From Psychrosphaera aestuarii (GTDB taxonomy: Bacteria; Pseudomonadota; Gammaproteobacteria; Enterobacterales; Alteromonadaceae), in assembly GCF_017948405.1 (NCBI RefSeq), contig NZ_CP072844.1, positions 2,852,001 through 2,916,000 on the forward strand: a stretch of DNA of 64,000 nt, written 5' to 3'. Shown here piece after piece: positions 1 through 64,000 of the stretch (its first letter is position 1; each line of letters begins with the position of its first letter). A program made the translations under genes and the position numbers. The notes beneath the pieces are model-generated. The model ran no database searches, had not been told where the DNA came from, and saw nothing but the letters and a program-made list of their open reading frames with translations.

Positions 1-685
1 TCCTTTGGCTGAGCAAACAGGTAACATTCGTCATTTAACACACTGGGCAATTGAGCAAGCACTAATCGAGCACGTTCGTTTAAAACAGCTTGGGTATGAC
101 ATCAAAATGGCCGTAAACATATCGGCTGTAGATTTGTCTGACTTAGAGTTACCTCCTTTTGTTGGCTTACTGTTGGCAAAGTATAAGGTGACACCTACGT
201 CGCTCATTTTAGAAGTTACTGAAAGCGCCATTATGGCTGACGCTGATAAAGCAATGAAAGCGCTAAACATGCTAAAAAGTATGTCTATTAAATTATCCAT
301 TGATGATTTTGGAACGGGCTACTCATCAATGGAGCAACTTAAACGTGCGCCAGTTGATGAACTTAAGATAGACAAGTCCTTTGTATTAGACCTAGCTAGC
401 AACAAAGATGACTTTATCATTGTAAAATCTATAACAAGTTTGGCACACAACCTTGGAATGACTATAGTTGCCGAGGGTGTTGAAGATTTAGGTAGCTTAA
501 TGAAATTAAAGCAACTAAATATAGAAACAGCACAAGGGTATTTTATTAGTAAACCCGTTGATTCTTTAACTTTAGAAACTTGGTTAGATGAAAATAAAGG
601 AATTTACGCCCCACTCCATAATGTCGACATGCAAGTAACTACTACCGAAGATAAACTTGGTAACGGCAAGAGTGACGGTGATTAA
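1..685 (+). CDS. EAL-domain c-di-GMP phosphodiesterase, C-terminal part (5' end outside window)
   Basis: The reading frame is open to the left edge, so the start and the EAL signature itself lie outside the window. The visible part has the later EAL-family landmarks: NIS near residue 39, EVTES (about 70), DDFGTGYSS (about 100), KIDKSFV (about 122), VAEGVED (about 155) and QGYFISKP (about 178). The acidic and lysine positions expected for hydrolysis of cyclic di-GMP to pGpG are present, so activity is plausible. Upstream GGDEF, PAS or membrane segments cannot be judged. The last bases overlap the possible starts of the following barrel gene, suggesting translational coupling. Confidence 0.9.
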   Translation, partial: PLAEQTGNIRHLTHWAIEQALIEHVRLKQLGYDIKMAVNISAVDLSDLELPPFVGLLLAKYKVTPTSLILEVTESAIMADADKAMKALNMLKSMSIKLSIDDFGTGYSSMEQLKRAPVDELKIDKSFVLDLASNKDDFIIVKSITSLAHNLGMTIVAEGVEDLGSLMKLKQLNIETAQGYFISKPVDSLTLETWLDENKGIYAPLHNVDMQVTTTEDKLGNGKSDGD

Positions 686-1928
686 AATTAAGCAACTATT
701 CGCTATTAAAACGGCATTATTGATCAGTCTTCTTTTCAATAACGTCGCGAACGCTGGTTTAACAACCAAGGGTGTTATAGACGCAAGCATACTTTACAAC
801 GAAACACCTGAGTCTTGGTTAAAGCCATGGTTTGAAAATGGTGTTGGTGTACACAGATACGACGATGAAATAACCGCGCGCCTTAATCATGCCTTGCTTG
901 AAATCGACTATGAATTAACTAATGACTTATCGTTTTTTGCTGTTGCTCAATACACCCCAGATGGCGATACACACCTTGGTGTAAATGAAGCCTACATAAA
1001 ATATAAGCCTCTAACAAACAAGATTAAACACGAGTTAAAGGTTGGTTATTTTTATCCACAACTTTCACTAGAGAACTCAGATATTGGCTGGACTAGTCCT
1101 TATACCTTTAACTTTTCGTCGATTAACAGCTGGGTTGCAGAAGAAGTAAGACCTTTAGGTATAGAATGGCAAGTCAAGCGGCCAGGTCGAGCACACAACA
1201 GCAATTTTACCTATACGGGTGTTGTCTCTGCCTACGCTCAAAATGACGGCATAGCATCACTATTAGCTTGGCGCGGTTGGGCCATTCATAACCGTCAGAC
1301 ACTTATCGGGGAGAAAGTTCGGTTTGCCAATTACTTTCAGTTTCAACCTGTTGAGGCACCCAACCCGACCTACGTCGACATTAATGACGAAACCGATCAT
1401 AGGGTAGGTTATTATGTTGGCCTTCACGTTCAGTACCAAAGAAAAACGGATCTCCGTGCTTATTACTACGATAACAATGCCGATCCGCTATCTATTGAAT
1501 CAGATATGCAATATGGTTGGGATACACAGTTCTTCTCTTTGGCTTTGCTACATAAGTTTAATCGTGAGTTTAGACTTCTTGCGCAAGTAATGACTGGTAA
1601 AACTAAAATGGGCGATATTGAAAACGGCGTTTTTAACGACTTTAGAGCCTGGTACGTCATGCTAAATTATAAACTCGCACAACATAGATATTCTATTCGC
1701 CACGACGCTTTTAGAGTTTTAGACAAAGATAATAATGAATTTGATCCAAATAGTAGCGACGGCAAAAGCGTAACGTTAAGTTATCGCTATGAATACAGCG
1801 ATAATTGGCAGCTAGGTACGGAGCTAACCATTACAACTAGTGATAATACAAACAGAACACTTTGGCTGAACTGGACACCTAAACACACACAGAAGTCTTT
1901 TGCGTTAACCGCGCAGTATCGTTTTTAG
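678..1928 (+). CDS. putative outer-membrane beta-barrel (porin-like) protein
   Basis: The protein starts with a basic stretch and a hydrophobic segment ending in ANA, which reads as a Sec signal peptide of about 26 residues. The rest is rich in alternating aromatic and polar strands and ends in YRF; a terminal phenylalanine is typical of BAM-assembled outer-membrane barrels. I chose the GTG at 678 because AAGAG lies five bases before it. TTG at 657 and GTG at 672 are alternatives. All three overlap the end of the EAL gene, so the two are probably coupled. No specific porin family was recognised; substrate and role are unknown. Length (about 416 aa) suits a 16- to 18-stranded barrel. Confidence 0.7.
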   Translation: MIKIKQLFAIKTALLISLLFNNVANAGLTTKGVIDASILYNETPESWLKPWFENGVGVHRYDDEITARLNHALLEIDYELTNDLSFFAVAQYTPDGDTHLGVNEAYIKYKPLTNKIKHELKVGYFYPQLSLENSDIGWTSPYTFNFSSINSWVAEEVRPLGIEWQVKRPGRAHNSNFTYTGVVSAYAQNDGIASLLAWRGWAIHNRQTLIGEKVRFANYFQFQPVEAPNPTYVDINDETDHRVGYYVGLHVQYQRKTDLRAYYYDNNADPLSIESDMQYGWDTQFFSLALLHKFNREFRLLAQVMTGKTKMGDIENGVFNDFRAWYVMLNYKLAQHRYSIRHDAFRVLDKDNNEFDPNSSDGKSVTLSYRYEYSDNWQLGTELTITTSDNTNRTLWLNWTPKHTQKSFALTAQYRF

Positions 1929-2000
1929 TCAGTGTCACATTGTTATGTGGCGTTAGTCGTAAATAGTGGTTAATTAATACTACTTTTTATTTACATAAAA

Positions 2001-2027
2001 AAAGCCGCCTTGAACTGAGGCGACTTT
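2001..2027 (-). terminator. intrinsic terminator of recA
   Basis: A 10-bp stem with one mismatch (2001-2010 with 2018-2027) lies just beyond the recA stop. On the minus strand it is followed by a run of T. On the plus strand there is no T-run, so it serves recA. Confidence 0.8.
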
Positions 2028-2062
2028 AACAGGGTCAATCTTACTAAATGAAAACCTAAGAA

Positions 2063-3103
2063 CTAACCTTCTAAGGTCGCGTCTTTATCTTCTGGTTCTT
2101 CATCTTTTATTGTTGCTTGTAACAACAACATATCTCTTAATTTTGTTTCAATTTCTTCCGCAATATCGGTATTTTCTTTTAAGAACTTAATACAGTTTGC
2201 TTTACCTTGGCCAATTTTGCTGCCGTTGTATGCATACCAAGCACCTGCTTTATCAACCACGTTATTTTTAACGCCAAGATCGATAAGTTCGCCTTCTTTA
2301 GAAATACCTTTACCGTACATGATAATAAATTCAGCTTGTTTAAACGGAGGTGCAACCTTGTTTTTAACAACTTTAACCCGAGTTTCGTTACCAATAATCT
2401 CGTCGCCTTCTTTAACCGAACCGATACGACGGATATCTAAGCGAACTGATGCGTAGAATTTTAATGCATTACCACCAGTAGTGGTTTCTGGATTACCAAA
2501 CATAACACCAATTTTCATACGAATTTGGTTAATGAAAATACAAAGTGTGTTTGAACGCTTAATATTACCTGTTAGTTTACGAAGCGCTTGAGACATTAAA
2601 CGAGCTTGTAGACCCATGTGCGAGTCACCCATGTCACCTTCAATTTCAGCTTTTGGCGTTAACGCGGCTACAGAGTCGACAATAAGAACGTCTACAGCAC
2701 CTGAACGAACTAGCATATCGGTAATTTCTAAAGCTTGTTCACCTGTGTCTGGCTGTGAAACTAATAACTCATCAACATTAACACCTAATGCAGCTGCATA
2801 AATTGGGTCAAGTGCGTGCTCAGCATCAACGAAAGCACAAGTTTTACCTTGCTTCTGTGCTTGCGCTATAACTTGTAGCGTTAATGTTGTTTTACCAGAA
2901 GATTCAGGACCGTAAATTTCGATAATACGACCACAAGGTAATCCGCCTATGCCTAATGCAATATCTAATCCTAGCGAACCTGTGCTCACTGATTCTATAT
3001 CTAGTGCTTTGCTATCGCCTAGCTTCATAATTGAACCTTTACCAAATTGGCGTTCAATTTGTTGCAACGCTGCACCAAGTGCCTTTTCTTTATTTGCGTC
3101 CAT
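2063..3103 (-). CDS. recA: recombinase RecA
   Basis: RecA forms filaments on single-stranded DNA, catalyses homologous pairing and strand exchange, and stimulates LexA self-cleavage in the SOS response. The 346-aa protein has the Walker A motif GPESSGKTT at residues 65-73, the MAW-type region after it, and an acidic C-terminal tail, all as in the family. The start is supported by GGAGAG a few bases upstream. A LexA box sits in its promoter. The usual partner recX is not next to it but about 24 kb away in this window. Confidence 0.99.
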
Positions 3104-3154
3104 TTAACTCTCCGGAATGACTTTGTTTGGGCTTCCACCAAAATTTATGGAATG

Positions 3155-3182
3155 AGTATACTGTATAATTAAACAGTATCAA
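3155..3182 (-). promoter_or_regulatory. recA promoter with embedded LexA (SOS) box
   Basis: On the minus strand a -35 element TTGATA (3177-3182) and a -10 element TATACT (3155-3160) are 16 bp apart. The spacer is exactly the 16-bp LexA box CTGT-N8-ACAG (3161-3176), a perfect match to the gammaproteobacterial consensus. LexA bound here would occlude RNA polymerase, as known for E. coli recA. Confidence 0.88.
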
Positions 3183-3211
3183 TACTGTATAGAATCTTTT
3201 TTATATTATTT

Positions 3212-3712
3212 TTATAATAAAATCGTAACCAATTGATTTAATGAGAATTGCACTGCCTTATTTCTTACTGCAAGTCGATCTCCATCGAACTGTTGTCTGT
3301 GAGTGTATACCGTAATTTCCTTATTATTTTTAGTTACAGACACTGCAAATGCAAACCAAACTGTTCCAACTGGTTTAGATTCTGTACCGCCACCTGGTCC
3401 AGCTATTCCACTCACCGCAATTGCTATATTTGCATCGGCGGCTTTTAAAGCGCCTGTCGCCATTTCTGCAACCGTTTCTTCCGAGACCGCTCCATAAGTA
3501 TCCAATGTATTCCTACTTACGCCCAATAAACGATGTTTCGCCTCATTACTATAGGTAACGTAAGCCTCGTTAAAATATGCCGAGCTACCTGCTAAATCTG
3601 TAATTGCCGAAGACACCCCACCAGCAGTGCATGACTCGGCCGTAGTGATGGTCCATCCGTTTTCCAATAAATGCTCTGCTAGTAAACGTCTAGCGTTGGT
3701 AAAGCCGTTCAT
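3212..3712 (-). CDS. pncC: nicotinamide-nucleotide amidase PncC (CinA C-terminal domain family)
   Basis: PncC deamidates nicotinamide mononucleotide to nicotinate mononucleotide in NAD salvage. The 166-aa protein is a stand-alone CinA C-terminal domain: TAESCTAGG near residue 25 (catalytic serine and neighbours), the SNEAKHRLLGV segment, and the glycine-rich GIAGPGGGTESKPVGTVW near residue 105. The N-terminal MoaB-like domain of full CinA is absent, as usual in enterobacteria. GGAG stands shortly before the ATG. It lies directly upstream of recA in the same direction, the usual gammaproteobacterial order, and diverges from mutS. Confidence 0.93.
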   Translation of the reverse strand: MNGFTNARRLLAEHLLENGWTITTAESCTAGGVSSAITDLAGSSAYFNEAYVTYSNEAKHRLLGVSRNTLDTYGAVSEETVAEMATGALKAADANIAIAVSGIAGPGGGTESKPVGTVWFAFAVSVTKNNKEITVYTHRQQFDGDRLAVRNKAVQFSLNQLVTILL

Positions 3713-3815
3713 TTTTCACTCCTCAAGCCGCTAAAATCAATTTTTACAAGACACTCGTTAACTGATCTGTGACAATATACGATATTAATAGTCAACCGTC
3801 AGTCCATACTTTGTA

Positions 3816-6431
3816 ATGATAGATTTATACAGCGATGCAAGCATTGCAGCTCAAACGCCAATGATGCAGCAATTTTTAAAACTGAAAAAAGACCATCAAA
3901 ATGTGCTTTTATTTTATCGAATGGGCGACTTTTATGAGTTGTTCTTTGATGATGCTAAGCGCGCCTCTGAACTTTTAGATATATCACTTACAAAGCGAGG
4001 CACAGCACATGGTCAACCCATCCCTATGGCGGGTGTACCGTATCATGCGGTAGATAATTATTTATCAAGGCTGGTGCAAATGGGGCAGTCGGTTGCAATC
4101 TGTGAACAAGTAGGTGATCCGGCCACGAGTAAAGGCCCTGTTGATCGTAAAGTAGTTAGAATTGTTACGCCCGGCACGGTAACTGATGAAAATTTGTTAC
4201 CTGACCGACAAGATAATTTAATTGCGTCTGTATTCGAGAAAAATGGCAAAACAGGGGTTTTGTTTGGACTTGCATATTTAGACATAAATAGTGGTCGTTT
4301 TTTACTTAACGAGTTTGAACAACTCGCAGACTTACAAGCAACGTTAACAAGAATATCACCTGCCGAACTACTATACCCAGAGTCGTTTTCACATACGTCT
4401 TTTATAGATCGAGATAAAGGCGCTCGCCGTAGACCCGATTGGGAGTTTGATCTGCAAAGTGCGCATCGTGTATTGAACCAACAGTTTAATACTAAAGAGC
4501 TAACTGGTTTTGGCGTAGTAAATTATTCAGCCGGTTTATCAGCTGCAGGTTGCTTAATGCAATATGTAAAAGATACCCAGCGTACTGCATTGCCTCACAT
4601 TCGTAATATTACTATCGAGTCGTTACACACTACTATTTTGATCGATTCGGCTACTCGTAAAAACTTAGAGCTAACTCATAATTTATCTGGTGGTAACGAC
4701 AACACTTTAGCGAGTGTACTTGATAAAACATCAACGCCGATGGGATCCCGATTATTGAAACGATGGATCCATATGCCCAGTCGCGAGCAACTTGAAGTTT
4801 CAGCACGTCTAGATGCAGTAGATGCACTGATGCAAGGCGGTATTTTTGAAGATGGTCAAAACTATTTAAAACAAATCGGTGATATTGAACGAATTGTCGC
4901 TAGGCTTGCATTACGTTCGGCAAGACCTCGAGATCTAGCTCGTTTAAGAAATTCATTAGCCGTCATCCCTTTACTGAAAGCTTCTCTGAATCTGGCAAAA
5001 GCAAGTCGCCTTAGTGCACTGATAAACCAAGTCGAAGATTTGCCAACTATTGTTGAATTATTAAATAGTGCAATTATTGAAAACCCTCCTGTCTTAATCC
5101 GAGACGGTGGTGTCATTCGAGAAGGGTTCAGCCCAGAACTTGATGAGTTAAGAGAGCTAAGTGCAGGTGCTACTCGGTTTGTTGAAGAGCTTGAAGCTAG
5201 AGAGCGCGAACAAACTGGTATAGCAACGTTAAAAGTAGGGTATAACCGGGTACATGGCTTTTACATCGATGTAAGCAAAGCAAACTCGGCACAAGTACCA
5301 GAGCATTATATTAGACGTCAAACACTAAAAAACAACGAACGCTATATTGTTCCAGAGTTAAAAGAACATGAAGAAAAAGTATTAACGAGTCAAAGTCGTT
5401 CGCTAGCCCTTGAGAAGAAGTTATATGACGAACTTCTCACTTCGTTAATTGAAGTGATTCAACCTCTGCAACGCACCGCCGAAGCAATCGCGCAATTAGA
5501 TGTATTATGTAACTTTGCAGAACGTGCAGAGTCATTAAATTACAATAAACCAACTTTAGTTCGCGGTAGAGTCATAAATATTACTGAAGGTCGTCATCCT
5601 GTTGTTGAGCAAGTCATGTCAGAGCCATTCATCTCAAATCCGGTTGATTTGCGTGACGAGCGACGTTTGGCAATCATAACTGGACCAAATATGGGCGGTA
5701 AGTCGACGTACATGCGTCAGATTGCCCTAATTACTTTAATGGCAAATATTGGCTCATTTGTACCCGCGAGCCAGGCTGAGATTGGTGAAATTGACAAAAT
5801 CTTTACTCGAATTGGGGCGTCTGATGATCTGGCGTCTGGTCGTTCAACCTTTATGGTAGAAATGACAGAAACAGCAAACATAATGCACAATGCGACACCA
5901 AACTCTCTAGTTTTGATGGATGAAATAGGACGAGGAACCAGTACTTATGATGGTTTAAGCCTGGCATGGGCAAGTGCTGAATATTTAGCGACAAAACTAC
6001 GGTCGCTTACGCTTTTTGCAACCCACTACTTTGAGCTAACCGAGTTTGCACATACACTTGAAGGTGTGATTAACGTCCATCTTAATGCTCAAGAGCACCA
6101 AGACGACATTATTTTTATGCACGCCGTACAAGATGGTGCAGCAAGCAAGAGTTTTGGTATTCAGGTGGCAAAACTCGCGGGTCTGCCGCAAGAAGTGTTG
6201 AGTTTTGCGAAACAAAAGTTAGTCCAATTAGAGTCCCACGGCGAGCTACCAAATGGCCCTAGCGATAGCTTACGCAGTGCCACTGTCAATAACTCAGTAA
6301 CACCTGTAATGTCGTTATTAGAAATGTCTAAGTTACAAGCTGCTGATATTATTGCGAGCACCGACCTAGATGAACTTTCACCAAGGCAGGCATGGGATTT
6401 ACTTAATCAATTAAAGAATATGATTCGTTAA
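3816..6431 (+). CDS. mutS: DNA mismatch repair protein MutS
   Basis: MutS recognises mismatches and small loops and recruits MutL. The 871-aa protein is full length. The mismatch-reading motif GDFYE is at residues 37-41. The lever and clamp regions follow, then the ABC-type ATPase with Walker [10 protein letters not shown] near residue 623, and the C-terminal dimerisation segment ends in [13 protein letters not shown]. It diverges from pncC across about 100 bp, and converges with the next gene with a single base between the stop codons. Confidence 0.99.
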
Positions 6432-6432
6432 A

Positions 6433-7857
6433 TTAAAGAGGTTTTATCCGAGCATGCTTATAGTCTTCAAGTGAGATGAAATGCTTGGATAACTTATTTT
6501 TTCTGCTCGCTTCTTCAATACCCTTATCAAACTCCATCTTTAACCATCGACCTTTATCGTTATTTTGAAACATGATAAATAACGGTAACGACTCGTAAAA
6601 CTCCATCGATGGGTACTGATCAAAAAATGACGAGACGTTGTAAGGATATTCCACAATCACATCAACACGTTTTTGTAAAAACAATTGTTCACATAGAAAA
6701 AAGTCCGCTCGGTAGATTAATGCCTTGTCAGATAGCTGTTTTTTTACTAATTCATAGGTTTCTGCTGCGCAAATATTTAGTTCTAAATCGTTATTTTTTA
6801 AACGGTTAAGTGTTTCTAAATCTTGGGTTAAAGCAACAACTGACGCCTCGTAGTCTATATGATACTTTGATGTCAAATAGCCCTTTGGCATACCCATATA
6901 TGTACCCACTAATATGTCAGCTTTGTTTGACTTAAATTGTCGCGTTGCACGAAGCCATGAACTAGCCTCTTTCTGTAGCATAATGGATTTAGGCAAGCCT
7001 TCCTCTAAAAGCCCCCAATAAACACCGGTGCCATCTGTCTCGGTATAAGCTTCCCAATGACCACTAACAGCCTTAACTGTTAAGTCTTTCGGTTGCTTAG
7101 CGACTTGTTCTTGAAAGTCATGAATACCAAATTGTGCTTTTAATTTTTCTAACTCACCACTCTCTTTTAAACGCCGGAGTTCTCTTTCAATTAAGGGCTT
7201 CAAAAAAGCATTTTGCGGAGATAAATAATGATAGTCGGGCCGAACATCCAATACATGCTTAACAATATGTGGGCTTGAATCTAAGTTCGCAGAATAATCA
7301 ATGTTCACCGTTAAAAACGCAGGCAGACGTTTTTTTAATACCACCTCTTCTACATCATGGGTATTAGTCAACGCAATAACATTGGGTTTATTAAAAAATC
7401 GCTCTATTATACTGTCAAAGACCACTAAGCCTCTTGGGTAACCGACAGAAGTAATATTTTCTGGTAAGCAAAAGCCACACTCCCTTCTATCTCCGACCAA
7501 AATAACCTGATATTCAAGCAGGGAAATATCGACTCTAACCAGATCAGGAAATGAAGATTCAACCACTCTATCTCTTGCTAATACACCCGATAAATTTGAA
7601 GCTGCCGCTAGTTGTAATTCCCTGACTCCCGGGGTATTTATAAACGATACTTCGTAGCCGAGCTTGTTATAAATGATAGTTAACACTTCTGATAAGTAGT
7701 AACCTTGAGCGTTAGCTGGCGGGGTTCTTAATGTAATTATTTTGCCTGGTTCAGACGCTATACCCAGCACTTCTTTTTTATACGCGACACCGTATGCACT
7801 AGTGAAAGTGAGGCAAAATATAATTAATAAAGCTATGCGTTTGGGTAGAATTTTCAA
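6433..7857 (-). CDS. secreted protein with two type-2 periplasmic binding domains (SBP_bac_3-like)
   Basis: A 474-aa protein with an N-terminal signal peptide (about 22 residues, ending SAYG). Two regions of roughly equal size follow. The first, about residues 28-245, ends in the helix pattern LRRLKESGELEKLKAQFGI, typical of the last helix of family-3 amino-acid-type solute-binding proteins. The second, about 260-470, repeats the fold with weaker similarity. No ABC transporter, kinase or cyclase domain is attached and none is adjacent, so it may be a free periplasmic sensor or binding protein. The ligand is unknown. Two cysteines (ECGFC, near residue 127) could form a disulphide. Confidence 0.7.
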   Translation of the reverse strand: MKILPKRIALLIIFCLTFTSAYGVAYKKEVLGIASEPGKIITLRTPPANAQGYYLSEVLTIIYNKLGYEVSFINTPGVRELQLAAASNLSGVLARDRVVESSFPDLVRVDISLLEYQVILVGDRRECGFCLPENITSVGYPRGLVVFDSIIERFFNKPNVIALTNTHDVEEVVLKKRLPAFLTVNIDYSANLDSSPHIVKHVLDVRPDYHYLSPQNAFLKPLIERELRRLKESGELEKLKAQFGIHDFQEQVAKQPKDLTVKAVSGHWEAYTETDGTGVYWGLLEEGLPKSIMLQKEASSWLRATRQFKSNKADILVGTYMGMPKGYLTSKYHIDYEASVVALTQDLETLNRLKNNDLELNICAAETYELVKKQLSDKALIYRADFFLCEQLFLQKRVDVIVEYPYNVSSFFDQYPSMEFYESLPLFIMFQNNDKGRWLKMEFDKGIEEASRKNKLSKHFISLEDYKHARIKPL

Positions 7858-7952
7858 ATGGCTATGTCTTTATTGTGGCAATGTTTTAAATTACTAACGA
7901 ACTCTATTTTATGCAGATTTGTAAATAAATTACTACCAAATATTGAAACAAA

Positions 7953-7977
7953 AAAAGCCAGTAATCTACTGGCTTTT
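7953..7977 (-). terminator. intrinsic terminator of the rpoS operon
   Basis: A perfect 11-bp stem (7953-7963 with 7967-7977) with a 3-nt loop, followed by a T-run on the minus strand. It lies about 50 bp beyond the rpoS stop. The plus strand also shows TTTT after the stem, but no plus-strand gene reads into it. Confidence 0.88.
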
Positions 7978-8027
7978 CTATCTATTCAAAATAAAAGTTA
8001 TAAAACTTAAATTTGTTGTATGACTCG

Positions 8028-9002
8028 TTAATGCTCTTCAACCTGAAATAAAGATTCCATGTTCAAACCTTCATGTAGCGCCATGTCTTTTAGTCTACGT
8101 AAGGCCTCTACTTGTATTTGTCTTACTCGTTCTCTGGTAAGTCCTATTTCTGTTCCTACATTTTCAAGCGTAGAAGGCTCATACCCTAATAAACCGAAAC
8201 GTCTTGCTAATACTTCGCGCTGTTTAGGGTTTAGCTGCTCTAACCAATGCACTATGTTGTCATTAATGTCATCATTTGTGGTCTTAAGCTCAGGTCCTTT
8301 CATTCGGTCATCAGCGATGACATCAAGTAAAACTTTATCTGAGTCTCCGCCAATTGGTGTATCTACCGAGCTAATACGTTCGTTTAGACGTAGCATTTTC
8401 GATACATCCTCAACTGGACGATCAAGTTTTGCGGCAATCTCTTCAGCTGTTGGTTCGTGATCAAGTTGCTGTGCTAATTCTCTAGCCGTTCGCAAGTAAA
8501 CGTTTAATTCTTTAACCACATGAATAGGTAGACGTATCGTGCGGGTTTGATTCATTATCGCACGTTCAATGGTTTGTCTAATCCACCAAGTCGCATAGGT
8601 AGAAAATCGGAAGCCTCGCTCTGGGTCAAACTTTTCTACAGCTCGGATTAAGCCTAGATTGCCCTCTTCTATTAAATCTAGCAGAGCAAGACCTCTGTTG
8701 TTATATCGACGCGCTATTTTTACTACTAATCGCAGATTGCTTTCAATCATTCGTTTGCGTGAAGCATCACAACCTTTGAGAGATTTACGAGCGAAGAACA
8801 CTTCTTCTTCCGCGGTAAGCAGAGGAGAAAAGCCAATTTCGCTTAAGTATATTTGCGTAGCGTCAAGATTTTTCGGTTGTTCCGCTTTTAGAACAACCTC
8901 ATCTTCCTCAACGGTATCATCTGAATCGTCTAGTTGCGCTTCAATAAGCTCAACATCGTCTTTTGCGTTTTCTTCAGCTTCAGATATCAGTTCTTGACCC
9001 AT
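8028..9002 (-). CDS. rpoS: RNA polymerase sigma factor RpoS
   Basis: Stationary-phase and general stress sigma factor, directing core RNA polymerase to extended -10 type promoters. The 324-aa protein shows region 1.2 ([21 protein letters not shown]), region 2 with the -10 recognition segment [20 protein letters not shown], region 3, and region 4 with the helix-turn-helix [19 protein letters not shown]. The N-terminus (first 45 residues) is acidic and poorly conserved, as in other RpoS proteins. It follows nlpD by 56 bp; in E. coli the main rpoS promoter lies inside nlpD, so the same may hold here. Confidence 0.98.
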
Positions 9003-9058
9003 AGTGTGACTCCTATCGACGTTGTATTAACAACGTTTTTCAGGTTAACAATCTATGC

Positions 9059-9907
9059 TTATCGCTTTTTAGGTAGGTATTTAAGAGGATTAACAGTACG
9101 GCCGCGAAATCGAATTTCAAAATGAAGTTTGACTTTATCGGTTCCAGAGCTGCCCATTTCCGCAATAACTTGACCCGCCTTTACCCAATCTTGCTCTTTA
9201 ACCAACAAAGCACGATTGTGAGCATAAGCACTCAAATAATCATTGTTGTGTTTGACGATAATTAAATTGCCAAACCCTCTTAGCGCACTACCTGCGTAAA
9301 CTACTTTGCCGTCTGCTGCAGCAATAATAGGGTCGCCGGGTCTTCCTCCGAAATCGATGCCTCTGTTACCGTTTTCCTTGGTGGAATAGGTATCGATAAT
9401 TTTACCATCACTAGGGTATTGCCATTTGCGTACCTTGTGAGGAAACGAATCATTGTCACTCTTTTTAATTGGTTCTTTTTGAACTTGTTTTTTTACTTTT
9501 TGATTCGTCTGTTTTTTACCGTACTCCTCTGAATTTTCTTTTGCAATAGTTTTTTTATTATTTTTTTGTGTTGTATTTATTATGGTAACAGGCTGTTTTT
9601 GCGATCGATTCTTATTATCAATAACTGTGTTTTTCGTTAACGCTAACTGCTGCCCTGGAAAAATATCATAGGGCTCAGAAATGTTGTTTATTTGAGCGAG
9701 CAATCGATAGTCGATTCCGGCGCGCCAAGATATGGAATATAAAGTTTCACCCTTTTGAACCTCATAAACACTTTGTGTTAATGAGGCTTTGTTTCGTTCT
9801 GTATATGACGATCCAGCTTGGTCAATTTGCACAATAGGGGCTGGATATTTTCGAGTTGCACACCCGAATAATATAAAACACAACAAAATAGTAGAAAGTA
9901 ACTTCAT
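9059..9907 (-). CDS. nlpD: murein hydrolase activator NlpD (LysM + M23 lipoprotein)
   Basis: Outer-membrane lipoprotein that activates amidase AmiC during daughter-cell separation. The signal peptide ends in a lipobox with Cys16 (LFGC). A LysM peptidoglycan-binding domain lies at about 47-93, a lysine-rich linker at about 95-155, and an M23/LytM domain at about 160-278 ending in LHFEIRFRGRTVNPLKYLP. The first zinc-ligand position of active M23 enzymes is Asn rather than His (NRGIDFGG). The domain is therefore probably a catalytically dead activator, as known for E. coli NlpD. It sits two bases after yqaA and upstream of rpoS. Confidence 0.95.
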   Translation of the reverse strand: MKLLSTILLCFILFGCATRKYPAPIVQIDQAGSSYTERNKASLTQSVYEVQKGETLYSISWRAGIDYRLLAQINNISEPYDIFPGQQLALTKNTVIDNKNRSQKQPVTIINTTQKNNKKTIAKENSEEYGKKQTNQKVKKQVQKEPIKKSDNDSFPHKVRKWQYPSDGKIIDTYSTKENGNRGIDFGGRPGDPIIAAADGKVVYAGSALRGFGNLIIVKHNNDYLSAYAHNRALLVKEQDWVKAGQVIAEMGSSGTDKVKLHFEIRFRGRTVNPLKYLPKKR

Positions 9908-9909
9908 AT

Positions 9910-10491
9910 TTAAAATTGCTTATATCCTACATAAAACACAATGAGGCCAATAACGAGCCAACCCAATACATCAACATACTGGCGAATTTTTTGTTCCATT
10001 TTCTCTCCGCCAAAATATAAGATACCGGCCACTAAGAAAAAGCGCATTCCTCGCCCAACTCCTGAGGCTAAAACAAACGGCCAAAACGTCATAGACAGCA
10101 TGCCCGCACTAACAGTAAATAACTTATACGGAATTGGGGTAAATCCGGCAAGGAAAACGATCCAAACACCATATTTATCAAAATAGCCCACAATTGTTGC
10201 GAACTTATCTTGATAGTTCATCATTTCGATGAAAGGTAAGACAACTGGCTCGTATAAGTATGCTCCAAGCATATAACCGACAATCCCGCCAATAACAGAG
10301 CTTATTGTGGTAATTAGAGCTAATGTCCATGCTTTTTCGCGCTGACTAATTACCATAGGCGCTAACATAACGTCTGGTGGAATAGGAAAAAATATAGACT
10401 CAGAAAAGGTAAGTAGTGCCAGGTAATAAGTGGCGTATTTATGTTTAGCCCATCGGATACAAGCATCGTATAGCTTTGTAAACAACTTCAT
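9910..10491 (-). CDS. yqaA: YqaA family (DedA/VTT-type) inner-membrane protein
   Basis: A 193-aa membrane protein with the VTT/DedA fold signatures: ESIFFPIPPDVMLAP near residue 31 and AGFTPIPYKLFTVSAG near residue 115, with re-entrant hairpins and about four transmembrane helices. DedA relatives move lipids such as undecaprenyl phosphate across the inner membrane; the YqaA branch itself is uncharacterised. Its ATG overlaps the pcm stop by one base, and the pcm-yqaA-nlpD-rpoS order recurs in marine gammaproteobacteria. Confidence 0.85.
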   Translation of the reverse strand: MKLFTKLYDACIRWAKHKYATYYLALLTFSESIFFPIPPDVMLAPMVISQREKAWTLALITTISSVIGGIVGYMLGAYLYEPVVLPFIEMMNYQDKFATIVGYFDKYGVWIVFLAGFTPIPYKLFTVSAGMLSMTFWPFVLASGVGRGMRFFLVAGILYFGGEKMEQKIRQYVDVLGWLVIGLIVFYVGYKQF

Positions 10492-11126
10492 TATGCTGTA
10501 TCTCCCGACACTAAAGGTACGAATTTAACGGCCTCGTGATGAACTTCTAAATATTCATCTCCTTGCCTTGTTACTGTCACTAATGTTTGATTTTCTGTTC
10601 CTAAAGGCAATACTAAAATGCCGCCATCTTTAAGTTGTTCTTTTAGCGCTGCAGGTATAGAACTTGGCGCTGCTGTAACAATAATAGCGTCAAAGGGAGC
10701 TTTAGACTCCCACCCTAACCAGCCATCACCATGCTTCATTTGTACGTTGTAAATGTCCAACTTTTGAAGGCGACGTTTAGCAATAAGTTGAAGCTGACGT
10801 ATACGCTCAACAGAAAATACATTTTTAAATACGCGCCCTAAAATAGCAGCTTGATAACCTGAGCCTGTGCCGATTTCCAGTACATTGGATGTAACTCCAT
10901 GCTCAACCAATATCTGAGTCATTTTACCGACTATGTACGGCTGAGAAATTGTTTGTCCTTGGCCAATTGGTAAAGCTGTATTTTCATAAGCTTTGTGAGC
11001 TAACACTTGTTCGACAAAAAGGTGGCGTGGAATTGATGCTAGTGCATCTAGTACAACAGGGTTCGTAATGCCCAGTCCTTTGACCTGATTAGCAAGCGCA
11101 GCTCCGCTACGAGTAAATTGATTCAT
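10491..11126 (-). CDS. pcm: protein-L-isoaspartate O-methyltransferase
   Basis: Repairs isoaspartyl residues in aged proteins by S-adenosylmethionine-dependent methylation. The substrate-side motif GQGQTISQPYIV and SAM-binding motif I EIGTGSGYQ are intact. I take the ATG at 11126, giving 211 aa, close to the usual 208. A TTG seven codons upstream would overlap the surE end and has no better ribosome site. It lies between surE and yqaA in the stationary-phase survival operon that ends in rpoS. Confidence 0.95.
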   Translation of the reverse strand: MNQFTRSGAALANQVKGLGITNPVVLDALASIPRHLFVEQVLAHKAYENTALPIGQGQTISQPYIVGKMTQILVEHGVTSNVLEIGTGSGYQAAILGRVFKNVFSVERIRQLQLIAKRRLQKLDIYNVQMKHGDGWLGWESKAPFDAIIVTAAPSSIPAALKEQLKDGGILVLPLGTENQTLVTVTRQGDEYLEVHHEAVKFVPLVSGDTA

Positions 11127-11130
11127 ATCA

Positions 11131-11880
11131 CTACTTAATTTTATCAACCCAAGAGGACACCGTTTCCAAACTTGAATATGCGGTCATATCAATTTTTAAC
11201 GGTGTAATTGATACTTCATTATTGTTTACTGCAAAGAAGTCTGTACCTTCACCGGCATCGAGTTCTTTTCCTAAGGTACCATACCAATATATCTCGCGTC
11301 CCCAAGGATCTTTTTGTTTCGTCATCATTTCCGCTTTGTGACGTTTTCCTAGTCTTGTTACTGAAAAACCATTTAGCGCCTCAAATGATACATCGGGAAC
11401 GTTTACGTTTAATATTTGATCTGACTCAATAGGATGGGCTATTAAATGCTCTACCACCTTTTTCGCCACTTGTGCTGCACAAGATAAATTAGTTTCAGAC
11501 CGACTCGCTAATGACATCGCAATGGCCGGGAGGCCAAGATGACGCCCTTCTGCAGCCGCAGACACAGTTCCAGAGTAAAATGTATCATCACCTAAATTGG
11601 CGCCATGGTTTATTCCTGCCACAACAATATCTGGTGGCTCTGGCATCAATTGATTAATTGCCAAATGCACGCAGTCTGTCGGCGTACCGTTAACACTATA
11701 AAATCCGTTTTTATGTTGCTGCAATCTTAAGGGATTTGTTAATGTGAGTGCACTACTCGCGCCGCTCAAGTTTCTATCTGGTGCAACAACAGTAACCTCA
11801 GCAATAGTGCTCAGCGCATCATATAAAGCCTCTAAGCCTGGTGCAAATACCCCATCGTCATTACTTATTAGTATTTTCAA
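11131..11880 (-). CDS. surE: 5'/3'-nucleotidase SurE
   Basis: Metal-dependent phosphatase acting on nucleoside 5'- and 3'-monophosphates, linked to stationary-phase survival. The 249-aa protein begins with the family motif [13 protein letters not shown] carrying the two metal-binding Asp residues. [10 protein letters not shown] and [21 protein letters not shown] follow. Its start overlaps the truD end by 20 bp, indicating coupling. Confidence 0.97.
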
Positions 11881-12925
11881 ATTGTTGCTCCCTAAAGTTT
11901 ACACACTCTCTTAAAACCGATGTTGCAAATGCTCCACTGGGGAGTTCAAACTTTACCACCAAGTCGTCGTCCTGAGCCTGACAAATCAGATTTTGTGGAG
12001 TTAGATGTATTACTCTTCTTTGTTGCTCTAAACCTTGCTCAGCCAATAACGATAACCAACTTTTATGCTTGGCAACAATCGGATCTTCAAACTCTGCCGC
12101 TGATGCAATAGAAATAGACTGCCCTTTACCTATCATTGGTGCTGACAGCATTATGTCTTTCTCAGCCAAACGAGTGTCTATCGAGTCATCTAATACTGCG
12201 GTAAAGTAGGAGTTACTTCCCGCTAAAACAAATACATCTCCGTCAACTGGAGTCGAAAAGATTCCTTTTTCGATACGGGCACTAACTACTTCATTAAATA
12301 CGTATGATCTTGCCGCCGATAACGCAAAGCCTTTGATCTTTTTATCTCGAATAGACTCGCCATCTGCCCAGCGATTTGCCCAATTTAAGTTGTTGCCTTT
12401 AAAGCCAAAACGTTGCAACCCAAAATAATTTGGAACCCCTAGTTCAGCTACCGTTTTTAGCCTGTTGGAGAGTTCTTCAATATTTGAAACATTACGTAAC
12501 CTAATTGAAAAGTGGTTTCCTTTTAACGCACCTACTTTTAACTTTTTTTGGTGACGTTTGGTCTTAACAATTCTAACTTGGTCAGTATCTACACCGCTAA
12601 GATCTAGTTCTTGTGTGACATTTGACTGGACCGAGAACCATTGTTGACTTACTGACTGCTTATCTTTAAGACCCGCATAACCTACGTCTCGTAAACGTTT
12701 GCCCAATACTTTTGCTAAATGTTGACATACTTGTTGGGTATTTAATTCACGCTTCTCAATCAACATGTACAAGTTTTCGCCATCACCTGTTAGCTCAAAC
12801 GGTAAGCTTTCTGTAACAACAAAGTCTTCTGGATATAACTTAAAATCGGCTTCACCTAGCGGTTTACCATGTAAATACTGCCAATGAGATAAATCCCAGT
12901 CTTGAAAAAAGTTCGATTCGCTCAT
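11861..12925 (-). CDS. truD: tRNA pseudouridine(13) synthase TruD
   Basis: Makes pseudouridine at position 13 of tRNA-Glu in E. coli. The 354-aa protein has the catalytic aspartate in [13 protein letters not shown] (Asp88), the NYFGLQRFG segment, and the C-terminal [11 protein letters not shown] motif. It starts next to the ispF stop and overlaps surE by 20 bp, so it belongs to the same transcript. Confidence 0.96.
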
Positions 12926-13405
12926 TTATTTGCCTTGTAATAAAACGACTGCTTGCACGGATATACCTTCTTTACGGCCTTCAAAACCTAACTTTTCTGT
13001 TGTTGTTGCTTTCACAGAGACATAACTAGGATCTATTTCTAGGTCGTTTGCTAGTGTTTCTCTCATAGTTAAGATATGCGGAGCCATTTTTGGAGCTTGA
13101 GCGATAATAGTTAAATCACAGTTACTTACTACATAACCTTTTTCAGCAATTAGTTTATTAACATGGCGTAATAAAATTCTGCTATCGATATTTTCAAACT
13201 CATCGGCATTATCTGGGAAATGCTGACCAATATCACCCATCGCCAAGGCACCTAGCATAGCGTCGCATAACGCATGAATAGCTACATCGCCATCAGAGTG
13301 CGCAATAAAACCCTGCTCAAAAGGGATCTTTACACCCGCTAGTGACAATGGTCCAACGCCACCAAACTTATGGACGTCATAGCCCATACCAATTCTAATA
13401 TTCAT
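12926..13405 (-). CDS. ispF: 2-C-methyl-D-erythritol 2,4-cyclodiphosphate synthase
   Basis: Fifth step of the MEP isoprenoid pathway, cyclising CDP-ME 2-phosphate with release of CMP. Metal ligands are visible in GYDVH near residue 8 and in [15 protein letters not shown] near residue 35; [11 protein letters not shown] is near the C-terminus. I chose the ATG at 13405 (159 aa, the usual length) over a GTG three codons upstream, because GTGAG lies just before it. It overlaps the ispD end by 11 bp. Confidence 0.96.
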
Positions 13406-14129
13406 TTTTCTCACTTCTCAAATAAAATGATGCCAATTCGATATCATCTTGATGGGTTACTTTTATATTTCGAGCACTAGATTCAATGATATCTACATTA
13501 AACCCAGCTAACTCCAGCGCTGATGCCTCATCTGTAACTAACTTGCTGACTAAACCGTCCACTCCAATTTGAGCTGATAACGCCTGTATTAAGTCGTCTG
13601 TTTTACAGCACTGTGGCGTAAAAGCATGCCATAAGTCATCGCGGCTAACTGTAGACTTTATGATATTACTAGCGCTAAGTGTCCGTTTCATCGTATCGCG
13701 GACTTTACTACCAAGTATTGTGGCTTGCTGGGTTAAAAGCGCACTCTTGTAAAGAACTTCAATGTCTTGTGTGAGAACACATGGGCGAGCGGCGTCATGA
13801 ACCATGACCCAGTCAAAACCAAGTTCCGTTGCGACCTTTAAACCGTTGAGTACAGAATCAGCACGCTCTTTACCGCCAATGACAACTTGTATATTTGCAT
13901 GCTTAGAAATGGCTAAAGACGAAAACCATTCATCATTATTTGCTATCACAACAATGATCTTAGATACAAAAGGCAGGTTTATGAATTTTTCAATTGTGTG
14001 CGCTAAAATGGGTTGACCAAGCAGTGGGATGTATTGTTTAGGGATCGAAGCGCCAACTCGGCTACCAACACCTGACGCTGGTATAACTACCGCTAGTTTT
14101 GGTAAGGCTACTTGTTCATTCAAGTTCAT
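13395..14129 (-). CDS. ispD: 2-C-methyl-D-erythritol 4-phosphate cytidylyltransferase
   Basis: Third step of the MEP pathway: couples CTP to MEP to form CDP-ME. The 244-aa protein has the nucleotide-binding P-loop-like [17 protein letters not shown] near residue 17, VHDAARPCV near residue 110, and the TPQ segment later. It overlaps ftsB by 4 bp upstream and ispF by 11 bp downstream, as in most gammaproteobacteria. Confidence 0.97.
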
Positions 14130-14413
14130 CGTTTCTCTTCAGTATTTGGTACTAGTCGGAAGAAGGTTTCATTTTGTCGAATCATACCAAGCTCATTTCT
14201 TGCCCTTTCTTCAATTCCTTCCAGACCTACCTTGAGATCTTTTACGTCAGCGGCCAATAGTTCGTTGCGTTTTATTAATTCATCGTTGTCACGTTTTAAA
14301 CTATTCACTTCAGCTCTATTGTCGGCATAGAATTGCATACCGTTATGTCCAGCTATTAAACGAACAAGCAATAGCACTGAACAAATTACCATTAATATAT
14401 TGAGCGGCTTCAC
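14126..14413 (-). CDS. ftsB: cell division protein FtsB
   Basis: Bitopic divisome protein that forms the FtsQLB complex, which activates septal peptidoglycan synthesis by FtsWI. One transmembrane helix lies at about residues 5-20, followed by a periplasmic leucine-zipper coiled coil at about 28-65 and the conserved [18 protein letters not shown]. The start is taken as the GTG at 14413, which has GGAAGGA seven bases upstream (95 aa). A TTG five codons earlier is less likely because it would sit over that ribosome site. Confidence 0.93.
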
Positions 14414-14491
14414 GTGATTTCCTTCCAAATTAATACATGGTTATATTATGCAAATCTCCAACTCATAGATAAAGGAGAATCTTAGAATTTA

Positions 14492-15139
14492 CTACTTTGC
14501 TGCAACTAATTTTGAAAAATTATGCCAATTAACGCGTGTCGCTAACAGCAGTTCACGAAGACTGAGTGCTCTTGCACTGTTTTTTTGAAGATTTTTCCAC
14601 TGATGCCCGCAACATGCCGCCGACATAACTGGTTTACCTGGTTTTAACAATAATTTCCTTTCACCACTTATTGGATCTAGCTCGCTACCATCGTAATTAA
14701 ACCAACCGTGTTGATTGCAGTGTACCCTGTTATTTTTAACATCGATTTCATCAATACTATCTAATACAACACATTCAATCCCGTAAATATCAATAGAGAT
14801 AGGAACAACTAGCGCTATTTGGCTGGAGTTTTGGTAAAACTCAACTGTTTTTTCAGCATTAGCTTTCACACTAAAGGGTTGTGGTGATTGACGACTTAAC
14901 CAACTTGCGTTGCTACTATCCAAGTCAAGAGGTGAGTAAGTATTAACTACATTTTCTGCTGCTCGCCCTATATAAAACGGTAACGAAAGCATTGTCCTCT
15001 TTAATTTTACCAAGGTTATGTCTGGGTCTTTAGCTAATCGCGCCAATTCACGTTCGTACAAAACATTACACAGCTCTGCCTTTATTTGCAGATTGTCTCG
15101 TTGTTGCCAGAGTGTGTTTTGTAAATCATTTTGTGACAT
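14492..15139 (-). CDS. conserved hypothetical protein between eno and ftsB
   Basis: I do not recognise this 215-aa family. It has no signal peptide or transmembrane helix, so it is probably cytoplasmic. The N-terminal 50 residues are helical and charged. The C-terminal half has a possible metal-binding set: CNQHGWF near residue 142 and ACCGHQW near residue 176, with two His and three Cys. It follows eno by about 125 bp, across the eno terminator, and precedes ftsB by about 80 bp. Codon use looks like that of its neighbours. Confidence 0.72.
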   Translation of the reverse strand: MSQNDLQNTLWQQRDNLQIKAELCNVLYERELARLAKDPDITLVKLKRTMLSLPFYIGRAAENVVNTYSPLDLDSSNASWLSRQSPQPFSVKANAEKTVEFYQNSSQIALVVPISIDIYGIECVVLDSIDEIDVKNNRVHCNQHGWFNYDGSELDPISGERKLLLKPGKPVMSAACCGHQWKNLQKNSARALSLRELLLATRVNWHNFSKLVAAK

Positions 15140-15194
15140 GGCGTTAACTTATTTAATCAATATCAAAAATTAGTAACTGCAACTTTTTGTATAA

Positions 15195-15220
15195 AAAAGG
15201 AGCGTTTATTCGCTCCTTTT
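15195..15220 (-). terminator. intrinsic terminator of eno
   Basis: A perfect 10-bp stem (15195-15204 with 15211-15220) and a 6-nt loop, followed by T residues on the minus strand. It separates eno from the downstream hypothetical gene and ftsB operon. Confidence 0.9.
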
Positions 15221-15264
15221 GTTTATACACTTTTTAATCAATTAATTCATTAAAAGTACAGAAA

Positions 15265-16572
<1,308 letters not shown>

Positions 16573-16582
16573 TTAAATATAA

Positions 16583-16605
16583 AAACGCAGCCATAAGCTG
16601 CGTTT
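16583..16605 (-). terminator. hairpin terminator/attenuator between pyrG and eno
   Basis: A perfect 9-bp stem (16583-16591 with 16597-16605) just after the pyrG stop, with A residues on its left that become a T-run for minus-strand transcription. It lies 26 bp before the eno start, so it may reduce read-through from pyrG into eno. Because eno needs high expression, a separate eno promoter inside or near the pyrG end is likely, but I could not place it. Confidence 0.75.
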
Positions 16606-16614
16606 AAACTAATT

Positions 16615-18261
<1,647 letters not shown>

Positions 18262-18436
18262 TTAGATTGCTATTCGTGGTTACATACAGTGCCAACACAA
18301 TACAAAAACCTTCGCTAATAGGAACTACAGCAAAGTGAGTGTTAAAAAATTAAATTGGATGTACATAGGACGGGATAAAAGTATAACAAACGAACACTAT
18401 TCCAACAATGAAGATGTGATAGTTTATTTGCAAAAA

Positions 18437-18470
18437 AAAAGCCCATTCATTTTTCAATAAATAGGCTTTT
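18437..18470 (-). terminator. intrinsic terminator of the oadGAB operon
   Basis: On the minus strand a long stem forms from the arms 18437-18453 and 18456-18470: a 7-bp perfect base extended by a run of A-U and G-U pairs. It is followed by a run of nine T. It lies about 30 bp beyond the oadB stop and upstream of pyrG. Confidence 0.82.
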
Positions 18471-18502
18471 GTTTTTATAATGTTACGATTTTATCCAGGC
18501 AC

Positions 18503-19633
18503 CTAGCCAACGAGAGCTAAAAGAATACCTGCTGCCACTGCTGAGCCCAATACACCCGCAACATTTGGTCCCATCGCATGCATTAACAAGAAGTTATGCG
18601 GATTTGCTTCCAGACCAACTTTATTGACGACTCGCGCTGCCATTGGAACTGCTGAAACTCCAGCGGCACCAAGAAGTGGGTTGATCGGTTTGTCGCTAAA
18701 TTTAGACATCACCTTAGCCATTAAGACTCCAGTACCGGTACCAATACTAAAGGCGACAGCACCAAGCCCTAATATACCTAGCGTTTCTAGCGTTAAAAAT
18801 TGTTCTGCACTAAGTTTAGAACCAACCGCTAATCCTAAAAAGATGGTCACTATGTTGATGAGTTCATTTTGTGCTGTGTTACTTAAACGATCTACTACTC
18901 CCGACTCTTTCATCAAATTACCTAAACAGAACATGCCGACTAACGGAGTTGCTGCTGGTAAAAATAGAATTGTTAACATAAGAACGGCTAGCGGAAAAAG
19001 GATTTTCTCTTTTTTGCTGACAACTCGAAGTTGCTCCATTTTTATTTGTCGTTCTTCCGGTGTAGTTAGCGCTTTCATAATAGGCGGTTGAATAATAGGA
19101 ACCAAAGCCATATATGAATACGCCGCAACAGCAATCGCCCCTAATAAGTCCGGGGCAAGTTTAGAGGCAAGAAAGATAGCTGTTGGACCATCTGCACCGC
19201 CTATGATGGCTATTGCCGATGCGTCCTTTAACGTGAATTCAAACCCTGGTACCAAATTCAGTGCAATGGCGCCAAATAAAGTGGCAAATATCCCAAACTG
19301 CGCGGCAGCACCAAGAAGCAACATTCTTGGATTAGCTATAAGCGCACTAAAGTCCGTCATTGCACCTACGCCCATGAATATGAGTAATGGGAATACTCCA
19401 GTTTCTATACCCACATAATAGATATAATAAAGCACACCACCTGGCTCTGTGAAACCCGCAAGCGGAATGTTTGCTAATATCGCGCCAAAACCAATCGGCA
19501 ATAACAATAGCGGCTCAAAACCTTTTTTAATCGCCAAAAATAACAGTAAACAGCCAACCAACATCATTATAATTTGACCAATTTCAAAGTTAGCCAATGC
19601 GGTTGACGCCCACAAAATTTGTAAGCCTTCCAT
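18503..19633 (-). CDS. oadB: sodium-pumping oxaloacetate decarboxylase, beta subunit
   Basis: Integral membrane subunit that decarboxylates carboxybiotin and exports sodium ions. The 376-aa protein is almost entirely hydrophobic with about nine or more helices. Family landmarks include the region [19 protein letters not shown] (sodium/proton site with a functional Asp) and [21 protein letters not shown] near the C-terminus. It starts four bases after oadA. Some relatives belong to methylmalonyl-CoA or glutaconyl-CoA decarboxylases; the adjoining oadA supports oxaloacetate. Confidence 0.95.
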
Positions 19634-19637
19634 ATAA

Positions 19638-21428
19638 TTATCCTATGCTTAACAATACGTCGCCGGTTGACACTGCATCGCCTTCTTTACATTCAACCGA
19701 TACAACCTCGCCAGCATGCTGCGCCCGAACTTCTGTTTCCATTTTCATTGCCTCTAAGATAATAACTACATCGCCCTCTTGAACGACGTGCCCAGGCTTA
19801 ACTAGTACTTTAAATATATTACCGGCCAATGGCGCTTCTAACGGCGTAGAGGAAGCTGGGCTTGTAGCTTGAGCTGGCGATGCCTGCTTAGATGAAGATG
19901 GTGCAGGCTGTATGCTTGCTATAGTGCCTGACGGTGCGACAACAACCTCGTAGGCCTTGCCGTCTACAGATACTGAATAAGCTTCAACCTCATTACCTTT
20001 AGATTTGCTATCTGCTGGTTCCGATGATTTAGTTTCAAGTCCCGTCGGCGCTGGTTCAAACGCATCTGGGTTATTTCGATTCTCTAAAAACTTCAAGCCG
20101 ATTTGTGGAAATAGTGCATAAGTCAGTACGTCGTCAACAACATCTGTTGCCAATTCAATACTATTCTCTTTGGCTTTAGCCGCTAATTCTTCAGTAAGCT
20201 TTTCGAGTTCGTCGTCTAAAACGTCTGCTGGTCTACAGGTAATCGCCTCGGCACCATCAAGAACCTTGGCTTGTAGCTCTGAATTCACCGGCGCTGCAGT
20301 TGCGCCGTATTCACCTTTTAATACACCGGCAGTTTCTTTAGTAATAGATTTGTATCGCTCGCCAGTTAATACATTAAGAACCGCTTGTGTTCCTACAATT
20401 TGTGACGTTGGTGTAACTAAAGGTATGTAACCAAGATCTTTTCGAACAATTGGAATTTCTTTTAATACATCATCAAGTTTATCTTCTGCGCCTTGCTCTC
20501 GTAACTGATTTTCCATATTAGTTAACATTCCGCCTGGCACTTGCGCTAGCAATATACGTGAATCAACGCCCTTTAAGCTACCTTCAAACTTTGCATATTT
20601 CTTACGAACATCACGGAAGTAGGCAGCGATTTCTGCTAACAACTCTAAATCTAAACCAGTATCGCGATCGGTTCCTTCAACAATAGCAACCATAGTTTCA
20701 GTTGCACTGTGACCATAAGTCATACTCATTGAAGAAACAGCGGTATCGAGCATATCTATGCCTGCATCGATCGCTTTTTGATAAGTCGCTGTTGATAAGC
20801 CGGTTGTTGCATGACATTGCATCGCTATCGGTAGATCAACTGTTGCCTTTAATTCTGTAATTAACTCTTCACATTCGTATGGTCTTAGTAGACCAGCCAT
20901 ATCTTTAATACATATCGAGTGACTACCCATGTCTTCAAGTCTTTTCGCCATGTCTAACCAAGTATTTAGGTTATGAACTGGCGATACGGTGTAAGAAATC
21001 GTGCCTTGCGCATGTGCCCCGACATCAACCGCCGATTTAATTGCGGTCTCTAAGTTTCGGATATCATTCATAGCGTCAAAGATTCTAAAAACATCAACTC
21101 CATTATGGTGGGCACGTTCTACAAACTTTCGTACTACATCATCGGCATAATGACGATAACCTAATAAATTTTGTCCTCTCAACAACATTTGTTGTTTTGT
21201 ATTTGGCATTGCCTTTTTTAGTTCTCGAATACGGTGCCAAGGGTCTTCACCTAAATAACGAATACATGAATCAAACGTCGCCCCTCCCCAAGATTCCATT
21301 GACCAATACCCAACTTTATCGAGCTTATCAGCAATAGGGAGCATATCTTCAAGTCGAAGACGGGTAGCGAGAAGAGATTGGTGGGCGTCACGTAATACTA
21401 ATTCTGTTAGTAATAAGGGCTTTTTCAT
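19638..21428 (-). CDS. oadA: sodium-pumping oxaloacetate decarboxylase, alpha subunit (biotin-dependent carboxyltransferase)
   Basis: Transfers the carboxyl group from oxaloacetate to biotin, yielding pyruvate. The 596-aa protein has the HMGL-like barrel (about 1-270; [14 protein letters not shown] near the start, metal site MQCHATTG), the conserved carboxyltransferase domain (about 270-460), a proline/alanine/serine linker, and a C-terminal biotinyl domain with the biotin lysine in EAMKM (about Lys562). It lies between oadG and oadB. Confidence 0.96.
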
Positions 21429-21439
21429 TTGACAGTCCT

Positions 21440-21679
21440 TTACTTTTTATTTTGTTTATATTGATAGATGGCGGCACTGATTGCGGCGATAACAGGCTCT
21501 GGTGCATTTAATTTAGTGCGCGGTGCAGAATCTGGAGCTTTTAAGTTTGATGTATCACCAACCGCAAATTTTGATAACAATTTTGTTGCAAAAATTAGCA
21601 AGGTCAAAAACACAAATACGACAACCATGCCTACTAACATTAAAATAGCAGCTTCGTACAATAACTCTGATACAGACAT
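21440..21679 (-). CDS. oadG: oxaloacetate decarboxylase, gamma subunit
   Basis: Small membrane anchor that links alpha and beta subunits and, in studied enzymes, binds zinc. The 79-aa protein has one transmembrane helix (about 9-33) and a short Ala/Pro-rich cytoplasmic tail; it lacks the His-rich tail of the Klebsiella subunit. AAGGA lies before the ATG. It is the first gene of the oadGAB operon. Confidence 0.88.
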
Positions 21680-21956
21680 TACTTTTCCTTACTTAATACA
21701 AGCTTTTGAATATAAAACCAAGAAATTGGAATTAAAATACATGAGCTTTTTTCTCTTACTTTTAGAGCTTTAACTCTTAATTAACATAAAACACTATAAA
21801 AACAAAAGTTTTATGAAGATTTTGCAACGGCATTTTGTAAACAAATACAGTTAGAACAAAACAAGTTTATGAATAAAATTGTTTTGAGGTGCGTTTTTGT
21901 TGCTGGGTAAGTTTAGGATATAAAAGAACTAAAAGATAATATTCAAGTCTGAAAAC
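21680..21956. other. A/T-rich intergenic region between tRNA repeat tail and oadG
   Basis: No gene is visible. On the minus strand this is the leader side of oadG and must contain the oad promoter unless the operon is read from the tRNA array. I found no convincing sigma-70 pair and no hairpin followed by a T-run, so no intrinsic terminator for the tRNA transcript is apparent. A weak inverted repeat near 21759-21779 lacks a T-run. Confidence 0.5.
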
Positions 21957-22038
21957 GGAGGTTCTCATCCGACCCGACCCGAGTCTGACTTTTATGACGA
22001 TATTTATTTAAGTTTTTAGATTGTTTGTTTTGAAAGAA

Positions 22039-22057
22039 TGGCGCGCTCGGGAGGATT
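22039..22057 (-). pseudogene. 19-nt tRNA-Arg 3'-end remnant, distal copy
   Basis: Identical to the last 19 nt of the intact tRNA-Arg genes, including CCA. Upstream on the minus strand the match stops, a 70-nt hairpin-rich stretch intervenes (22058-22127), and a further 7 nt matching the T-arm (22128-22134) follow. Confidence 0.85.
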
Positions 22058-22219
22058 ACTTCGTACATCCTGTACTTCGCCCTTCGGGCCGCCTAAAGGC
22101 GTTTAATTTTGTTCCATACAAAATTATCGAACCTAACGGAGGTTCTCATCCGACCCGAGTCGAGTCTGACTTTTATGACGATATTTATTTGAGTTTTTAG
22201 ATTGTTTGTTTTGAAAGAA

Positions 22220-22238
22220 TGGCGCGCTCGGGAGGATT
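22220..22238 (-). pseudogene. 19-nt tRNA-Arg 3'-end remnant, proximal copy
   Basis: Second exact copy of the tRNA-Arg 3' end, 181 bp from the distal copy and 184 bp from the CCA end of the nearest intact tRNA-Arg gene. The same 70-nt insert (22239-22308) and T-arm match (22309-22315) occur. Confidence 0.85.
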
Positions 22239-22403
22239 ACTTCGTACATCCTGTACTTCGCCCTTCGGGCCGCCTAAAGGCGTTTAATTTTGTTCCATAC
22301 AAAATTATCGAACCTAGCGGAGGTTCTCATCCGATCCGAGCCAAGTCTGACTTTTATGACGATATTTATTTAAGTTTTTAGATTGTTTGTTTTGAAGAAA
22401 GAA

Positions 22404-22480
22404 TGGCGCGCTCGGGAGGATTCGAACCTCCGACCGCCTGGTTCGTAGCCAGGTACTCTATCCAGCTGAGCTACGAGCGC
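22404..22480 (-). tRNA. tRNA-Arg (anticodon ACG), copy 3
   Basis: A 77-nt cloverleaf with encoded CCA. The 5' strand GCGCTCG pairs with CGAGCGC and the discriminator is G. The anticodon stem CCTGG/CCAGG encloses CTACGAA, giving anticodon ACG, read as ICG after deamination, for CGU/CGC/CGA codons. It is the last tRNA of the array and runs directly into the 181-bp repeats. Confidence 0.97.
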
Positions 22481-22565
22481 GCAATAATCTTTAGAAACTA
22501 GTTAAACCTAGATTAAAATTCCGTTTTTGCAGGGTTTATTTTGAATAATTTTGAGGGTATTTAAA

Positions 22566-22642
22566 TGGCGCGCTCGGGAGGATTCGAACCTCCGACCGCC
22601 TGGTTCGTAGCCAGGTACTCTATCCAGCTGAGCTACGAGCGC
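22566..22642 (-). tRNA. tRNA-Arg (anticodon ACG), copy 2
   Basis: Same 77-nt sequence as the other two tRNA-Arg genes, with encoded CCA. It is separated from copy 3 by 85 bp and from copy 1 by 22 bp on the same strand. Confidence 0.97.
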
Positions 22643-22664
22643 GCAATATTTAAAATTTTATGAA

Positions 22665-22741
22665 TGGCGCGCTCGGGAGGATTCGAACCTCCGACCGCCT
22701 GGTTCGTAGCCAGGTACTCTATCCAGCTGAGCTACGAGCGC
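22665..22741 (-). tRNA. tRNA-Arg (anticodon ACG), copy 1
   Basis: First of three identical tRNA-Arg(ACG) genes, 21 bp after tRNA-Ser in the direction of transcription. Cloverleaf and CCA are complete. Confidence 0.97.
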
Positions 22742-22762
22742 GCAATACATAAACACAAAGAA

Positions 22763-22855
22763 TGGCGGAGAAGGGGGGATTCGAACCCCCGATAGGGCTA
22801 CAAACCCTATACTCCCTTAGCAGGGGAGCGCCTTCAGCCACTCGGCCACCTCTCC
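22763..22855 (-). tRNA. tRNA-Ser (anticodon GCU)
   Basis: A 93-nt class II tRNA with the long variable arm of serine tRNAs and encoded CCA. The anticodon stem CTCCC/GGGAG encloses CTGCTAA, giving GCT for AGC/AGU codons. It is the first gene of the array. The csrA-tRNA-Ser-tRNA-Arg order is the same as in E. coli. Confidence 0.97.
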
Positions 22856-22862
22856 AATCAAT

Positions 22863-22899
22863 GCGGGGTGTATAGTAATGATCTACAAATATAAGTCAA
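22863..22899 (-). promoter_or_regulatory. probable promoter of the tRNA-Ser/tRNA-Arg array
   Basis: On the minus strand TTGACT (22894-22899) and TACTAT (22872-22877) are 16 bp apart, followed by a G/C-rich discriminator ACACCCCGC (22863-22871), as seen at stringently controlled stable-RNA promoters. The mature tRNA-Ser begins about 8 bp further. Confidence 0.62.
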
Positions 22900-23013
22900 A
22901 CAAAAATTTGTAAATTCGCGTTTGTTTGCGTTGATTTTGACCAATTTAAATTAAACAGGATCAAATTTAAGCATTACTAAATTATAAATATAACTATCAG
23001 ATAAAAAATAAAC

Positions 23014-23039
23014 ATAAAAAAACCGGCGCTAGGCCGGCT
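23014..23039 (-). terminator. intrinsic terminator of csrA
   Basis: Minus-strand stem of seven pairs including one G-U (23021-23027 with 23033-23039), followed by seven T. It begins five bases beyond the csrA stop codon. Confidence 0.85.
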
Positions 23040-23044
23040 GCTAC

Positions 23045-23236
23045 TTACTCAGCTTCCGAAGGCGCTCCGCCTTTTTCTGCTTGAATTCGCATATAAATTT
23101 CTTCACGATGAACCGCTACCTCTTTAGGGGCATTAACACCAATTCTTACTTGGTTGCCTTTCACTCCTAAGACAGTCACGGTAACTTCATCACCGATCAT
23201 TAACGTTTCACCAACACGACGAGTTAGTATAAGCAT
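23045..23236 (-). CDS. csrA: carbon storage regulator CsrA
   Basis: Dimeric RNA-binding protein that represses or activates mRNAs by binding GGA motifs, often in hairpin loops near ribosome sites. The 63-aa protein has the key RNA-contact residues Leu4 and Arg44 (VHREEI). The leader has a strong AAGGAG ribosome site, itself a GGA motif, so autoregulation as in E. coli is possible. It lies between lysC and the tRNA array. Confidence 0.98.
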
Positions 23237-23354
23237 TCTAAGCTCCTTAATATGCTTACTTAGGTTTCTTTCATAAAGTGAAAGCTACATACCAGCACAA
23301 GGCTGATCTTTGCTATTCTACCTACAGTTAAAGCATCTTACAATTGAATTGATT

Positions 23355-24614
23355 TTACATGTGTAATTCAAAGGCATTATGAAGTGCCCTTACACCAAGT
23401 TCCGTATACCTTTGATCAATCAGTACTGAAATTTTAATCTCAGAGGTGGAAATCAACAACACAGGAATATGTTCTTTAGCTAATGTCGATAATACTTTTG
23501 ATGCAACACCAGCATGAGTTCTCATTCCGATTCCAACTACAGAAATCTTAGCAACAGTTTCACTACCTTGCATACTTTCAGAACAAATATTTTCATTTTT
23601 TTCAACATATTGCCGTAAAAGGGACATAGTCGCCTTAAAATCGTCTAGTCCTACAGTAAATGCAAAGTCAATTTCTTTGTTGTCAAGCTTAGAATCCAAG
23701 CTCTGATTAATCATATCCACTTCGATTGACTTATCGGATAACAAAGATAAAACATCTGCACCACTAAAGAAATCTACGCTAACATTTGAGAAAGAGATCA
23801 TTGCTTCATCTTTTGTCGCTGCAATTCCCGAAATTAACAACTCTTCCAATTCACTCTCCTCGTAGGTAATTAATGTGCCTTGATCGGACGTATCTTTGTT
23901 AAATGGTATAAAACTAGACAGAACTCTAAGTTTGACATTAAATCGCCCAGCTAGCTCAACCGATCGCTTTTGCAATACTTTTGCACCTAAACTGGCCAAT
24001 TCAATCATTTCTTCAAACGCAATCGTTTTAAGTAATTTTGCATTCGGTTCAAGTCTTGGATCTGTAGTGTAAACACCCTCAACGTCTGTAAATATTTGGC
24101 ATTCATCGGCATTTATTGCTGCAGCTATTGCAACAGCTGACGTGTCTGTTCCACCGCGTCCCAACGTTGTAATATTGTTTTCTTCGTCACGTCCTTGAAA
24201 GCCAGCCGCTATAACAATTCGACCATGCTGTAAGTGTTCTCGCAAAATATCAGCTTGAATTGAGACGATACGGGCCTTACCAAAAGCAGATGTAGTTCGA
24301 ATACCAACTTGATCGGCTAATAAAGAAATTGCGGAAAAGCCTCTCGAAACGAGAGCAATAGATAAAAGTGACGCACTAACTTGCTCACCTGAAGACATTA
24401 AAACATCAAGCTCGCGACTTGCCGAGCTCGCAGAGTCCGGTGCGACTTGATGGGCTAAATTGATAAGCCGGTTTGTTTCTCCGCTCATTGCGGAAACCAC
24501 AACCACGACTTGATGTCCTTGTTGGACCGTATGAATTATTCGATCAGCGACAGCATTGATACGTTCAATAGAACCTACCGATGTGCCGCCATATTTTTGT
24601 ACGAATAGTGCCAA
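23355..24614 (-). CDS. lysC: aspartate kinase
   Basis: Phosphorylates aspartate, the first step toward lysine, threonine and methionine. The 419-aa protein has the kinase domain with KYGGTS at residues 7-12 and TTLGRGGTDTSAVA near 150, then two C-terminal ACT domains for feedback control (about 270-419). It is monofunctional, with no homoserine dehydrogenase domain. It starts 11 bp after alaS, and the alaS-lysC-csrA order is common in Alteromonadales and pseudomonads. Confidence 0.95.
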   Translation of the reverse strand: MALFVQKYGGTSVGSIERINAVADRIIHTVQQGHQVVVVVSAMSGETNRLINLAHQVAPDSASSASRELDVLMSSGEQVSASLLSIALVSRGFSAISLLADQVGIRTTSAFGKARIVSIQADILREHLQHGRIVIAAGFQGRDEENNITTLGRGGTDTSAVAIAAAINADECQIFTDVEGVYTTDPRLEPNAKLLKTIAFEEMIELASLGAKVLQKRSVELAGRFNVKLRVLSSFIPFNKDTSDQGTLITYEESELEELLISGIAATKDEAMISFSNVSVDFFSGADVLSLLSDKSIEVDMINQSLDSKLDNKEIDFAFTVGLDDFKATMSLLRQYVEKNENICSESMQGSETVAKISVVGIGMRTHAGVASKVLSTLAKEHIPVLLISTSEIKISVLIDQRYTELGVRALHNAFELHM

Positions 24615-24625
24615 TGCACAAATGC

Positions 24626-27250
24626 CTAGCTAAGTTTATTTTGTAAAAACTCATCCGCAGCTTTAATCGCATGCTCAACGTTGTCTGGTTGTGAACCACC
24701 AGCTTGGGCCATATCAGGACGACCACCACCTTTACCACCAACCTCAGCAGCTGCAACGTTAACTAGCTCGCCAGCTTTAACTTTACCAACAAGGTCTTTG
24801 GTTACACCAGCAATTAAACTTACTTTGCCATTTGCCGTAGCAGCAAGCAATAACGCTACAGAGCCAATTTTATTCTTTAAATCATCGACTAGACCGCGCA
24901 ATGACTTAGGATCTGCCTCGCCTAAATTAACAAGCAAAACATTAACGCCATTTACAACTTTAATTTGCTCAGACAAGTTACTACCTTGCGCACTTGCCAT
25001 TTTATCTTGTAACCCACGGAGCTCTTTTTCTAACGTTTTAGTGCGTAAAATTGACTGCTCAACTTTTTCTACCAGCGCACTTGGTTCCGACTTCAGAGCA
25101 GCTGCAGCGTTTGCAATTACAGACTCTAAACCATGAACATGCTCGATCGCAGCTAAACCGGTCACCGCTTCAATCCGGCGAACACCAGCAGCAATACCTG
25201 CTTCACTAATAATTTTGAACAACCCGATGTCACCTGTACGACTAACATGCGTACCACCACAAAGCTCAATGGAATAATCGCCCATTGTGACTACTCGAAC
25301 TTCGTCGTCATACTTTTCGCCGAACAACGCCATAGCGCCCTTTTCTTTAGCTGCATCAATCGCCATTACTTCAGTATTAAGTGGCAGGTTGCGTTGTATT
25401 TGTAAGTTTACTTGTAACTCAACTTCTTTAAGTTGTTCAGCTGTCACGCCTTCATAATGCGAGAAATCAAAACGAAACTTATCCGCTTCAACTAATGAGC
25501 CTTTCTGTCCAACATGCTCACCTAAAACATTTCTTAATGCCGCATGTATTAGATGTGTCGCTGAGTGATTTTTCTTTATCGCATTTCGGCGTGTCGCATC
25601 AATTTTACTGCTAACGTCGTCGCCTATTTTAATGCTGCCATTTGCAGTGCCGTAGTGCGCTACTGCATTACCTAATTTTTGCGTATCAGCAACAACAAAA
25701 GTACCACCAGAAACTTGAATTTCGCCCTTGTCACCAGACTGACCACCAGACTCAGCATAAAAAGGAGTGCTGTCCAATATTACTATGCCTTGATGACCAT
25801 CAGTAAGTTCATTGACAGAAGCACCGTTTGCAAACAGTTCAACGACTTTGCCGGCAAATTCTTCGTTGTCGTAACCAGTAAACTCACTCTGTTGTTGTGA
25901 TGTTAATTGGTTATTGTAGTCAGCTTTAAATGATGAAGCGGCTTGTGATTTTTTACGTTGCTCTAACATGTGAGCTTCAAAACCCGATTCATCAATTGTT
26001 AGTTCTTTTTCTCTCGCAATGTCTGCAGTCAAGTCAGCAGGGAAACCATAAGTATCGTAAAGACTGAATACTACCGAACCTGGGATTTCACTACCTTCAA
26101 GAGTCAATAACTGCGACTCTAACATTGCTAAACCTCGCTCTAAGGTTTTTGCAAACTGCTCTTCTTCAATTCTCAACATTTTTTCTACTACAGCTTGTTT
26201 TTGAGCAAGCTCTGGATAAGCATCGCCCATTTGCTCTACAAGCGTTGAGACTAATTTATTGAAAAACAGTCCATTAGCACCTAATTGATGTCCATGTCTT
26301 ACCGCTCTTCGAATAATTCGGCGTAGAACATATCCACGCCCTTCATTCGATGGCATGACACCATCCACGATTAGAAATGAACATGAACGAATGTGATCAG
26401 CAATTACTCGCAAAGACTTATTTTCTAAATCTTCTACGTTTAACAACGTCGCTGTCGCTTTGATTAAATTTTGGAAAATATCAATTTCATAGTTTGAGTG
26501 AACGCCCTGTAATATTGCGGCAATTCGCTCAATGCCCATACCTGTATCAACAGAAGGCTTAGGCAATTTAGCCATTTCACCATCAGCAGATCGGTTAAAC
26601 TGCATAAATACAATATTCCAAATCTCGATAAAACGGTCACCATCCTCTTCTGGAGATCCTGGAGGACCGCCCCAAATATGCTCACCGTGATCGTAGAAGA
26701 TTTCTGAACATGGTCCACAAGGACCCGTATCACCCATAGACCAAAAGTTGTCTGACTCGTATTTTTTATCTGCAGACTTATCACCAATGCGAATTATTTT
26801 TTCTGCTGGAACACCTATTTTTTTGTTCCAAATTTCAAATGCTTCATCATCCGTTTCATAGACAGTCACTAATAATTTATCTGCCGGTAGGCCAAGTACT
26901 TGGGTTAGAAACTCCCAAGCATACTGAATTGCATCATGCTTAAAATAGTCACCAAAACTAAAATTACCTAGCATTTCAAAGAAAGTATGGTGGCGAGCGG
27001 TGTAGCCTACATTTTCTAAATCATTATGTTTACCACCCGCTCTAACACAACGCTGAGAACTAGTCGCTCGAGTATAAGGACGCTGTTCCGCACCTAAAAA
27101 CACATCTTTAAATGGCACCATACCCGCATTGGTAAATAATAGTGTTGGATCGTTACCTGGCACTAATGAACTTGAGGCCACCACTTGGTGTTGCTTTGAG
27201 GCAAAAAAATCTAAAAAAGCCGTTCTTAAACTGGCAGTTGTATTGTACAT
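24626..27250 (-). CDS. alaS: alanyl-tRNA synthetase
   Basis: Charges tRNA-Ala and edits Ser- and Gly-tRNA-Ala. The 874-aa protein is full length: class II aminoacylation core (from [17 protein letters not shown]), the editing domain with zinc ligands in [11 protein letters not shown] and CGGTHV, and the C-Ala domain with a [15 protein letters not shown] signature near the end. It follows recX by 30 bp on the same strand. Confidence 0.98.
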
Positions 27251-27280
27251 GTGCGTTACCTAAAAAGTTGTATTGGCCGC

Positions 27281-27763
27281 TCAATCTTCATTTGGCGACA
27301 TTGCATAATTGATTTGATCAATCGAAAAGCCTCGATACTGCATATATCGGAAACGTTTCGCTCGTTCTTTATATTCTTCGATGGTGGTTTCACCATATTT
27401 TCTCTTGTACGTTGCTTTGGCTTGTTCAAACCAGTCTACAGACTGCTCCTCAATACAAGCTTTAGCATCGCTGTCCTTAATTCCATGCTGTTTCAAGTCA
27501 TTAATAATTCTAAACGCACCCAATCCAGTGGATATTTTGCTTCGAACAAATGCTGCGACGTAACGTTTTTCACTTAACCAGTCATTTTCAATTAAACGTA
27601 CAATTAAGTCGTCTTTCATTTCTTGTATAAGACAAACTTTATCCAGCTTTTTTGAAAAGTCTGCGATCGAATAATCTCTTTTCGACAACCAGTAAAGTGC
27701 TCTGTTGTAGAGCTTTTTGGGATCTGTTATTGGATCGTATTGTACCGGTTGTTTAAAACTCAT
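27281..27763 (-). CDS. recX: regulatory protein RecX
   Basis: Inhibitor of RecA filament growth and ATPase. The 160-aa protein has the three-helix repeat pattern of RecX: LYNRALYWLSKRDYS near residue 18, DDLIVRLIENDWLSEKRYVAAFVR near 51, and KRFRYMQYRGFSIDQI near the C-terminus. It usually follows recA; here it heads the alaS-lysC-csrA block about 24 kb away. Its start directly abuts the preceding membrane-protein gene. Confidence 0.93.
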   Translation of the reverse strand: MSFKQPVQYDPITDPKKLYNRALYWLSKRDYSIADFSKKLDKVCLIQEMKDDLIVRLIENDWLSEKRYVAAFVRSKISTGLGAFRIINDLKQHGIKDSDAKACIEEQSVDWFEQAKATYKRKYGETTIEEYKERAKRFRYMQYRGFSIDQINYAMSPNED

Positions 27764-28507
27764 TTATTGTTCTATATCACTATCCGATTTTGATGAAACA
27801 GTATTTTCTACAAACGCGTCATCCATTGCAGGTTTCACCGGCTGGTAAATATCTAAAAATGCCTGTAAAAATGCAACTGTTGTGATCGAATAGGCGATTA
27901 ACCAACCAAAAATGATTAACGGCATACTCACCATTACAATTAACAACACGACTAAACCAAATACAGTCAGTGGCATTGCATTTATCCAACAAGCTTTAAA
28001 ACTATTTTTTAAAATAGTAGACAAAGGTGTTTCAGGCGCAACCCATGCAGTAGGGGCCGCAAACGCCGTTATCATTGCGTTAATAAAAAATAATATAGCC
28101 AATAGCAATACATCAGAAAATGACGGTAACTTTTGCTCTGCAAATAACAACTGCATATCGCTCGCTACCATGGTAATCGGTATAGATAATATTAAGGTTA
28201 CCGCTGCAATTCTTAATAACACGGCATATTTAGGTATCTGCCCTAAATACTGAAATATATCTTGCACATCTGTTGGTTCGTTGTGCTCTATATTTGATGT
28301 TACTTGATAAAATCCTAGTGTTATAAACGGCATTAAGAACAATACTAAAAAATTAGCATATGGAATAAATGCAGGAAGAATTGAAATAACTATAATAATG
28401 GCGCTCATCGCCATAAAAACCGCTGGTTTTAGAGTAAAGATCTTCCAAGCCTGTTTTATCCAAGTGAATCCGGCAAAGGCTTTAGCTCTTGTTACTTCTA
28501 ATTGCAT
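27764..28507 (-). CDS. integral membrane protein, BPSS1780/YciC-like
   Basis: A 247-aa protein with about six hydrophobic helices and an acidic, Ser-rich C-terminal tail. The motif WIKQAWKIFTLKPAVF near residue 16, where a Trp-rich amphipathic helix precedes the first membrane segment, is typical of BPSS1780/DUF-type membrane proteins of unknown function. Its stop directly abuts the recX start, so the two are cotranscribed. No catalytic residues are apparent. Confidence 0.65.
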   Translation of the reverse strand: MQLEVTRAKAFAGFTWIKQAWKIFTLKPAVFMAMSAIIIVISILPAFIPYANFLVLFLMPFITLGFYQVTSNIEHNEPTDVQDIFQYLGQIPKYAVLLRIAAVTLILSIPITMVASDMQLLFAEQKLPSFSDVLLLAILFFINAMITAFAAPTAWVAPETPLSTILKNSFKACWINAMPLTVFGLVVLLIVMVSMPLIIFGWLIAYSITTVAFLQAFLDIYQPVKPAMDDAFVENTVSSKSDSDIEQ

Positions 28508-28623
28508 ATTTTAAAGTCTACTCTAGATAGTGGGTTTAAAAATTTAATTTACAGATTATATAAAATTAAGCATCAATAATACCCTAATCAATATCTATTT
28601 CCATCAACTAAACTACGAATAAC

Positions 28624-29853
28624 ATGACATTGAGGCAATTTGTGCAAGAAGTTAAAGCTAATGAAAATTTAATATTGCCCAAATCCTGGCGTGTCTTGTC
28701 TTCAATCAACGATTTAACAGCAAATCAAAGGCATATTCTATTTGCTGGTGTGACCTGCCCTTTTCACTCTTTTGAATTTTTAGCCGCATTAGAAAATAGT
28801 GGTAGCATCGGTCAAGGTACAGGATGGATTCCAGAATATTTATTGTGCGAAGAAAGCGACGATAAATATGGTTTACTAATCGGCTATCAAAAGACTGATT
28901 CCTATGGTGAATACGTTTTTGATTGGGCATGGGCAGATGCTTTTCATCGAAATGGTATTCATTACTATCCCAAATATACTATTGGCATCCCCTTTTCTCC
29001 TATTCCTTGCCGCAAACTTATTGGCAACTTAACGCTAAGTATAAATGAAGCTTTATGCATTGCGCTCCAACACGCTGAGTCAAATCAATATTCCGGTGTT
29101 CACTTATTATTCGCAGAGGAAAAAGTAAATGTTGCGAAGAACTTTATTACCCGTAAAGGCCATCAGTTCCATTGGTTCAATAATAGGAATATCGCGAAGT
29201 TAGATTCAATTGATGAGTGTTTAATGCAAAACGAAACCAATCAATTTGAAAGCTTCACAGACTTTTTATCGATATTGACCGCTCGCAAGCGAAAAATGAT
29301 TTTAAAAGAGAGAGGTAAAGTTAAAAGTCATTTTTCATTTAGTTGGAAAAGCGGCGAACAAATTACTAGTGACGAGTTAAATGCATTTTATTTGAGTTAT
29401 CAAAGTACTTATATCAAACGTGGTCGTTCAGGCTATCTTTCACTTGCCTTTTTTCAAGAGATATTCAAATCATTAGCAACAAAAGTTAGACTACTCCTGT
29501 GTTTTAAAGAAGACGAAATCGTTGCAACGGCCCTTTACTTCGTAGATGAAGATACACTGTATGGGCGTTATTGGGGAGCGTTGGCGGAGTTTGATTATTT
29601 GCACTTTGAAGCTTGTTACTATCAAGGCATTGAGTATTGTATAAAACACAAAATAAAACGTTTTAACCCCGGCACTCAAGGTGAGCACAAGATCGCTCGG
29701 GGATTTAAACCGGTTGAGACAACTTCGTTGCACTCAATTTTTCTACAACCTTTTCACGACGCGATAGAACGATTTTGTAATGAGGAGTCTGTCCACAACG
29801 AGGCTTATATTAGCGCTTGTAGTGAAAGACTCCCTTATAAACTAGATTTATAA
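28624..29853 (+). CDS. GNAT/FemAB-like protein (peptidogalycan biosynthesis family, DUF482)
   Basis: A 409-aa soluble protein of the DUF482/FemAB_like family, which has two GNAT-type folds. N-terminal CPFHSFEFLAALENSGSIG and C-terminal FNPGTQGEHKIARGFKPVET match the conserved family blocks. Family members are predicted aminoacyl or acyl transferases, but none has a firmly known substrate. It stands alone, divergent from the recX-linked membrane gene and convergent with the MCP-like gene across 42 bp. Confidence 0.82.
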   Translation: MTLRQFVQEVKANENLILPKSWRVLSSINDLTANQRHILFAGVTCPFHSFEFLAALENSGSIGQGTGWIPEYLLCEESDDKYGLLIGYQKTDSYGEYVFDWAWADAFHRNGIHYYPKYTIGIPFSPIPCRKLIGNLTLSINEALCIALQHAESNQYSGVHLLFAEEKVNVAKNFITRKGHQFHWFNNRNIAKLDSIDECLMQNETNQFESFTDFLSILTARKRKMILKERGKVKSHFSFSWKSGEQITSDELNAFYLSYQSTYIKRGRSGYLSLAFFQEIFKSLATKVRLLLCFKEDEIVATALYFVDEDTLYGRYWGALAEFDYLHFEACYYQGIEYCIKHKIKRFNPGTQGEHKIARGFKPVETTSLHSIFLQPFHDAIERFCNEESVHNEAYISACSERLPYKLDL

Positions 29854-29895
29854 ACGGCATCGTCAACAATCAATTGGCATTAAATAAAGTTCTTT

Positions 29896-30792
29896 TTACT
29901 TATTTTTTAACGATTCAATTAACTGAGTGCTTAACGCTAAGTTTTGCGAGGAGCCAGAAACGGTTTGCTCTGTTTCTTCTCTTATTTGCGCTAAATGATT
30001 CAGTATGTCTTGTGAGGACGTTAATTGATGCTGCACCATAGTGATAGTTTGTTCAACCGATGACTTGCTGGTTTCAGCAAGTTCCGCTAAAGCGCTAAGG
30101 CGAGATGTGGTTTCATCTGCAATGCTAACAGAGGTATCCATTAAGTTTTCAACTTCAGACTGTTTAGTAATAATGGATGAAGATATATCCATGATTTTTT
30201 TCATTTCAGTTTGAATTTGGTCTGCCGAACTATTGGCGGTATTTGCTAAAGAACGAACCTCATCTGCAACGACCGCAAAACCACGCCCATGTTCACCCGC
30301 TCGCGCGGCTTCGATGGCGGCATTTAGTGCTAACAAGTTAGTTTGTTCCGCGATACCTTTGATCGATTCAACTAAATGGTCAATATTTTTACTGTTTTCG
30401 TCTAATGACGATAATAACTGCGTGAATTCTGAGATAAAAGTTGCAGAGCTTTTAATGGTATTTACCAAACTCGCTAACTGTTCAATGGACTCTTGGCTCA
30501 TTTGATAAGTTTCATTGGCACTTTCTTGAGAGCTTGAAGAGTTGATTTCTATTTCATTACTCTGGTCTAGAAACGCAGTAATTTCCTGAAATCCGGCATC
30601 TATTGAATGCAGCTTTTCTTCCGCTACCTCGTTTACACTTTTGGCAGTTTCATGAATTTTATGGGCAATTTCTAACGAGTTACTATTAGAGATACTGTCA
30701 TAAGCAAGCGCTTTCTCTTTAAGTTCGTTTAATTCTCGTATACTTACCGTTGTGTGTCCGTCAGGGATAGACGGTTTCAAGAAATTCAACAT
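29896..30792 (-). CDS. soluble methyl-accepting chemotaxis-type signalling protein
   Basis: A 298-aa protein made almost wholly of coiled coil, with the universally conserved chemoreceptor hairpin tip ([20 protein letters not shown] near residue 145, then [10 protein letters not shown]). No transmembrane segment or recognised sensor domain is visible. The N-terminal 40 residues include a short coiled coil. It should be cytoplasmic and could pair with CheW/CheA, or act in another MCP-like array. Its input is unknown. Confidence 0.85.
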
Positions 30793-31131
30793 TAGTGTAA
30801 ACCTTTGGTTTTTTATCTAATTAAAGTGTAAAACAACAAACTGACTAACCTTAGTAGAAAATTTATTGCTATTCATTAGTAATTTTAGTTTAGACGTTAT
30901 CGGACAAAATCGAAAAATCTTTATCTTTTACTAGTAACTTCGACTAATTATAGTATGTAATCAAAAAGTTATTAAAAATATATTTATGAATCTTCTAAAA
31001 ATTTAAAAACAATCAAAATGAACCGCTAGCAACATGAATTTATTCATAAATAAGGTGAGTTTTTGTTAGATTACGTCTAAAATCAAACCAGCTAATGATT
31101 GAACTCCCCAACTAATTTCGGTGAATTTTTA
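30793..31131. other. divergent intergenic region
   Basis: About 340 bp without a gene, between the MCP-like gene and the EAL-HDOD gene; it must contain both promoters. It is strongly A/T-rich. A 14-nt inverted repeat ATGAAT-TT-ATTCAT (31034-31047) lies about 85 bp before the EAL-HDOD start and might be an operator. I could not assign clear -35/-10 pairs. Confidence 0.4.
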
Positions 31132-32364
31132 ATGTATTTTTACGCGGCGCGCCAACCCATTTTGGATGCTGACAAAAACCTTTATGCTTATGAGCTTCTT
31201 TTTCGGGACGGCGTAGACAACGTATTTCCTGATGTTGATGGAGACATGGCTACCTCAAGAATTATTGAGGGCGCGCAAATAAATTTTGGTTTAGAAGATT
31301 TAACCGACGGCAAACCTGCTTTTATCAACTTCACCCTAGAGACAATAGTCAAAAAATACCCCAGTATGATGTCTCCCAACTCGCTTGTTGTTGAACTGCT
31401 AGAGACTATTCAGCCGGGTAAAAAACTACTCGCGGAAGTTCAAAAGTTACACGAGTTAGGCTACACCATCGCACTAGATGATTATGAGCACAAACCCGTT
31501 TGGAAGCACTTTTATCCTTATATACAAATGATAAAAATTGATCTTCGTAGTATGCCTCAAAACGAAATTTTACAAGTTCTTGACGATCTTAAAGCATACC
31601 CAGAAATTATAATGCTAGCGGAAAAAGTAGAAACCCTGGAAGAATTTGAGTGGTGCAAAAGAGCCGGTTTTACTTATTTTCAAGGCTTTTTCTTTTCAAA
31701 ACCTGAAATGGTAAAAACAAAAAATCTTTCACCGGCACAAATGACGTTAGCTGAATTATTATATGAAACTTCAAACGAAGACGTAAATATCCCTAAAATT
31801 ACACAAGTATTTGAACGAGATATTAACCTTTCGTACAAACTGCTAAGATACGCAAATTCCGCCGCATTCTCAAGAGTTAGTGAAATATCAACGATTAAGC
31901 AAGCTATTATCGCTTTGGGTCATTTAGAGCTTAAGAAGTTTATCTCTCTGCTTTTTTCTACGCAGGTAAATAGCTCAAAGCCTGATGAACTGTTAAAAAT
32001 GTCTATGGTCAGAGCGCGATTCTGTGAACAACTTGCTCTAGCAGAAAAAAGTCAGGATATAGGCAAAGCGTTTTTAACTGGAATGATGTCACTAATTGAC
32101 GCAATTTTAGATGAAACAATTGAAAAGGTAATGGAACAGTTACCTTTAGCTAATGAAATCAAGGTCGCCCTAATTAATAATGAAGGTAAGTTAGCTGAAT
32201 TTCTTAAACTGGCTAAAGCTTATGAGAGAGGCGATTGGGAGTCAGAGTCTGAAGCGGAAAAGGCGTTAGGTCTTGTGGGTGTGCAAGTGCCTGAGATTTA
32301 CTCAAGTGCGCTAAATTGGGCGGATGAGCAAATCTCAGTACTTCAGAGCAATAGTGAACTCTAA
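31132..32364 (+). CDS. degenerate-EAL plus HDOD domain signalling protein (YuxH/CdgJ type)
   Basis: A 410-aa protein with an N-terminal EAL-like domain (about 1-200) and a C-terminal HDOD domain (about 205-395). The EAL motif is replaced by ELLFRD near residue 18 and the DDFGTGYSS block by DDYEHKP, so several metal-binding positions are missing and phosphodiesterase activity is unlikely. Relatives such as Vibrio CdgJ affect motility and attachment. I chose the ATG at 31132 (MYFYAARQP, the usual family start) instead of a TTG eleven codons upstream. Its stop overlaps the convergent HhH gene by 4 bp. Confidence 0.88.
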   Translation: MYFYAARQPILDADKNLYAYELLFRDGVDNVFPDVDGDMATSRIIEGAQINFGLEDLTDGKPAFINFTLETIVKKYPSMMSPNSLVVELLETIQPGKKLLAEVQKLHELGYTIALDDYEHKPVWKHFYPYIQMIKIDLRSMPQNEILQVLDDLKAYPEIIMLAEKVETLEEFEWCKRAGFTYFQGFFFSKPEMVKTKNLSPAQMTLAELLYETSNEDVNIPKITQVFERDINLSYKLLRYANSAAFSRVSEISTIKQAIIALGHLELKKFISLLFSTQVNSSKPDELLKMSMVRARFCEQLALAEKSQDIGKAFLTGMMSLIDAILDETIEKVMEQLPLANEIKVALINNEGKLAEFLKLAKAYERGDWESESEAEKALGLVGVQVPEIYSSALNWADEQISVLQSNSEL

Positions 32365-32699
32365 ACCTTTAATACAAGTTTAAGTTTGGCCAATGCTTTT
32401 TGGCCAATACCTTTCACTTCTATAAGCTCGTCAATTGTTTTAAACCCACCTATTTCACGTCTGTATTGAATGATAGCAGCAGCTTTTGATGGTCCTATAC
32501 CTTTTACCGCAACAAGTTGCTCTGCCGTTGCTTCATTTACGTCTAGCTTTGAATTTGTAGACTGTTCCGCAACTTGTGTTTTTTGATCGATACCCTGCAA
32601 CTGAACAGCTCTGTTTTCAGTAGATACTTCAGTTGAATGTACAAACTGAGCACCGAAAATACCAGCAAATATAAGCGATACAATAATTAAAATTTTCAT
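32361..32699 (-). CDS. secreted helix-hairpin-helix (ComEA-type) protein
   Basis: A 112-aa protein with a signal peptide (about 22 residues) and a C-terminal tandem helix-hairpin-helix domain: LDVNEATAEQLVAVKGIGPSKA near residue 53 and DELIEVKGIGQKALAKL near 91. ComEA-like proteins bind DNA non-specifically in the periplasm and pull it in during natural transformation. The type IV pilus operon in this window is compatible with that role, but competence is inference. Confidence 0.85.
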   Translation of the reverse strand: MKILIIVSLIFAGIFGAQFVHSTEVSTENRAVQLQGIDQKTQVAEQSTNSKLDVNEATAEQLVAVKGIGPSKAAAIIQYRREIGGFKTIDELIEVKGIGQKALAKLKLVLKV

Positions 32700-32792
32700 A
32701 ATTTCTCCTTGAGTGGGACTTATTTCCCACCCTAAGGTTTAACTAAGAACGTTTAATTTTCGAGTGCAGTTCAGTTCAGTTTTAAGTCCAGT

Positions 32793-33662
32793 TTACAGTA
32801 ACTTATTATCTACCACAGCTTTAAACATAGAGCTTACAGCCACGTAAAACTCACGACGCTGACTAGTTTTTCGCCACACTAAGCTGAGGTTTCTAGCTGC
32901 ATTTTCATATCGTAAAGGCTCTGAAACTAACTCAGAGTGATTCAATACGCCTGAGTTTATGGCAAGTTTTGGTAGGTACGTTTCTCCTTTATGTCCCTCA
33001 ACCATAGCTAAAAGAGAATTTAGGCTACTTGCTTGAAATGGATGTATATGAGAGTTGTCAGTCAAATGACAGCCTGAAATTGCGTGATCAGATAAGCAAT
33101 GCTCACTCTCCAATAAGTATATTTGTCCATTCGTGTTATCGGGATGTGAAACCTTAAAAAATGGGTCTCTAGCTAAGGTAAGCTCAACAAATTCCGTAGT
33201 GTCGTATGGTGTTGCTAACAGCACCATATCTAGTTGCCCACTGCGAAGCAGCGCTAAACTGTTCTCAGATGTGTCTTCGCGCAAAAAGAGCTTTAAGTTA
33301 GGGTAAGTTTTACTACTGTGACGGATTAGCTCAGATAACACAAACGGGGCAATTGTTGGGATAATACCAACGTGTAACTCACCTACAAACTCATCGCCAT
33401 TGGAGGTAGACGTTGCAACAAGGTCTGAACTTAATTCAATTATTTTTCGCGCTTTGAGAACAACATCTTGACCTAACGCAGTGAAAACAAATGTTTTATG
33501 ATCTCGCTCAACCAGTTGTGAGTCTAACTGCTCTTCCAACGCCTGAATTGCACTTGATAATGTAGATTGAGAAACAAAACACTTCTTAGCAGCCTGACCA
33601 AAATGACCAGTATCATGCAGTGCAACTAAATATTTTAGTTGTTGTAGTTTAGGCAATTTCAT
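32793..33662 (-). CDS. oxyR: LysR-type regulator OxyR
   Basis: Peroxide sensor and transcription regulator. The 289-aa protein has an N-terminal LysR helix-turn-helix (GHFGQAAKKCFVSQSTLSSAI, about 19-40) and an effector domain with the redox cysteines Cys189 and Cys198, eight residues apart as in E. coli OxyR (Cys199/Cys208), in the context ESEHCLSDHAISGC. No katG, ahpC or dps gene is adjacent. An inverted repeat in the upstream divergent region may be an operator. Confidence 0.9.
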   Translation of the reverse strand: MKLPKLQQLKYLVALHDTGHFGQAAKKCFVSQSTLSSAIQALEEQLDSQLVERDHKTFVFTALGQDVVLKARKIIELSSDLVATSTSNGDEFVGELHVGIIPTIAPFVLSELIRHSSKTYPNLKLFLREDTSENSLALLRSGQLDMVLLATPYDTTEFVELTLARDPFFKVSHPDNTNGQIYLLESEHCLSDHAISGCHLTDNSHIHPFQASSLNSLLAMVEGHKGETYLPKLAINSGVLNHSELVSEPLRYENAARNLSLVWRKTSQRREFYVAVSSMFKAVVDNKLL

Positions 33663-33703
33663 ATGTTTACAAATCCCGTAAAATTATCTGTGCATAATAA
33701 CAC

Positions 33704-33729
33704 ATATGAAAAATTAACTTTTTTCATAT
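33704..33729. promoter_or_regulatory. 10-bp inverted repeat upstream of oxyR
   Basis: ATATGAAAAA (33704-33713) and its exact complement (33720-33729) flank a 6-bp centre. It lies 42 bp before the oxyR start and 95 bp before the divergent small secreted gene. It does not match the spaced ATAG half-sites of the OxyR consensus well. It could be an operator for another regulator or only A/T-rich symmetry. Confidence 0.35.
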
Positions 33730-33824
33730 TTACCTCAAAAAGTTGGTGATTTATCGCACTAGTCATGTAAAGTAGCAAATTAACATTATGCTTATTACTC
33801 AAACTTGTTTAGGGAGGCAGTCAA

Positions 33825-34097
33825 ATGATTAAACCCTTAAAATTTGTTGCCGCTTCGCTGTTTTTCGTCGGAATAGGATTATCAGTCAATGCTGACGGTA
33901 TTTCGTGCCTGACTGAAAAAGAAGAAGTAACTGAGTGCTCACCTGTAGTTGTAAAAAAACCAACATGGTGGGGCTGGATTACTGACATCAATACAACACA
34001 GTTTCATTTTTTTGATTTAATAGAATTGATGTATGGTGAAGAGACCAACAAATACCCTGAGTTCTCTGACAACACCCCGAGTAAAAGCATAAGGTAA
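33825..34097 (+). CDS. small secreted protein of unknown function
   Basis: A 90-aa protein with a clear signal peptide (MIKPLKF then a hydrophobic run to about residue 23, NADG). The mature part is about 67 residues with two cysteines (positions 28 and 38), a Trp-rich turn (TWWGW) and the hydrophobic FHFFDLIELMYG segment. A strong GGGAGG ribosome site is correctly spaced. I do not recognise the family. It is seven bases upstream of the DUF2970 gene, probably in one transcript. Confidence 0.7.
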   Translation: MIKPLKFVAASLFFVGIGLSVNADGISCLTEKEEVTECSPVVVKKPTWWGWITDINTTQFHFFDLIELMYGEETNKYPEFSDNTPSKSIR

Positions 34098-34103
34098 TTC
34101 AAT

Positions 34104-34283
34104 TTGAATTTAATTCAGGCGTTTAAAAGCGTAGCAGCGGCTTTCTTTGGCGTGCAAAAATCTGAGACACATAAAAAAGACTTTGCCACCGACACTCCTT
34201 TTCCTTTTATATTAGCCGGCGTTATATTAGCCGTGGGGCTGGTTTTATTACTCATCACTATCGTAAATCTGGTGCTATCTTGA
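34104..34283 (+). CDS. DUF2970 small membrane protein
   Basis: A 59-aa reading frame starting at TTG 34104, with AAGGT about eight bases upstream. The N-terminal half contains AFKSVAAAFFGVQKSE, characteristic of DUF2970 proteins, followed by one transmembrane helix (about residues 35-58). Function is unknown for the family. The gene is short and uses a TTG start, so it is easily missed. It ends 26 bp before the convergent dam stop. Confidence 0.75.
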   Translation: MNLIQAFKSVAAAFFGVQKSETHKKDFATDTPFPFILAGVILAVGLVLLLITIVNLVLS

Positions 34284-34290
34284 TCTGTTA

Positions 34291-34305
34291 AAACGCATGG
34301 CGTTT
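34291..34305. terminator. weak hairpin between DUF2970 gene and dam
   Basis: A 6-bp stem (34291-34296 with 34300-34305) with a 3-nt loop lies between two convergent genes. The following T-runs are short (TTT or TTTT), so it is at best a weak bidirectional terminator. Confidence 0.35.
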
Positions 34306-34309
34306 AAAA

Positions 34310-35137
34310 TCAATCTGATTTAGCCGCGTAAAACGCAAAAATCTCACTGACTTTTTGTCTTCCCGCTCCATTTTGACTTATGCTTCTTGCTACCTTTACA
34401 AAACTTTGATCGCCTTGATCATATAACTTTCTCGTCAACTCAGTATCATGGTTACTTATTAAAACTGGTATATTTCTTTTAAATGCCGCTCTTTCCGCAA
34501 CCTGAGCTAACTTAGCTTGTTCGTTGGCATCAAATCCACCAGTTGCGTAACTAGTGAAGTTGGCTGTGGAAGACAGAGGTGCATATGGAGGATCACAATA
34601 GATTACTGAGCCCTTACGTGCTCTAGAGAACGTCTTTTTGTAGTCTTCACAAACAAATTTTGCTTTTTTAGCCTTTTCGGAAAAAGCGAAAATTTCGTCT
34701 TCAGGAAAGTAGGGTTTGCCATAATCGCCAAATGGGACGTTAAAACCACCTTTTAAATTATAACGACACAAACCATTAAAGCCGTGGCGATTTAAATACA
34801 GGAACAACAAAGATCTTAGATAAGGATCGTTTGTTTCATTAAACTCTTTTCTAAGTCCGTAATACGCGACTTTATCGTTATTTTTAGGAACGAATAGCTT
34901 TTTTGCGTCTTTAACAAATGTAACAGGTCTAGCTTTTACATACTTATACAAAGTGATTAAATCTGGATTTACGTCGTTTAATAAGTAGTTGTCATAATCT
35001 GAGTTTAAAAATACTGAACCGGCGCCAACAAACGGCTCAATCAACTTTTTACCTTCCGGCAAACGGCTGTTTATTTGTTCTACCAAGCTATATTTTCCAC
35101 CGGCCCACTTTAAAAAGGCTCTCGTTTTCTTTTTCAT
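34310..35137 (-). CDS. dam: DNA adenine methylase Dam
   Basis: Methylates adenine in GATC, used for mismatch-repair strand choice and replication control. The 275-aa protein has the alpha-class order: FLKWAGGKYSL at the N-terminus, SAM motif EPFVGAGSVF (34-43), and catalytic DPPY (182-185). It lies eight bases after damX in the aroK-aroB-damX-dam cluster, as in E. coli. mutS in the same window suggests methyl-directed repair. Confidence 0.97.
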   Translation of the reverse strand: MKKKTRAFLKWAGGKYSLVEQINSRLPEGKKLIEPFVGAGSVFLNSDYDNYLLNDVNPDLITLYKYVKARPVTFVKDAKKLFVPKNNDKVAYYGLRKEFNETNDPYLRSLLFLYLNRHGFNGLCRYNLKGGFNVPFGDYGKPYFPEDEIFAFSEKAKKAKFVCEDYKKTFSRARKGSVIYCDPPYAPLSSTANFTSYATGGFDANEQAKLAQVAERAAFKRNIPVLISNHDTELTRKLYDQGDQSFVKVARSISQNGAGRQKVSEIFAFYAAKSD

Positions 35138-35145
35138 CTATAACT

Positions 35146-36633
35146 CTATTGGCTTATGGATTCATTAAATGACTTTATTTGTTGCTGTATGGCATCAACT
35201 GACTTTGCCCAAGCATTATTATCTATCTTCTTTGCTGTTTCCCTTGCTGAAGATATGGTATCAAAAACACCATAAGTCACGACTAACCAATCTGAATTAT
35301 TTCTACTAATTTTATATATTCGAGTCTGAGTTGAATCTAAATTTCGGGCTTTTAAATAACTTTCTAACGTTGACTCTTGACTCACTGCAGTTAACTGCAA
35401 CACGTATTTTGATGACGGTAAGCTCATCATTTGACTATTATTAATTTCATAACCTGCAACTTTTAATACTTCAATCGGAGGCAATACATCTGACGATTGT
35501 TTAGGTCCATTTTCGGGTTCGATAGTTTTGTTTTCTGTACTATCAATCGCAGCTTCAGAGACTTGAGTAAGGATTTGTGAGCCTTCATTTACCGGATTAT
35601 TTTCACGATTTAGATGCTCTATACTATCAGGTGTATCTTCGGCAAAACTTGTATCAATAGGCGCAATAACCGCCTCTTTAACTGGCGTCTCTGGCTGCAT
35701 CGACACTTGCAAGGCCGACACTATATCTTGCCGAGTTGCTTTATCAACGATGCCATCTTTTAGTTTAGCTTGATTTACTTGTTTCTTAACCTTAGCGCTG
35801 GACCAGTCTGAAACTATGGGCTCTGGAATAGATTTAACCGTGCTTTCTGATAACGGCTTAGGTAGCGTTTGCGAAGATGTTAAATATTGACGATAAACAT
35901 ATACACCAATTGCAAGAAGCAAGCTAACAAGCACTAAGCTAGACACCCAAAGCTTTAAGTTCATCTGTAAAGGGCTAACTACTTTAAAGCTGTCTGATGT
36001 ATCAAAACCAAGTAGTTGAATAGGATTACCTTGAGAATTCTCAATCCATCGCTTTACTTTTGTACTATCTGCAGAGGGTAAATTTTCAAAGGACTGTTTT
36101 AATAAGGTATAGCTTTCTTTTTCATTGAAGCGTGGAATAGCCAATACACTTATCATAGCCGAAGTAATGCTAGCTAGCGTTTTTGATATTTGTTTGTCAA
36201 ATGCGATTAGTACCGAAATGTTTAGACCACGCTTTTTAAACTCCGCGACAACTTGTAACAGCTCACCGACTAGCTGACCCGATAAAAAATGACCATTATC
36301 AATGGCAAGTAGTATCTGACTGTCACCAGAAAATTCTAGAAAGGCGTTTAACAATGGTTTTTCAGGATCAAATAAAACGTTTCCAAACAGCTGCTCGATA
36401 ATGCGACTTCTTACTTGAATATCATTTAATGAGTTAGTAGCTGTTAAATAACATTTATTCGCGTTAGGAAGTGCTGACGTCAGTAACTCTTCAAGCAAGG
36501 TGGTTTTACCTATGCCCACAGCACCTTCCATCGCCACAATTCCCGTCTGAGCTAATAGCTCTTGAACAGTTTCCAAAAATTGAAGACGTGAAGGAGGAAT
36601 ATAAAAGCCGTTTGCTAATGTATTATTCGTCAT
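35146..36633 (-). CDS. damX: DamX-like cell division protein (AAA ATPase + SPOR)
   Basis: A 495-aa protein with an N-terminal AAA/ExeA-type ATPase (Walker A GAVGIGKTT near residue 38; LLAIDNGHFL as Walker B-like), one transmembrane helix at about 228-247 (LWVSSLVLVSLLLAIGVYVY), a Ser/Pro/Glu-rich periplasmic linker, and a C-terminal SPOR domain (about 405-480; YVLQLTAVSQESTLESYL). SPOR binds denuded glycan strands at the septum. Its start overlaps the aroB stop by 4 bp. Confidence 0.92.
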   Translation of the reverse strand: MTNNTLANGFYIPPSRLQFLETVQELLAQTGIVAMEGAVGIGKTTLLEELLTSALPNANKCYLTATNSLNDIQVRSRIIEQLFGNVLFDPEKPLLNAFLEFSGDSQILLAIDNGHFLSGQLVGELLQVVAEFKKRGLNISVLIAFDKQISKTLASITSAMISVLAIPRFNEKESYTLLKQSFENLPSADSTKVKRWIENSQGNPIQLLGFDTSDSFKVVSPLQMNLKLWVSSLVLVSLLLAIGVYVYRQYLTSSQTLPKPLSESTVKSIPEPIVSDWSSAKVKKQVNQAKLKDGIVDKATRQDIVSALQVSMQPETPVKEAVIAPIDTSFAEDTPDSIEHLNRENNPVNEGSQILTQVSEAAIDSTENKTIEPENGPKQSSDVLPPIEVLKVAGYEINNSQMMSLPSSKYVLQLTAVSQESTLESYLKARNLDSTQTRIYKISRNNSDWLVVTYGVFDTISSARETAKKIDNNAWAKSVDAIQQQIKSFNESISQ

Positions 36634-37697
36634 TCCAGTATTTTTTGTAGTTCTTTTTCGCTGACATCTGAAACCAGTATCGCTTGACCAAGTGATTTGG
36701 GCAATATAAATCTGATCGTTTGAGATAGTACCTTTTTGTCTTTTTTCATATGCTTAAGATACGAGGCAAGGTTCATGTTGGCTGGACCTTCAACTGGTAA
36801 ATTAAACAACTTTAACAAGTTAACGACTCTAGTGACGTCATCCTGAGATAACCAGCCTCGAGCTTTCGCAAGCGTTGCCGCTTGGACCATTCCTACAGCA
36901 ACAGCCTCACCATGAAGCCAGTTGCCATACCCTTGCTCAGCCTCGATAGCGTGACCAAATGTATGGCCTAAATTTAATAGAGCTCTTACACCCTGCTCTT
37001 TTTCGTCTTGACTAACAATATCAGCTTTCAGTTGACAGCATTTTGCAATGACATATGACAGCACACCCTTATCTAATGACATTATGTGAGCTGCATTTGC
37101 TTCTAAATACTCAAAGAAGTCTCTATCACCTAATATGCCGTATTTTACTACTTCAGCTAACCCTGCTGATAATTCTCTTGCGGGCAAAGTTGATAGCGAC
37201 TCGACATCTATAATCACCGCTTTAGGCTGATAAAAGGCCCCTATCATATTTTTACCAAGTGAGTGATTTACTGCAGTTTTGCCGCCAACAGATGAATCAA
37301 CTTGGGACAATAAAGTCGTTGGTATTTGTATAAAATCGACGCCACGCATGAAGGTAGCAGCTACAAAACCGGTAATATCGCCAACAACACCACCACCTAG
37401 CGCAATTAAAGTCACATCTCGGCTAACCTGTTGCTCTAGCAAAAACGACATTATGCGCTCGTAGGTATCCAAGGTTTTATACTGTTCGCCATCTTCCATT
37501 TGAAAATAACGGACGTCATAGTTTTCGAGGGATAACGCGATAGAAGTCTTAAAAATCGGCAATACGGTTTCATTAGAAACGACGACGACTTGACGAGACT
37601 TGATATGAGGGGTGAGCAAGCTATTTAAATTATCAATACCTTGCTCAATATAAATTGGGTAGCTGTGTTCCGCCAGATTTACTGTAAGGCTTTTCAT
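36630..37697 (-). CDS. aroB: 3-dehydroquinate synthase
   Basis: Second step of the shikimate pathway, converting DAHP to 3-dehydroquinate with NAD and a divalent metal. The 355-aa protein has the cofactor segment MEDGEQYKT, the glycine-rich ALGGGVVGDITGFVAATFMRG, and the metal-binding His residues in LNLGHTFGHAIE and LHGEAVAVGM. It lies between aroK and damX. Confidence 0.98.
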   Translation of the reverse strand: MKSLTVNLAEHSYPIYIEQGIDNLNSLLTPHIKSRQVVVVSNETVLPIFKTSIALSLENYDVRYFQMEDGEQYKTLDTYERIMSFLLEQQVSRDVTLIALGGGVVGDITGFVAATFMRGVDFIQIPTTLLSQVDSSVGGKTAVNHSLGKNMIGAFYQPKAVIIDVESLSTLPARELSAGLAEVVKYGILGDRDFFEYLEANAAHIMSLDKGVLSYVIAKCCQLKADIVSQDEKEQGVRALLNLGHTFGHAIEAEQGYGNWLHGEAVAVGMVQAATLAKARGWLSQDDVTRVVNLLKLFNLPVEGPANMNLASYLKHMKKDKKVLSQTIRFILPKSLGQAILVSDVSEKELQKILE

Positions 37698-37717
37698 TCA
37701 CAGCTCCCTAACAACGC

Positions 37718-38236
37718 TTAGAAATCTAATTTACTAATAATCTCGTTCGCTACCACACGAGCACTTTGCTCATCAGTTTTAACGACAATATCAGCGATTT
37801 CTTCGTAAAGCGGGTTACGCTCTTCCGCTAAACGGATTAATACGTCTCTTGCTGGCTCTTCAGTTTGAAGAAGAGGGCGACGCTTGTCTCGTTGCGTACG
37901 AGCCACTTGTTTTTCGATAGGTGTTTCTAAATACACTACTATCCCACGTGCCGATAACCTATTGCGGATTTCTTTGCTAACAACTGATCCACCGCCAGTC
38001 GCTAACACGATTCCCTGTTTTTCTGTAAGGTCGGTGATAACAGTTTCTTCACGTTGACGAAACCCTTCTTCACCTTCAATATCAAAAACCCAGGCGATAT
38101 CTGCACCGGTACGACGTTCAATTTCCTGATCAGAGTCGACAAATTGTAAATGTAGTTGGTCTGCTAAGTGCCTACCAATAGTACTTTTACCTGCGCCCAT
38201 AGGACCTACTAAGAAGATGTTACGTTTTTCAGCCAT
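37718..38236 (-). CDS. aroK: shikimate kinase I
   Basis: Phosphorylates shikimate in aromatic amino-acid synthesis. The 172-aa protein has the P-loop GPMGAGKST (11-19), the shikimate-binding [11 protein letters not shown], the GGGSV segment and the lid region [10 protein letters not shown]. It follows pilQ across a terminator-like hairpin and leads aroB-damX-dam, the standard gammaproteobacterial order. Confidence 0.98.
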
Positions 38237-38287
38237 ATTACCTAATTCAAATACATTTTTAGTGTGTTAACAAACAAGCCCAGACAC

Positions 38288-38317
38288 AAAAAGTCGCGCC
38301 CCAAAAATAAGGCGCGA
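38288..38317 (-). terminator. terminator between pilQ and aroK
   Basis: A 7-bp G/C-rich stem (38294-38300 with 38311-38317) followed on the minus strand by CTTTTTG. It would end most pilMNOPQ transcripts before aroK. Confidence 0.7.
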
Positions 38318-38371
38318 ATTATCGCAAAAAAAGTAGCTAAAATGCAAGAAAGAGTTGGTGATTGGATGTTT

Positions 38372-40444
38372 TTATAACGCATCCGTCACAATTTTAGGTG
38401 TTACGAAAATTAGTAACTCTCTCTTTTCGTTGAAGGATGTGTCCGTCCTAAATACTCTTCCAATGAATGGTATATCACCTAATAATGGCACTTTACTAAC
38501 ACTATTAATTACTTGTTGTTGATAAATGCCACCTAATACGATGGTTTCACCATTTCGAGCTGTAACCTGAGTTTGTAGTTGTTGAGTGTCAATTGCTACC
38601 GCAGGACCAGTTGGTGTAGATACTGTATCACCACGAGCATTTTGAGTTATGTTTAAATCTAAAATAACGCTGTTATCTGGCGTAATTTGAGGTGTCACTT
38701 CTAAACTTAGCACAGCTTTTTTAAATGACACGGAAGTTGCACCACTTGATGCAGCTTGAACATAAGGGATCTCTGTACCCTGTTCAATTCGAGACATACG
38801 CTGATTTGATGCTGTAATTCTTGGTGTCGCAACGATTTCGCCTTTATTCTCACGTTCTAATGCTGACAATTCTAAATCAAGCAGAGTGCCATCAGCTAAG
38901 CGAGCAATTTGAACGGCGATACTACCTGCAGGGCTTGCAACAGGCAAGTTAACATTAAGACGTGGACCTGCATCAGAGCCTATAGAACCAACTCTAGTTT
39001 GACGAGCCCCTTCTAACGAGCCTGACACACCGGTAGCGCCATTACCGTCAGAACTATTCCCTGAGATTCCCCAACGGATACCTAACTGCTCATCGATATT
39101 ATCACGAATTGTTACCATACGCGCTTCTATCAAAACCTGTTTGATAGGGATATCTAGTGTCTTAACCGCTTTTTTAACGGTCTCAATACCACTTGCTGTA
39201 TCTTTAACAAGCAATGTATTAGTGCGGGCATCAACTGAAACTTGACCTCTAGGTGTCAAAATCGAAGTACCTTCTGACTTTAATAACGAAGCTATTTCAG
39301 CTGCCTTTGCATAATTAATTTGGATAAATTCAGATACAAGAACTTCGAATTCTTCTACCTTTTTCTTAGCTTCTAATTCTCTAGCCTCGCGTGCTGCTAA
39401 CTCATCAGATGGCGCGACCATGAGAACATTACCTTCCATACGTTTATCTAAGCCTTTGGTGCGAAGCACGATATCAAGCGCTTGGTCCCAAGGTACACTA
39501 TTTAAACGAAGCGTTAACGTGCCAGAGACGGTATCTGATACCACTAAATTGAAACCATTAAAATCTGCAATAATTTGCAATACAGTTCTAATTGGTAAGT
39601 CTTGGAAGTTCAAGGACATAGGTTGGCCTTGATACTCAGAGCCGCCAGCAAGTGTGCCTTGTTGTTCTGGCGCTTTGTTTACTGTTAACGTAAAAATGTT
39701 ATCTAATTGTTGAAAATCGTATTCAAAATCACCTTCAACATCTATTACTAGCTGGCTATTATTGCCATTTTGGAATGTTTCCAAACCTGTAACAATAGTT
39801 CCAAAGTCAACTACATCCATTTTATATAAAAGATCTGTCAGGATGTCGGTGTTGTGAAATTGGATAAATATTTGTTGTTCTTTTGACGTAACGTCAACTG
39901 CAGCCATATTGTCTCTTAGGAAGACTAATACTCTACCTTCTGTAGCTGAATTAACTTCTGCGCCTCGTCTAAAGTCAAGGGCTTGAATTCGGTTAATTAG
40001 CTCTATGTTTGTGTCGTTATTAGACTGAGCTTCTGTAGTCGCGTTGTCAGATACTCGAATAAAAAACTTGTTTCCTTCGACCCTAGACTTATACAACTTT
40101 AGGTAGTCTAAAAGAATACTAACCAGTACGCCGTTATCTTGACGTTGTGTTTCAATATTGATAACACCTTCTTTTTGAATAAGAATATTTACTAAGCTTT
40201 CATCAAAATCCGTTTCTTCAAAAAATAGTTCTATTCGCGCAGGCTCATTAAATACCTGAATACTTGGGTCTGAATATAGATTTTCATCAAAAACAAACTC
40301 CAACTCGGTTTCGCCTTTTACGATAGGTGAGTATCTAATATCGTACAAAAGCGGCACTGACGCAGCGGTAAAAGTCAAAAATAGCGCAAAAAATGCCGTC
40401 AATACTTTATAAAACTTAACGTTACTTTTCATTGTATTTAGCAA
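38372..40444 (-). CDS. pilQ: type IV pilus secretin PilQ
   Basis: Forms the outer-membrane channel for the type IV pilus and, in competent bacteria, for DNA. The 690-aa protein has a signal-like N-terminus, two AMIN domains (about 30-230), a secretin/TonB short N-terminal domain (about 280-340; MSLNFQDLPIRTVLQIIADF), N1 domain, and the C-terminal secretin core (about 440-690) ending in VPLLGDIPFIGRVFRT and ELLIFVTPKIV. It closes the pilMNOPQ operon. Confidence 0.97.
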   Translation of the reverse strand: MLNTMKSNVKFYKVLTAFFALFLTFTAASVPLLYDIRYSPIVKGETELEFVFDENLYSDPSIQVFNEPARIELFFEETDFDESLVNILIQKEGVINIETQRQDNGVLVSILLDYLKLYKSRVEGNKFFIRVSDNATTEAQSNNDTNIELINRIQALDFRRGAEVNSATEGRVLVFLRDNMAAVDVTSKEQQIFIQFHNTDILTDLLYKMDVVDFGTIVTGLETFQNGNNSQLVIDVEGDFEYDFQQLDNIFTLTVNKAPEQQGTLAGGSEYQGQPMSLNFQDLPIRTVLQIIADFNGFNLVVSDTVSGTLTLRLNSVPWDQALDIVLRTKGLDKRMEGNVLMVAPSDELAAREARELEAKKKVEEFEVLVSEFIQINYAKAAEIASLLKSEGTSILTPRGQVSVDARTNTLLVKDTASGIETVKKAVKTLDIPIKQVLIEARMVTIRDNIDEQLGIRWGISGNSSDGNGATGVSGSLEGARQTRVGSIGSDAGPRLNVNLPVASPAGSIAVQIARLADGTLLDLELSALERENKGEIVATPRITASNQRMSRIEQGTEIPYVQAASSGATSVSFKKAVLSLEVTPQITPDNSVILDLNITQNARGDTVSTPTGPAVAIDTQQLQTQVTARNGETIVLGGIYQQQVINSVSKVPLLGDIPFIGRVFRTDTSFNEKRELLIFVTPKIVTDAL

Positions 40445-40462
40445 TCCATATTCTTATTAGTT

Positions 40463-40990
40463 TTATTCATTTGCCGAACTATCGGCTAACTGTACACGAG
40501 CAGTACGTTCTTTCCAGCAACCAGCGCCGTCCGGAATCAACTCTACAAGTACAACTCGGTTATCATTTACCGACGTAATACGGCCATTAAAGAGGCCAAC
40601 AAAGTTCCCTTCTGTCACGCGGTGTAACGACCCATCTGAAGCTTGAATTAGTGCCCAAACTTCTTTATCTGTGCCTAGAGTACCCCTCATACTCAAATTG
40701 TCCAACGCAAATTTTTCTAGGGGCTGCTTGCGGCGGCGAGGATCTGGCGCCAAGCAGTTTTGTGCTGGTTCGTAGTTATCTTGAATTACTTCAGGTGATG
40801 GTAAATCAAATGGACTACGTGAGGACGTCATTGAGTATTCAATATGCTGAAATTCATTAACAGCGGGAATCGGTTCAATTTTTACCGGTGTTCCACTCTT
40901 AATTTTATTCATATATTGCTGAATATCTGAAACATCATCGTAACAACCGACTAACGTAAGAGAAAGAAGAATAACGACTAAACGGATCAT
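40463..40990 (-). CDS. pilP: type IV pilus assembly lipoprotein PilP
   Basis: Inner-membrane lipoprotein that joins the PilMNO complex to PilQ. The 175-aa protein has a lipobox with Cys16 (LTLVGC), an unstructured proline-rich linker, and the C-terminal beta domain (about 85-170; LDNLSMRGTLGTDKEVWALIQ). Overlaps pilO by 4 bp. Confidence 0.95.
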   Translation of the reverse strand: MIRLVVILLSLTLVGCYDDVSDIQQYMNKIKSGTPVKIEPIPAVNEFQHIEYSMTSSRSPFDLPSPEVIQDNYEPAQNCLAPDPRRRKQPLEKFALDNLSMRGTLGTDKEVWALIQASDGSLHRVTEGNFVGLFNGRITSVNDNRVVLVELIPDGAGCWKERTARVQLADSSANE

Positions 40991-41595
40991 TTTTCTGCCT
41001 CCTTGTAACGGTATGTTTTAGCAACAACATTTAAACGAAGTTTGTCATTATTAGCTTCGGTAATTGTAAAATCATGGAGGGTTACAATTCGCGGTAAAGC
41101 CGCTACCTGGCTAACAAACTGTCCAAATTCATGATAATCACCTAACACTTCAATTTGAATTGGAAGCTCAGTATAAAATTGTTTTTCAACTTCAGGTAAC
41201 CAGTTAATTTTAATAAAAGACAGGCCCGATGTTGTACCAACATAGGTAATATCATCTAATAAACCAGGTGTTTCATGTGACGTAGGAAGCCTTTTTAATA
41301 ATAATGAGAACTTGCCTTCCATGTCGACCATTTGTTTTTTATATGAGTCTAAATTAACAGCAGCACCATATTTAATACGGTAGTTGTTTTTTAATTGCAC
41401 TTCCTGCAATTTTGCGTTGTCTAGCGCATCGACCTTGCTACTGACTAGTAGCATGTAACTTGCGATAGCAACAGCAATAGCAACAAATGCGGCCATTGCT
41501 ATCTTGGCAGGCTTAGGCCATGACCCCATATTTTCGAAATCGATATCATTGATATCAAAGTCAGAGAAGTCAAAATTGAATTTATCTAGATTCAT
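40987..41595 (-). CDS. pilO: type IV pilus assembly protein PilO
   Basis: Bitopic inner-membrane alignment-subcomplex protein. The 202-aa protein has an acidic cytoplasmic N-terminus, one transmembrane helix (about 32-52), a coiled coil and a periplasmic ferredoxin-like domain (LPIQIEVLGDYHEFGQFVSQVA). It overlaps pilN and pilP by 4 bp each. Confidence 0.95.
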   Translation of the reverse strand: MNLDKFNFDFSDFDINDIDFENMGSWPKPAKIAMAAFVAIAVAIASYMLLVSSKVDALDNAKLQEVQLKNNYRIKYGAAVNLDSYKKQMVDMEGKFSLLLKRLPTSHETPGLLDDITYVGTTSGLSFIKINWLPEVEKQFYTELPIQIEVLGDYHEFGQFVSQVAALPRIVTLHDFTITEANNDKLRLNVVAKTYRYKEAEK

Positions 41596-42161
41596 TTTTT
41601 CTTCTCCTCAGTTTCTGGCACATATTTCTTAACTGAAACAGTCATGGTGAAATCGCTAAGTAAGGCGGTGTCTTTTTCTCCGGCAATAATAGAATCAAGA
41701 TCCGCAGCTTCCAGTAATTCTGAACGCTCAATATTTCTCATCATGTTTGATAAGCGGTTATTTGATTCGCTTTTGCCATTAATTAAAAGTGATGGCCCTT
41801 TTTTCTCTATTTTTGTTAAATATATACCTGTCGGAACCATTCCTGCTACTTCATTAAATATTTCTGTACCTAGGTTTCGACTTTCTTGAAGCTGTTCTAT
41901 CAGCGCTATACGCTTGTTAAGATCACTCTTCTTATCATTCAAGTTTCGAATTTCATTAATACGTTGAGTGAGTATTGAAATTTCGCTTTGAAGATAATTA
42001 TTTCTATATTCCTGACCCTCTAGTCGCTGACCATAATATATAGATAATAAAAACAATAAAAAAATGACGACTGCGGATATCGCCCCTAATATCGCAAGAA
42101 ACTGTTGTTGCAGTTCTTTACGTGCGGTCTCTCGCCATGGCAATAAATTTATATATGGCAT
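41592..42161 (-). CDS. pilN: type IV pilus assembly protein PilN
   Basis: Partner of PilO and anchor for PilM. The 189-aa protein begins with the conserved PilM-binding motif INLLPWRE (residues 4-11), then one transmembrane helix (about 21-44), a coiled coil and a ferredoxin-like periplasmic domain. It overlaps pilM by 13 bp. Confidence 0.95.
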   Translation of the reverse strand: MPYINLLPWRETARKELQQQFLAILGAISAVVIFLLFLLSIYYGQRLEGQEYRNNYLQSEISILTQRINEIRNLNDKKSDLNKRIALIEQLQESRNLGTEIFNEVAGMVPTGIYLTKIEKKGPSLLINGKSESNNRLSNMMRNIERSELLEAADLDSIIAGEKDTALLSDFTMTVSVKKYVPETEEKKK

Positions 42162-43237
42162 TCTGAAAAGCTCCTTAATGCTAAACCTGTCGCAATCATT
42201 AACTGTGACTGCACAAGTTCAATGTCTTCAGAATCTAATTCAGCCGCGATTTCTAGTTCAGCAAAAGGCTTGGCTACAACGGTATGAATTCCTAACTCAT
42301 CGATAAGGAGTCTATCTAAACCTGATATCAAAGACGTACCACCTGATAAAACAATGTAATCAACATTATCTTTCTCACTTGTGTTCAAAAACATTTGAAT
42401 AGAGCGGCGGATCTGTTGTAACAATGCGGTTTGAAATGGGGCTAATACTTCAAAAGTATAGTTTGGCGGCAAATCACCATTTACTTTCGCTTTTTCAGAC
42501 TCTTCAAAAGAACGGCCATAGTAGGAAACAATTGAATTAGTAAATTGTTCTCCACCAAAAACCTGATCACGAGTATAAAGAGAGCGTTCACCTTGGATAA
42601 TGCTAAGCAGGGTAATTTGAGCGCCTACATCTACAAATGCAACGACTTTTTCATTGGCGTCGTCAGGCAGTTGACCAATACATAATTGTCCAGCTCGGCT
42701 CAAAGCATAGCTTTCAACATCAAGCACCTTAGGTTCAAAACCACCTTCGGATACGGCGAGTGAACGTGCTTCTATGTTTTCAGTACGCGCGGCACTGAGC
42801 AATATATCGATTTTTGATGGGTCTGCTCGGTTCACGTCAATCTTTTCAAAGTCGAGACTAACTTCATCAAGCGGATATGGAATAAGTGAATCAGCTTCAA
42901 TTTCAATTTGGCTCTCTAATTCAGAGTCAGAAAGCGTAACATCCATATAGATGATTTTAGTGATCACGCTAGATCCTGAAATAGCTACCGCTGCATATTT
43001 CACTGATTTTGGAATATGCTTTCTAATTTTGCTGATAACTCTAGCGACGGTTTCAATATCTTGAATTTCGCTATCCTTAATCATTCCCTTTGGCATAGCT
43101 TCGACAAGGGCTTCCTCTACTCTATAAACGCCGTGTTGTTCCGATAACAATACTGCTTTTACCGAGTGCGAACCAATATCAATCCCAACCATATAGGGAA
43201 CACTTTTTGTAAATAACTTCCTAATTGTGTCTAACAT
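42149..43237 (-). CDS. pilM: type IV pilus assembly protein PilM (actin-like)
   Basis: Cytoplasmic actin-like ATP-binding protein at the base of the pilus machine. The 362-aa protein has the phosphate-1 motif VGIDIGSHSVKAVLL (17-31), VAFVDVGAQ (phosphate 2) and LSGGTSLISGL (adenosine motif). It is the first gene of pilMNOPQ and diverges from the PBP1A gene, the usual arrangement. Confidence 0.96.
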   Translation of the reverse strand: MLDTIRKLFTKSVPYMVGIDIGSHSVKAVLLSEQHGVYRVEEALVEAMPKGMIKDSEIQDIETVARVISKIRKHIPKSVKYAAVAISGSSVITKIIYMDVTLSDSELESQIEIEADSLIPYPLDEVSLDFEKIDVNRADPSKIDILLSAARTENIEARSLAVSEGGFEPKVLDVESYALSRAGQLCIGQLPDDANEKVVAFVDVGAQITLLSIIQGERSLYTRDQVFGGEQFTNSIVSYYGRSFEESEKAKVNGDLPPNYTFEVLAPFQTALLQQIRRSIQMFLNTSEKDNVDYIVLSGGTSLISGLDRLLIDELGIHTVVAKPFAELEIAAELDSEDIELVQSQLMIATGLALRSFSECHI

Positions 43238-43381
43238 GTCAAGTCACTGAGCTGCCTGTTATTTATCCTACAAACTAAAGATTAGACTTTTTTTGAGTGA
43301 ATAAAAAGCCTTTTCTATCATCCTGTTCCGGTTATACTAGCTACATTATCCTTATAGCAGAATTTTTTCTAGGTTTATTCA

Positions 43382-45898
43382 ATGAGTTGGCTCAAAAAAT
43401 TAGTAACGTTAATGATTTTTGGAACGTTGCTATCTGTTTTCTTGATAGTTGCGTTTTATTTTTATGTAAAAGACGACTTACCAAATGAAGATTCTATTCG
43501 CGACGTCCGCTTTCAAATTCCGATGAGAGTTTACACTGCTGAAGGCGAGTTAATTTCCCAATTTGGTGAAAAAAGACGAGATCCCGTTTTATATTCAGAA
43601 ATTCCACAAGCGCTTAAAGACGCAATCATTGCCACCGAAGACTCTCGTTTTTATGATCACTTTGGTATTGATCCAATTGGCGTTGTTCGCTCGGCACTCG
43701 TTGTCATTTCAACCGGTCGCAAAGCGCAAGGTGCCAGTACTATTACGATGCAATTAGCTCGAAATGTCTTTTTATCGTTAGATAAGCGCTGGATGCGTAA
43801 AATCAAAGAAATATATATTGCTCTGCATATTGAGCAAATCATGAGTAAAGAAGAAATTCTGACCTTGTACTTAAATAAGATCCCGTTTGGAAATCGTGCG
43901 TTTGGTATCGGAGCTGCTGCGCAAGTTTATTACGGAAAAGATATTAGCGAGCTGACATTACCACAATTAGCCATGATTGCAGGTATTCCCAAAGCCACAA
44001 CTCGATATAACCCAATACGTAATCCAGATTTAGCAAAATGGCGCCGAAACGTTGTACTAGGTCGAATGTTTGCTGTTGGTGCCATTGATGAACAAACCTA
44101 TGAAGAAGCCAAACAAGCCCCTATAACAGCAAAACTTCACGGCGCAAAAATTACAGCACCCGCTCCGTATGTCGCCGAACAAGTTCGTAAAGAAATGGTC
44201 GACCGGTATGGATTAGAAAAAGCGTACACGGAAGGGTTTAACGTATACACGACTATTAATGGTGACGCTCAAATTGCCGCTCGTAAAGCAGTTCGTAACA
44301 ATATCCATAGTTACGATGAGCGTCATGGCTACAGAGGACCTACTCGATTTCTTTGGGACTCGGAAAATATAGACTCTACTTCTGAACAAAATGCAGCTTG
44401 GGATAGCGACAAAATCGTAAATTACTTATCTAGAATAAAAGATTACGGCGATGTCATTCCTGCCGTTGTCACTAATGTCATGGATAACTCTGTTTATGTT
44501 TTAGCAAAAGGTGGCAAAGTCGAAGTTTTAGATTGGGATAATTTGAAATGGGCAAGACCATATATTAATGATAACAAACAAGGCGATGCACCAGAATTTG
44601 CTGCTCAAATACTTAAAGAGGGCTCGTTGATTTGGCTACGTCAAAATGACGACTTAAGCTATCGACTGAGCCAAAAACCACTGGTGAGTAGTTCATTAGT
44701 GGCGATGAATCCAAATAATGGCGACGTAATAGCGTTAGTAGGCGGTTACGACTTTGCTCACAACCAGTACAACCGAATTACTCAAGCCAAACGCCAGATT
44801 GGCTCTAACATAAAGCCCTTCGTTTATTCAGGCGCTATAGAGAACGGCACCACACTAGCGACGTTAATCAACGACGCGCCTATTACTAAGTGGGAGCGAA
44901 ATAGTGTGTGGCGACCAGCCAACTCTCCAGAGACATATAACGGGCCAACAAGAGTAAGACGTGGCTTAGCGGAGTCGAAAAACGTAATGGCGGTTCGCGT
45001 GATGAGAACCTTAGGCGTTGATAAAACGGTCGAATTTTTAACCCGATTTGGTTTTGCTAAAAGTGACTTGCCGGAAAACGAGACTATATCTTTGGGATCT
45101 GCGGCTCTAACGCCATTATCCGTTGTGACAGGTATTAGTACCTTTGCTAACGGTGGTTTTTTAGTTGAACCTAATCTAATCGAGCGCATAGAAACCGTTT
45201 CTGGTGAAGTAGTTTACCAAGCAACTAAAATGGTCGCTAATTTGGATGATAATGAATTAACCAATATGAATATCGATATGACCGAGCCAAACCCACAACC
45301 ACGTAATGAGATGGCTGCTCCTAGGGTAATATCCACTGAGAATGCATTTTTAATTTCTGAGGCCTTAAATAGCTCTATTTGGGGTGGTGGTACTTGGTCT
45401 AAAGGAAATGGCTGGAATGGCACGTCATGGCGAGCTCAAAAGCTTAAACGTCGAGACTTTAGTGGCAAAACCGGTACAACCAATGATGCCGCAGACACCT
45501 GGTTCACTGGCTTTAACGACTCTATCGTTGCCACAACTTGGGTAGGTTTTGACGCACCAGGACGAGCGCTTGGCCGTACATCGTTTAATGCAAATTTGAG
45601 TAATGACGAACAAGAGTCCGGTGCAGAAGCTGGTGCGGTTACTGCGTTACCGGGCTGGATAGACTTTATATCGCAAATATCAGATAGCATCCCTGTTGCT
45701 AAACGAGAGATCCCAGAAGGCATTGTTTCCGTAAGAATTGACAGAAAAACAGGTCTGTTATCAAGAAAAACAGACCATACCACAGAGTTTGAGTATTTTA
45801 TTAAAGGTACTGAACCAACTAAATACGTAGATGAGTTTTCACCTATTACCATTGATGAAGAAAAAGACATCATTGATGAAGAAGAAGGGATATTTTGA
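43382..45898 (+). CDS. mrcA: penicillin-binding protein 1A
   Basis: Bifunctional peptidoglycan synthase. The 838-aa protein has an N-terminal membrane anchor (about 8-29) and the GT51 transglycosylase domain with catalytic Glu in ATEDSRFYDHFG near residue 84. An OB-like domain follows, then the transpeptidase with active Ser475 in GSNIK and KTGTT near residue 697. It diverges from pilM. Its stop overlaps the ATG of a small membrane protein gene. Confidence 0.97.
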   Translation: MSWLKKLVTLMIFGTLLSVFLIVAFYFYVKDDLPNEDSIRDVRFQIPMRVYTAEGELISQFGEKRRDPVLYSEIPQALKDAIIATEDSRFYDHFGIDPIGVVRSALVVISTGRKAQGASTITMQLARNVFLSLDKRWMRKIKEIYIALHIEQIMSKEEILTLYLNKIPFGNRAFGIGAAAQVYYGKDISELTLPQLAMIAGIPKATTRYNPIRNPDLAKWRRNVVLGRMFAVGAIDEQTYEEAKQAPITAKLHGAKITAPAPYVAEQVRKEMVDRYGLEKAYTEGFNVYTTINGDAQIAARKAVRNNIHSYDERHGYRGPTRFLWDSENIDSTSEQNAAWDSDKIVNYLSRIKDYGDVIPAVVTNVMDNSVYVLAKGGKVEVLDWDNLKWARPYINDNKQGDAPEFAAQILKEGSLIWLRQNDDLSYRLSQKPLVSSSLVAMNPNNGDVIALVGGYDFAHNQYNRITQAKRQIGSNIKPFVYSGAIENGTTLATLINDAPITKWERNSVWRPANSPETYNGPTRVRRGLAESKNVMAVRVMRTLGVDKTVEFLTRFGFAKSDLPENETISLGSAALTPLSVVTGISTFANGGFLVEPNLIERIETVSGEVVYQATKMVANLDDNELTNMNIDMTEPNPQPRNEMAAPRVISTENAFLISEALNSSIWGGGTWSKGNGWNGTSWRAQKLKRRDFSGKTGTTNDAADTWFTGFNDSIVATTWVGFDAPGRALGRTSFNANLSNDEQESGAEAGAVTALPGWIDFISQISDSIPVAKREIPEGIVSVRIDRKTGLLSRKTDHTTEFEYFIKGTEPTKYVDEFSPITIDEEKDIIDEEEGIF

Positions 45899-46077
45899 TG
45901 ATTAAGTTTTTCTTTTTTATACCGCTGTTATTAAGCCTTGTTTGGTGGCAATACCTGCGTATGAATGACTGGACAATAGAGCAAGGGAAACGAGGCTTTT
46001 ATTATATTATTGCCTTTTCCGTTGCCCTTGCCGTATTTTTTGGTCTTATGTATGGTTTAAATCACTATATCAATTAA
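45898..46077 (+). CDS. small inner-membrane protein coupled to PBP1A
   Basis: A 59-aa protein with two hydrophobic helices (about 2-17 and 35-56) separated by a short charged loop. The ATG shares its A with the PBP1A TGA, so translation is very probably coupled. The last 8 bp overlap the convergent RND gene. I do not recognise the family. A role with PBP1A is a guess from position only. Confidence 0.6.
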   Translation: MIKFFFFIPLLLSLVWWQYLRMNDWTIEQGKRGFYYIIAFSVALAVFFGLMYGLNHYIN

Positions 46078-49000
46078 CATTCGTCGCCATACTTGTTGGC
46101 TTGGTGCGCAAGGCGATTCTAACTCGCTCACCAAGCGCCAATAAACAAGGTGTTAAAACTAAGGTCAGCACGGTCGCAAACGTTAATCCCCCGGCGACGG
46201 CAATGGAAAGTTGCGACCACCATTGCGTTGATGGACCCCCAAACTCCATTACCCTATTGACTAAATCAATATTCATTTCCAACACCATAGGCATCAGACC
46301 TAATACCGTTGTTATTGTTGTTAACATTACAGGTCGCAAACGTTGAGCACCGGTTCGCAAAATAGCTTCTGTGTACTTCAAGCCCTGCTTGCGCAACACA
46401 TTATATGTATCAATTAATACAATGTTGTTGTTCACAACAATACCGGCGAGCGATATTACCCCAATGCCGGACATTACAATACCAAATGGTTTTTGTACGA
46501 TTAACAAACCTAAAAAGACACCAACTGTTGAAAATACGACTGCACTTAAAATTAATGCGGCTTGATAGAAACTATTAAATTGTGTGACCAAAATTATCGC
46601 CATTACAAATAATGCAACCATAAAGGCATTTTGCAGAAAGACTTGCGACTCTTCCTGATCTTCGTTTTCGCCTCTTACTTTTACCGCGATATTCGGACTC
46701 AAGCCTAATTGCGGTAACTTTTCTGTCAAAATAGGCAGTTGCTGCGACAATAATACGCCCGGTGCCATATCGGCAGCTATTTGTACGACTCTTCTACCAT
46801 CTACGCGTCGGATAACATCAACCTTTGGCACGGCTTTTTGTTCAACAAAGTTACTGACAGGGACCATTCCTGATTGAGTTTTCACTCGAACGGATTCTAG
46901 TTGACCAATATTTCGTTTTTGTTCGGGATATCGAACACGAATGTCTAATTCATCGTCGACATCATCAGGCCGATATTCACCAATTTTTAAACCATTTGTT
47001 ACCATAGAAATAGTACTGCCTAGCAAGGTTGCATCAGCACCAAAACGTGCTGCATTGCTGCGATCAATGATTAATTGCCATTCAATGCCATCTTTGTCCG
47101 CTGTATCTGACAGGTTGATAAAATTACCATTTTCTTCAAGCGCAGTCCGAATAGTGCGAACAGCATCATTTAATTCATCAGGAAATCGCGAACTAAGTTC
47201 TAGGACTAAAGCTTTACCACCACTTGGTCCATTTTCATCTTTTCGTACCTCTACTTCTACGCCTGCAATATCTTTAGTTAGCTCGTGTACGTCTTCGATA
47301 ATTTCATTCGCTTTTCGGCGTAATTGCCAATCCACTAAGTTCATTCTCATATAACCAACTTGATCACTTCCGCCAGTACGAGCATACAACGTCTCAATTT
47401 CATCAAGAGTGACCAGGCGTCTTTCAATTTGCTGCATGATTTGGTCTTTCTCATATATTGATAAGTCACCATGTGAGCGAACAACAATACTTGCGCCCTC
47501 AGGCTCAACATCAGGAAAATACTCAGATCCTAAACCACTAAAATTAAACGCTGTGAAAACTGTCACTGCAATCACGATTGAAACAGCTAAACTTTTCAGT
47601 GGATTAGTAATCGCCTTTTCTAAAAAGCGAACGTACTTGCCAGTAAAGCCATCCAAAGTTCGAATATCGCCATCTTCCGCTTGTAGCAATTGTTCTTTTG
47701 TCTCTTTTGAAACGGGACGAACTTTACCGATAAGCGTGCCCATTGCTGGCACAAAAATTAATGCCATTACAAGTGAGGCCGTCAATACGGCAATAAGAGT
47801 AATGGGCAAATACTTCATAAACTCGCCCATTATTCCTGGCCAGAATATTAAAGGCGCAAACGCTGCTAACGTTGTAGCTGTTGAGGCTATGATTGGCCAA
47901 GCCATTCTCTTAGATGCAAGGCGATAGGCCTCCCGCTTGGTCTTCCCTTCACTCATCATCCTGTCGGCAAATTCAGTAACTACTATCGCGCCATCAACCA
48001 ACATGCCAACCGCCATAATGAGTGAAAATAACACCACTATGTTGACCGTCATACCCATCAAAGAAATGACTAATATTCCCGTCAAAAACGACCCTGGAAT
48101 AGCGATTCCGACTAACGTCGCAGAGCGAACGCCTAACGTGGCAATAATAACAATGACGACGAGTAACACGGCTGAGAGAACATTGTTTTGTAAGTCAGTA
48201 AGCATTTTTTCCACATCTTTTGATCGATCGCCTGTATAGGTCACCTCTATATGTTCAGGCCACATTGATTGGCCCGTAGCGACTATTGCCTTGACCTTGT
48301 CTATTGTTTCGATGATGTTCTCACCGGGGCGTTTTTTTATTTCTAATGAAACCGAAGGGTGATTATTTAATCTCGCAAAGCTACTAGGGTCTTTGTATGA
48401 ACGACGAACCGATGCAACATCACCGAAGGTAATTACTCTATCACCCACGACTTTAATCGGTTGTTCATATACATCTTTTACTGTCTCGTAAACAGAAGGG
48501 ACTTTTACTGCAAAACGCCCTGCGCCGGTATCTAAGGTACCTGCCGCAACCAGACGGTTATTTCTTTGTAATAAATTGAGGATATCGTTTTGGTCTAAGC
48601 CATAGCTCTCCATCAGTAAAGGATCTACAACAATTTCTACAATATCTTCGCGGTCGCCACCAACCTCAACTTCTAAGACTTCACTTAATCCCTCAATTTC
48701 ATCTTTTAACGCTCGAGCAACGGTCACCAAACCTCGTTCTGGCACTGGCCCGGACAGCACGATGGTAATGACGGGTTGCTCGTCCGCCATGCTTACTTGT
48801 TTAACCACCGGCTCTTCCGAGTCTGCTGGTAACTTGGCTTTAGCAATGGTTACTTTGTCACGAACATCAGCGATCGCGTCTTTAGGATCAAAACCAGCAA
48901 CAAACTCTATTTGCACCGAGCCATACCCTTCACTGGCTGTTGAGGTCATTTCTTTAACGCCTTCGAGTGACCGCAGCTCAATCTCCATTGGCCTGATTAA

Positions 49001-49189
49001 CATTCGTTCAGCGTCCTCAGGGGAAATGCCATCGTGTACTATAGAAACATAGATAATAGGAATAGTGATGTCTGGATCAGACTCTTTAGGAATGTTCTTG
49101 TAAGTAATTGCACCTGATATAAGTAGCAATAAAAAGATCATCAAAACGGTACGAGTGCGGTCTAGCGCAGCGTCAATAATTCCTCGCAT
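46070..49189 (-). CDS. RND efflux transporter permease
   Basis: A 1039-aa inner-membrane pump of the AcrB/HAE superfamily with 12 helices in two halves, each with a large periplasmic loop (N-terminal IPKESDPDITIPIIYVSIVHDG). In TM4 the usual double Asp is Asp-Gly (GMLVDGAIVVTE). In TM10 the position of the AcrB relay lysine reads Asn (GIVVNNNIVLID). The proton path therefore differs from AcrB, as in some other RND branches. The adaptor gene lies 3 bp upstream; no outer-membrane factor is encoded nearby. Substrate unknown. Confidence 0.93.
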   Translation of the reverse strand: MRGIIDAALDRTRTVLMIFLLLLISGAITYKNIPKESDPDITIPIIYVSIVHDGISPEDAERMLIRPMEIELRSLEGVKEMTSTASEGYGSVQIEFVAGFDPKDAIADVRDKVTIAKAKLPADSEEPVVKQVSMADEQPVITIVLSGPVPERGLVTVARALKDEIEGLSEVLEVEVGGDREDIVEIVVDPLLMESYGLDQNDILNLLQRNNRLVAAGTLDTGAGRFAVKVPSVYETVKDVYEQPIKVVGDRVITFGDVASVRRSYKDPSSFARLNNHPSVSLEIKKRPGENIIETIDKVKAIVATGQSMWPEHIEVTYTGDRSKDVEKMLTDLQNNVLSAVLLVVIVIIATLGVRSATLVGIAIPGSFLTGILVISLMGMTVNIVVLFSLIMAVGMLVDGAIVVTEFADRMMSEGKTKREAYRLASKRMAWPIIASTATTLAAFAPLIFWPGIMGEFMKYLPITLIAVLTASLVMALIFVPAMGTLIGKVRPVSKETKEQLLQAEDGDIRTLDGFTGKYVRFLEKAITNPLKSLAVSIVIAVTVFTAFNFSGLGSEYFPDVEPEGASIVVRSHGDLSIYEKDQIMQQIERRLVTLDEIETLYARTGGSDQVGYMRMNLVDWQLRRKANEIIEDVHELTKDIAGVEVEVRKDENGPSGGKALVLELSSRFPDELNDAVRTIRTALEENGNFINLSDTADKDGIEWQLIIDRSNAARFGADATLLGSTISMVTNGLKIGEYRPDDVDDELDIRVRYPEQKRNIGQLESVRVKTQSGMVPVSNFVEQKAVPKVDVIRRVDGRRVVQIAADMAPGVLLSQQLPILTEKLPQLGLSPNIAVKVRGENEDQEESQVFLQNAFMVALFVMAIILVTQFNSFYQAALILSAVVFSTVGVFLGLLIVQKPFGIVMSGIGVISLAGIVVNNNIVLIDTYNVLRKQGLKYTEAILRTGAQRLRPVMLTTITTVLGLMPMVLEMNIDLVNRVMEFGGPSTQWWSQLSIAVAGGLTFATVLTLVLTPCLLALGERVRIALRTKPTSMATNVN

Positions 49190-49192
49190 GAT

Positions 49193-50290
49193 TTAGTTTC
49201 CTGCTTGCGTTATTGTTACTGCTACTTGGTCACCGGGACGAACAAAACCTTGTCCTCGCGTGATAACTTGAGTTTCACCAGAAAAACCAGCTAACCACAC
49301 TCCGTCTTGTTCGGTTTTAATCATATCGATTGGAGTAAACACAACCCGCTCATTGACGACGGTTTTTACGCCCAAGTTTCCGTCTTTATCAAGCGATAAC
49401 AAAGCTGGTGAAACCTTGATCGCTTGTTCTTGCGAAAACATGACGTCGATTTCAGTACTAATGCCGGCTTTCATTTTTTGGTCTGGGTTGTCAATTTCAA
49501 TTTCAATCTCGAAGGTATTTGTACCTACTTCCGACATGCTGGATATGTAGCGCAGTGACCCTGGAACACGCTTGCCATTAACCAAAAGGACCTCAACTTG
49601 GGCGTTTTCATCAATTAGGTCTACATAGTTCTCTGTCACATGCGCTGTAACCACCAAAGGAGACAAATCCACTAATTCAAATAGTGCCTGTCCCTTGCTA
49701 ACAACACTACCTATCTCAACACTTTGATTATTAATTACACCAGAAAATGGGGCGACTATTGTACTTTTTTCTAATTGGGATTCTCGTAGCTTCACAAGTG
49801 CTTTAGCTTCCGTAAGACCGGCTTTCGCTTGTGCTAATAACGACTCACCTTGTAAGCCTTTTGCTTGCAGTGAAATTGCGCCTTTATATTCAATTTCACG
49901 TTGCTCAACTAACGATTTCGCAAAATTGAGCTGTTCCAGTTTATCGTCTAGTGACAGTTTCAGAATGGCTTGACCCGCTTTAACTAGCTGACCTTCTTCT
50001 ACTAAAATTTCAACAACACGACCATCAACTTCAGAGTCCAGCACTAAAACACGATCCGGTTCAGTGCGGCCATACAGCTCAATGCTCCTTTGCACTGGCT
50101 CTGTATTAAACACGGTGACTTCTACTGTGGGTAACTTTTCAGTTTCATTGCGGTCATCATTTGATAAGACTTTTTTGTCGTTGCTGATCATGCCAGAAGC
50201 CATCCACACAATAAGCAATACTGTAATAGCGATAGCTAAAATATAAGGTTTTCTCTCAAGTAGACCTGGCTTGGAGTTTGAAGTGCTCAT
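49193..50290 (-). CDS. RND efflux periplasmic adaptor (membrane fusion) protein
   Basis: A 365-aa protein with an N-terminal anchor helix (about 14-33), a barrel-sandwich/lipoyl half (VDGRVVEILVEEGQLVKAGQAI), an alpha-helical hairpin (about 120-160), the second lipoyl half (TIVAPFSGVINNQSVEIGSVV), and beta-barrel and membrane-proximal domains. It bridges the permease in the next gene to an outer-membrane channel such as TolC, encoded elsewhere. Confidence 0.93.
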   Translation of the reverse strand: MSTSNSKPGLLERKPYILAIAITVLLIVWMASGMISNDKKVLSNDDRNETEKLPTVEVTVFNTEPVQRSIELYGRTEPDRVLVLDSEVDGRVVEILVEEGQLVKAGQAILKLSLDDKLEQLNFAKSLVEQREIEYKGAISLQAKGLQGESLLAQAKAGLTEAKALVKLRESQLEKSTIVAPFSGVINNQSVEIGSVVSKGQALFELVDLSPLVVTAHVTENYVDLIDENAQVEVLLVNGKRVPGSLRYISSMSEVGTNTFEIEIEIDNPDQKMKAGISTEIDVMFSQEQAIKVSPALLSLDKDGNLGVKTVVNERVVFTPIDMIKTEQDGVWLAGFSGETQVITRGQGFVRPGDQVAVTITQAGN

Positions 50291-50364
50291 GAATTTCCCA
50301 AATATAGCAAAACGTTATATTAGAATAGTAATTCAATGGTAGTGTGAAACCTACCCAAGCGCAC

Positions 50365-50392
50365 AAAAAAAGGCCGATTTAATCGACCTTTT
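50365..50392 (-). terminator. intrinsic terminator of erpA
   Basis: An 11-bp stem with one mismatch (50368-50378 with 50382-50392), a 3-nt loop, and a T-run on the minus strand, about 40 bp beyond the erpA stop. Confidence 0.82.
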
Positions 50393-50429
50393 CTGTAACT
50401 ATTTCTTTCAGTTGGTGAGAACGTTATCT

Positions 50430-50804
50430 TTAAACGCTAAAACTCGCACCACATCCACATGTTGTCGTTGCATTTGGGTTGTTGACAAAAAAACGAGAGC
50501 CTTCCAGTCCTTCCGTATAATCTACAATGCCACCAACGAGATATTGCAAACTCATTGGATCAATGACCATAGACACGCCTTGCTTTTCTATTTCCATATC
50601 ACCGGCATTCACATCTTCGTCAAACGTAAAGCCATATTGGAACCCAGAACAACCACCACCAGTAACATAAACACGCAGTTTTAAAGCTGGATTTTCTTCT
50701 TCATCAACTAACTGCTTCACTTTGATCGCAGCGGCATCAGAAAATTGAATCGGTAATTCTGGCGTCTCTGTTGATTCTGCAGACGGTGTCACAATGTCAG
50801 TCAT
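50430..50804 (-). CDS. erpA: iron-sulfur cluster insertion protein ErpA
   Basis: A-type carrier that delivers Fe-S clusters to apoproteins such as IspG and IspH. The 124-aa protein has the three cluster cysteines: [13 protein letters not shown] near residue 52 and TTCGCGASF near the C-terminus. The N-terminus is about ten residues longer than E. coli ErpA, Ser/Thr/Glu-rich and probably disordered; the ATG is retained for lack of a better internal start. Confidence 0.94.
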
Positions 50805-50873
50805 AAAAAATACCTCATAAAAACGGGGCGCGATTATCTAATACCTGACAAATTTAATCAAGTATTCTAGCGC

Positions 50874-51584
50874 CTATAAATCAGGCCAATCCCTCTTTTC
50901 CGTAAAGGCTTTATACGGTTGCCAACGCGTTTTGGGTTGCACCACTTTTATCTCAATGTTGGCTGGCACAAAACCTTCTGGAAGTTGGAATTTACCTTCA
51001 AAGTATTGAAAATAATGAAAACTAAATTTTAAATCTGATGAAGACAAGTTTGCAAGTTTAGCTAAATCTAACGTTGTTCGCTGCCCATTTTCATAACCCA
51101 CAATATTAAGACTTATGTTGCCTTTGGCATTTCTTTTTTTACTATCAGTTTGTACTACCGCAAAATGAAGCGTGAATCTATTTTGGCCTTTGTCTTGCTC
51201 AATATTAAACTGCTCAATCGCTAAGCCATCTGCAACTAACTCTGGGGCCAATACTTTTTGATAGAAGCTGAGCTCTTTACGTAACTGAAATAACTCTTCA
51301 CGCAACATCACCAATTCTTCTTGTGTTTGCTTTCCCGCTTTTTTTTCAACTTGCAGTTCAACGGTTAAATAGTTGTTTTTTCGTACATGTTGATCTATTT
51401 CTTGATAGAGGTTGTCTAGTCGAGCTTGCTGCTTAACTAGCTGTTGCTGCTGCCACTTGTTAACGCTGCCACCTACCTGGTAACTCATATATGATGTTAT
51501 TGATATTATAAATATCAATAACATCAGAAATCTAAAGCGACCTAACCTTTCCTTTAGACCTTCAAAACTTAGCCAATAATTCAT
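50874..51584 (-). CDS. coiled-coil inner-membrane protein (DUF6776-like)
   Basis: A 236-aa protein with one N-terminal transmembrane helix (about 19-36), a long coiled coil (about 42-112) and a C-terminal beta-rich domain (about 120-230; RFTLHFAVVQTD, GNISLNIVGYENGQ). The arrangement fits DUF6776 proteins, found next to erpA and bactofilin genes in other gammaproteobacteria. Function is unknown. It precedes erpA by about 70 bp on the same strand. Confidence 0.7.
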   Translation of the reverse strand: MNYWLSFEGLKERLGRFRFLMLLIFIISITSYMSYQVGGSVNKWQQQQLVKQQARLDNLYQEIDQHVRKNNYLTVELQVEKKAGKQTQEELVMLREELFQLRKELSFYQKVLAPELVADGLAIEQFNIEQDKGQNRFTLHFAVVQTDSKKRNAKGNISLNIVGYENGQRTTLDLAKLANLSSSDLKFSFHYFQYFEGKFQLPEGFVPANIEIKVVQPKTRWQPYKAFTEKRDWPDL

Positions 51585-51683
51585 AGTTGATAATTTTTAT
51601 TACATGTCATAGGTTTATGGTACACTTTGCGACCTTAGTTTGACTAGGTGTGTTTAACGAGAATAGTCACTTTTATATGGTTT

Positions 51684-51701
51684 GTTACCGTGGATGGTAA
51701 C
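51684..51701 (+). promoter_or_regulatory. leader hairpin upstream of the ClC gene
   Basis: A 6-bp stem (51684-51689 with 51696-51701) encloses the loop GTGGAT, ending 20 bp before the ATG. A second GGA occurs at 51713-51715 near the ribosome site. GGA in a hairpin loop close to a start is the typical form of a CsrA target; this is inference. Confidence 0.35.
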
Positions 51702-51721
51702 CATAGTATTTCGGAACATAG

Positions 51722-53413
51722 ATGCTATCTAACAGTCTATATGCCCTGCGCAAACGATTAGCGATTCCTCAAACAAGTATACAACTTAGTATTCTAGGCT
51801 TGTTGGGCGGCATCGCAGCGGCATTACTCATCGTGGTGTTTCGCTTGGCCATTGAGTTCATTCAACAAACCTTCTCTACCGGAGGCGGCTTTGACGACCT
51901 ACTAGACTATATTTTACCTACCTTACCTATTTTTGCTGCCATATTAATTGCTATTTTTGCCGACTTTACAGGGTATAAACACTATCGCTTAGGCATTCCT
52001 TTTGTTTTACACCGTATTAAAGCACATTATGGGAACATGCCATTTTGGAACACTGCTAACCAATTTGTCGGTGGTATTCTAGCGTTATCAAGTGGCTTTT
52101 CAGTCGGTCGAGAAGGCCCGTCTGTTCATATTGGCGCTACTGGTGCGAGTTACTTTGGCCGATGGCTACGACTACCTCATAACGCCGTTCGTACACTCAC
52201 CGCTTGTGGAATCGCAGCGGGTATTTCAGCATCGTTTAACACCCCCCTTGCCGCGGTCATCTTTGTTATGGAAGTGGTGCTTCGAGAATACAAAATTCAT
52301 ATCTTTATCCCTGTCATGCTAGCGTCATCGGCAGGATCTATTATTACCCAATTTGTGTTTGGCCAGCATATCGAGTTTGCGCAACTGACTGTGTTTACCT
52401 TACCTGGCAGTCACTACCCTTGGTTAATACTATTAGGCATAACGTTAGGAATCAGTGCTTATATCTTTAATACTAACTTAATGCGCATCATTCGTACTTT
52501 CCGGTACGTAAATATGTTTCCGCGGCTGTTATTGGCTGGTGTACTTACAGCTATTGTCGGTTATTTTGTGCCAGAAGCCTTAGGTGACGGAACTAGCGCA
52601 ATTAACCAGGCAATGATTTCACCAACCAACTTAGAATTATTGATTATCTTATTAGTATCTAAATTGTTTTTAACATTAGTTGCGATTGGACTCGGTGTTC
52701 CCGGCGGTATTATCGGTCCTGTTTTTGGGTTAGGCGTGTTAATAGGTCTTATTGTTGCTAACTTAGTGTTGCTCATCGATCCAAGTACCCACTTTATGGG
52801 CACGTACGCAGTATTAGGCATGTCTGGGTTAATGGCGGCGAGTTTACATGCTCCGCTTGCAGCATTAGTGGCGGTCGTAGAGCTCACTAACAATCCGGCG
52901 GCGATTACACCTGCAATTATCGTTATTGCAAGTGCCTATATCACAAGCTCGCAAGGGTTAAAAAATCGTTCTATTTTCCTTCAGCAGTTGGACTTCCAAG
53001 GTTTGATGTATCAAACGCCACCTGCGACTACGGTGTTGGAAAAAATTGGTGTGCTTGCGGAAATGGACACTAATTTAAAATTAATTAATTACGTTACCGA
53101 GCAAGATGTCCGTTTTCACTTGAACGACAAACAGCCCGAGCAATGGTTAATTGTTGCAATGAAACACGACTTAGGCGTGGACTATTCTTTAGCTGAATTT
53201 GATACAAGTTACTCTCGAAATAACGACAAAGTTAAATATACGCCACTACTAACAATCGATACCCGCTCAACGATGGCCCATGTTTGGGAACTTATTAAAG
53301 ATCAGCGCGATGGAGCGACTCTGATAACCAGCACCAGTGGTGAAAAAATTGTTGGTATAGTCACTTGGGAGCAACTTCGCACAATATTAATGAACAGGAA
53401 CGCATTATTATGA
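51722..53413 (+). CDS. ClC-family chloride channel/transporter with C-terminal CBS region
   Basis: A 563-aa protein with the ClC fold: LGIPF (about 90-94, variant of GSGIP), SVGREGPSVHIGA with the gating glutamate Glu131, GVPGGIIGPVFGLG (GxFxP-type motif), and a C-terminal soluble part (about 440-563) with CBS-like sequence. Retention of the gating Glu is compatible with proton/chloride exchange. Its stop overlaps the start of the HemJ-like gene by 4 bp. Confidence 0.92.
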   Translation: MLSNSLYALRKRLAIPQTSIQLSILGLLGGIAAALLIVVFRLAIEFIQQTFSTGGGFDDLLDYILPTLPIFAAILIAIFADFTGYKHYRLGIPFVLHRIKAHYGNMPFWNTANQFVGGILALSSGFSVGREGPSVHIGATGASYFGRWLRLPHNAVRTLTACGIAAGISASFNTPLAAVIFVMEVVLREYKIHIFIPVMLASSAGSIITQFVFGQHIEFAQLTVFTLPGSHYPWLILLGITLGISAYIFNTNLMRIIRTFRYVNMFPRLLLAGVLTAIVGYFVPEALGDGTSAINQAMISPTNLELLIILLVSKLFLTLVAIGLGVPGGIIGPVFGLGVLIGLIVANLVLLIDPSTHFMGTYAVLGMSGLMAASLHAPLAALVAVVELTNNPAAITPAIIVIASAYITSSQGLKNRSIFLQQLDFQGLMYQTPPATTVLEKIGVLAEMDTNLKLINYVTEQDVRFHLNDKQPEQWLIVAMKHDLGVDYSLAEFDTSYSRNNDKVKYTPLLTIDTRSTMAHVWELIKDQRDGATLITSTSGEKIVGIVTWEQLRTILMNRNALL

Positions 53414-53922
53414 CCTTACTTTGGTTTAAGGCTTTTCACGTTTTTTTTATGATCGCTTGGTTCGCTGGTATTTTTTATTTACCAAGGTTGTTTGTATATC
53501 ACGCCGAAAACAACGGTATAGAAAATGACATTACTGATAAGAAATCCGGTAGTGAAAGCGGCATTAGCCCTAGTAATAATTTGAACATCAACACGGCCAA
53601 GCAGCATACGTCTGACACATTAAAAGTAATGGAACGTAGGTTGCTTTATTTTGTTACGCCATTTGCAATTTTCACGTTGATATTTGGCTTGTTGCTCATC
53701 CATAGTTATGGCCTAGCTTGGTTTAAAGTGAGTCACTGGCTACATGCAAAACTGTTACTCGTTGCTATTTTATATGTGTATCACGGATATTGTTTTAAAT
53801 TGTTGCGTGACTTTAAGTACAATAAAAATACAAAGTCCGCACTTTTCTATCGTGTGTTTAATGAGATACCAGTATTAATTTTACTTGCGATAATTATCTT
53901 GGCTGTGGTTAAGCCTTTCTAA
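53410..53922 (+). CDS. hemJ: HemJ-like protoporphyrinogen IX oxidase with an inserted loop
   Basis: Oxidises protoporphyrinogen IX in heme synthesis. The protein has four helices and the conserved His-containing segments WFKAFHVFFMIAWFAGIFYLPRLFVYHA near the N-terminus and SHWLHAKLLLVAIL later. It is 170 aa where HemJ is usually about 142: roughly 30 extra Asn/Ser/Asp-rich residues sit between YHAEN and LKVMERRLLYF, in the first loop. I chose the ATG at 53410 (MTLLWFKAFH), which overlaps the ClC stop. hemL lies two genes downstream. Confidence 0.88.
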   Translation: MTLLWFKAFHVFFMIAWFAGIFYLPRLFVYHAENNGIENDITDKKSGSESGISPSNNLNINTAKQHTSDTLKVMERRLLYFVTPFAIFTLIFGLLLIHSYGLAWFKVSHWLHAKLLLVAILYVYHGYCFKLLRDFKYNKNTKSALFYRVFNEIPVLILLAIIILAVVKPF

Positions 53923-53998
53923 TTGTCGAAGTCTGGGTTGGTCTGCTAAAATTGCCTTCCAACAATGTTCCACTCTTTATGAATAGGCTATCAAGCTG

Positions 53999-55003
53999 AT
54001 GAACTTTACTGGGCAACACATTCTTTCTGTAAATCAATTTAATCGTGATGATCTACAAAATATCTTTGATATTGCGAGTCGCATGGAGCCTTACGCAAAA
54101 CGTGAATTAAGGACAAAGGTGCTGGACGGTGCAATTTTAGGAAACTTGTTTTTTGAGCCTTCAACACGTACTCGAGTGAGTTTTGGTTGTGCCTTTAACT
54201 TGTTAGGTGGTGAAGTTCGAGAAACCACAGGCATGCAAAGTTCAGCATTAGCTAAAGGTGAATCACTTTACGATACCGCACGGGTTATTAGTAGTTACAG
54301 TGATGTCATTGCGATGCGTCATCCACAAGCTGGCTCGGTTGCTGAGTTTGCTGAAGGAAGCCGAGTTCCTGTCATTAATGGTGGCGATGGTGCAAACGAG
54401 CATCCTACTCAGGCTCTGTTAGATTTGTTTACTATTCAAAAAGAGTTGGCCGCATTTGACCAAACTATCGATGGCATGCATATCGCAATGGTTGGTGATC
54501 TTAAAAACGGCAGAACCGTACACTCATTGTCAAAGCTATTGGCCATGTATAAAAACATGCATATTAGTTTAGTCTCACCAGATGCTTTATCAATGCCAAC
54601 GTATGTTATTGATAGTCTTGAGGACGCCGGTCATAAAGTGACAATTAGCGATAAGATGGAACACAATATAGATGCAGATATTGTTTACCAAACGCGTATT
54701 CAAGAAGAAAGGTTTGAGAGCCAAGACGAAGCTAATAAATACCGTGGTCAGTTCCGCCTAAACAATGAAATATATACAAAATATTGTAAGTCAAACACAG
54801 TTATCATGCATCCATTACCACGAGATTCGCGTGCTGATGCCAATGAGCTTGATAACGATTTAAACCAAAATCCAAACTTGGCGATATTTCGCCAAGCTGA
54901 TAACGGTGTTCTTATTCGAATGGCGTTATTTGCGTTAACACTGGGTGTTGCCGATAAAGTCGACAAATACCAGTGTGATGTACCTTGGGTAAGCTCTAAA
55001 TAA
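53999..55003 (+). CDS. pyrB: aspartate carbamoyltransferase, catalytic subunit
   Basis: Joins carbamoyl phosphate and aspartate in pyrimidine synthesis. The 334-aa protein has the carbamoyl-phosphate loop FFEPSTRTR (Ser55-Arg59 region), HPTQALLD near 133 and HPLPRDSRADANEL near 272. It is about 20 residues longer than E. coli PyrB, and no regulatory subunit gene pyrI follows. Allosteric control of the E. coli kind may be absent or encoded elsewhere. Confidence 0.95.
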   Translation: MNFTGQHILSVNQFNRDDLQNIFDIASRMEPYAKRELRTKVLDGAILGNLFFEPSTRTRVSFGCAFNLLGGEVRETTGMQSSALAKGESLYDTARVISSYSDVIAMRHPQAGSVAEFAEGSRVPVINGGDGANEHPTQALLDLFTIQKELAAFDQTIDGMHIAMVGDLKNGRTVHSLSKLLAMYKNMHISLVSPDALSMPTYVIDSLEDAGHKVTISDKMEHNIDADIVYQTRIQEERFESQDEANKYRGQFRLNNEIYTKYCKSNTVIMHPLPRDSRADANELDNDLNQNPNLAIFRQADNGVLIRMALFALTLGVADKVDKYQCDVPWVSSK

Positions 55004-55027
55004 ATTAATATAGGTAACTAACGTTTT

Positions 55028-56317
55028 ATGACTAAATCAGCAGATCTTTTTGCACAAGCTAAACAACATATCCCTGGCGGCGTTAATTCTCCGGTTCGTG
55101 CATTTAATGGCGTAGGTGGAACACCGATCTTTTTTGAAAAAGCAGACGGTGCAATTGCTTATGATGTCGACGGTAAAGCTTATATTGATTATGTCGGTTC
55201 TTGGGGCCCTATGATTCTTGGCCACAACCATCCCGCTATAAAAGACGCAGTAATCGCTGCAGTTCAAAACGGCCTAAGCTTTGGTGCGCCCACTGAAATA
55301 GAAGTAACCATGGCGGAAAAAATTACTGAATTCCTTCCGTCAATCGAACGTGTACGTATGGTTAATTCAGGTACTGAAGCCACGATGAGTGCAATTCGTT
55401 TGGCTCGTGGTTATACAGGTAAAAATAAGTTACTCAAGTTTGAAGGTTGTTATCACGGCCATGCTGACTCGTTGTTAGTAAAAGCAGGTTCGGGTCTTTT
55501 AACGATGGGAGTTCCTAGCTCACCAGGTATTCCTGCCGATGTTGCTGCTCACACAATTACAGCAGAGTTTAACAACTTAGACTCAGTTCGAGAGTTATGT
55601 AAACAATATAGCGATGATATTGCTTGTATTATTGTTGAACCTGTCGCGGGCAACATGAATTGTATTCCTCCGGTACCAGGCTTTCTTGAAGGCCTTAGAG
55701 AAATTTGTGATGAGTACAATGCCGTACTTATTTTTGATGAAGTGATGACAGGTTTTCGTGTGCACAAAGGCAGCGCTCAAGGTTTATATAATGTAGAGCC
55801 TGATCTTACAACATTAGGCAAGGTCATCGGTGGTGGCATGCCTGTTGGCGCATTTGGTGGTAAAAAAGAAGTCATGGCGCACCTAGCGCCAGAAGGTCCT
55901 GTGTATCAAGCGGGTACATTATCTGGTAACCCAGTGGCGATGGCTGCGGGTTTAGCTGCATTAGCGGAATTGGAAAAAGATGGTTTTCATGAACAATTAA
56001 CTGCGCAAACCGCCTATTTACTTGAAGGTGTTGAGGCAGAAGCTAAAAAACATGGCATTCCAGTCGCCACTGCACAAGCTGGTGGCATGTTTGGCATCTT
56101 CTTTACAGATGCGCCAAAGGTCACAACGTTTGCACAAGTTTGTGAGTGTGATGGTGAGCGATTTAAGAAGTTCTTCCATTTATGTCTCGACCGTGGTGTT
56201 TATCTGGCACCATCTGCATTTGAAGCCGGTTTTGTTTCTATTAAACATGACCGCCCGATGTTAGACAAAACAATCTCCGTTATAGGCGAGGCATTCGCTG
56301 AGTTGGCCAAGGACTAA
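55028..56317 (+). CDS. hemL: glutamate-1-semialdehyde 2,1-aminomutase
   Basis: Forms 5-aminolevulinate in the C5 pathway of heme synthesis. The 429-aa class III aminotransferase-fold protein has [15 protein letters not shown] near the start, the cofactor-contact segment [26 protein letters not shown], and the PLP lysine Lys265 in [15 protein letters not shown]. It lies 25 bp after pyrB on the same strand. Confidence 0.98.
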
Positions 56318-56341
56318 CGTCTACAAAGTCGATACATAATA

Positions 56342-56366
56342 AAAAAGCCACTTAATGTGGCTTTTT
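56342..56366. terminator. bidirectional terminator between hemL and mrcB
   Basis: A perfect 10-bp stem (56342-56351 with 56357-56366) with T-runs in both directions serves the convergent genes. The right edge abuts the mrcB stop codon. Confidence 0.9.
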
Positions 56367-58631
56367 TTATAACCAATCAAACAATGATGGGCAGTCCTTT
56401 ATTTTGGTGATTTTGTCTACTCTAATAGGCAGTTGAATATGCTCTCCGCATTCACCCGACAATATCGAGCCTGTTGATTTTTCTACGTAACGTAACTCAA
56501 CATTATTAGGCTTTGGCTTATTAACCGATTCTGGAATGCGAGCTTGCTGTAATTGGCTAAATACAAATAGGGCGCCTTGGCTACCTGTTAGATTAATTGG
56601 CGAATTATCGTCTTTACCTACCCAAACACTGGTCACTTTATTTTGATCAAATCCGACAAACCAACTGTCTCTTAAATCATCAGTGGTTCCCGTCTTTCCA
56701 CCAAATTGAATGCCTTTATGCTCATTCGCTAAACGCTTTGCCGTACCCACTTTTGTAACCTGTGTTAGTGCATACGCCAGTTCATAACTGGTGGCGTAAT
56801 CAAATATAATTTGGCTATCTAAGTTACTCGTTAATAACTTAATGCCATTATTATCAGTCACATGCGTAATTGCCTGAACGGGAAATTTTTGTCCGAAGTT
56901 TGCAATTGGCTGGAACACTTCAGCGACCTGCAATGGCGACATTGGCAGTGCGCCTAATAACAACGATGGGTATTTATTGATTTGTTGATCAACACCCATT
57001 TTGCGCAGTGTGCTAATCACAGACGTTAACCCAACATCCATGCCTAAGTGAACTGTTGGCAAGTTTAGTGACTGACTTAACGCATCAAACAATAGCACCT
57101 CGCCCCTTAATTTTTTATCATAATTGGTTGGCTCCCAACGTTTGCCTTGATTACTCTGCATCGATATTTTTTCGTCCGGCAACAGGGTCCCTAAATGATA
57201 GTCTGGTTCATCAAGAGCAGTAAGGTAAACGGCGGGTTTTACTAACGAACCTATGTTTCGTTGGGAATCAAGCGCCCTATTAAATCCACCAGCTGTATTA
57301 TTCTTATCTCCGACCAAAGCGCTAATAGTGCCATTTTCTAAACTAATAGAAACAATCGCACCGTTTAGATCTTTTTGTTTATATCCAGACTCCAACTGCT
57401 TAATGCTTTGTGCAAATAGTCTTTCGTATCTTGTTTGTAAAAGAGGGTCTAAACCAGTAAATACCATCAATCCGCTATTCAAAGGTGCGACAACATCTAA
57501 TGTTTTTAGCTCTCGTTCAACTTGTTGTAAGTAGGATGGGAAGCGCGTGCGATATTTGCTTTTGTTCACCGTTAAGGCAAGTGGTTGGTTTACATACCAT
57601 TGATAATCATCCTTTGAAATAACATTATCGGATACCATCAACTGAAGTACTAAGTCGCGTCGTTCTTGCGCGCGTTGCTTGTGACGAATTGGGTTGTAAT
57701 AAGAGGGGCCTTTTACAATGGCGACTAGTAACGCAAATTTTTCAGGTGTTAAATCGGCTAGCCTTTGATTAAAGTAAAATTTACTAGCTAAGGCAAAACC
57801 GTGTACACCTCGACTGCCATTTTGACCAAGATAAATCTCATTAAAGTAAGCCTCTAATATTGCGTCTTTGCTATATCGATAATCAAGAATCAAGGCAATA
57901 ATAGCTTCTTTAAACTTTCTAAAGTAAGACTTACGATTGTCGTTAAGTAGGAGGTTTTTTGCTAATTGTTGTGTAATGGTGCTGCCGCCTTGAACCTTTC
58001 TGCCGGCAGAGATATTGGCAAATAAGGCTCTAACAATCGCTAATGGTGCAACGCCATGGTGATGATAGAAGTTTTTATCCTCTACTACCAACAACGCATC
58101 AATCATCCATTCGGGAATGGTTGAAAGATCTAAAATCTCTCGGTCTTCATTACTATCAGTGGCTTGTCTCGAGATTAACAATGGCTCTAAATAAGTGATC
58201 GACTGCGGTAGCCATTGCCCATCCTTAAAACTCTCAACCGCGGCTACTCTATTTTGTTGAAAACCAATCCGTATTTTTTGCGGTGCAATCAAACCATCAA
58301 AACCAATATAACTTCGACGATAAATCTCGATAAAAGACTGTTTAATCGTAAATTGGCCTGGAGAGTCGGGTTGAGGAGCTGACTTATAGTTTAATAATTT
58401 GAGTTCGTCGATAACTTCTTGTTTAGGCAAGAATTTGTGACTGTAAATTGATAAAGGTCTGGCAAATACCTGAACAGGTGTATCCCACTTTTGGCCTGCC
58501 ATGCGCTTTTGCACCCACGCATCCATATACAAGGTATAAAATGCCAAACAGACACAAATGAAGATCACTACCTTTAGAACTCGGTAACTGCCTGATTTTA
58601 ATACTTGATTCGGATCTACATCTTGACTCAT
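56367..58631 (-). CDS. mrcB: penicillin-binding protein 1B
   Basis: Bifunctional peptidoglycan synthase. The 754-aa protein has a transmembrane anchor (about 17-36), a UB2H-like region (about 60-130), the GT51 domain with catalytic Glu in VVEDKNFYHHHG near residue 186, and a transpeptidase domain with GSLVK and KTGTT. Both class A synthases, PBP1A and PBP1B, are thus in this window. It follows hrpB by 87 bp. Confidence 0.95.
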   Translation of the reverse strand: MSQDVDPNQVLKSGSYRVLKVVIFICVCLAFYTLYMDAWVQKRMAGQKWDTPVQVFARPLSIYSHKFLPKQEVIDELKLLNYKSAPQPDSPGQFTIKQSFIEIYRRSYIGFDGLIAPQKIRIGFQQNRVAAVESFKDGQWLPQSITYLEPLLISRQATDSNEDREILDLSTIPEWMIDALLVVEDKNFYHHHGVAPLAIVRALFANISAGRKVQGGSTITQQLAKNLLLNDNRKSYFRKFKEAIIALILDYRYSKDAILEAYFNEIYLGQNGSRGVHGFALASKFYFNQRLADLTPEKFALLVAIVKGPSYYNPIRHKQRAQERRDLVLQLMVSDNVISKDDYQWYVNQPLALTVNKSKYRTRFPSYLQQVERELKTLDVVAPLNSGLMVFTGLDPLLQTRYERLFAQSIKQLESGYKQKDLNGAIVSISLENGTISALVGDKNNTAGGFNRALDSQRNIGSLVKPAVYLTALDEPDYHLGTLLPDEKISMQSNQGKRWEPTNYDKKLRGEVLLFDALSQSLNLPTVHLGMDVGLTSVISTLRKMGVDQQINKYPSLLLGALPMSPLQVAEVFQPIANFGQKFPVQAITHVTDNNGIKLLTSNLDSQIIFDYATSYELAYALTQVTKVGTAKRLANEHKGIQFGGKTGTTDDLRDSWFVGFDQNKVTSVWVGKDDNSPINLTGSQGALFVFSQLQQARIPESVNKPKPNNVELRYVEKSTGSILSGECGEHIQLPIRVDKITKIKDCPSLFDWL

Positions 58632-58718
58632 ATAATTGCTTAATCTTTCTTTAATTTATTGAACTACTAGCATTAAACTATCAATTTTAACCTTACCTTT
58701 TCGCTCTAATTAAAGAAA

Positions 58719-61232
58719 CTACTTAGCAGACATTTTTTTCTTCAATGAATGACCCGGCGTTTCGGTTTGAGGCGAATCCGGCCAGCGGTGTTTTGGATAG
58801 CGACCTTTCATTTCTTTTTTCACCTCGACATAGGCGTTGCTCCAAAAATGCGCTAAGTCTTGCGTTAGCTGAATCGCGCGACGAGCTGGCGAAAGCAATT
58901 CTATTAACAATGGTACTTTACCGTTGCAAATGGCTGGCGACGTCGGCTCACCGAACATCTCTTGAAGTCGAACCGATATTTTCGGTGGCGTAACCGTGTA
59001 GTCTATTTTGGCTTTAGTCCCTGCCGGCGTTTCGTAATGGCTTGGGCAGTACTCCTTTAGTACTTGTTGTTGACTCCAATCAAGCGTGCTATTGAGCATA
59101 GCTATTACATCTAATTTTTGTAAATGAGCTAAACTTCGAACGTTGTTCAAATAAGGCGTTAACCATGCTGATTTTGTATGCTTTAGTGTCAATTCGTTAA
59201 TCGCAGGCCAAGTGTCAGGCAGACATTGTTGCATCAACGTCATCTTGACTAACCACTCGTTGATTTTTGCCTGTTCATTGCCAAAACTAGCCAAGCCATG
59301 TTGATCAAAATAATCTAACCACACTTGTTGCCACTGTTCTGCGTCAAGATTTACTTTTATTGGCGTTTGCTCAATAACCAGCTCACCTATTTTTACTTCA
59401 TCAACGGCTGCTGGCGCTCGCTTTTGTTCAGACCAATATACTCGCTGTTTGCGTTCAACTAGACTTGCTAAATACTGCTCTATTTGCGATTTCGATAACT
59501 CTGCATAGTGGCGAACATAATGGCCATATTGGCTAGCGCTAAAATCAATCACAACAATAAATTCACTATTACTTGGTATATTTGAATGATGAAACTCGAC
59601 GGCTCCACCATTGCTCATTTTCCATCGTTTACTTGTCTTTTTTGCAATGCGATCTGGAAAAGCATGCGCCAACAAAATCCCAAAAAGGTCGCTGTCGATG
59701 AGATTATTTTTCTGCCAATCACTTTCAGTCTGTAACGACAATGTACTTATGAACTTTCGAAACTGATGCTGGATTTTTTTTGGCATTTTTTGTGGTAGAT
59801 TTTGAGGCTGCAACGGCAACTCGCTAATGTTGGAAGGGACGCTTATTTGAGCTTCATTTAAACCTACTTCTAACCATGCTGCTAAATAACATGCATTAAT
59901 TGCAAACACGTTATCAAGACTTACTGCATAACTAAGTAACCGAGTTAATCTAAGATCAGTGCCGAATTGCTGATATTGCTCACACAAACCGGTACTCTGT
60001 AACCTGTTATTGCGCTTTTCTAAGTATTGTAGGCCTAATAACTTTTTTTCAGCGGCGCCTATCGAACTATAATCGGGTTTAGTTGCCCAAAATAACTCGT
60101 CAAATTCAGCGCCCCAAATAGTGACCTCTAATAACAATTGAGATAAATCACTTCTCTCTATTTCCGCAGTATCAAACTGGACTTTTCTTCGCCAATGCTC
60201 TTCACTACCTAATCGATAACACACTCCAGCCCTTAATCTACCGGCGCGGCCTGCTCGCTGTGTTGCTGACGCCTTTGATATGGATTGGTTAACAAGAGTA
60301 TCTGCATTTACTCTTGGTTGGTAAATGTTTACTTTCTCTTGACCACTATCTACTACTACATCAATACCTTCTATGGTTAAACTTGTTTGGGCAATATTTG
60401 TTGCTAATACTATCTTTCGCCGCCCAGCAATTGCGGGCGCTATTGCTTTAACCTGATCGCTCATCGACAAGCCGCCATATAGCGGAAAAATATCGGTATC
60501 CTTTGGTATAGTTCCGTTGAGCTTAGCGTTTACCCGGTTAATATCTGCAATACCTGGTAAAAATACAAGTATCGAGCTCTGCTCATCCATTAAGGCCTGT
60601 TTTATAGCGGAAACAACATTATCAATTGTTGGTATTAACTCACTAGGCACATATCTATATTCGATGGGAAACTGACGCCCCTGTGCACTAATGACGCTGG
60701 CTTCTAGTTGTTTTGCTAGTTGTTGAGTATCTATTGTTGCGGACATGATGAGTAATGCTAAGGCCTCATTCAGCTGTTGGCTATCGATACTCAAGGCAAG
60801 TGCTAAATCAGAAGACAAAGAACGTTCGTGAAATTCATCAAAAATAATCAGACCAATATCGGTCAGCTCAGGGTCCTGTTGTAGCATTTTTACCAACACG
60901 CCATCGGTAATCACAGTTAATACTGTTTTTTCACTTGTGACATTTTCACCTCGCATTGCCAGACCAATGCGTTGTCCCACTGTTTCATTAAGTTGCGTTG
61001 CTAAAAAGTGGGCAATTTGCCGTGCTGCGACTCGACGCGGTTCCAGTATAAGAATTTGATTTTTATGGGAATAGACGCCTTGCGTATTTTGACCTTGTTG
61101 CAGTAACAATAATGGCAACCGTGTTGACTTTCCGGCACCAGGCTCTGCTTGCAACACCACTCTAGAATGGTGCTGTAAAAGCATATCTAATTCAGAAAAT
61201 ATATTATCTACCGGTAAAGCATGAAGACTCAT
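58719..61232 (-). CDS. hrpB: ATP-dependent helicase HrpB
   Basis: DEAH-type helicase of the HrpB family, of uncertain function. The 837-aa protein has Walker A GAGKST (32-37), the DEFH box (132-135), SAT motif, QRAGRAGR motif VI near residue 330, the helicase-associated domain, and the C-terminal HrpB domain. hrpB next to mrcB is the usual gammaproteobacterial arrangement. Confidence 0.96.
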   Translation of the reverse strand: MSLHALPVDNIFSELDMLLQHHSRVVLQAEPGAGKSTRLPLLLLQQGQNTQGVYSHKNQILILEPRRVAARQIAHFLATQLNETVGQRIGLAMRGENVTSEKTVLTVITDGVLVKMLQQDPELTDIGLIIFDEFHERSLSSDLALALSIDSQQLNEALALLIMSATIDTQQLAKQLEASVISAQGRQFPIEYRYVPSELIPTIDNVVSAIKQALMDEQSSILVFLPGIADINRVNAKLNGTIPKDTDIFPLYGGLSMSDQVKAIAPAIAGRRKIVLATNIAQTSLTIEGIDVVVDSGQEKVNIYQPRVNADTLVNQSISKASATQRAGRAGRLRAGVCYRLGSEEHWRRKVQFDTAEIERSDLSQLLLEVTIWGAEFDELFWATKPDYSSIGAAEKKLLGLQYLEKRNNRLQSTGLCEQYQQFGTDLRLTRLLSYAVSLDNVFAINACYLAAWLEVGLNEAQISVPSNISELPLQPQNLPQKMPKKIQHQFRKFISTLSLQTESDWQKNNLIDSDLFGILLAHAFPDRIAKKTSKRWKMSNGGAVEFHHSNIPSNSEFIVVIDFSASQYGHYVRHYAELSKSQIEQYLASLVERKQRVYWSEQKRAPAAVDEVKIGELVIEQTPIKVNLDAEQWQQVWLDYFDQHGLASFGNEQAKINEWLVKMTLMQQCLPDTWPAINELTLKHTKSAWLTPYLNNVRSLAHLQKLDVIAMLNSTLDWSQQQVLKEYCPSHYETPAGTKAKIDYTVTPPKISVRLQEMFGEPTSPAICNGKVPLLIELLSPARRAIQLTQDLAHFWSNAYVEVKKEMKGRYPKHRWPDSPQTETPGHSLKKKMSAK

Positions 61233-61313
61233 TTAAAAACTCACCACAGCAAGAAGTGAGAGCATTATATGACAAGAGTCGAGTCTTAATAAGAGCGAAT
61301 CGTCACTTCTCTT

Positions 61314-62372
61314 TTATTTAGACCAAACGCTCCTGGAAAACTGAGGTAAAGATATTGATTTCCACAATTGTTGGCAAAGAATTTCAGGTTTTGTATGGTC
61401 GCCACTGATAAGCCAATCCACCACAGGCATAGGATCGCTTGGGTAGTTAATTGCTTCATTAGCCGGTAATTCTAGCCAGCGCTCTAACTCCGACTCGTCT
61501 AAGCCCTTAATCACTGTTGCTAATCCCAAACTTCTAAGAGTTTCTGCATTAGACTCCTGCTCAAACTGGCCTTGTAATGGCTTTAATAGTAGTTTTTTTC
61601 CCGAACACAAGGCTTCACTGCTCAGCTCAAACCCCGCATTGGCGATGACACCTTTCGATCTTTCTAAATCGGATAAAAACCCTTGGCGACAGGCCACTCT
61701 ATAAGTGATGTTGTTTATCGTTTGAGCTGCACTTATGCTTGGGTGATACAACACAAACTCCTGATCTAGTTGGGTTTCCAACAATTCAACGACCTCACAA
61801 AGCTCTTCAAATGGCATGTATACCAAAACATTGTCGGACTCAGACTTATTTACGGGCTCACGCTCAATAAAGGGTGGCATAATAGATTGCCCATAGTGAA
61901 ACCAATGTACACCAAGTGCGATATCGCTCGGCGCAAAGTTTTTTAATATTTGTCGATTTAACCAGCTTAATCCTAATGATGGCACCTGATCTTTAGTAAA
62001 CACCGCTTGGTGACTAATATTAATTACTTTTTTACCTGCACGAGTTGCCGCCCATGCAGAGATCGGCTCAAAATCATTGAGTACTAAGTCGTAATCATCC
62101 ACGTTTAAAGCAACAATATCTTTGTATAATTGAAAAAGAGAAGCCTGCTTAACCGTTTTCAAATAACTAATAGAGCCATGTTCTGAGACAAAACTTAGTC
62201 CCTTATAAGTGCGATAATTACCAAACACTTCCATATCAAAATATTGCTCCTCTGGTCTTCCAGAAAAAACGTAATCTACCGTTATTCCTTTTTTGGCCAG
62301 CGCTTTTGCCATCACCCTTGCACGAGTAATATGTCCATTTCCTGTACCTTGTACGCCATATAAAATCTTCAT
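61314..62372 (-). CDS. glycosyltransferase, MJ1255/VC2487 family
   Basis: A 352-aa GT-B type protein: N-terminal MKILYGVQGTGNGHITRARV and a C-terminal nucleotide-sugar site with VIANAGFELSSEALCSGKKLLLKPL, characteristic of the MJ1255-type family related to MurG. Acceptor and sugar are unknown. I chose the ATG at 62372, preceded by AAGGAA, over an upstream start within the PAP2 end. It is probably cotranscribed with the PAP2 gene 13 bp upstream, suggesting glycolipid or lipid-carrier metabolism. Confidence 0.85.
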   Translation of the reverse strand: MKILYGVQGTGNGHITRARVMAKALAKKGITVDYVFSGRPEEQYFDMEVFGNYRTYKGLSFVSEHGSISYLKTVKQASLFQLYKDIVALNVDDYDLVLNDFEPISAWAATRAGKKVINISHQAVFTKDQVPSLGLSWLNRQILKNFAPSDIALGVHWFHYGQSIMPPFIEREPVNKSESDNVLVYMPFEELCEVVELLETQLDQEFVLYHPSISAAQTINNITYRVACRQGFLSDLERSKGVIANAGFELSSEALCSGKKLLLKPLQGQFEQESNAETLRSLGLATVIKGLDESELERWLELPANEAINYPSDPMPVVDWLISGDHTKPEILCQQLWKSISLPQFSRSVWSK

Positions 62373-62385
62373 GGTTCTATTCCTT

Positions 62386-62919
62386 CTACAAAAGCAGAAA
62401 TGCATTTATCGCTACCTCGGCGCAAGCAATGCCTAACAAAGCGCCAATAACGGTATCACTTGGGAAATGCACGCCTAATAACACCCGTGATAACGCAATA
62501 CCGGTGGCCCACGTATAGGCAAGCATGATTAATTCGGGATAGTAAAACGACACAATAGTTGCAAAAAGAAATGCGGCTCCACTGTGACCGGACGGCATAC
62601 TAAATTTGTCTGATGGCGCAATATGCGATTGATAAGATGCTAGTTTGTCAAAAGGACGATGACGTTTAACTATATTTTTAAGTATTAAATAAACCGGCAA
62701 TTCGATAGCAAACGCCAACAAAGCGGTTTTAAAAAAGCGAGTGTCATATTCTTGGAGCAGCACCGTTGCTATAGAAATAACAAGGTATAAATAGCCATCG
62801 CCTGACTTAGAAAGCCATTTACTTAATTTTATAATTGATGATTTGGAGTTTCGATTTAATTGATAAAAAAGCTGAGTATCTAACTGTTGTAGCTTATTGT
62901 CTTTTATTAATCCGGACAT
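62386..62919 (-). CDS. PAP2-family lipid phosphatase
   Basis: A 177-aa membrane protein with all three acid-phosphatase motifs: KNIVKRHRP near residue 82, PSGHS near 109, and SRVLLGVHFPSD near 143. Five or six helices are expected. Substrates of this family include undecaprenyl pyrophosphate and phosphatidic acid; which applies is not shown. It is followed by the glycosyltransferase gene. Confidence 0.92.
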   Translation of the reverse strand: MSGLIKDNKLQQLDTQLFYQLNRNSKSSIIKLSKWLSKSGDGYLYLVISIATVLLQEYDTRFFKTALLAFAIELPVYLILKNIVKRHRPFDKLASYQSHIAPSDKFSMPSGHSGAAFLFATIVSFYYPELIMLAYTWATGIALSRVLLGVHFPSDTVIGALLGIACAEVAINAFLLL

Positions 62920-63045
62920 AATTACCTCACCTAATCGTGATATGCATTTTCTGCATATTTTGAGATTAGATGAGCTATGTTGCGTACATGTTACCTTTCG
63001 AAGACAAGTTAGTTAAATTTGCACACTATGCATCAAACTGCATAG

Positions 63046-64000
63046 CTATTGAGTCATTGTATCCAGAATATTAAACATTACGCCTTCTCGAAGTGCCGCG
63101 GAAACCACATTAAGTTCTTTAACCCCTAACACTTGAAAGGCTGCGATCATGATTGATAAACCGGCAGCAAAAACATGTTTTCTGCATTCATTCACTTCAC
63201 CAATTGTTAGCCTATCGCTATCTTTGGTATGGATACATAACGCTTTTAAAATATATAAGTCGTCTAACGTCAAAGATTGCTTAAATAAGCTCAGTCCACT
63301 TTGTTGTGCAATCACACTAACCAGACTTTCTACAGAACCTGACGTGCCTAAACATTTATTCCAGCCCATCGCTTTAAAAGCAGATTGAACTTGCTTTAAA
63401 TTATTTGACGCTGCTGATATTGCACTCTCAAATGCGAAGTCTGTCATCTGCCCATCTGCAAAGAACCGATTGGTATAGCTAACACAACCCATATCTAAGC
63501 TGGTCGCAATCTCGGGCTCTTTATGTTGGCCAATAACAAACTCTGTGCTGCCGCCTCCAATATCAATAATTAGTGTTGGCTTATCTAGCAAGTGTGTTTG
63601 TGCTACGCCGTTAAAAATCAGCTTAGCCTCATCTTCACCAGACAGTATTTCAATTGGGTAGCTACAGATGCTTTTCGCTCGCTGAATAAAGACATCAACG
63701 TTGGTGGCATTTCTTAGCGTATAGGTACCGACGATCTTAACGGAGTCGGGTTTGTAGGTTTGAATACGCTGTTCAATTTTTTCTAATGCTTCCAATCCAC
63801 GTTCTATCGCCGCTTCTGAAAGCACCATGTGCTCTGACAGGCCGTCAGCAAGACGCACCTTTTGTTTTAATTTATATAAGATCTTCACTGAGTTGTTACT
63901 CATTTCGCCCACGACAAAGTGAAAGCTATTTGAGCCTATATCCAGTACTGCGATTTTGGTGGTATCACTAAATGCTAAATCGCCAGATCCCGGTTGGGAA
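63046..64000 (-). CDS. Ppx/GppA-type phosphatase, short form (5' end outside window)
   Basis: The frame stays open to the right edge with no start codon in its first visible codons (GSGDLAFSDTTK), so the gene begins outside. The visible N-terminus is VLDIGSNSFHFVVGEM, the first phosphate-binding motif of exopolyphosphatase/guanosine pentaphosphatase proteins, and GGGSTEFVIG is the second. It ends shortly after AALREGVMFNILD, so the C-terminal HD-like region of E. coli Ppx (about 200 residues) is missing. Whether it acts on polyphosphate or pppGpp is not decidable here. Confidence 0.88.
   Translation of the reverse strand, partial: SQPGSGDLAFSDTTKIAVLDIGSNSFHFVVGEMSNNSVKILYKLKQKVRLADGLSEHMVLSEAAIERGLEALEKIEQRIQTYKPDSVKIVGTYTLRNATNVDVFIQRAKSICSYPIEILSGEDEAKLIFNGVAQTHLLDKPTLIIDIGGGSTEFVIGQHKEPEIATSLDMGCVSYTNRFFADGQMTDFAFESAISAASNNLKQVQSAFKAMGWNKCLGTSGSVESLVSVIAQQSGLSLFKQSLTLDDLYILKALCIHTKDSDRLTIGEVNECRKHVFAAGLSIMIAAFQVLGVKELNVVSAALREGVMFNILDTMTQ

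Follow-up and report, generated by a model that had tools for sequence, protein, structure and literature searches.

The tRNA-Arg tail of Psychrosphaera aestuarii

The window, a 64,000-nucleotide stretch of the Psychrosphaera aestuarii genome, carries a 181-bp tandem array on the minus strand, placed after the third of three tRNA-Arg(ACG) genes. Read along that strand, the locus begins with csrA (23045-23236; 63 aa, Pfam CsrA E 1.1e-25), which lies upstream of the tRNA cluster, about 0.6 kb from the array, and is followed by a terminator-like site (23039-23021), by tRNA-Ser(GCT) as the first gene of the cluster (22763-22855), by the first (22665-22741), second (22566-22642) and third (22404-22480) copies of tRNA-Arg(ACG), and by the array. 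The four minus-strand tRNA genes were called by ARAGORN, and the third tRNA-Arg, the source of the copied 3' end, scores 67.2 bits with the Rfam tRNA model. Because the array lies on the minus strand, downstream runs here towards lower coordinates, a detail in which the original prediction is corrected.

TRF called the array at 21954-22422, with a period of 181 and 2.6 copies; the 181-nt repeat copies at 21954-22134 and 22135-22315 are 98% identical and the third is partial. Counted from behind the CCA of the tRNA to the CCA of the copied end, unit 1 comprises 184 nt (22220-22403, minus strand) and unit 2 181 nt (22039-22219, minus strand), and a third, partial unit (21954-22038, minus strand) holds the trailer, the anti-3'-end segment and half of hairpin P2, where the array stops. 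The last 19 nt of tRNA-Arg, AATCCTCCCGAGCGCGCCA, CCA included, recur without mismatch at 22220-22238 in unit 1 and at 22039-22057 in unit 2 (19 of 19 nt both times), which bears out the nearly identical 181-bp units with exact tRNA-Arg ends of the original prediction. Lying on the same strand directly downstream of the gene, with 19-nt identity to its end, the array is, by these sequence features, an array of tRNA-linked repeats (TLRs) resembling those of E. coli. The TLRs of E. coli K-12, described by Egan and Landy 1978 and Rudd 1999 as cited in PMC8144298, number 22 at ten loci, one to five per locus, and follow a tRNA or rRNA gene from which their 3' end is copied, 18-19 bp being identical to that gene's 3' end (PMC8144298). 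The likeness to E. coli tyrT that had been proposed for the array holds, since the known kind is the E. coli TLR and the rtT of tyrT is one of them; RtT units in K-12 are spaced 178 bp apart, as against 181 bp in the window. Occurrence at a different tRNA is likewise true here, but with TLRs already described at ten E. coli loci it is not new in itself.

In the MFE fold of unit 1, the anti-3'-end segment (22329-22341) supplies the 5' strand of a stem, P1, whose closing strand lies in the copied end, and P1 encloses hairpins P2, A, B, C and D. Hairpin A (22285-22307) has the loop AUGGA, hairpins B and C (22260-22282; C being GCCCGAAGGGC) follow, and hairpin D (22244-22256, GUACAGGAUGUAC) again carries GGA in its loop. 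Unit 2 repeats hairpin A with the same AUGGA loop (22104-22126) and hairpin D as GUACAGGAUGUAC (22063-22075), so that the window holds two GGA-loop hairpins in each of two units, all on the minus strand. The fold is moderate when set against shuffled sequences (z -1.85 and -1.86; equalled by 7 and 6 of 200 shuffles). No terminator-like site was found between tRNA-Arg and hairpin P2 of unit 1, and the terminator-like matches at 22326-22310 and 22145-22129 coincide with P2 itself and were not accepted as terminators.

Across the genus, the Arg array has two units in P. aestuarii (genome G000), one unit in G007 and a remnant in G005. No array was found at the Arg locus of G001, G003 and G004 or on the pieces of G002 that were examined, and G006 gave no tRNA-Arg match. 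A search of relatives had been suggested as a check on the repeats, and its outcome is divided: relatives do carry them, but at the Arg locus the unit of G007 and the remnant of G005 are the only ones among the other genomes of the genus.

Within the P. aestuarii genome, the Rfam tRNA model finds 73 tRNA genes, and up to 2,500 nt downstream of all 73 was scanned with the gene's own 3' end. Copies of the own end occur at four loci, namely tRNA-Arg(ACG) (19 of 19 nt twice, 184 and 365 nt from the tRNA), Pro(GGG) (20 of 20 nt, 176 nt downstream), Ser(GGA) (19 nt with one mismatch, 178 nt downstream) and Phe(GAA) (17 nt with one mismatch, 149 nt downstream); the sole further match above threshold was one of 10 nt, 2,270 nt from a tRNA-Gln. 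The copies at Ser(GGA), Pro(GGG) and Phe indicate that the array is not a one-off. At Pro(GGG), the copied end and a 67-nt trailer are exactly repeated and flank an 89-nt core on both sides. The Phe tail (L006, 1400-1640) has its core inverted relative to the tRNA, and its end is still the 17-nt tRNA-Phe 3' end with one mismatch. In the Ser(GGA) tail (L011, 1400-1640), a terminator-like hairpin with a T run can be seen by eye after the tRNA and again after the copied end; the Ser(GGA) TLR thus seems to sit between two terminators, like RrB in rrnB. Alignment to rtT had been proposed as a check, and full-length alignments to the Rfam RtT model were obtained with Arg unit 1 (34.6 bits), Arg unit 2 (37.1 bits) and the Ser unit (33.0 bits), all three below the gathering score of 45; the Pro and Phe tails gave no RtT match at E up to 5.

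Distribution of the repeats

Among 60 genomes, P. aestuarii included, the Rfam RtT model matched 23 at E up to 1, seven of them above the cut-off, and 26 of the 28 loci from other genomes that were read after this search follow a tRNA; the RtT loci L083 and L084 are without a tRNA and look like chance. A second covariance model, R1, was built from 23 aligned units, those of the window among them, and scores 119.9 bits on window unit 1 and 119.2 bits on unit 2, both being part of its own training set. In the family, R1 matched at least 76 of 98 genomes (E up to 0.01), and in the class at least 118 of 274 (E up to 1e-5), with the best 34 (family) or best 12 (class) candidates scored per genome, so that copy numbers are lower bounds and misses upper bounds. 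Six family genomes (G021, G030, G067, G097, G115 and G125) hold at least 32 to 34 R1 matches each, near the maximum of 34 candidates, and other genomes of the family show no R1 match among the scored candidates. For a class-wide R1 sample, one locus was read in each of 29 genomes; a tRNA lies no more than 600 nt upstream at 25 of the 29 loci, and its own end is copied at 23 of those 25. The GGA counts of this sample were given no weight, the D-zone count of 28 of 29 including at least four cases in which inspection by eye shows hairpin C (L341, L347, L350, L354) and the A-zone matches of L333 and L354 looking spurious.

A DNA pattern demanding GGA in hairpin A was scanned against named genomes and found in at least 118 stretches, 80 of which were listed; the titles among these 80 include Rheinheimera, Pseudoalteromonas, Psychrosphaera, Kosakonia, Buttiauxella, Gilliamella and unclassified Gammaproteobacteria. 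The 80 stretches contain 88 pattern matches, 52 of them with a tRNA within 700 nt upstream, and in 38 of the 52 the own end is copied. Pattern matches in other phyla are without a tRNA and look like chance. The at least 118 stretches together hold 131 pattern matches, and the hairpin is present in 104, of which 77 have a tRNA on the same strand within 500 nt upstream. The rest of the 104 have a tRNA downstream only (8), none in reach or a cut edge (18), or an opposite-strand tRNA alone (1); an opposite-strand tRNA is near two of the 104 matches, one of them among the 77. This strand bias towards the tRNA argues for a role at the RNA level.

With the core ignored and only a copy of the own end required, 259 partly overlapping loci with 481 tRNA genes, some counted more than once through that overlap, yielded 187 units, 158 of them distinct, at 24 tRNA kinds; a few of the 158, such as L159 at tRNA-Val, do not look like TLRs on inspection by eye. 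The expectation that the repeats reflect something recurrent rather than a single event is thus well founded. Since RtT, R1 or the pattern had selected most of the loci, the units show the anatomy of TLRs and not their frequency among tRNAs. Removal of identical units took the set from 187 to 158, and of near-duplicates to 130, of which 122 were used for the count of GGA by zone and 120 for the P1 test, short or low-match units being omitted. In 92 of the 158 units, the copied end is the 19 nt that begin after the TTCG of the T-loop. The trailer is repeated over at least 60 nt on the far side in 29 of the 158, in some of them followed by a further unit.

The core also occurs in another setting. 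In stretches L355-L363 of genome G372 and L365-L371 of genome G248, A-B-C-D lies within near-identical dispersed repeats with conserved flanks, and by eye the flanks of the G372 repeat look complementary, as if another stem took the place of P1.

Pairing of the copied end and hairpin A

As judged from predicted helices, the partner of the copied end in the tail changes along with the local tRNA. The best helix score of P1 in 120 units averaged 18.9 with a unit's own end and 15.0 with reshuffled ends (sd 0.26, maximum 15.9, 300 reshufflings), and a control in which the region was read backwards gave 15.8. Held in a fixed register (best of four), P1 formed 7.12 of 12 pairs as compared to 6.02 with reshuffled ends (sd 0.14, n=85). 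Of the 120 units, 51 surpass the 90th percentile of foreign ends where 12 would be expected, and many single units are therefore not decisive for P1. The alternative partner of the copied end, the stretch before TTCGA, is weaker (2.84 of 5 pairs versus 2.51, sd 0.07, n=95).

Hairpin A was cut out by its flanks alone, with neither pairs nor GGA required, from 59 units of the own-genome, RtT and R1 loci. It was recovered in 32, with a stem of at least six in 28, and the loop holds GGA in 26 of these 28, whose stems show at least two pair types at every position. The preference of the original prediction for a selected tail RNA over an accident is strengthened by both results, the P1 segment tracking the local tRNA and the stem of hairpin A co-varying round its GGA loop. 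A functionless, accidental tandem duplication of the tRNA tail, homogenised by recombination, would fit the 98% identity of the units and a locus that is empty or degenerate in most readable members of the genus, but it is highly improbable given the same anatomy at 24 tRNA kinds, the R1 matches across the class and a tRNA-specific pairing accompanied by co-variation.

A second alternative concerns DNA rather than RNA. The core could be a small mobile element, REP- or MITE-like, with its hairpins serving a transposase, the tRNA tails being favoured landing sites whose flanks were duplicated and homogenised. The near-identical dispersed repeats of G372 and G248 (at least 160 nt, no tRNA in the stretches read) and the inverted core of the Phe tail make a mobile-DNA part in the history of the core possible, and the trailer repeats on the far side and the variable presence within the genus point the same way. 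However, the core of G372 and G248 is part of longer repeats, which may be what moved, and the strand bias (77 of 104 matches versus at most 2), the tRNA-specific P1 and the retention of the own end are features of the RNA level. No target duplication of a fixed size was seen, the trailer copies beside the core varying in length. We regard an origin as mobile DNA as distinctly unlikely to account for the units.

GGA loops, CsrA and the known TLRs

The GGA hairpins go beyond what had been observed in the window before and, with the tRNA-specific P1 that closes their junction, appear to be the new part of the finding. In the 130 non-redundant units, GGA stands in 186 of 498 hairpin loops, followed by GGG (58) and GAA (56), and TCC, which GGA loops on the opposite strand would yield, in 9; at least one GGA hairpin is found in 108 of 130 real units as against 15 of 130 mononucleotide-shuffled ones. 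Both zones, A and D, hold GGA in 2 of 4 own-genome, 12 of 20 RtT-found, 31 of 35 R1-found and 43 of 63 pattern-found units, counts that are biased because the pattern imposed GGA in hairpin A and most units behind R1 carry GGA. Bias is smallest in the RtT-found units, where each zone holds GGA in 13 of 20, with GAA tying with GGA in the A zone and AGG in the D zone, both of which overlap GGA; the RtT-found units from G052 and G054 (L063, L086, L064) are without the GGA pair. On these predicted hairpins, the GGA-loop pair is common at tRNAs outside E. coli. In enterobacterial tRNA-Lys tails, the first core of L135 and L155 (Kosakonia, Buttiauxella) carry GGA in both A and D, that of Gilliamella (L130) has it in hairpin A only, and those of K-12 are without the pair.

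The published CsrA consensus is RUACARGGAUGU (PMC4347634). Hairpin D of the window, ACAGGAUGU (ACA-GGA-UGU), lacks one base of the SELEX core ACARGGAUGU. Among the 130 units, 6 contain the exact core and 18 this one-base-shorter form. R1 matches E. coli RrB, the TLR of rrnB (58.4 bits, E 6.8e-15), and the alignment places the two GGA hairpins of RrB, CAAAUCCGCCGGGAGCGGAUUUG and GGGCAGGACGCCC, on A and D. As reported in PMC8144298, CsrA was the most enriched protein with RrB as bait, RrB was bound at about 100 nM, and the change of three GGAs to UUU, both loop ones included, abolished the CsrA shift; deletion and overexpression of RrB had modest and contradictory effects.

The predicted binding of CsrA to the window units follows from their alignment to RrB. 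We consider it fairly probable that the array gives rise to structured tail RNAs that have a tRNA-like 3' end, bind CsrA and link tRNA synthesis to this regulator. The tail RNAs would be made as part of the tRNA-Ser/Arg operon's primary transcript, in which the trailer segment would pair with the copied tRNA 3' end to form P1, a tRNA-like stem with CCA at its 3' end, as a signal for 3' processing and protection of the kind proposed for RrB. The junction that P1 closes round P2, A, B, C and D would present the GGA loops of A and D, which align with the loop sites of RrB, for binding by CsrA, perhaps by one dimer on both, and the two units would offer four putative sites. Released along with tRNA transcription, these RNAs could let tRNA synthesis titrate CsrA, the gene for which lies just upstream. 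The TLR features, the cognate copies with their stem, the co-variation of hairpin A, the GGA loops and the match to RrB are all found in the sequences themselves; from them we infer transcription, processing and CsrA binding in P. aestuarii and a regulatory effect.

An unlikely alternative dispenses with CsrA and sees in the TLRs RNA-processing furniture only, a tRNA-like 3' end for RNase E or exonucleases that acts as a decoy or stabilises the trailer, with GGA kept for another binder or for folding. The cognate-specific P1 would account for the copies of tRNA ends without any CsrA, the TLRs at E. coli tRNAs retain the copied end yet are without the GGA pair, and recognition of the repeated end by RNase E has been proposed in PMC8144298. 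Such a role leaves unexplained, however, that GGA is by far the commonest loop triplet despite changing stems and that the units match the CsrA sites of RrB.

TLRs, first described in 1978, still had no known function as of 2021 according to PMC8144298, which proposes one for three rRNA TLRs of E. coli. In that paper, tRNA operons hold 19 of the 22 TLRs of E. coli, with CsrA predictor scores all below 0.01, and the rRNA TLRs are suggested to be "unique among the TLR family" in binding CsrA. The window units differ from these predicted non-binders in their two GGA-loop hairpins. For K-12, our scan agrees with the published suggestion that only the rRNA TLRs bind CsrA: among 12 TLRs scanned in its tRNA operons (4 tyr, 3 arg, 5 lys), a GGA loop is absent from 10, and the other 2 have a single weak one each. 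In K-12, R1 scored 15.7-59.5 bits on the tails of tyr, lys, arg and rrnB. The link to E. coli was made by covariance models only, E. coli genomes having given no BLAST match to the window unit. The gene order in K-12 is csrA-serV-argVYZQ; R1 matches follow argV (25.8 bits), argZ (24.7) and argQ (15.7), all without GGA loops, and these tails end in the end of their own tRNA (19 nt at two, 18 at the third).

In the open-licence literature, no paper among the matches listed described CsrA sites in the tRNA TLRs of bacteria other than E. coli, which is weak evidence of absence. CsrA-bound sRNAs have been reported in Pseudoalteromonas (PMC11882849), the main text of which contains no word starting with tRNA or RtT. 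If tRNA TLRs carry a recurrent CsrA-type hairpin pair, the phrase "unique among the TLR family" would become a statement on E. coli alone, and the pair would offer a specific and cheap test for the family. A wider joint claim, which we put forward tentatively and hold to be possible rather than probable, is that the dual-GGA TLR is the common and perhaps ancestral gammaproteobacterial form, that stable-RNA transcription as a whole titrates CsrA through dispersed CsrA-binding tRNA and rRNA tails, that E. coli kept the sites in its rRNA TLRs only, and that the tails may do much of the work of CsrB where the CsrB model is silent, as in this genus.

RrA, RrB and RrF, the TLRs of rrnA, rrnB and rrnD, share with the window units a core with hairpins A and D and GGA loops; they end in a copy of the 5S rRNA and lie between two rRNA terminators, whereas the window units end in a copy of tRNA-Arg. 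The Rfam RtT RNA (RF00391, the tyrT tail) shares full-length alignment and an anti-end segment that pairs with the tRNA 3' end, but the units of the window and of the rest of its genome stay at 33-37 bits, below the gathering score, and the tyr units of K-12 are without the GGA pair. 3'ETS-leuZ, which PMC8144298 cites as a tRNA-transcript fragment acting as a sponge for RyhB and RybB, resembles the proposed tails, by description only, as a regulatory RNA from a tRNA transcript; it acts by base pairing.

The CsrB model RF00018 gave no match in the P. aestuarii genome at E 0.01 and was silent in all eight genomes of the genus (E up to 0.01); as it matched only 12 of 30 genomes overall, this silence proves little, and a replacement of CsrB was not adopted on these grounds. 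The sponge RNAs CsrB, CsrC and RsmZ, which are separate genes, share with the window units GGA in hairpin loops and, as proposed here, the titration of CsrA. CsrB-type RNAs are described with 9-22 sites each, more than the window units have. As proposed, the tails would couple the synthesis of tRNA and rRNA directly to CsrA, a global regulator.
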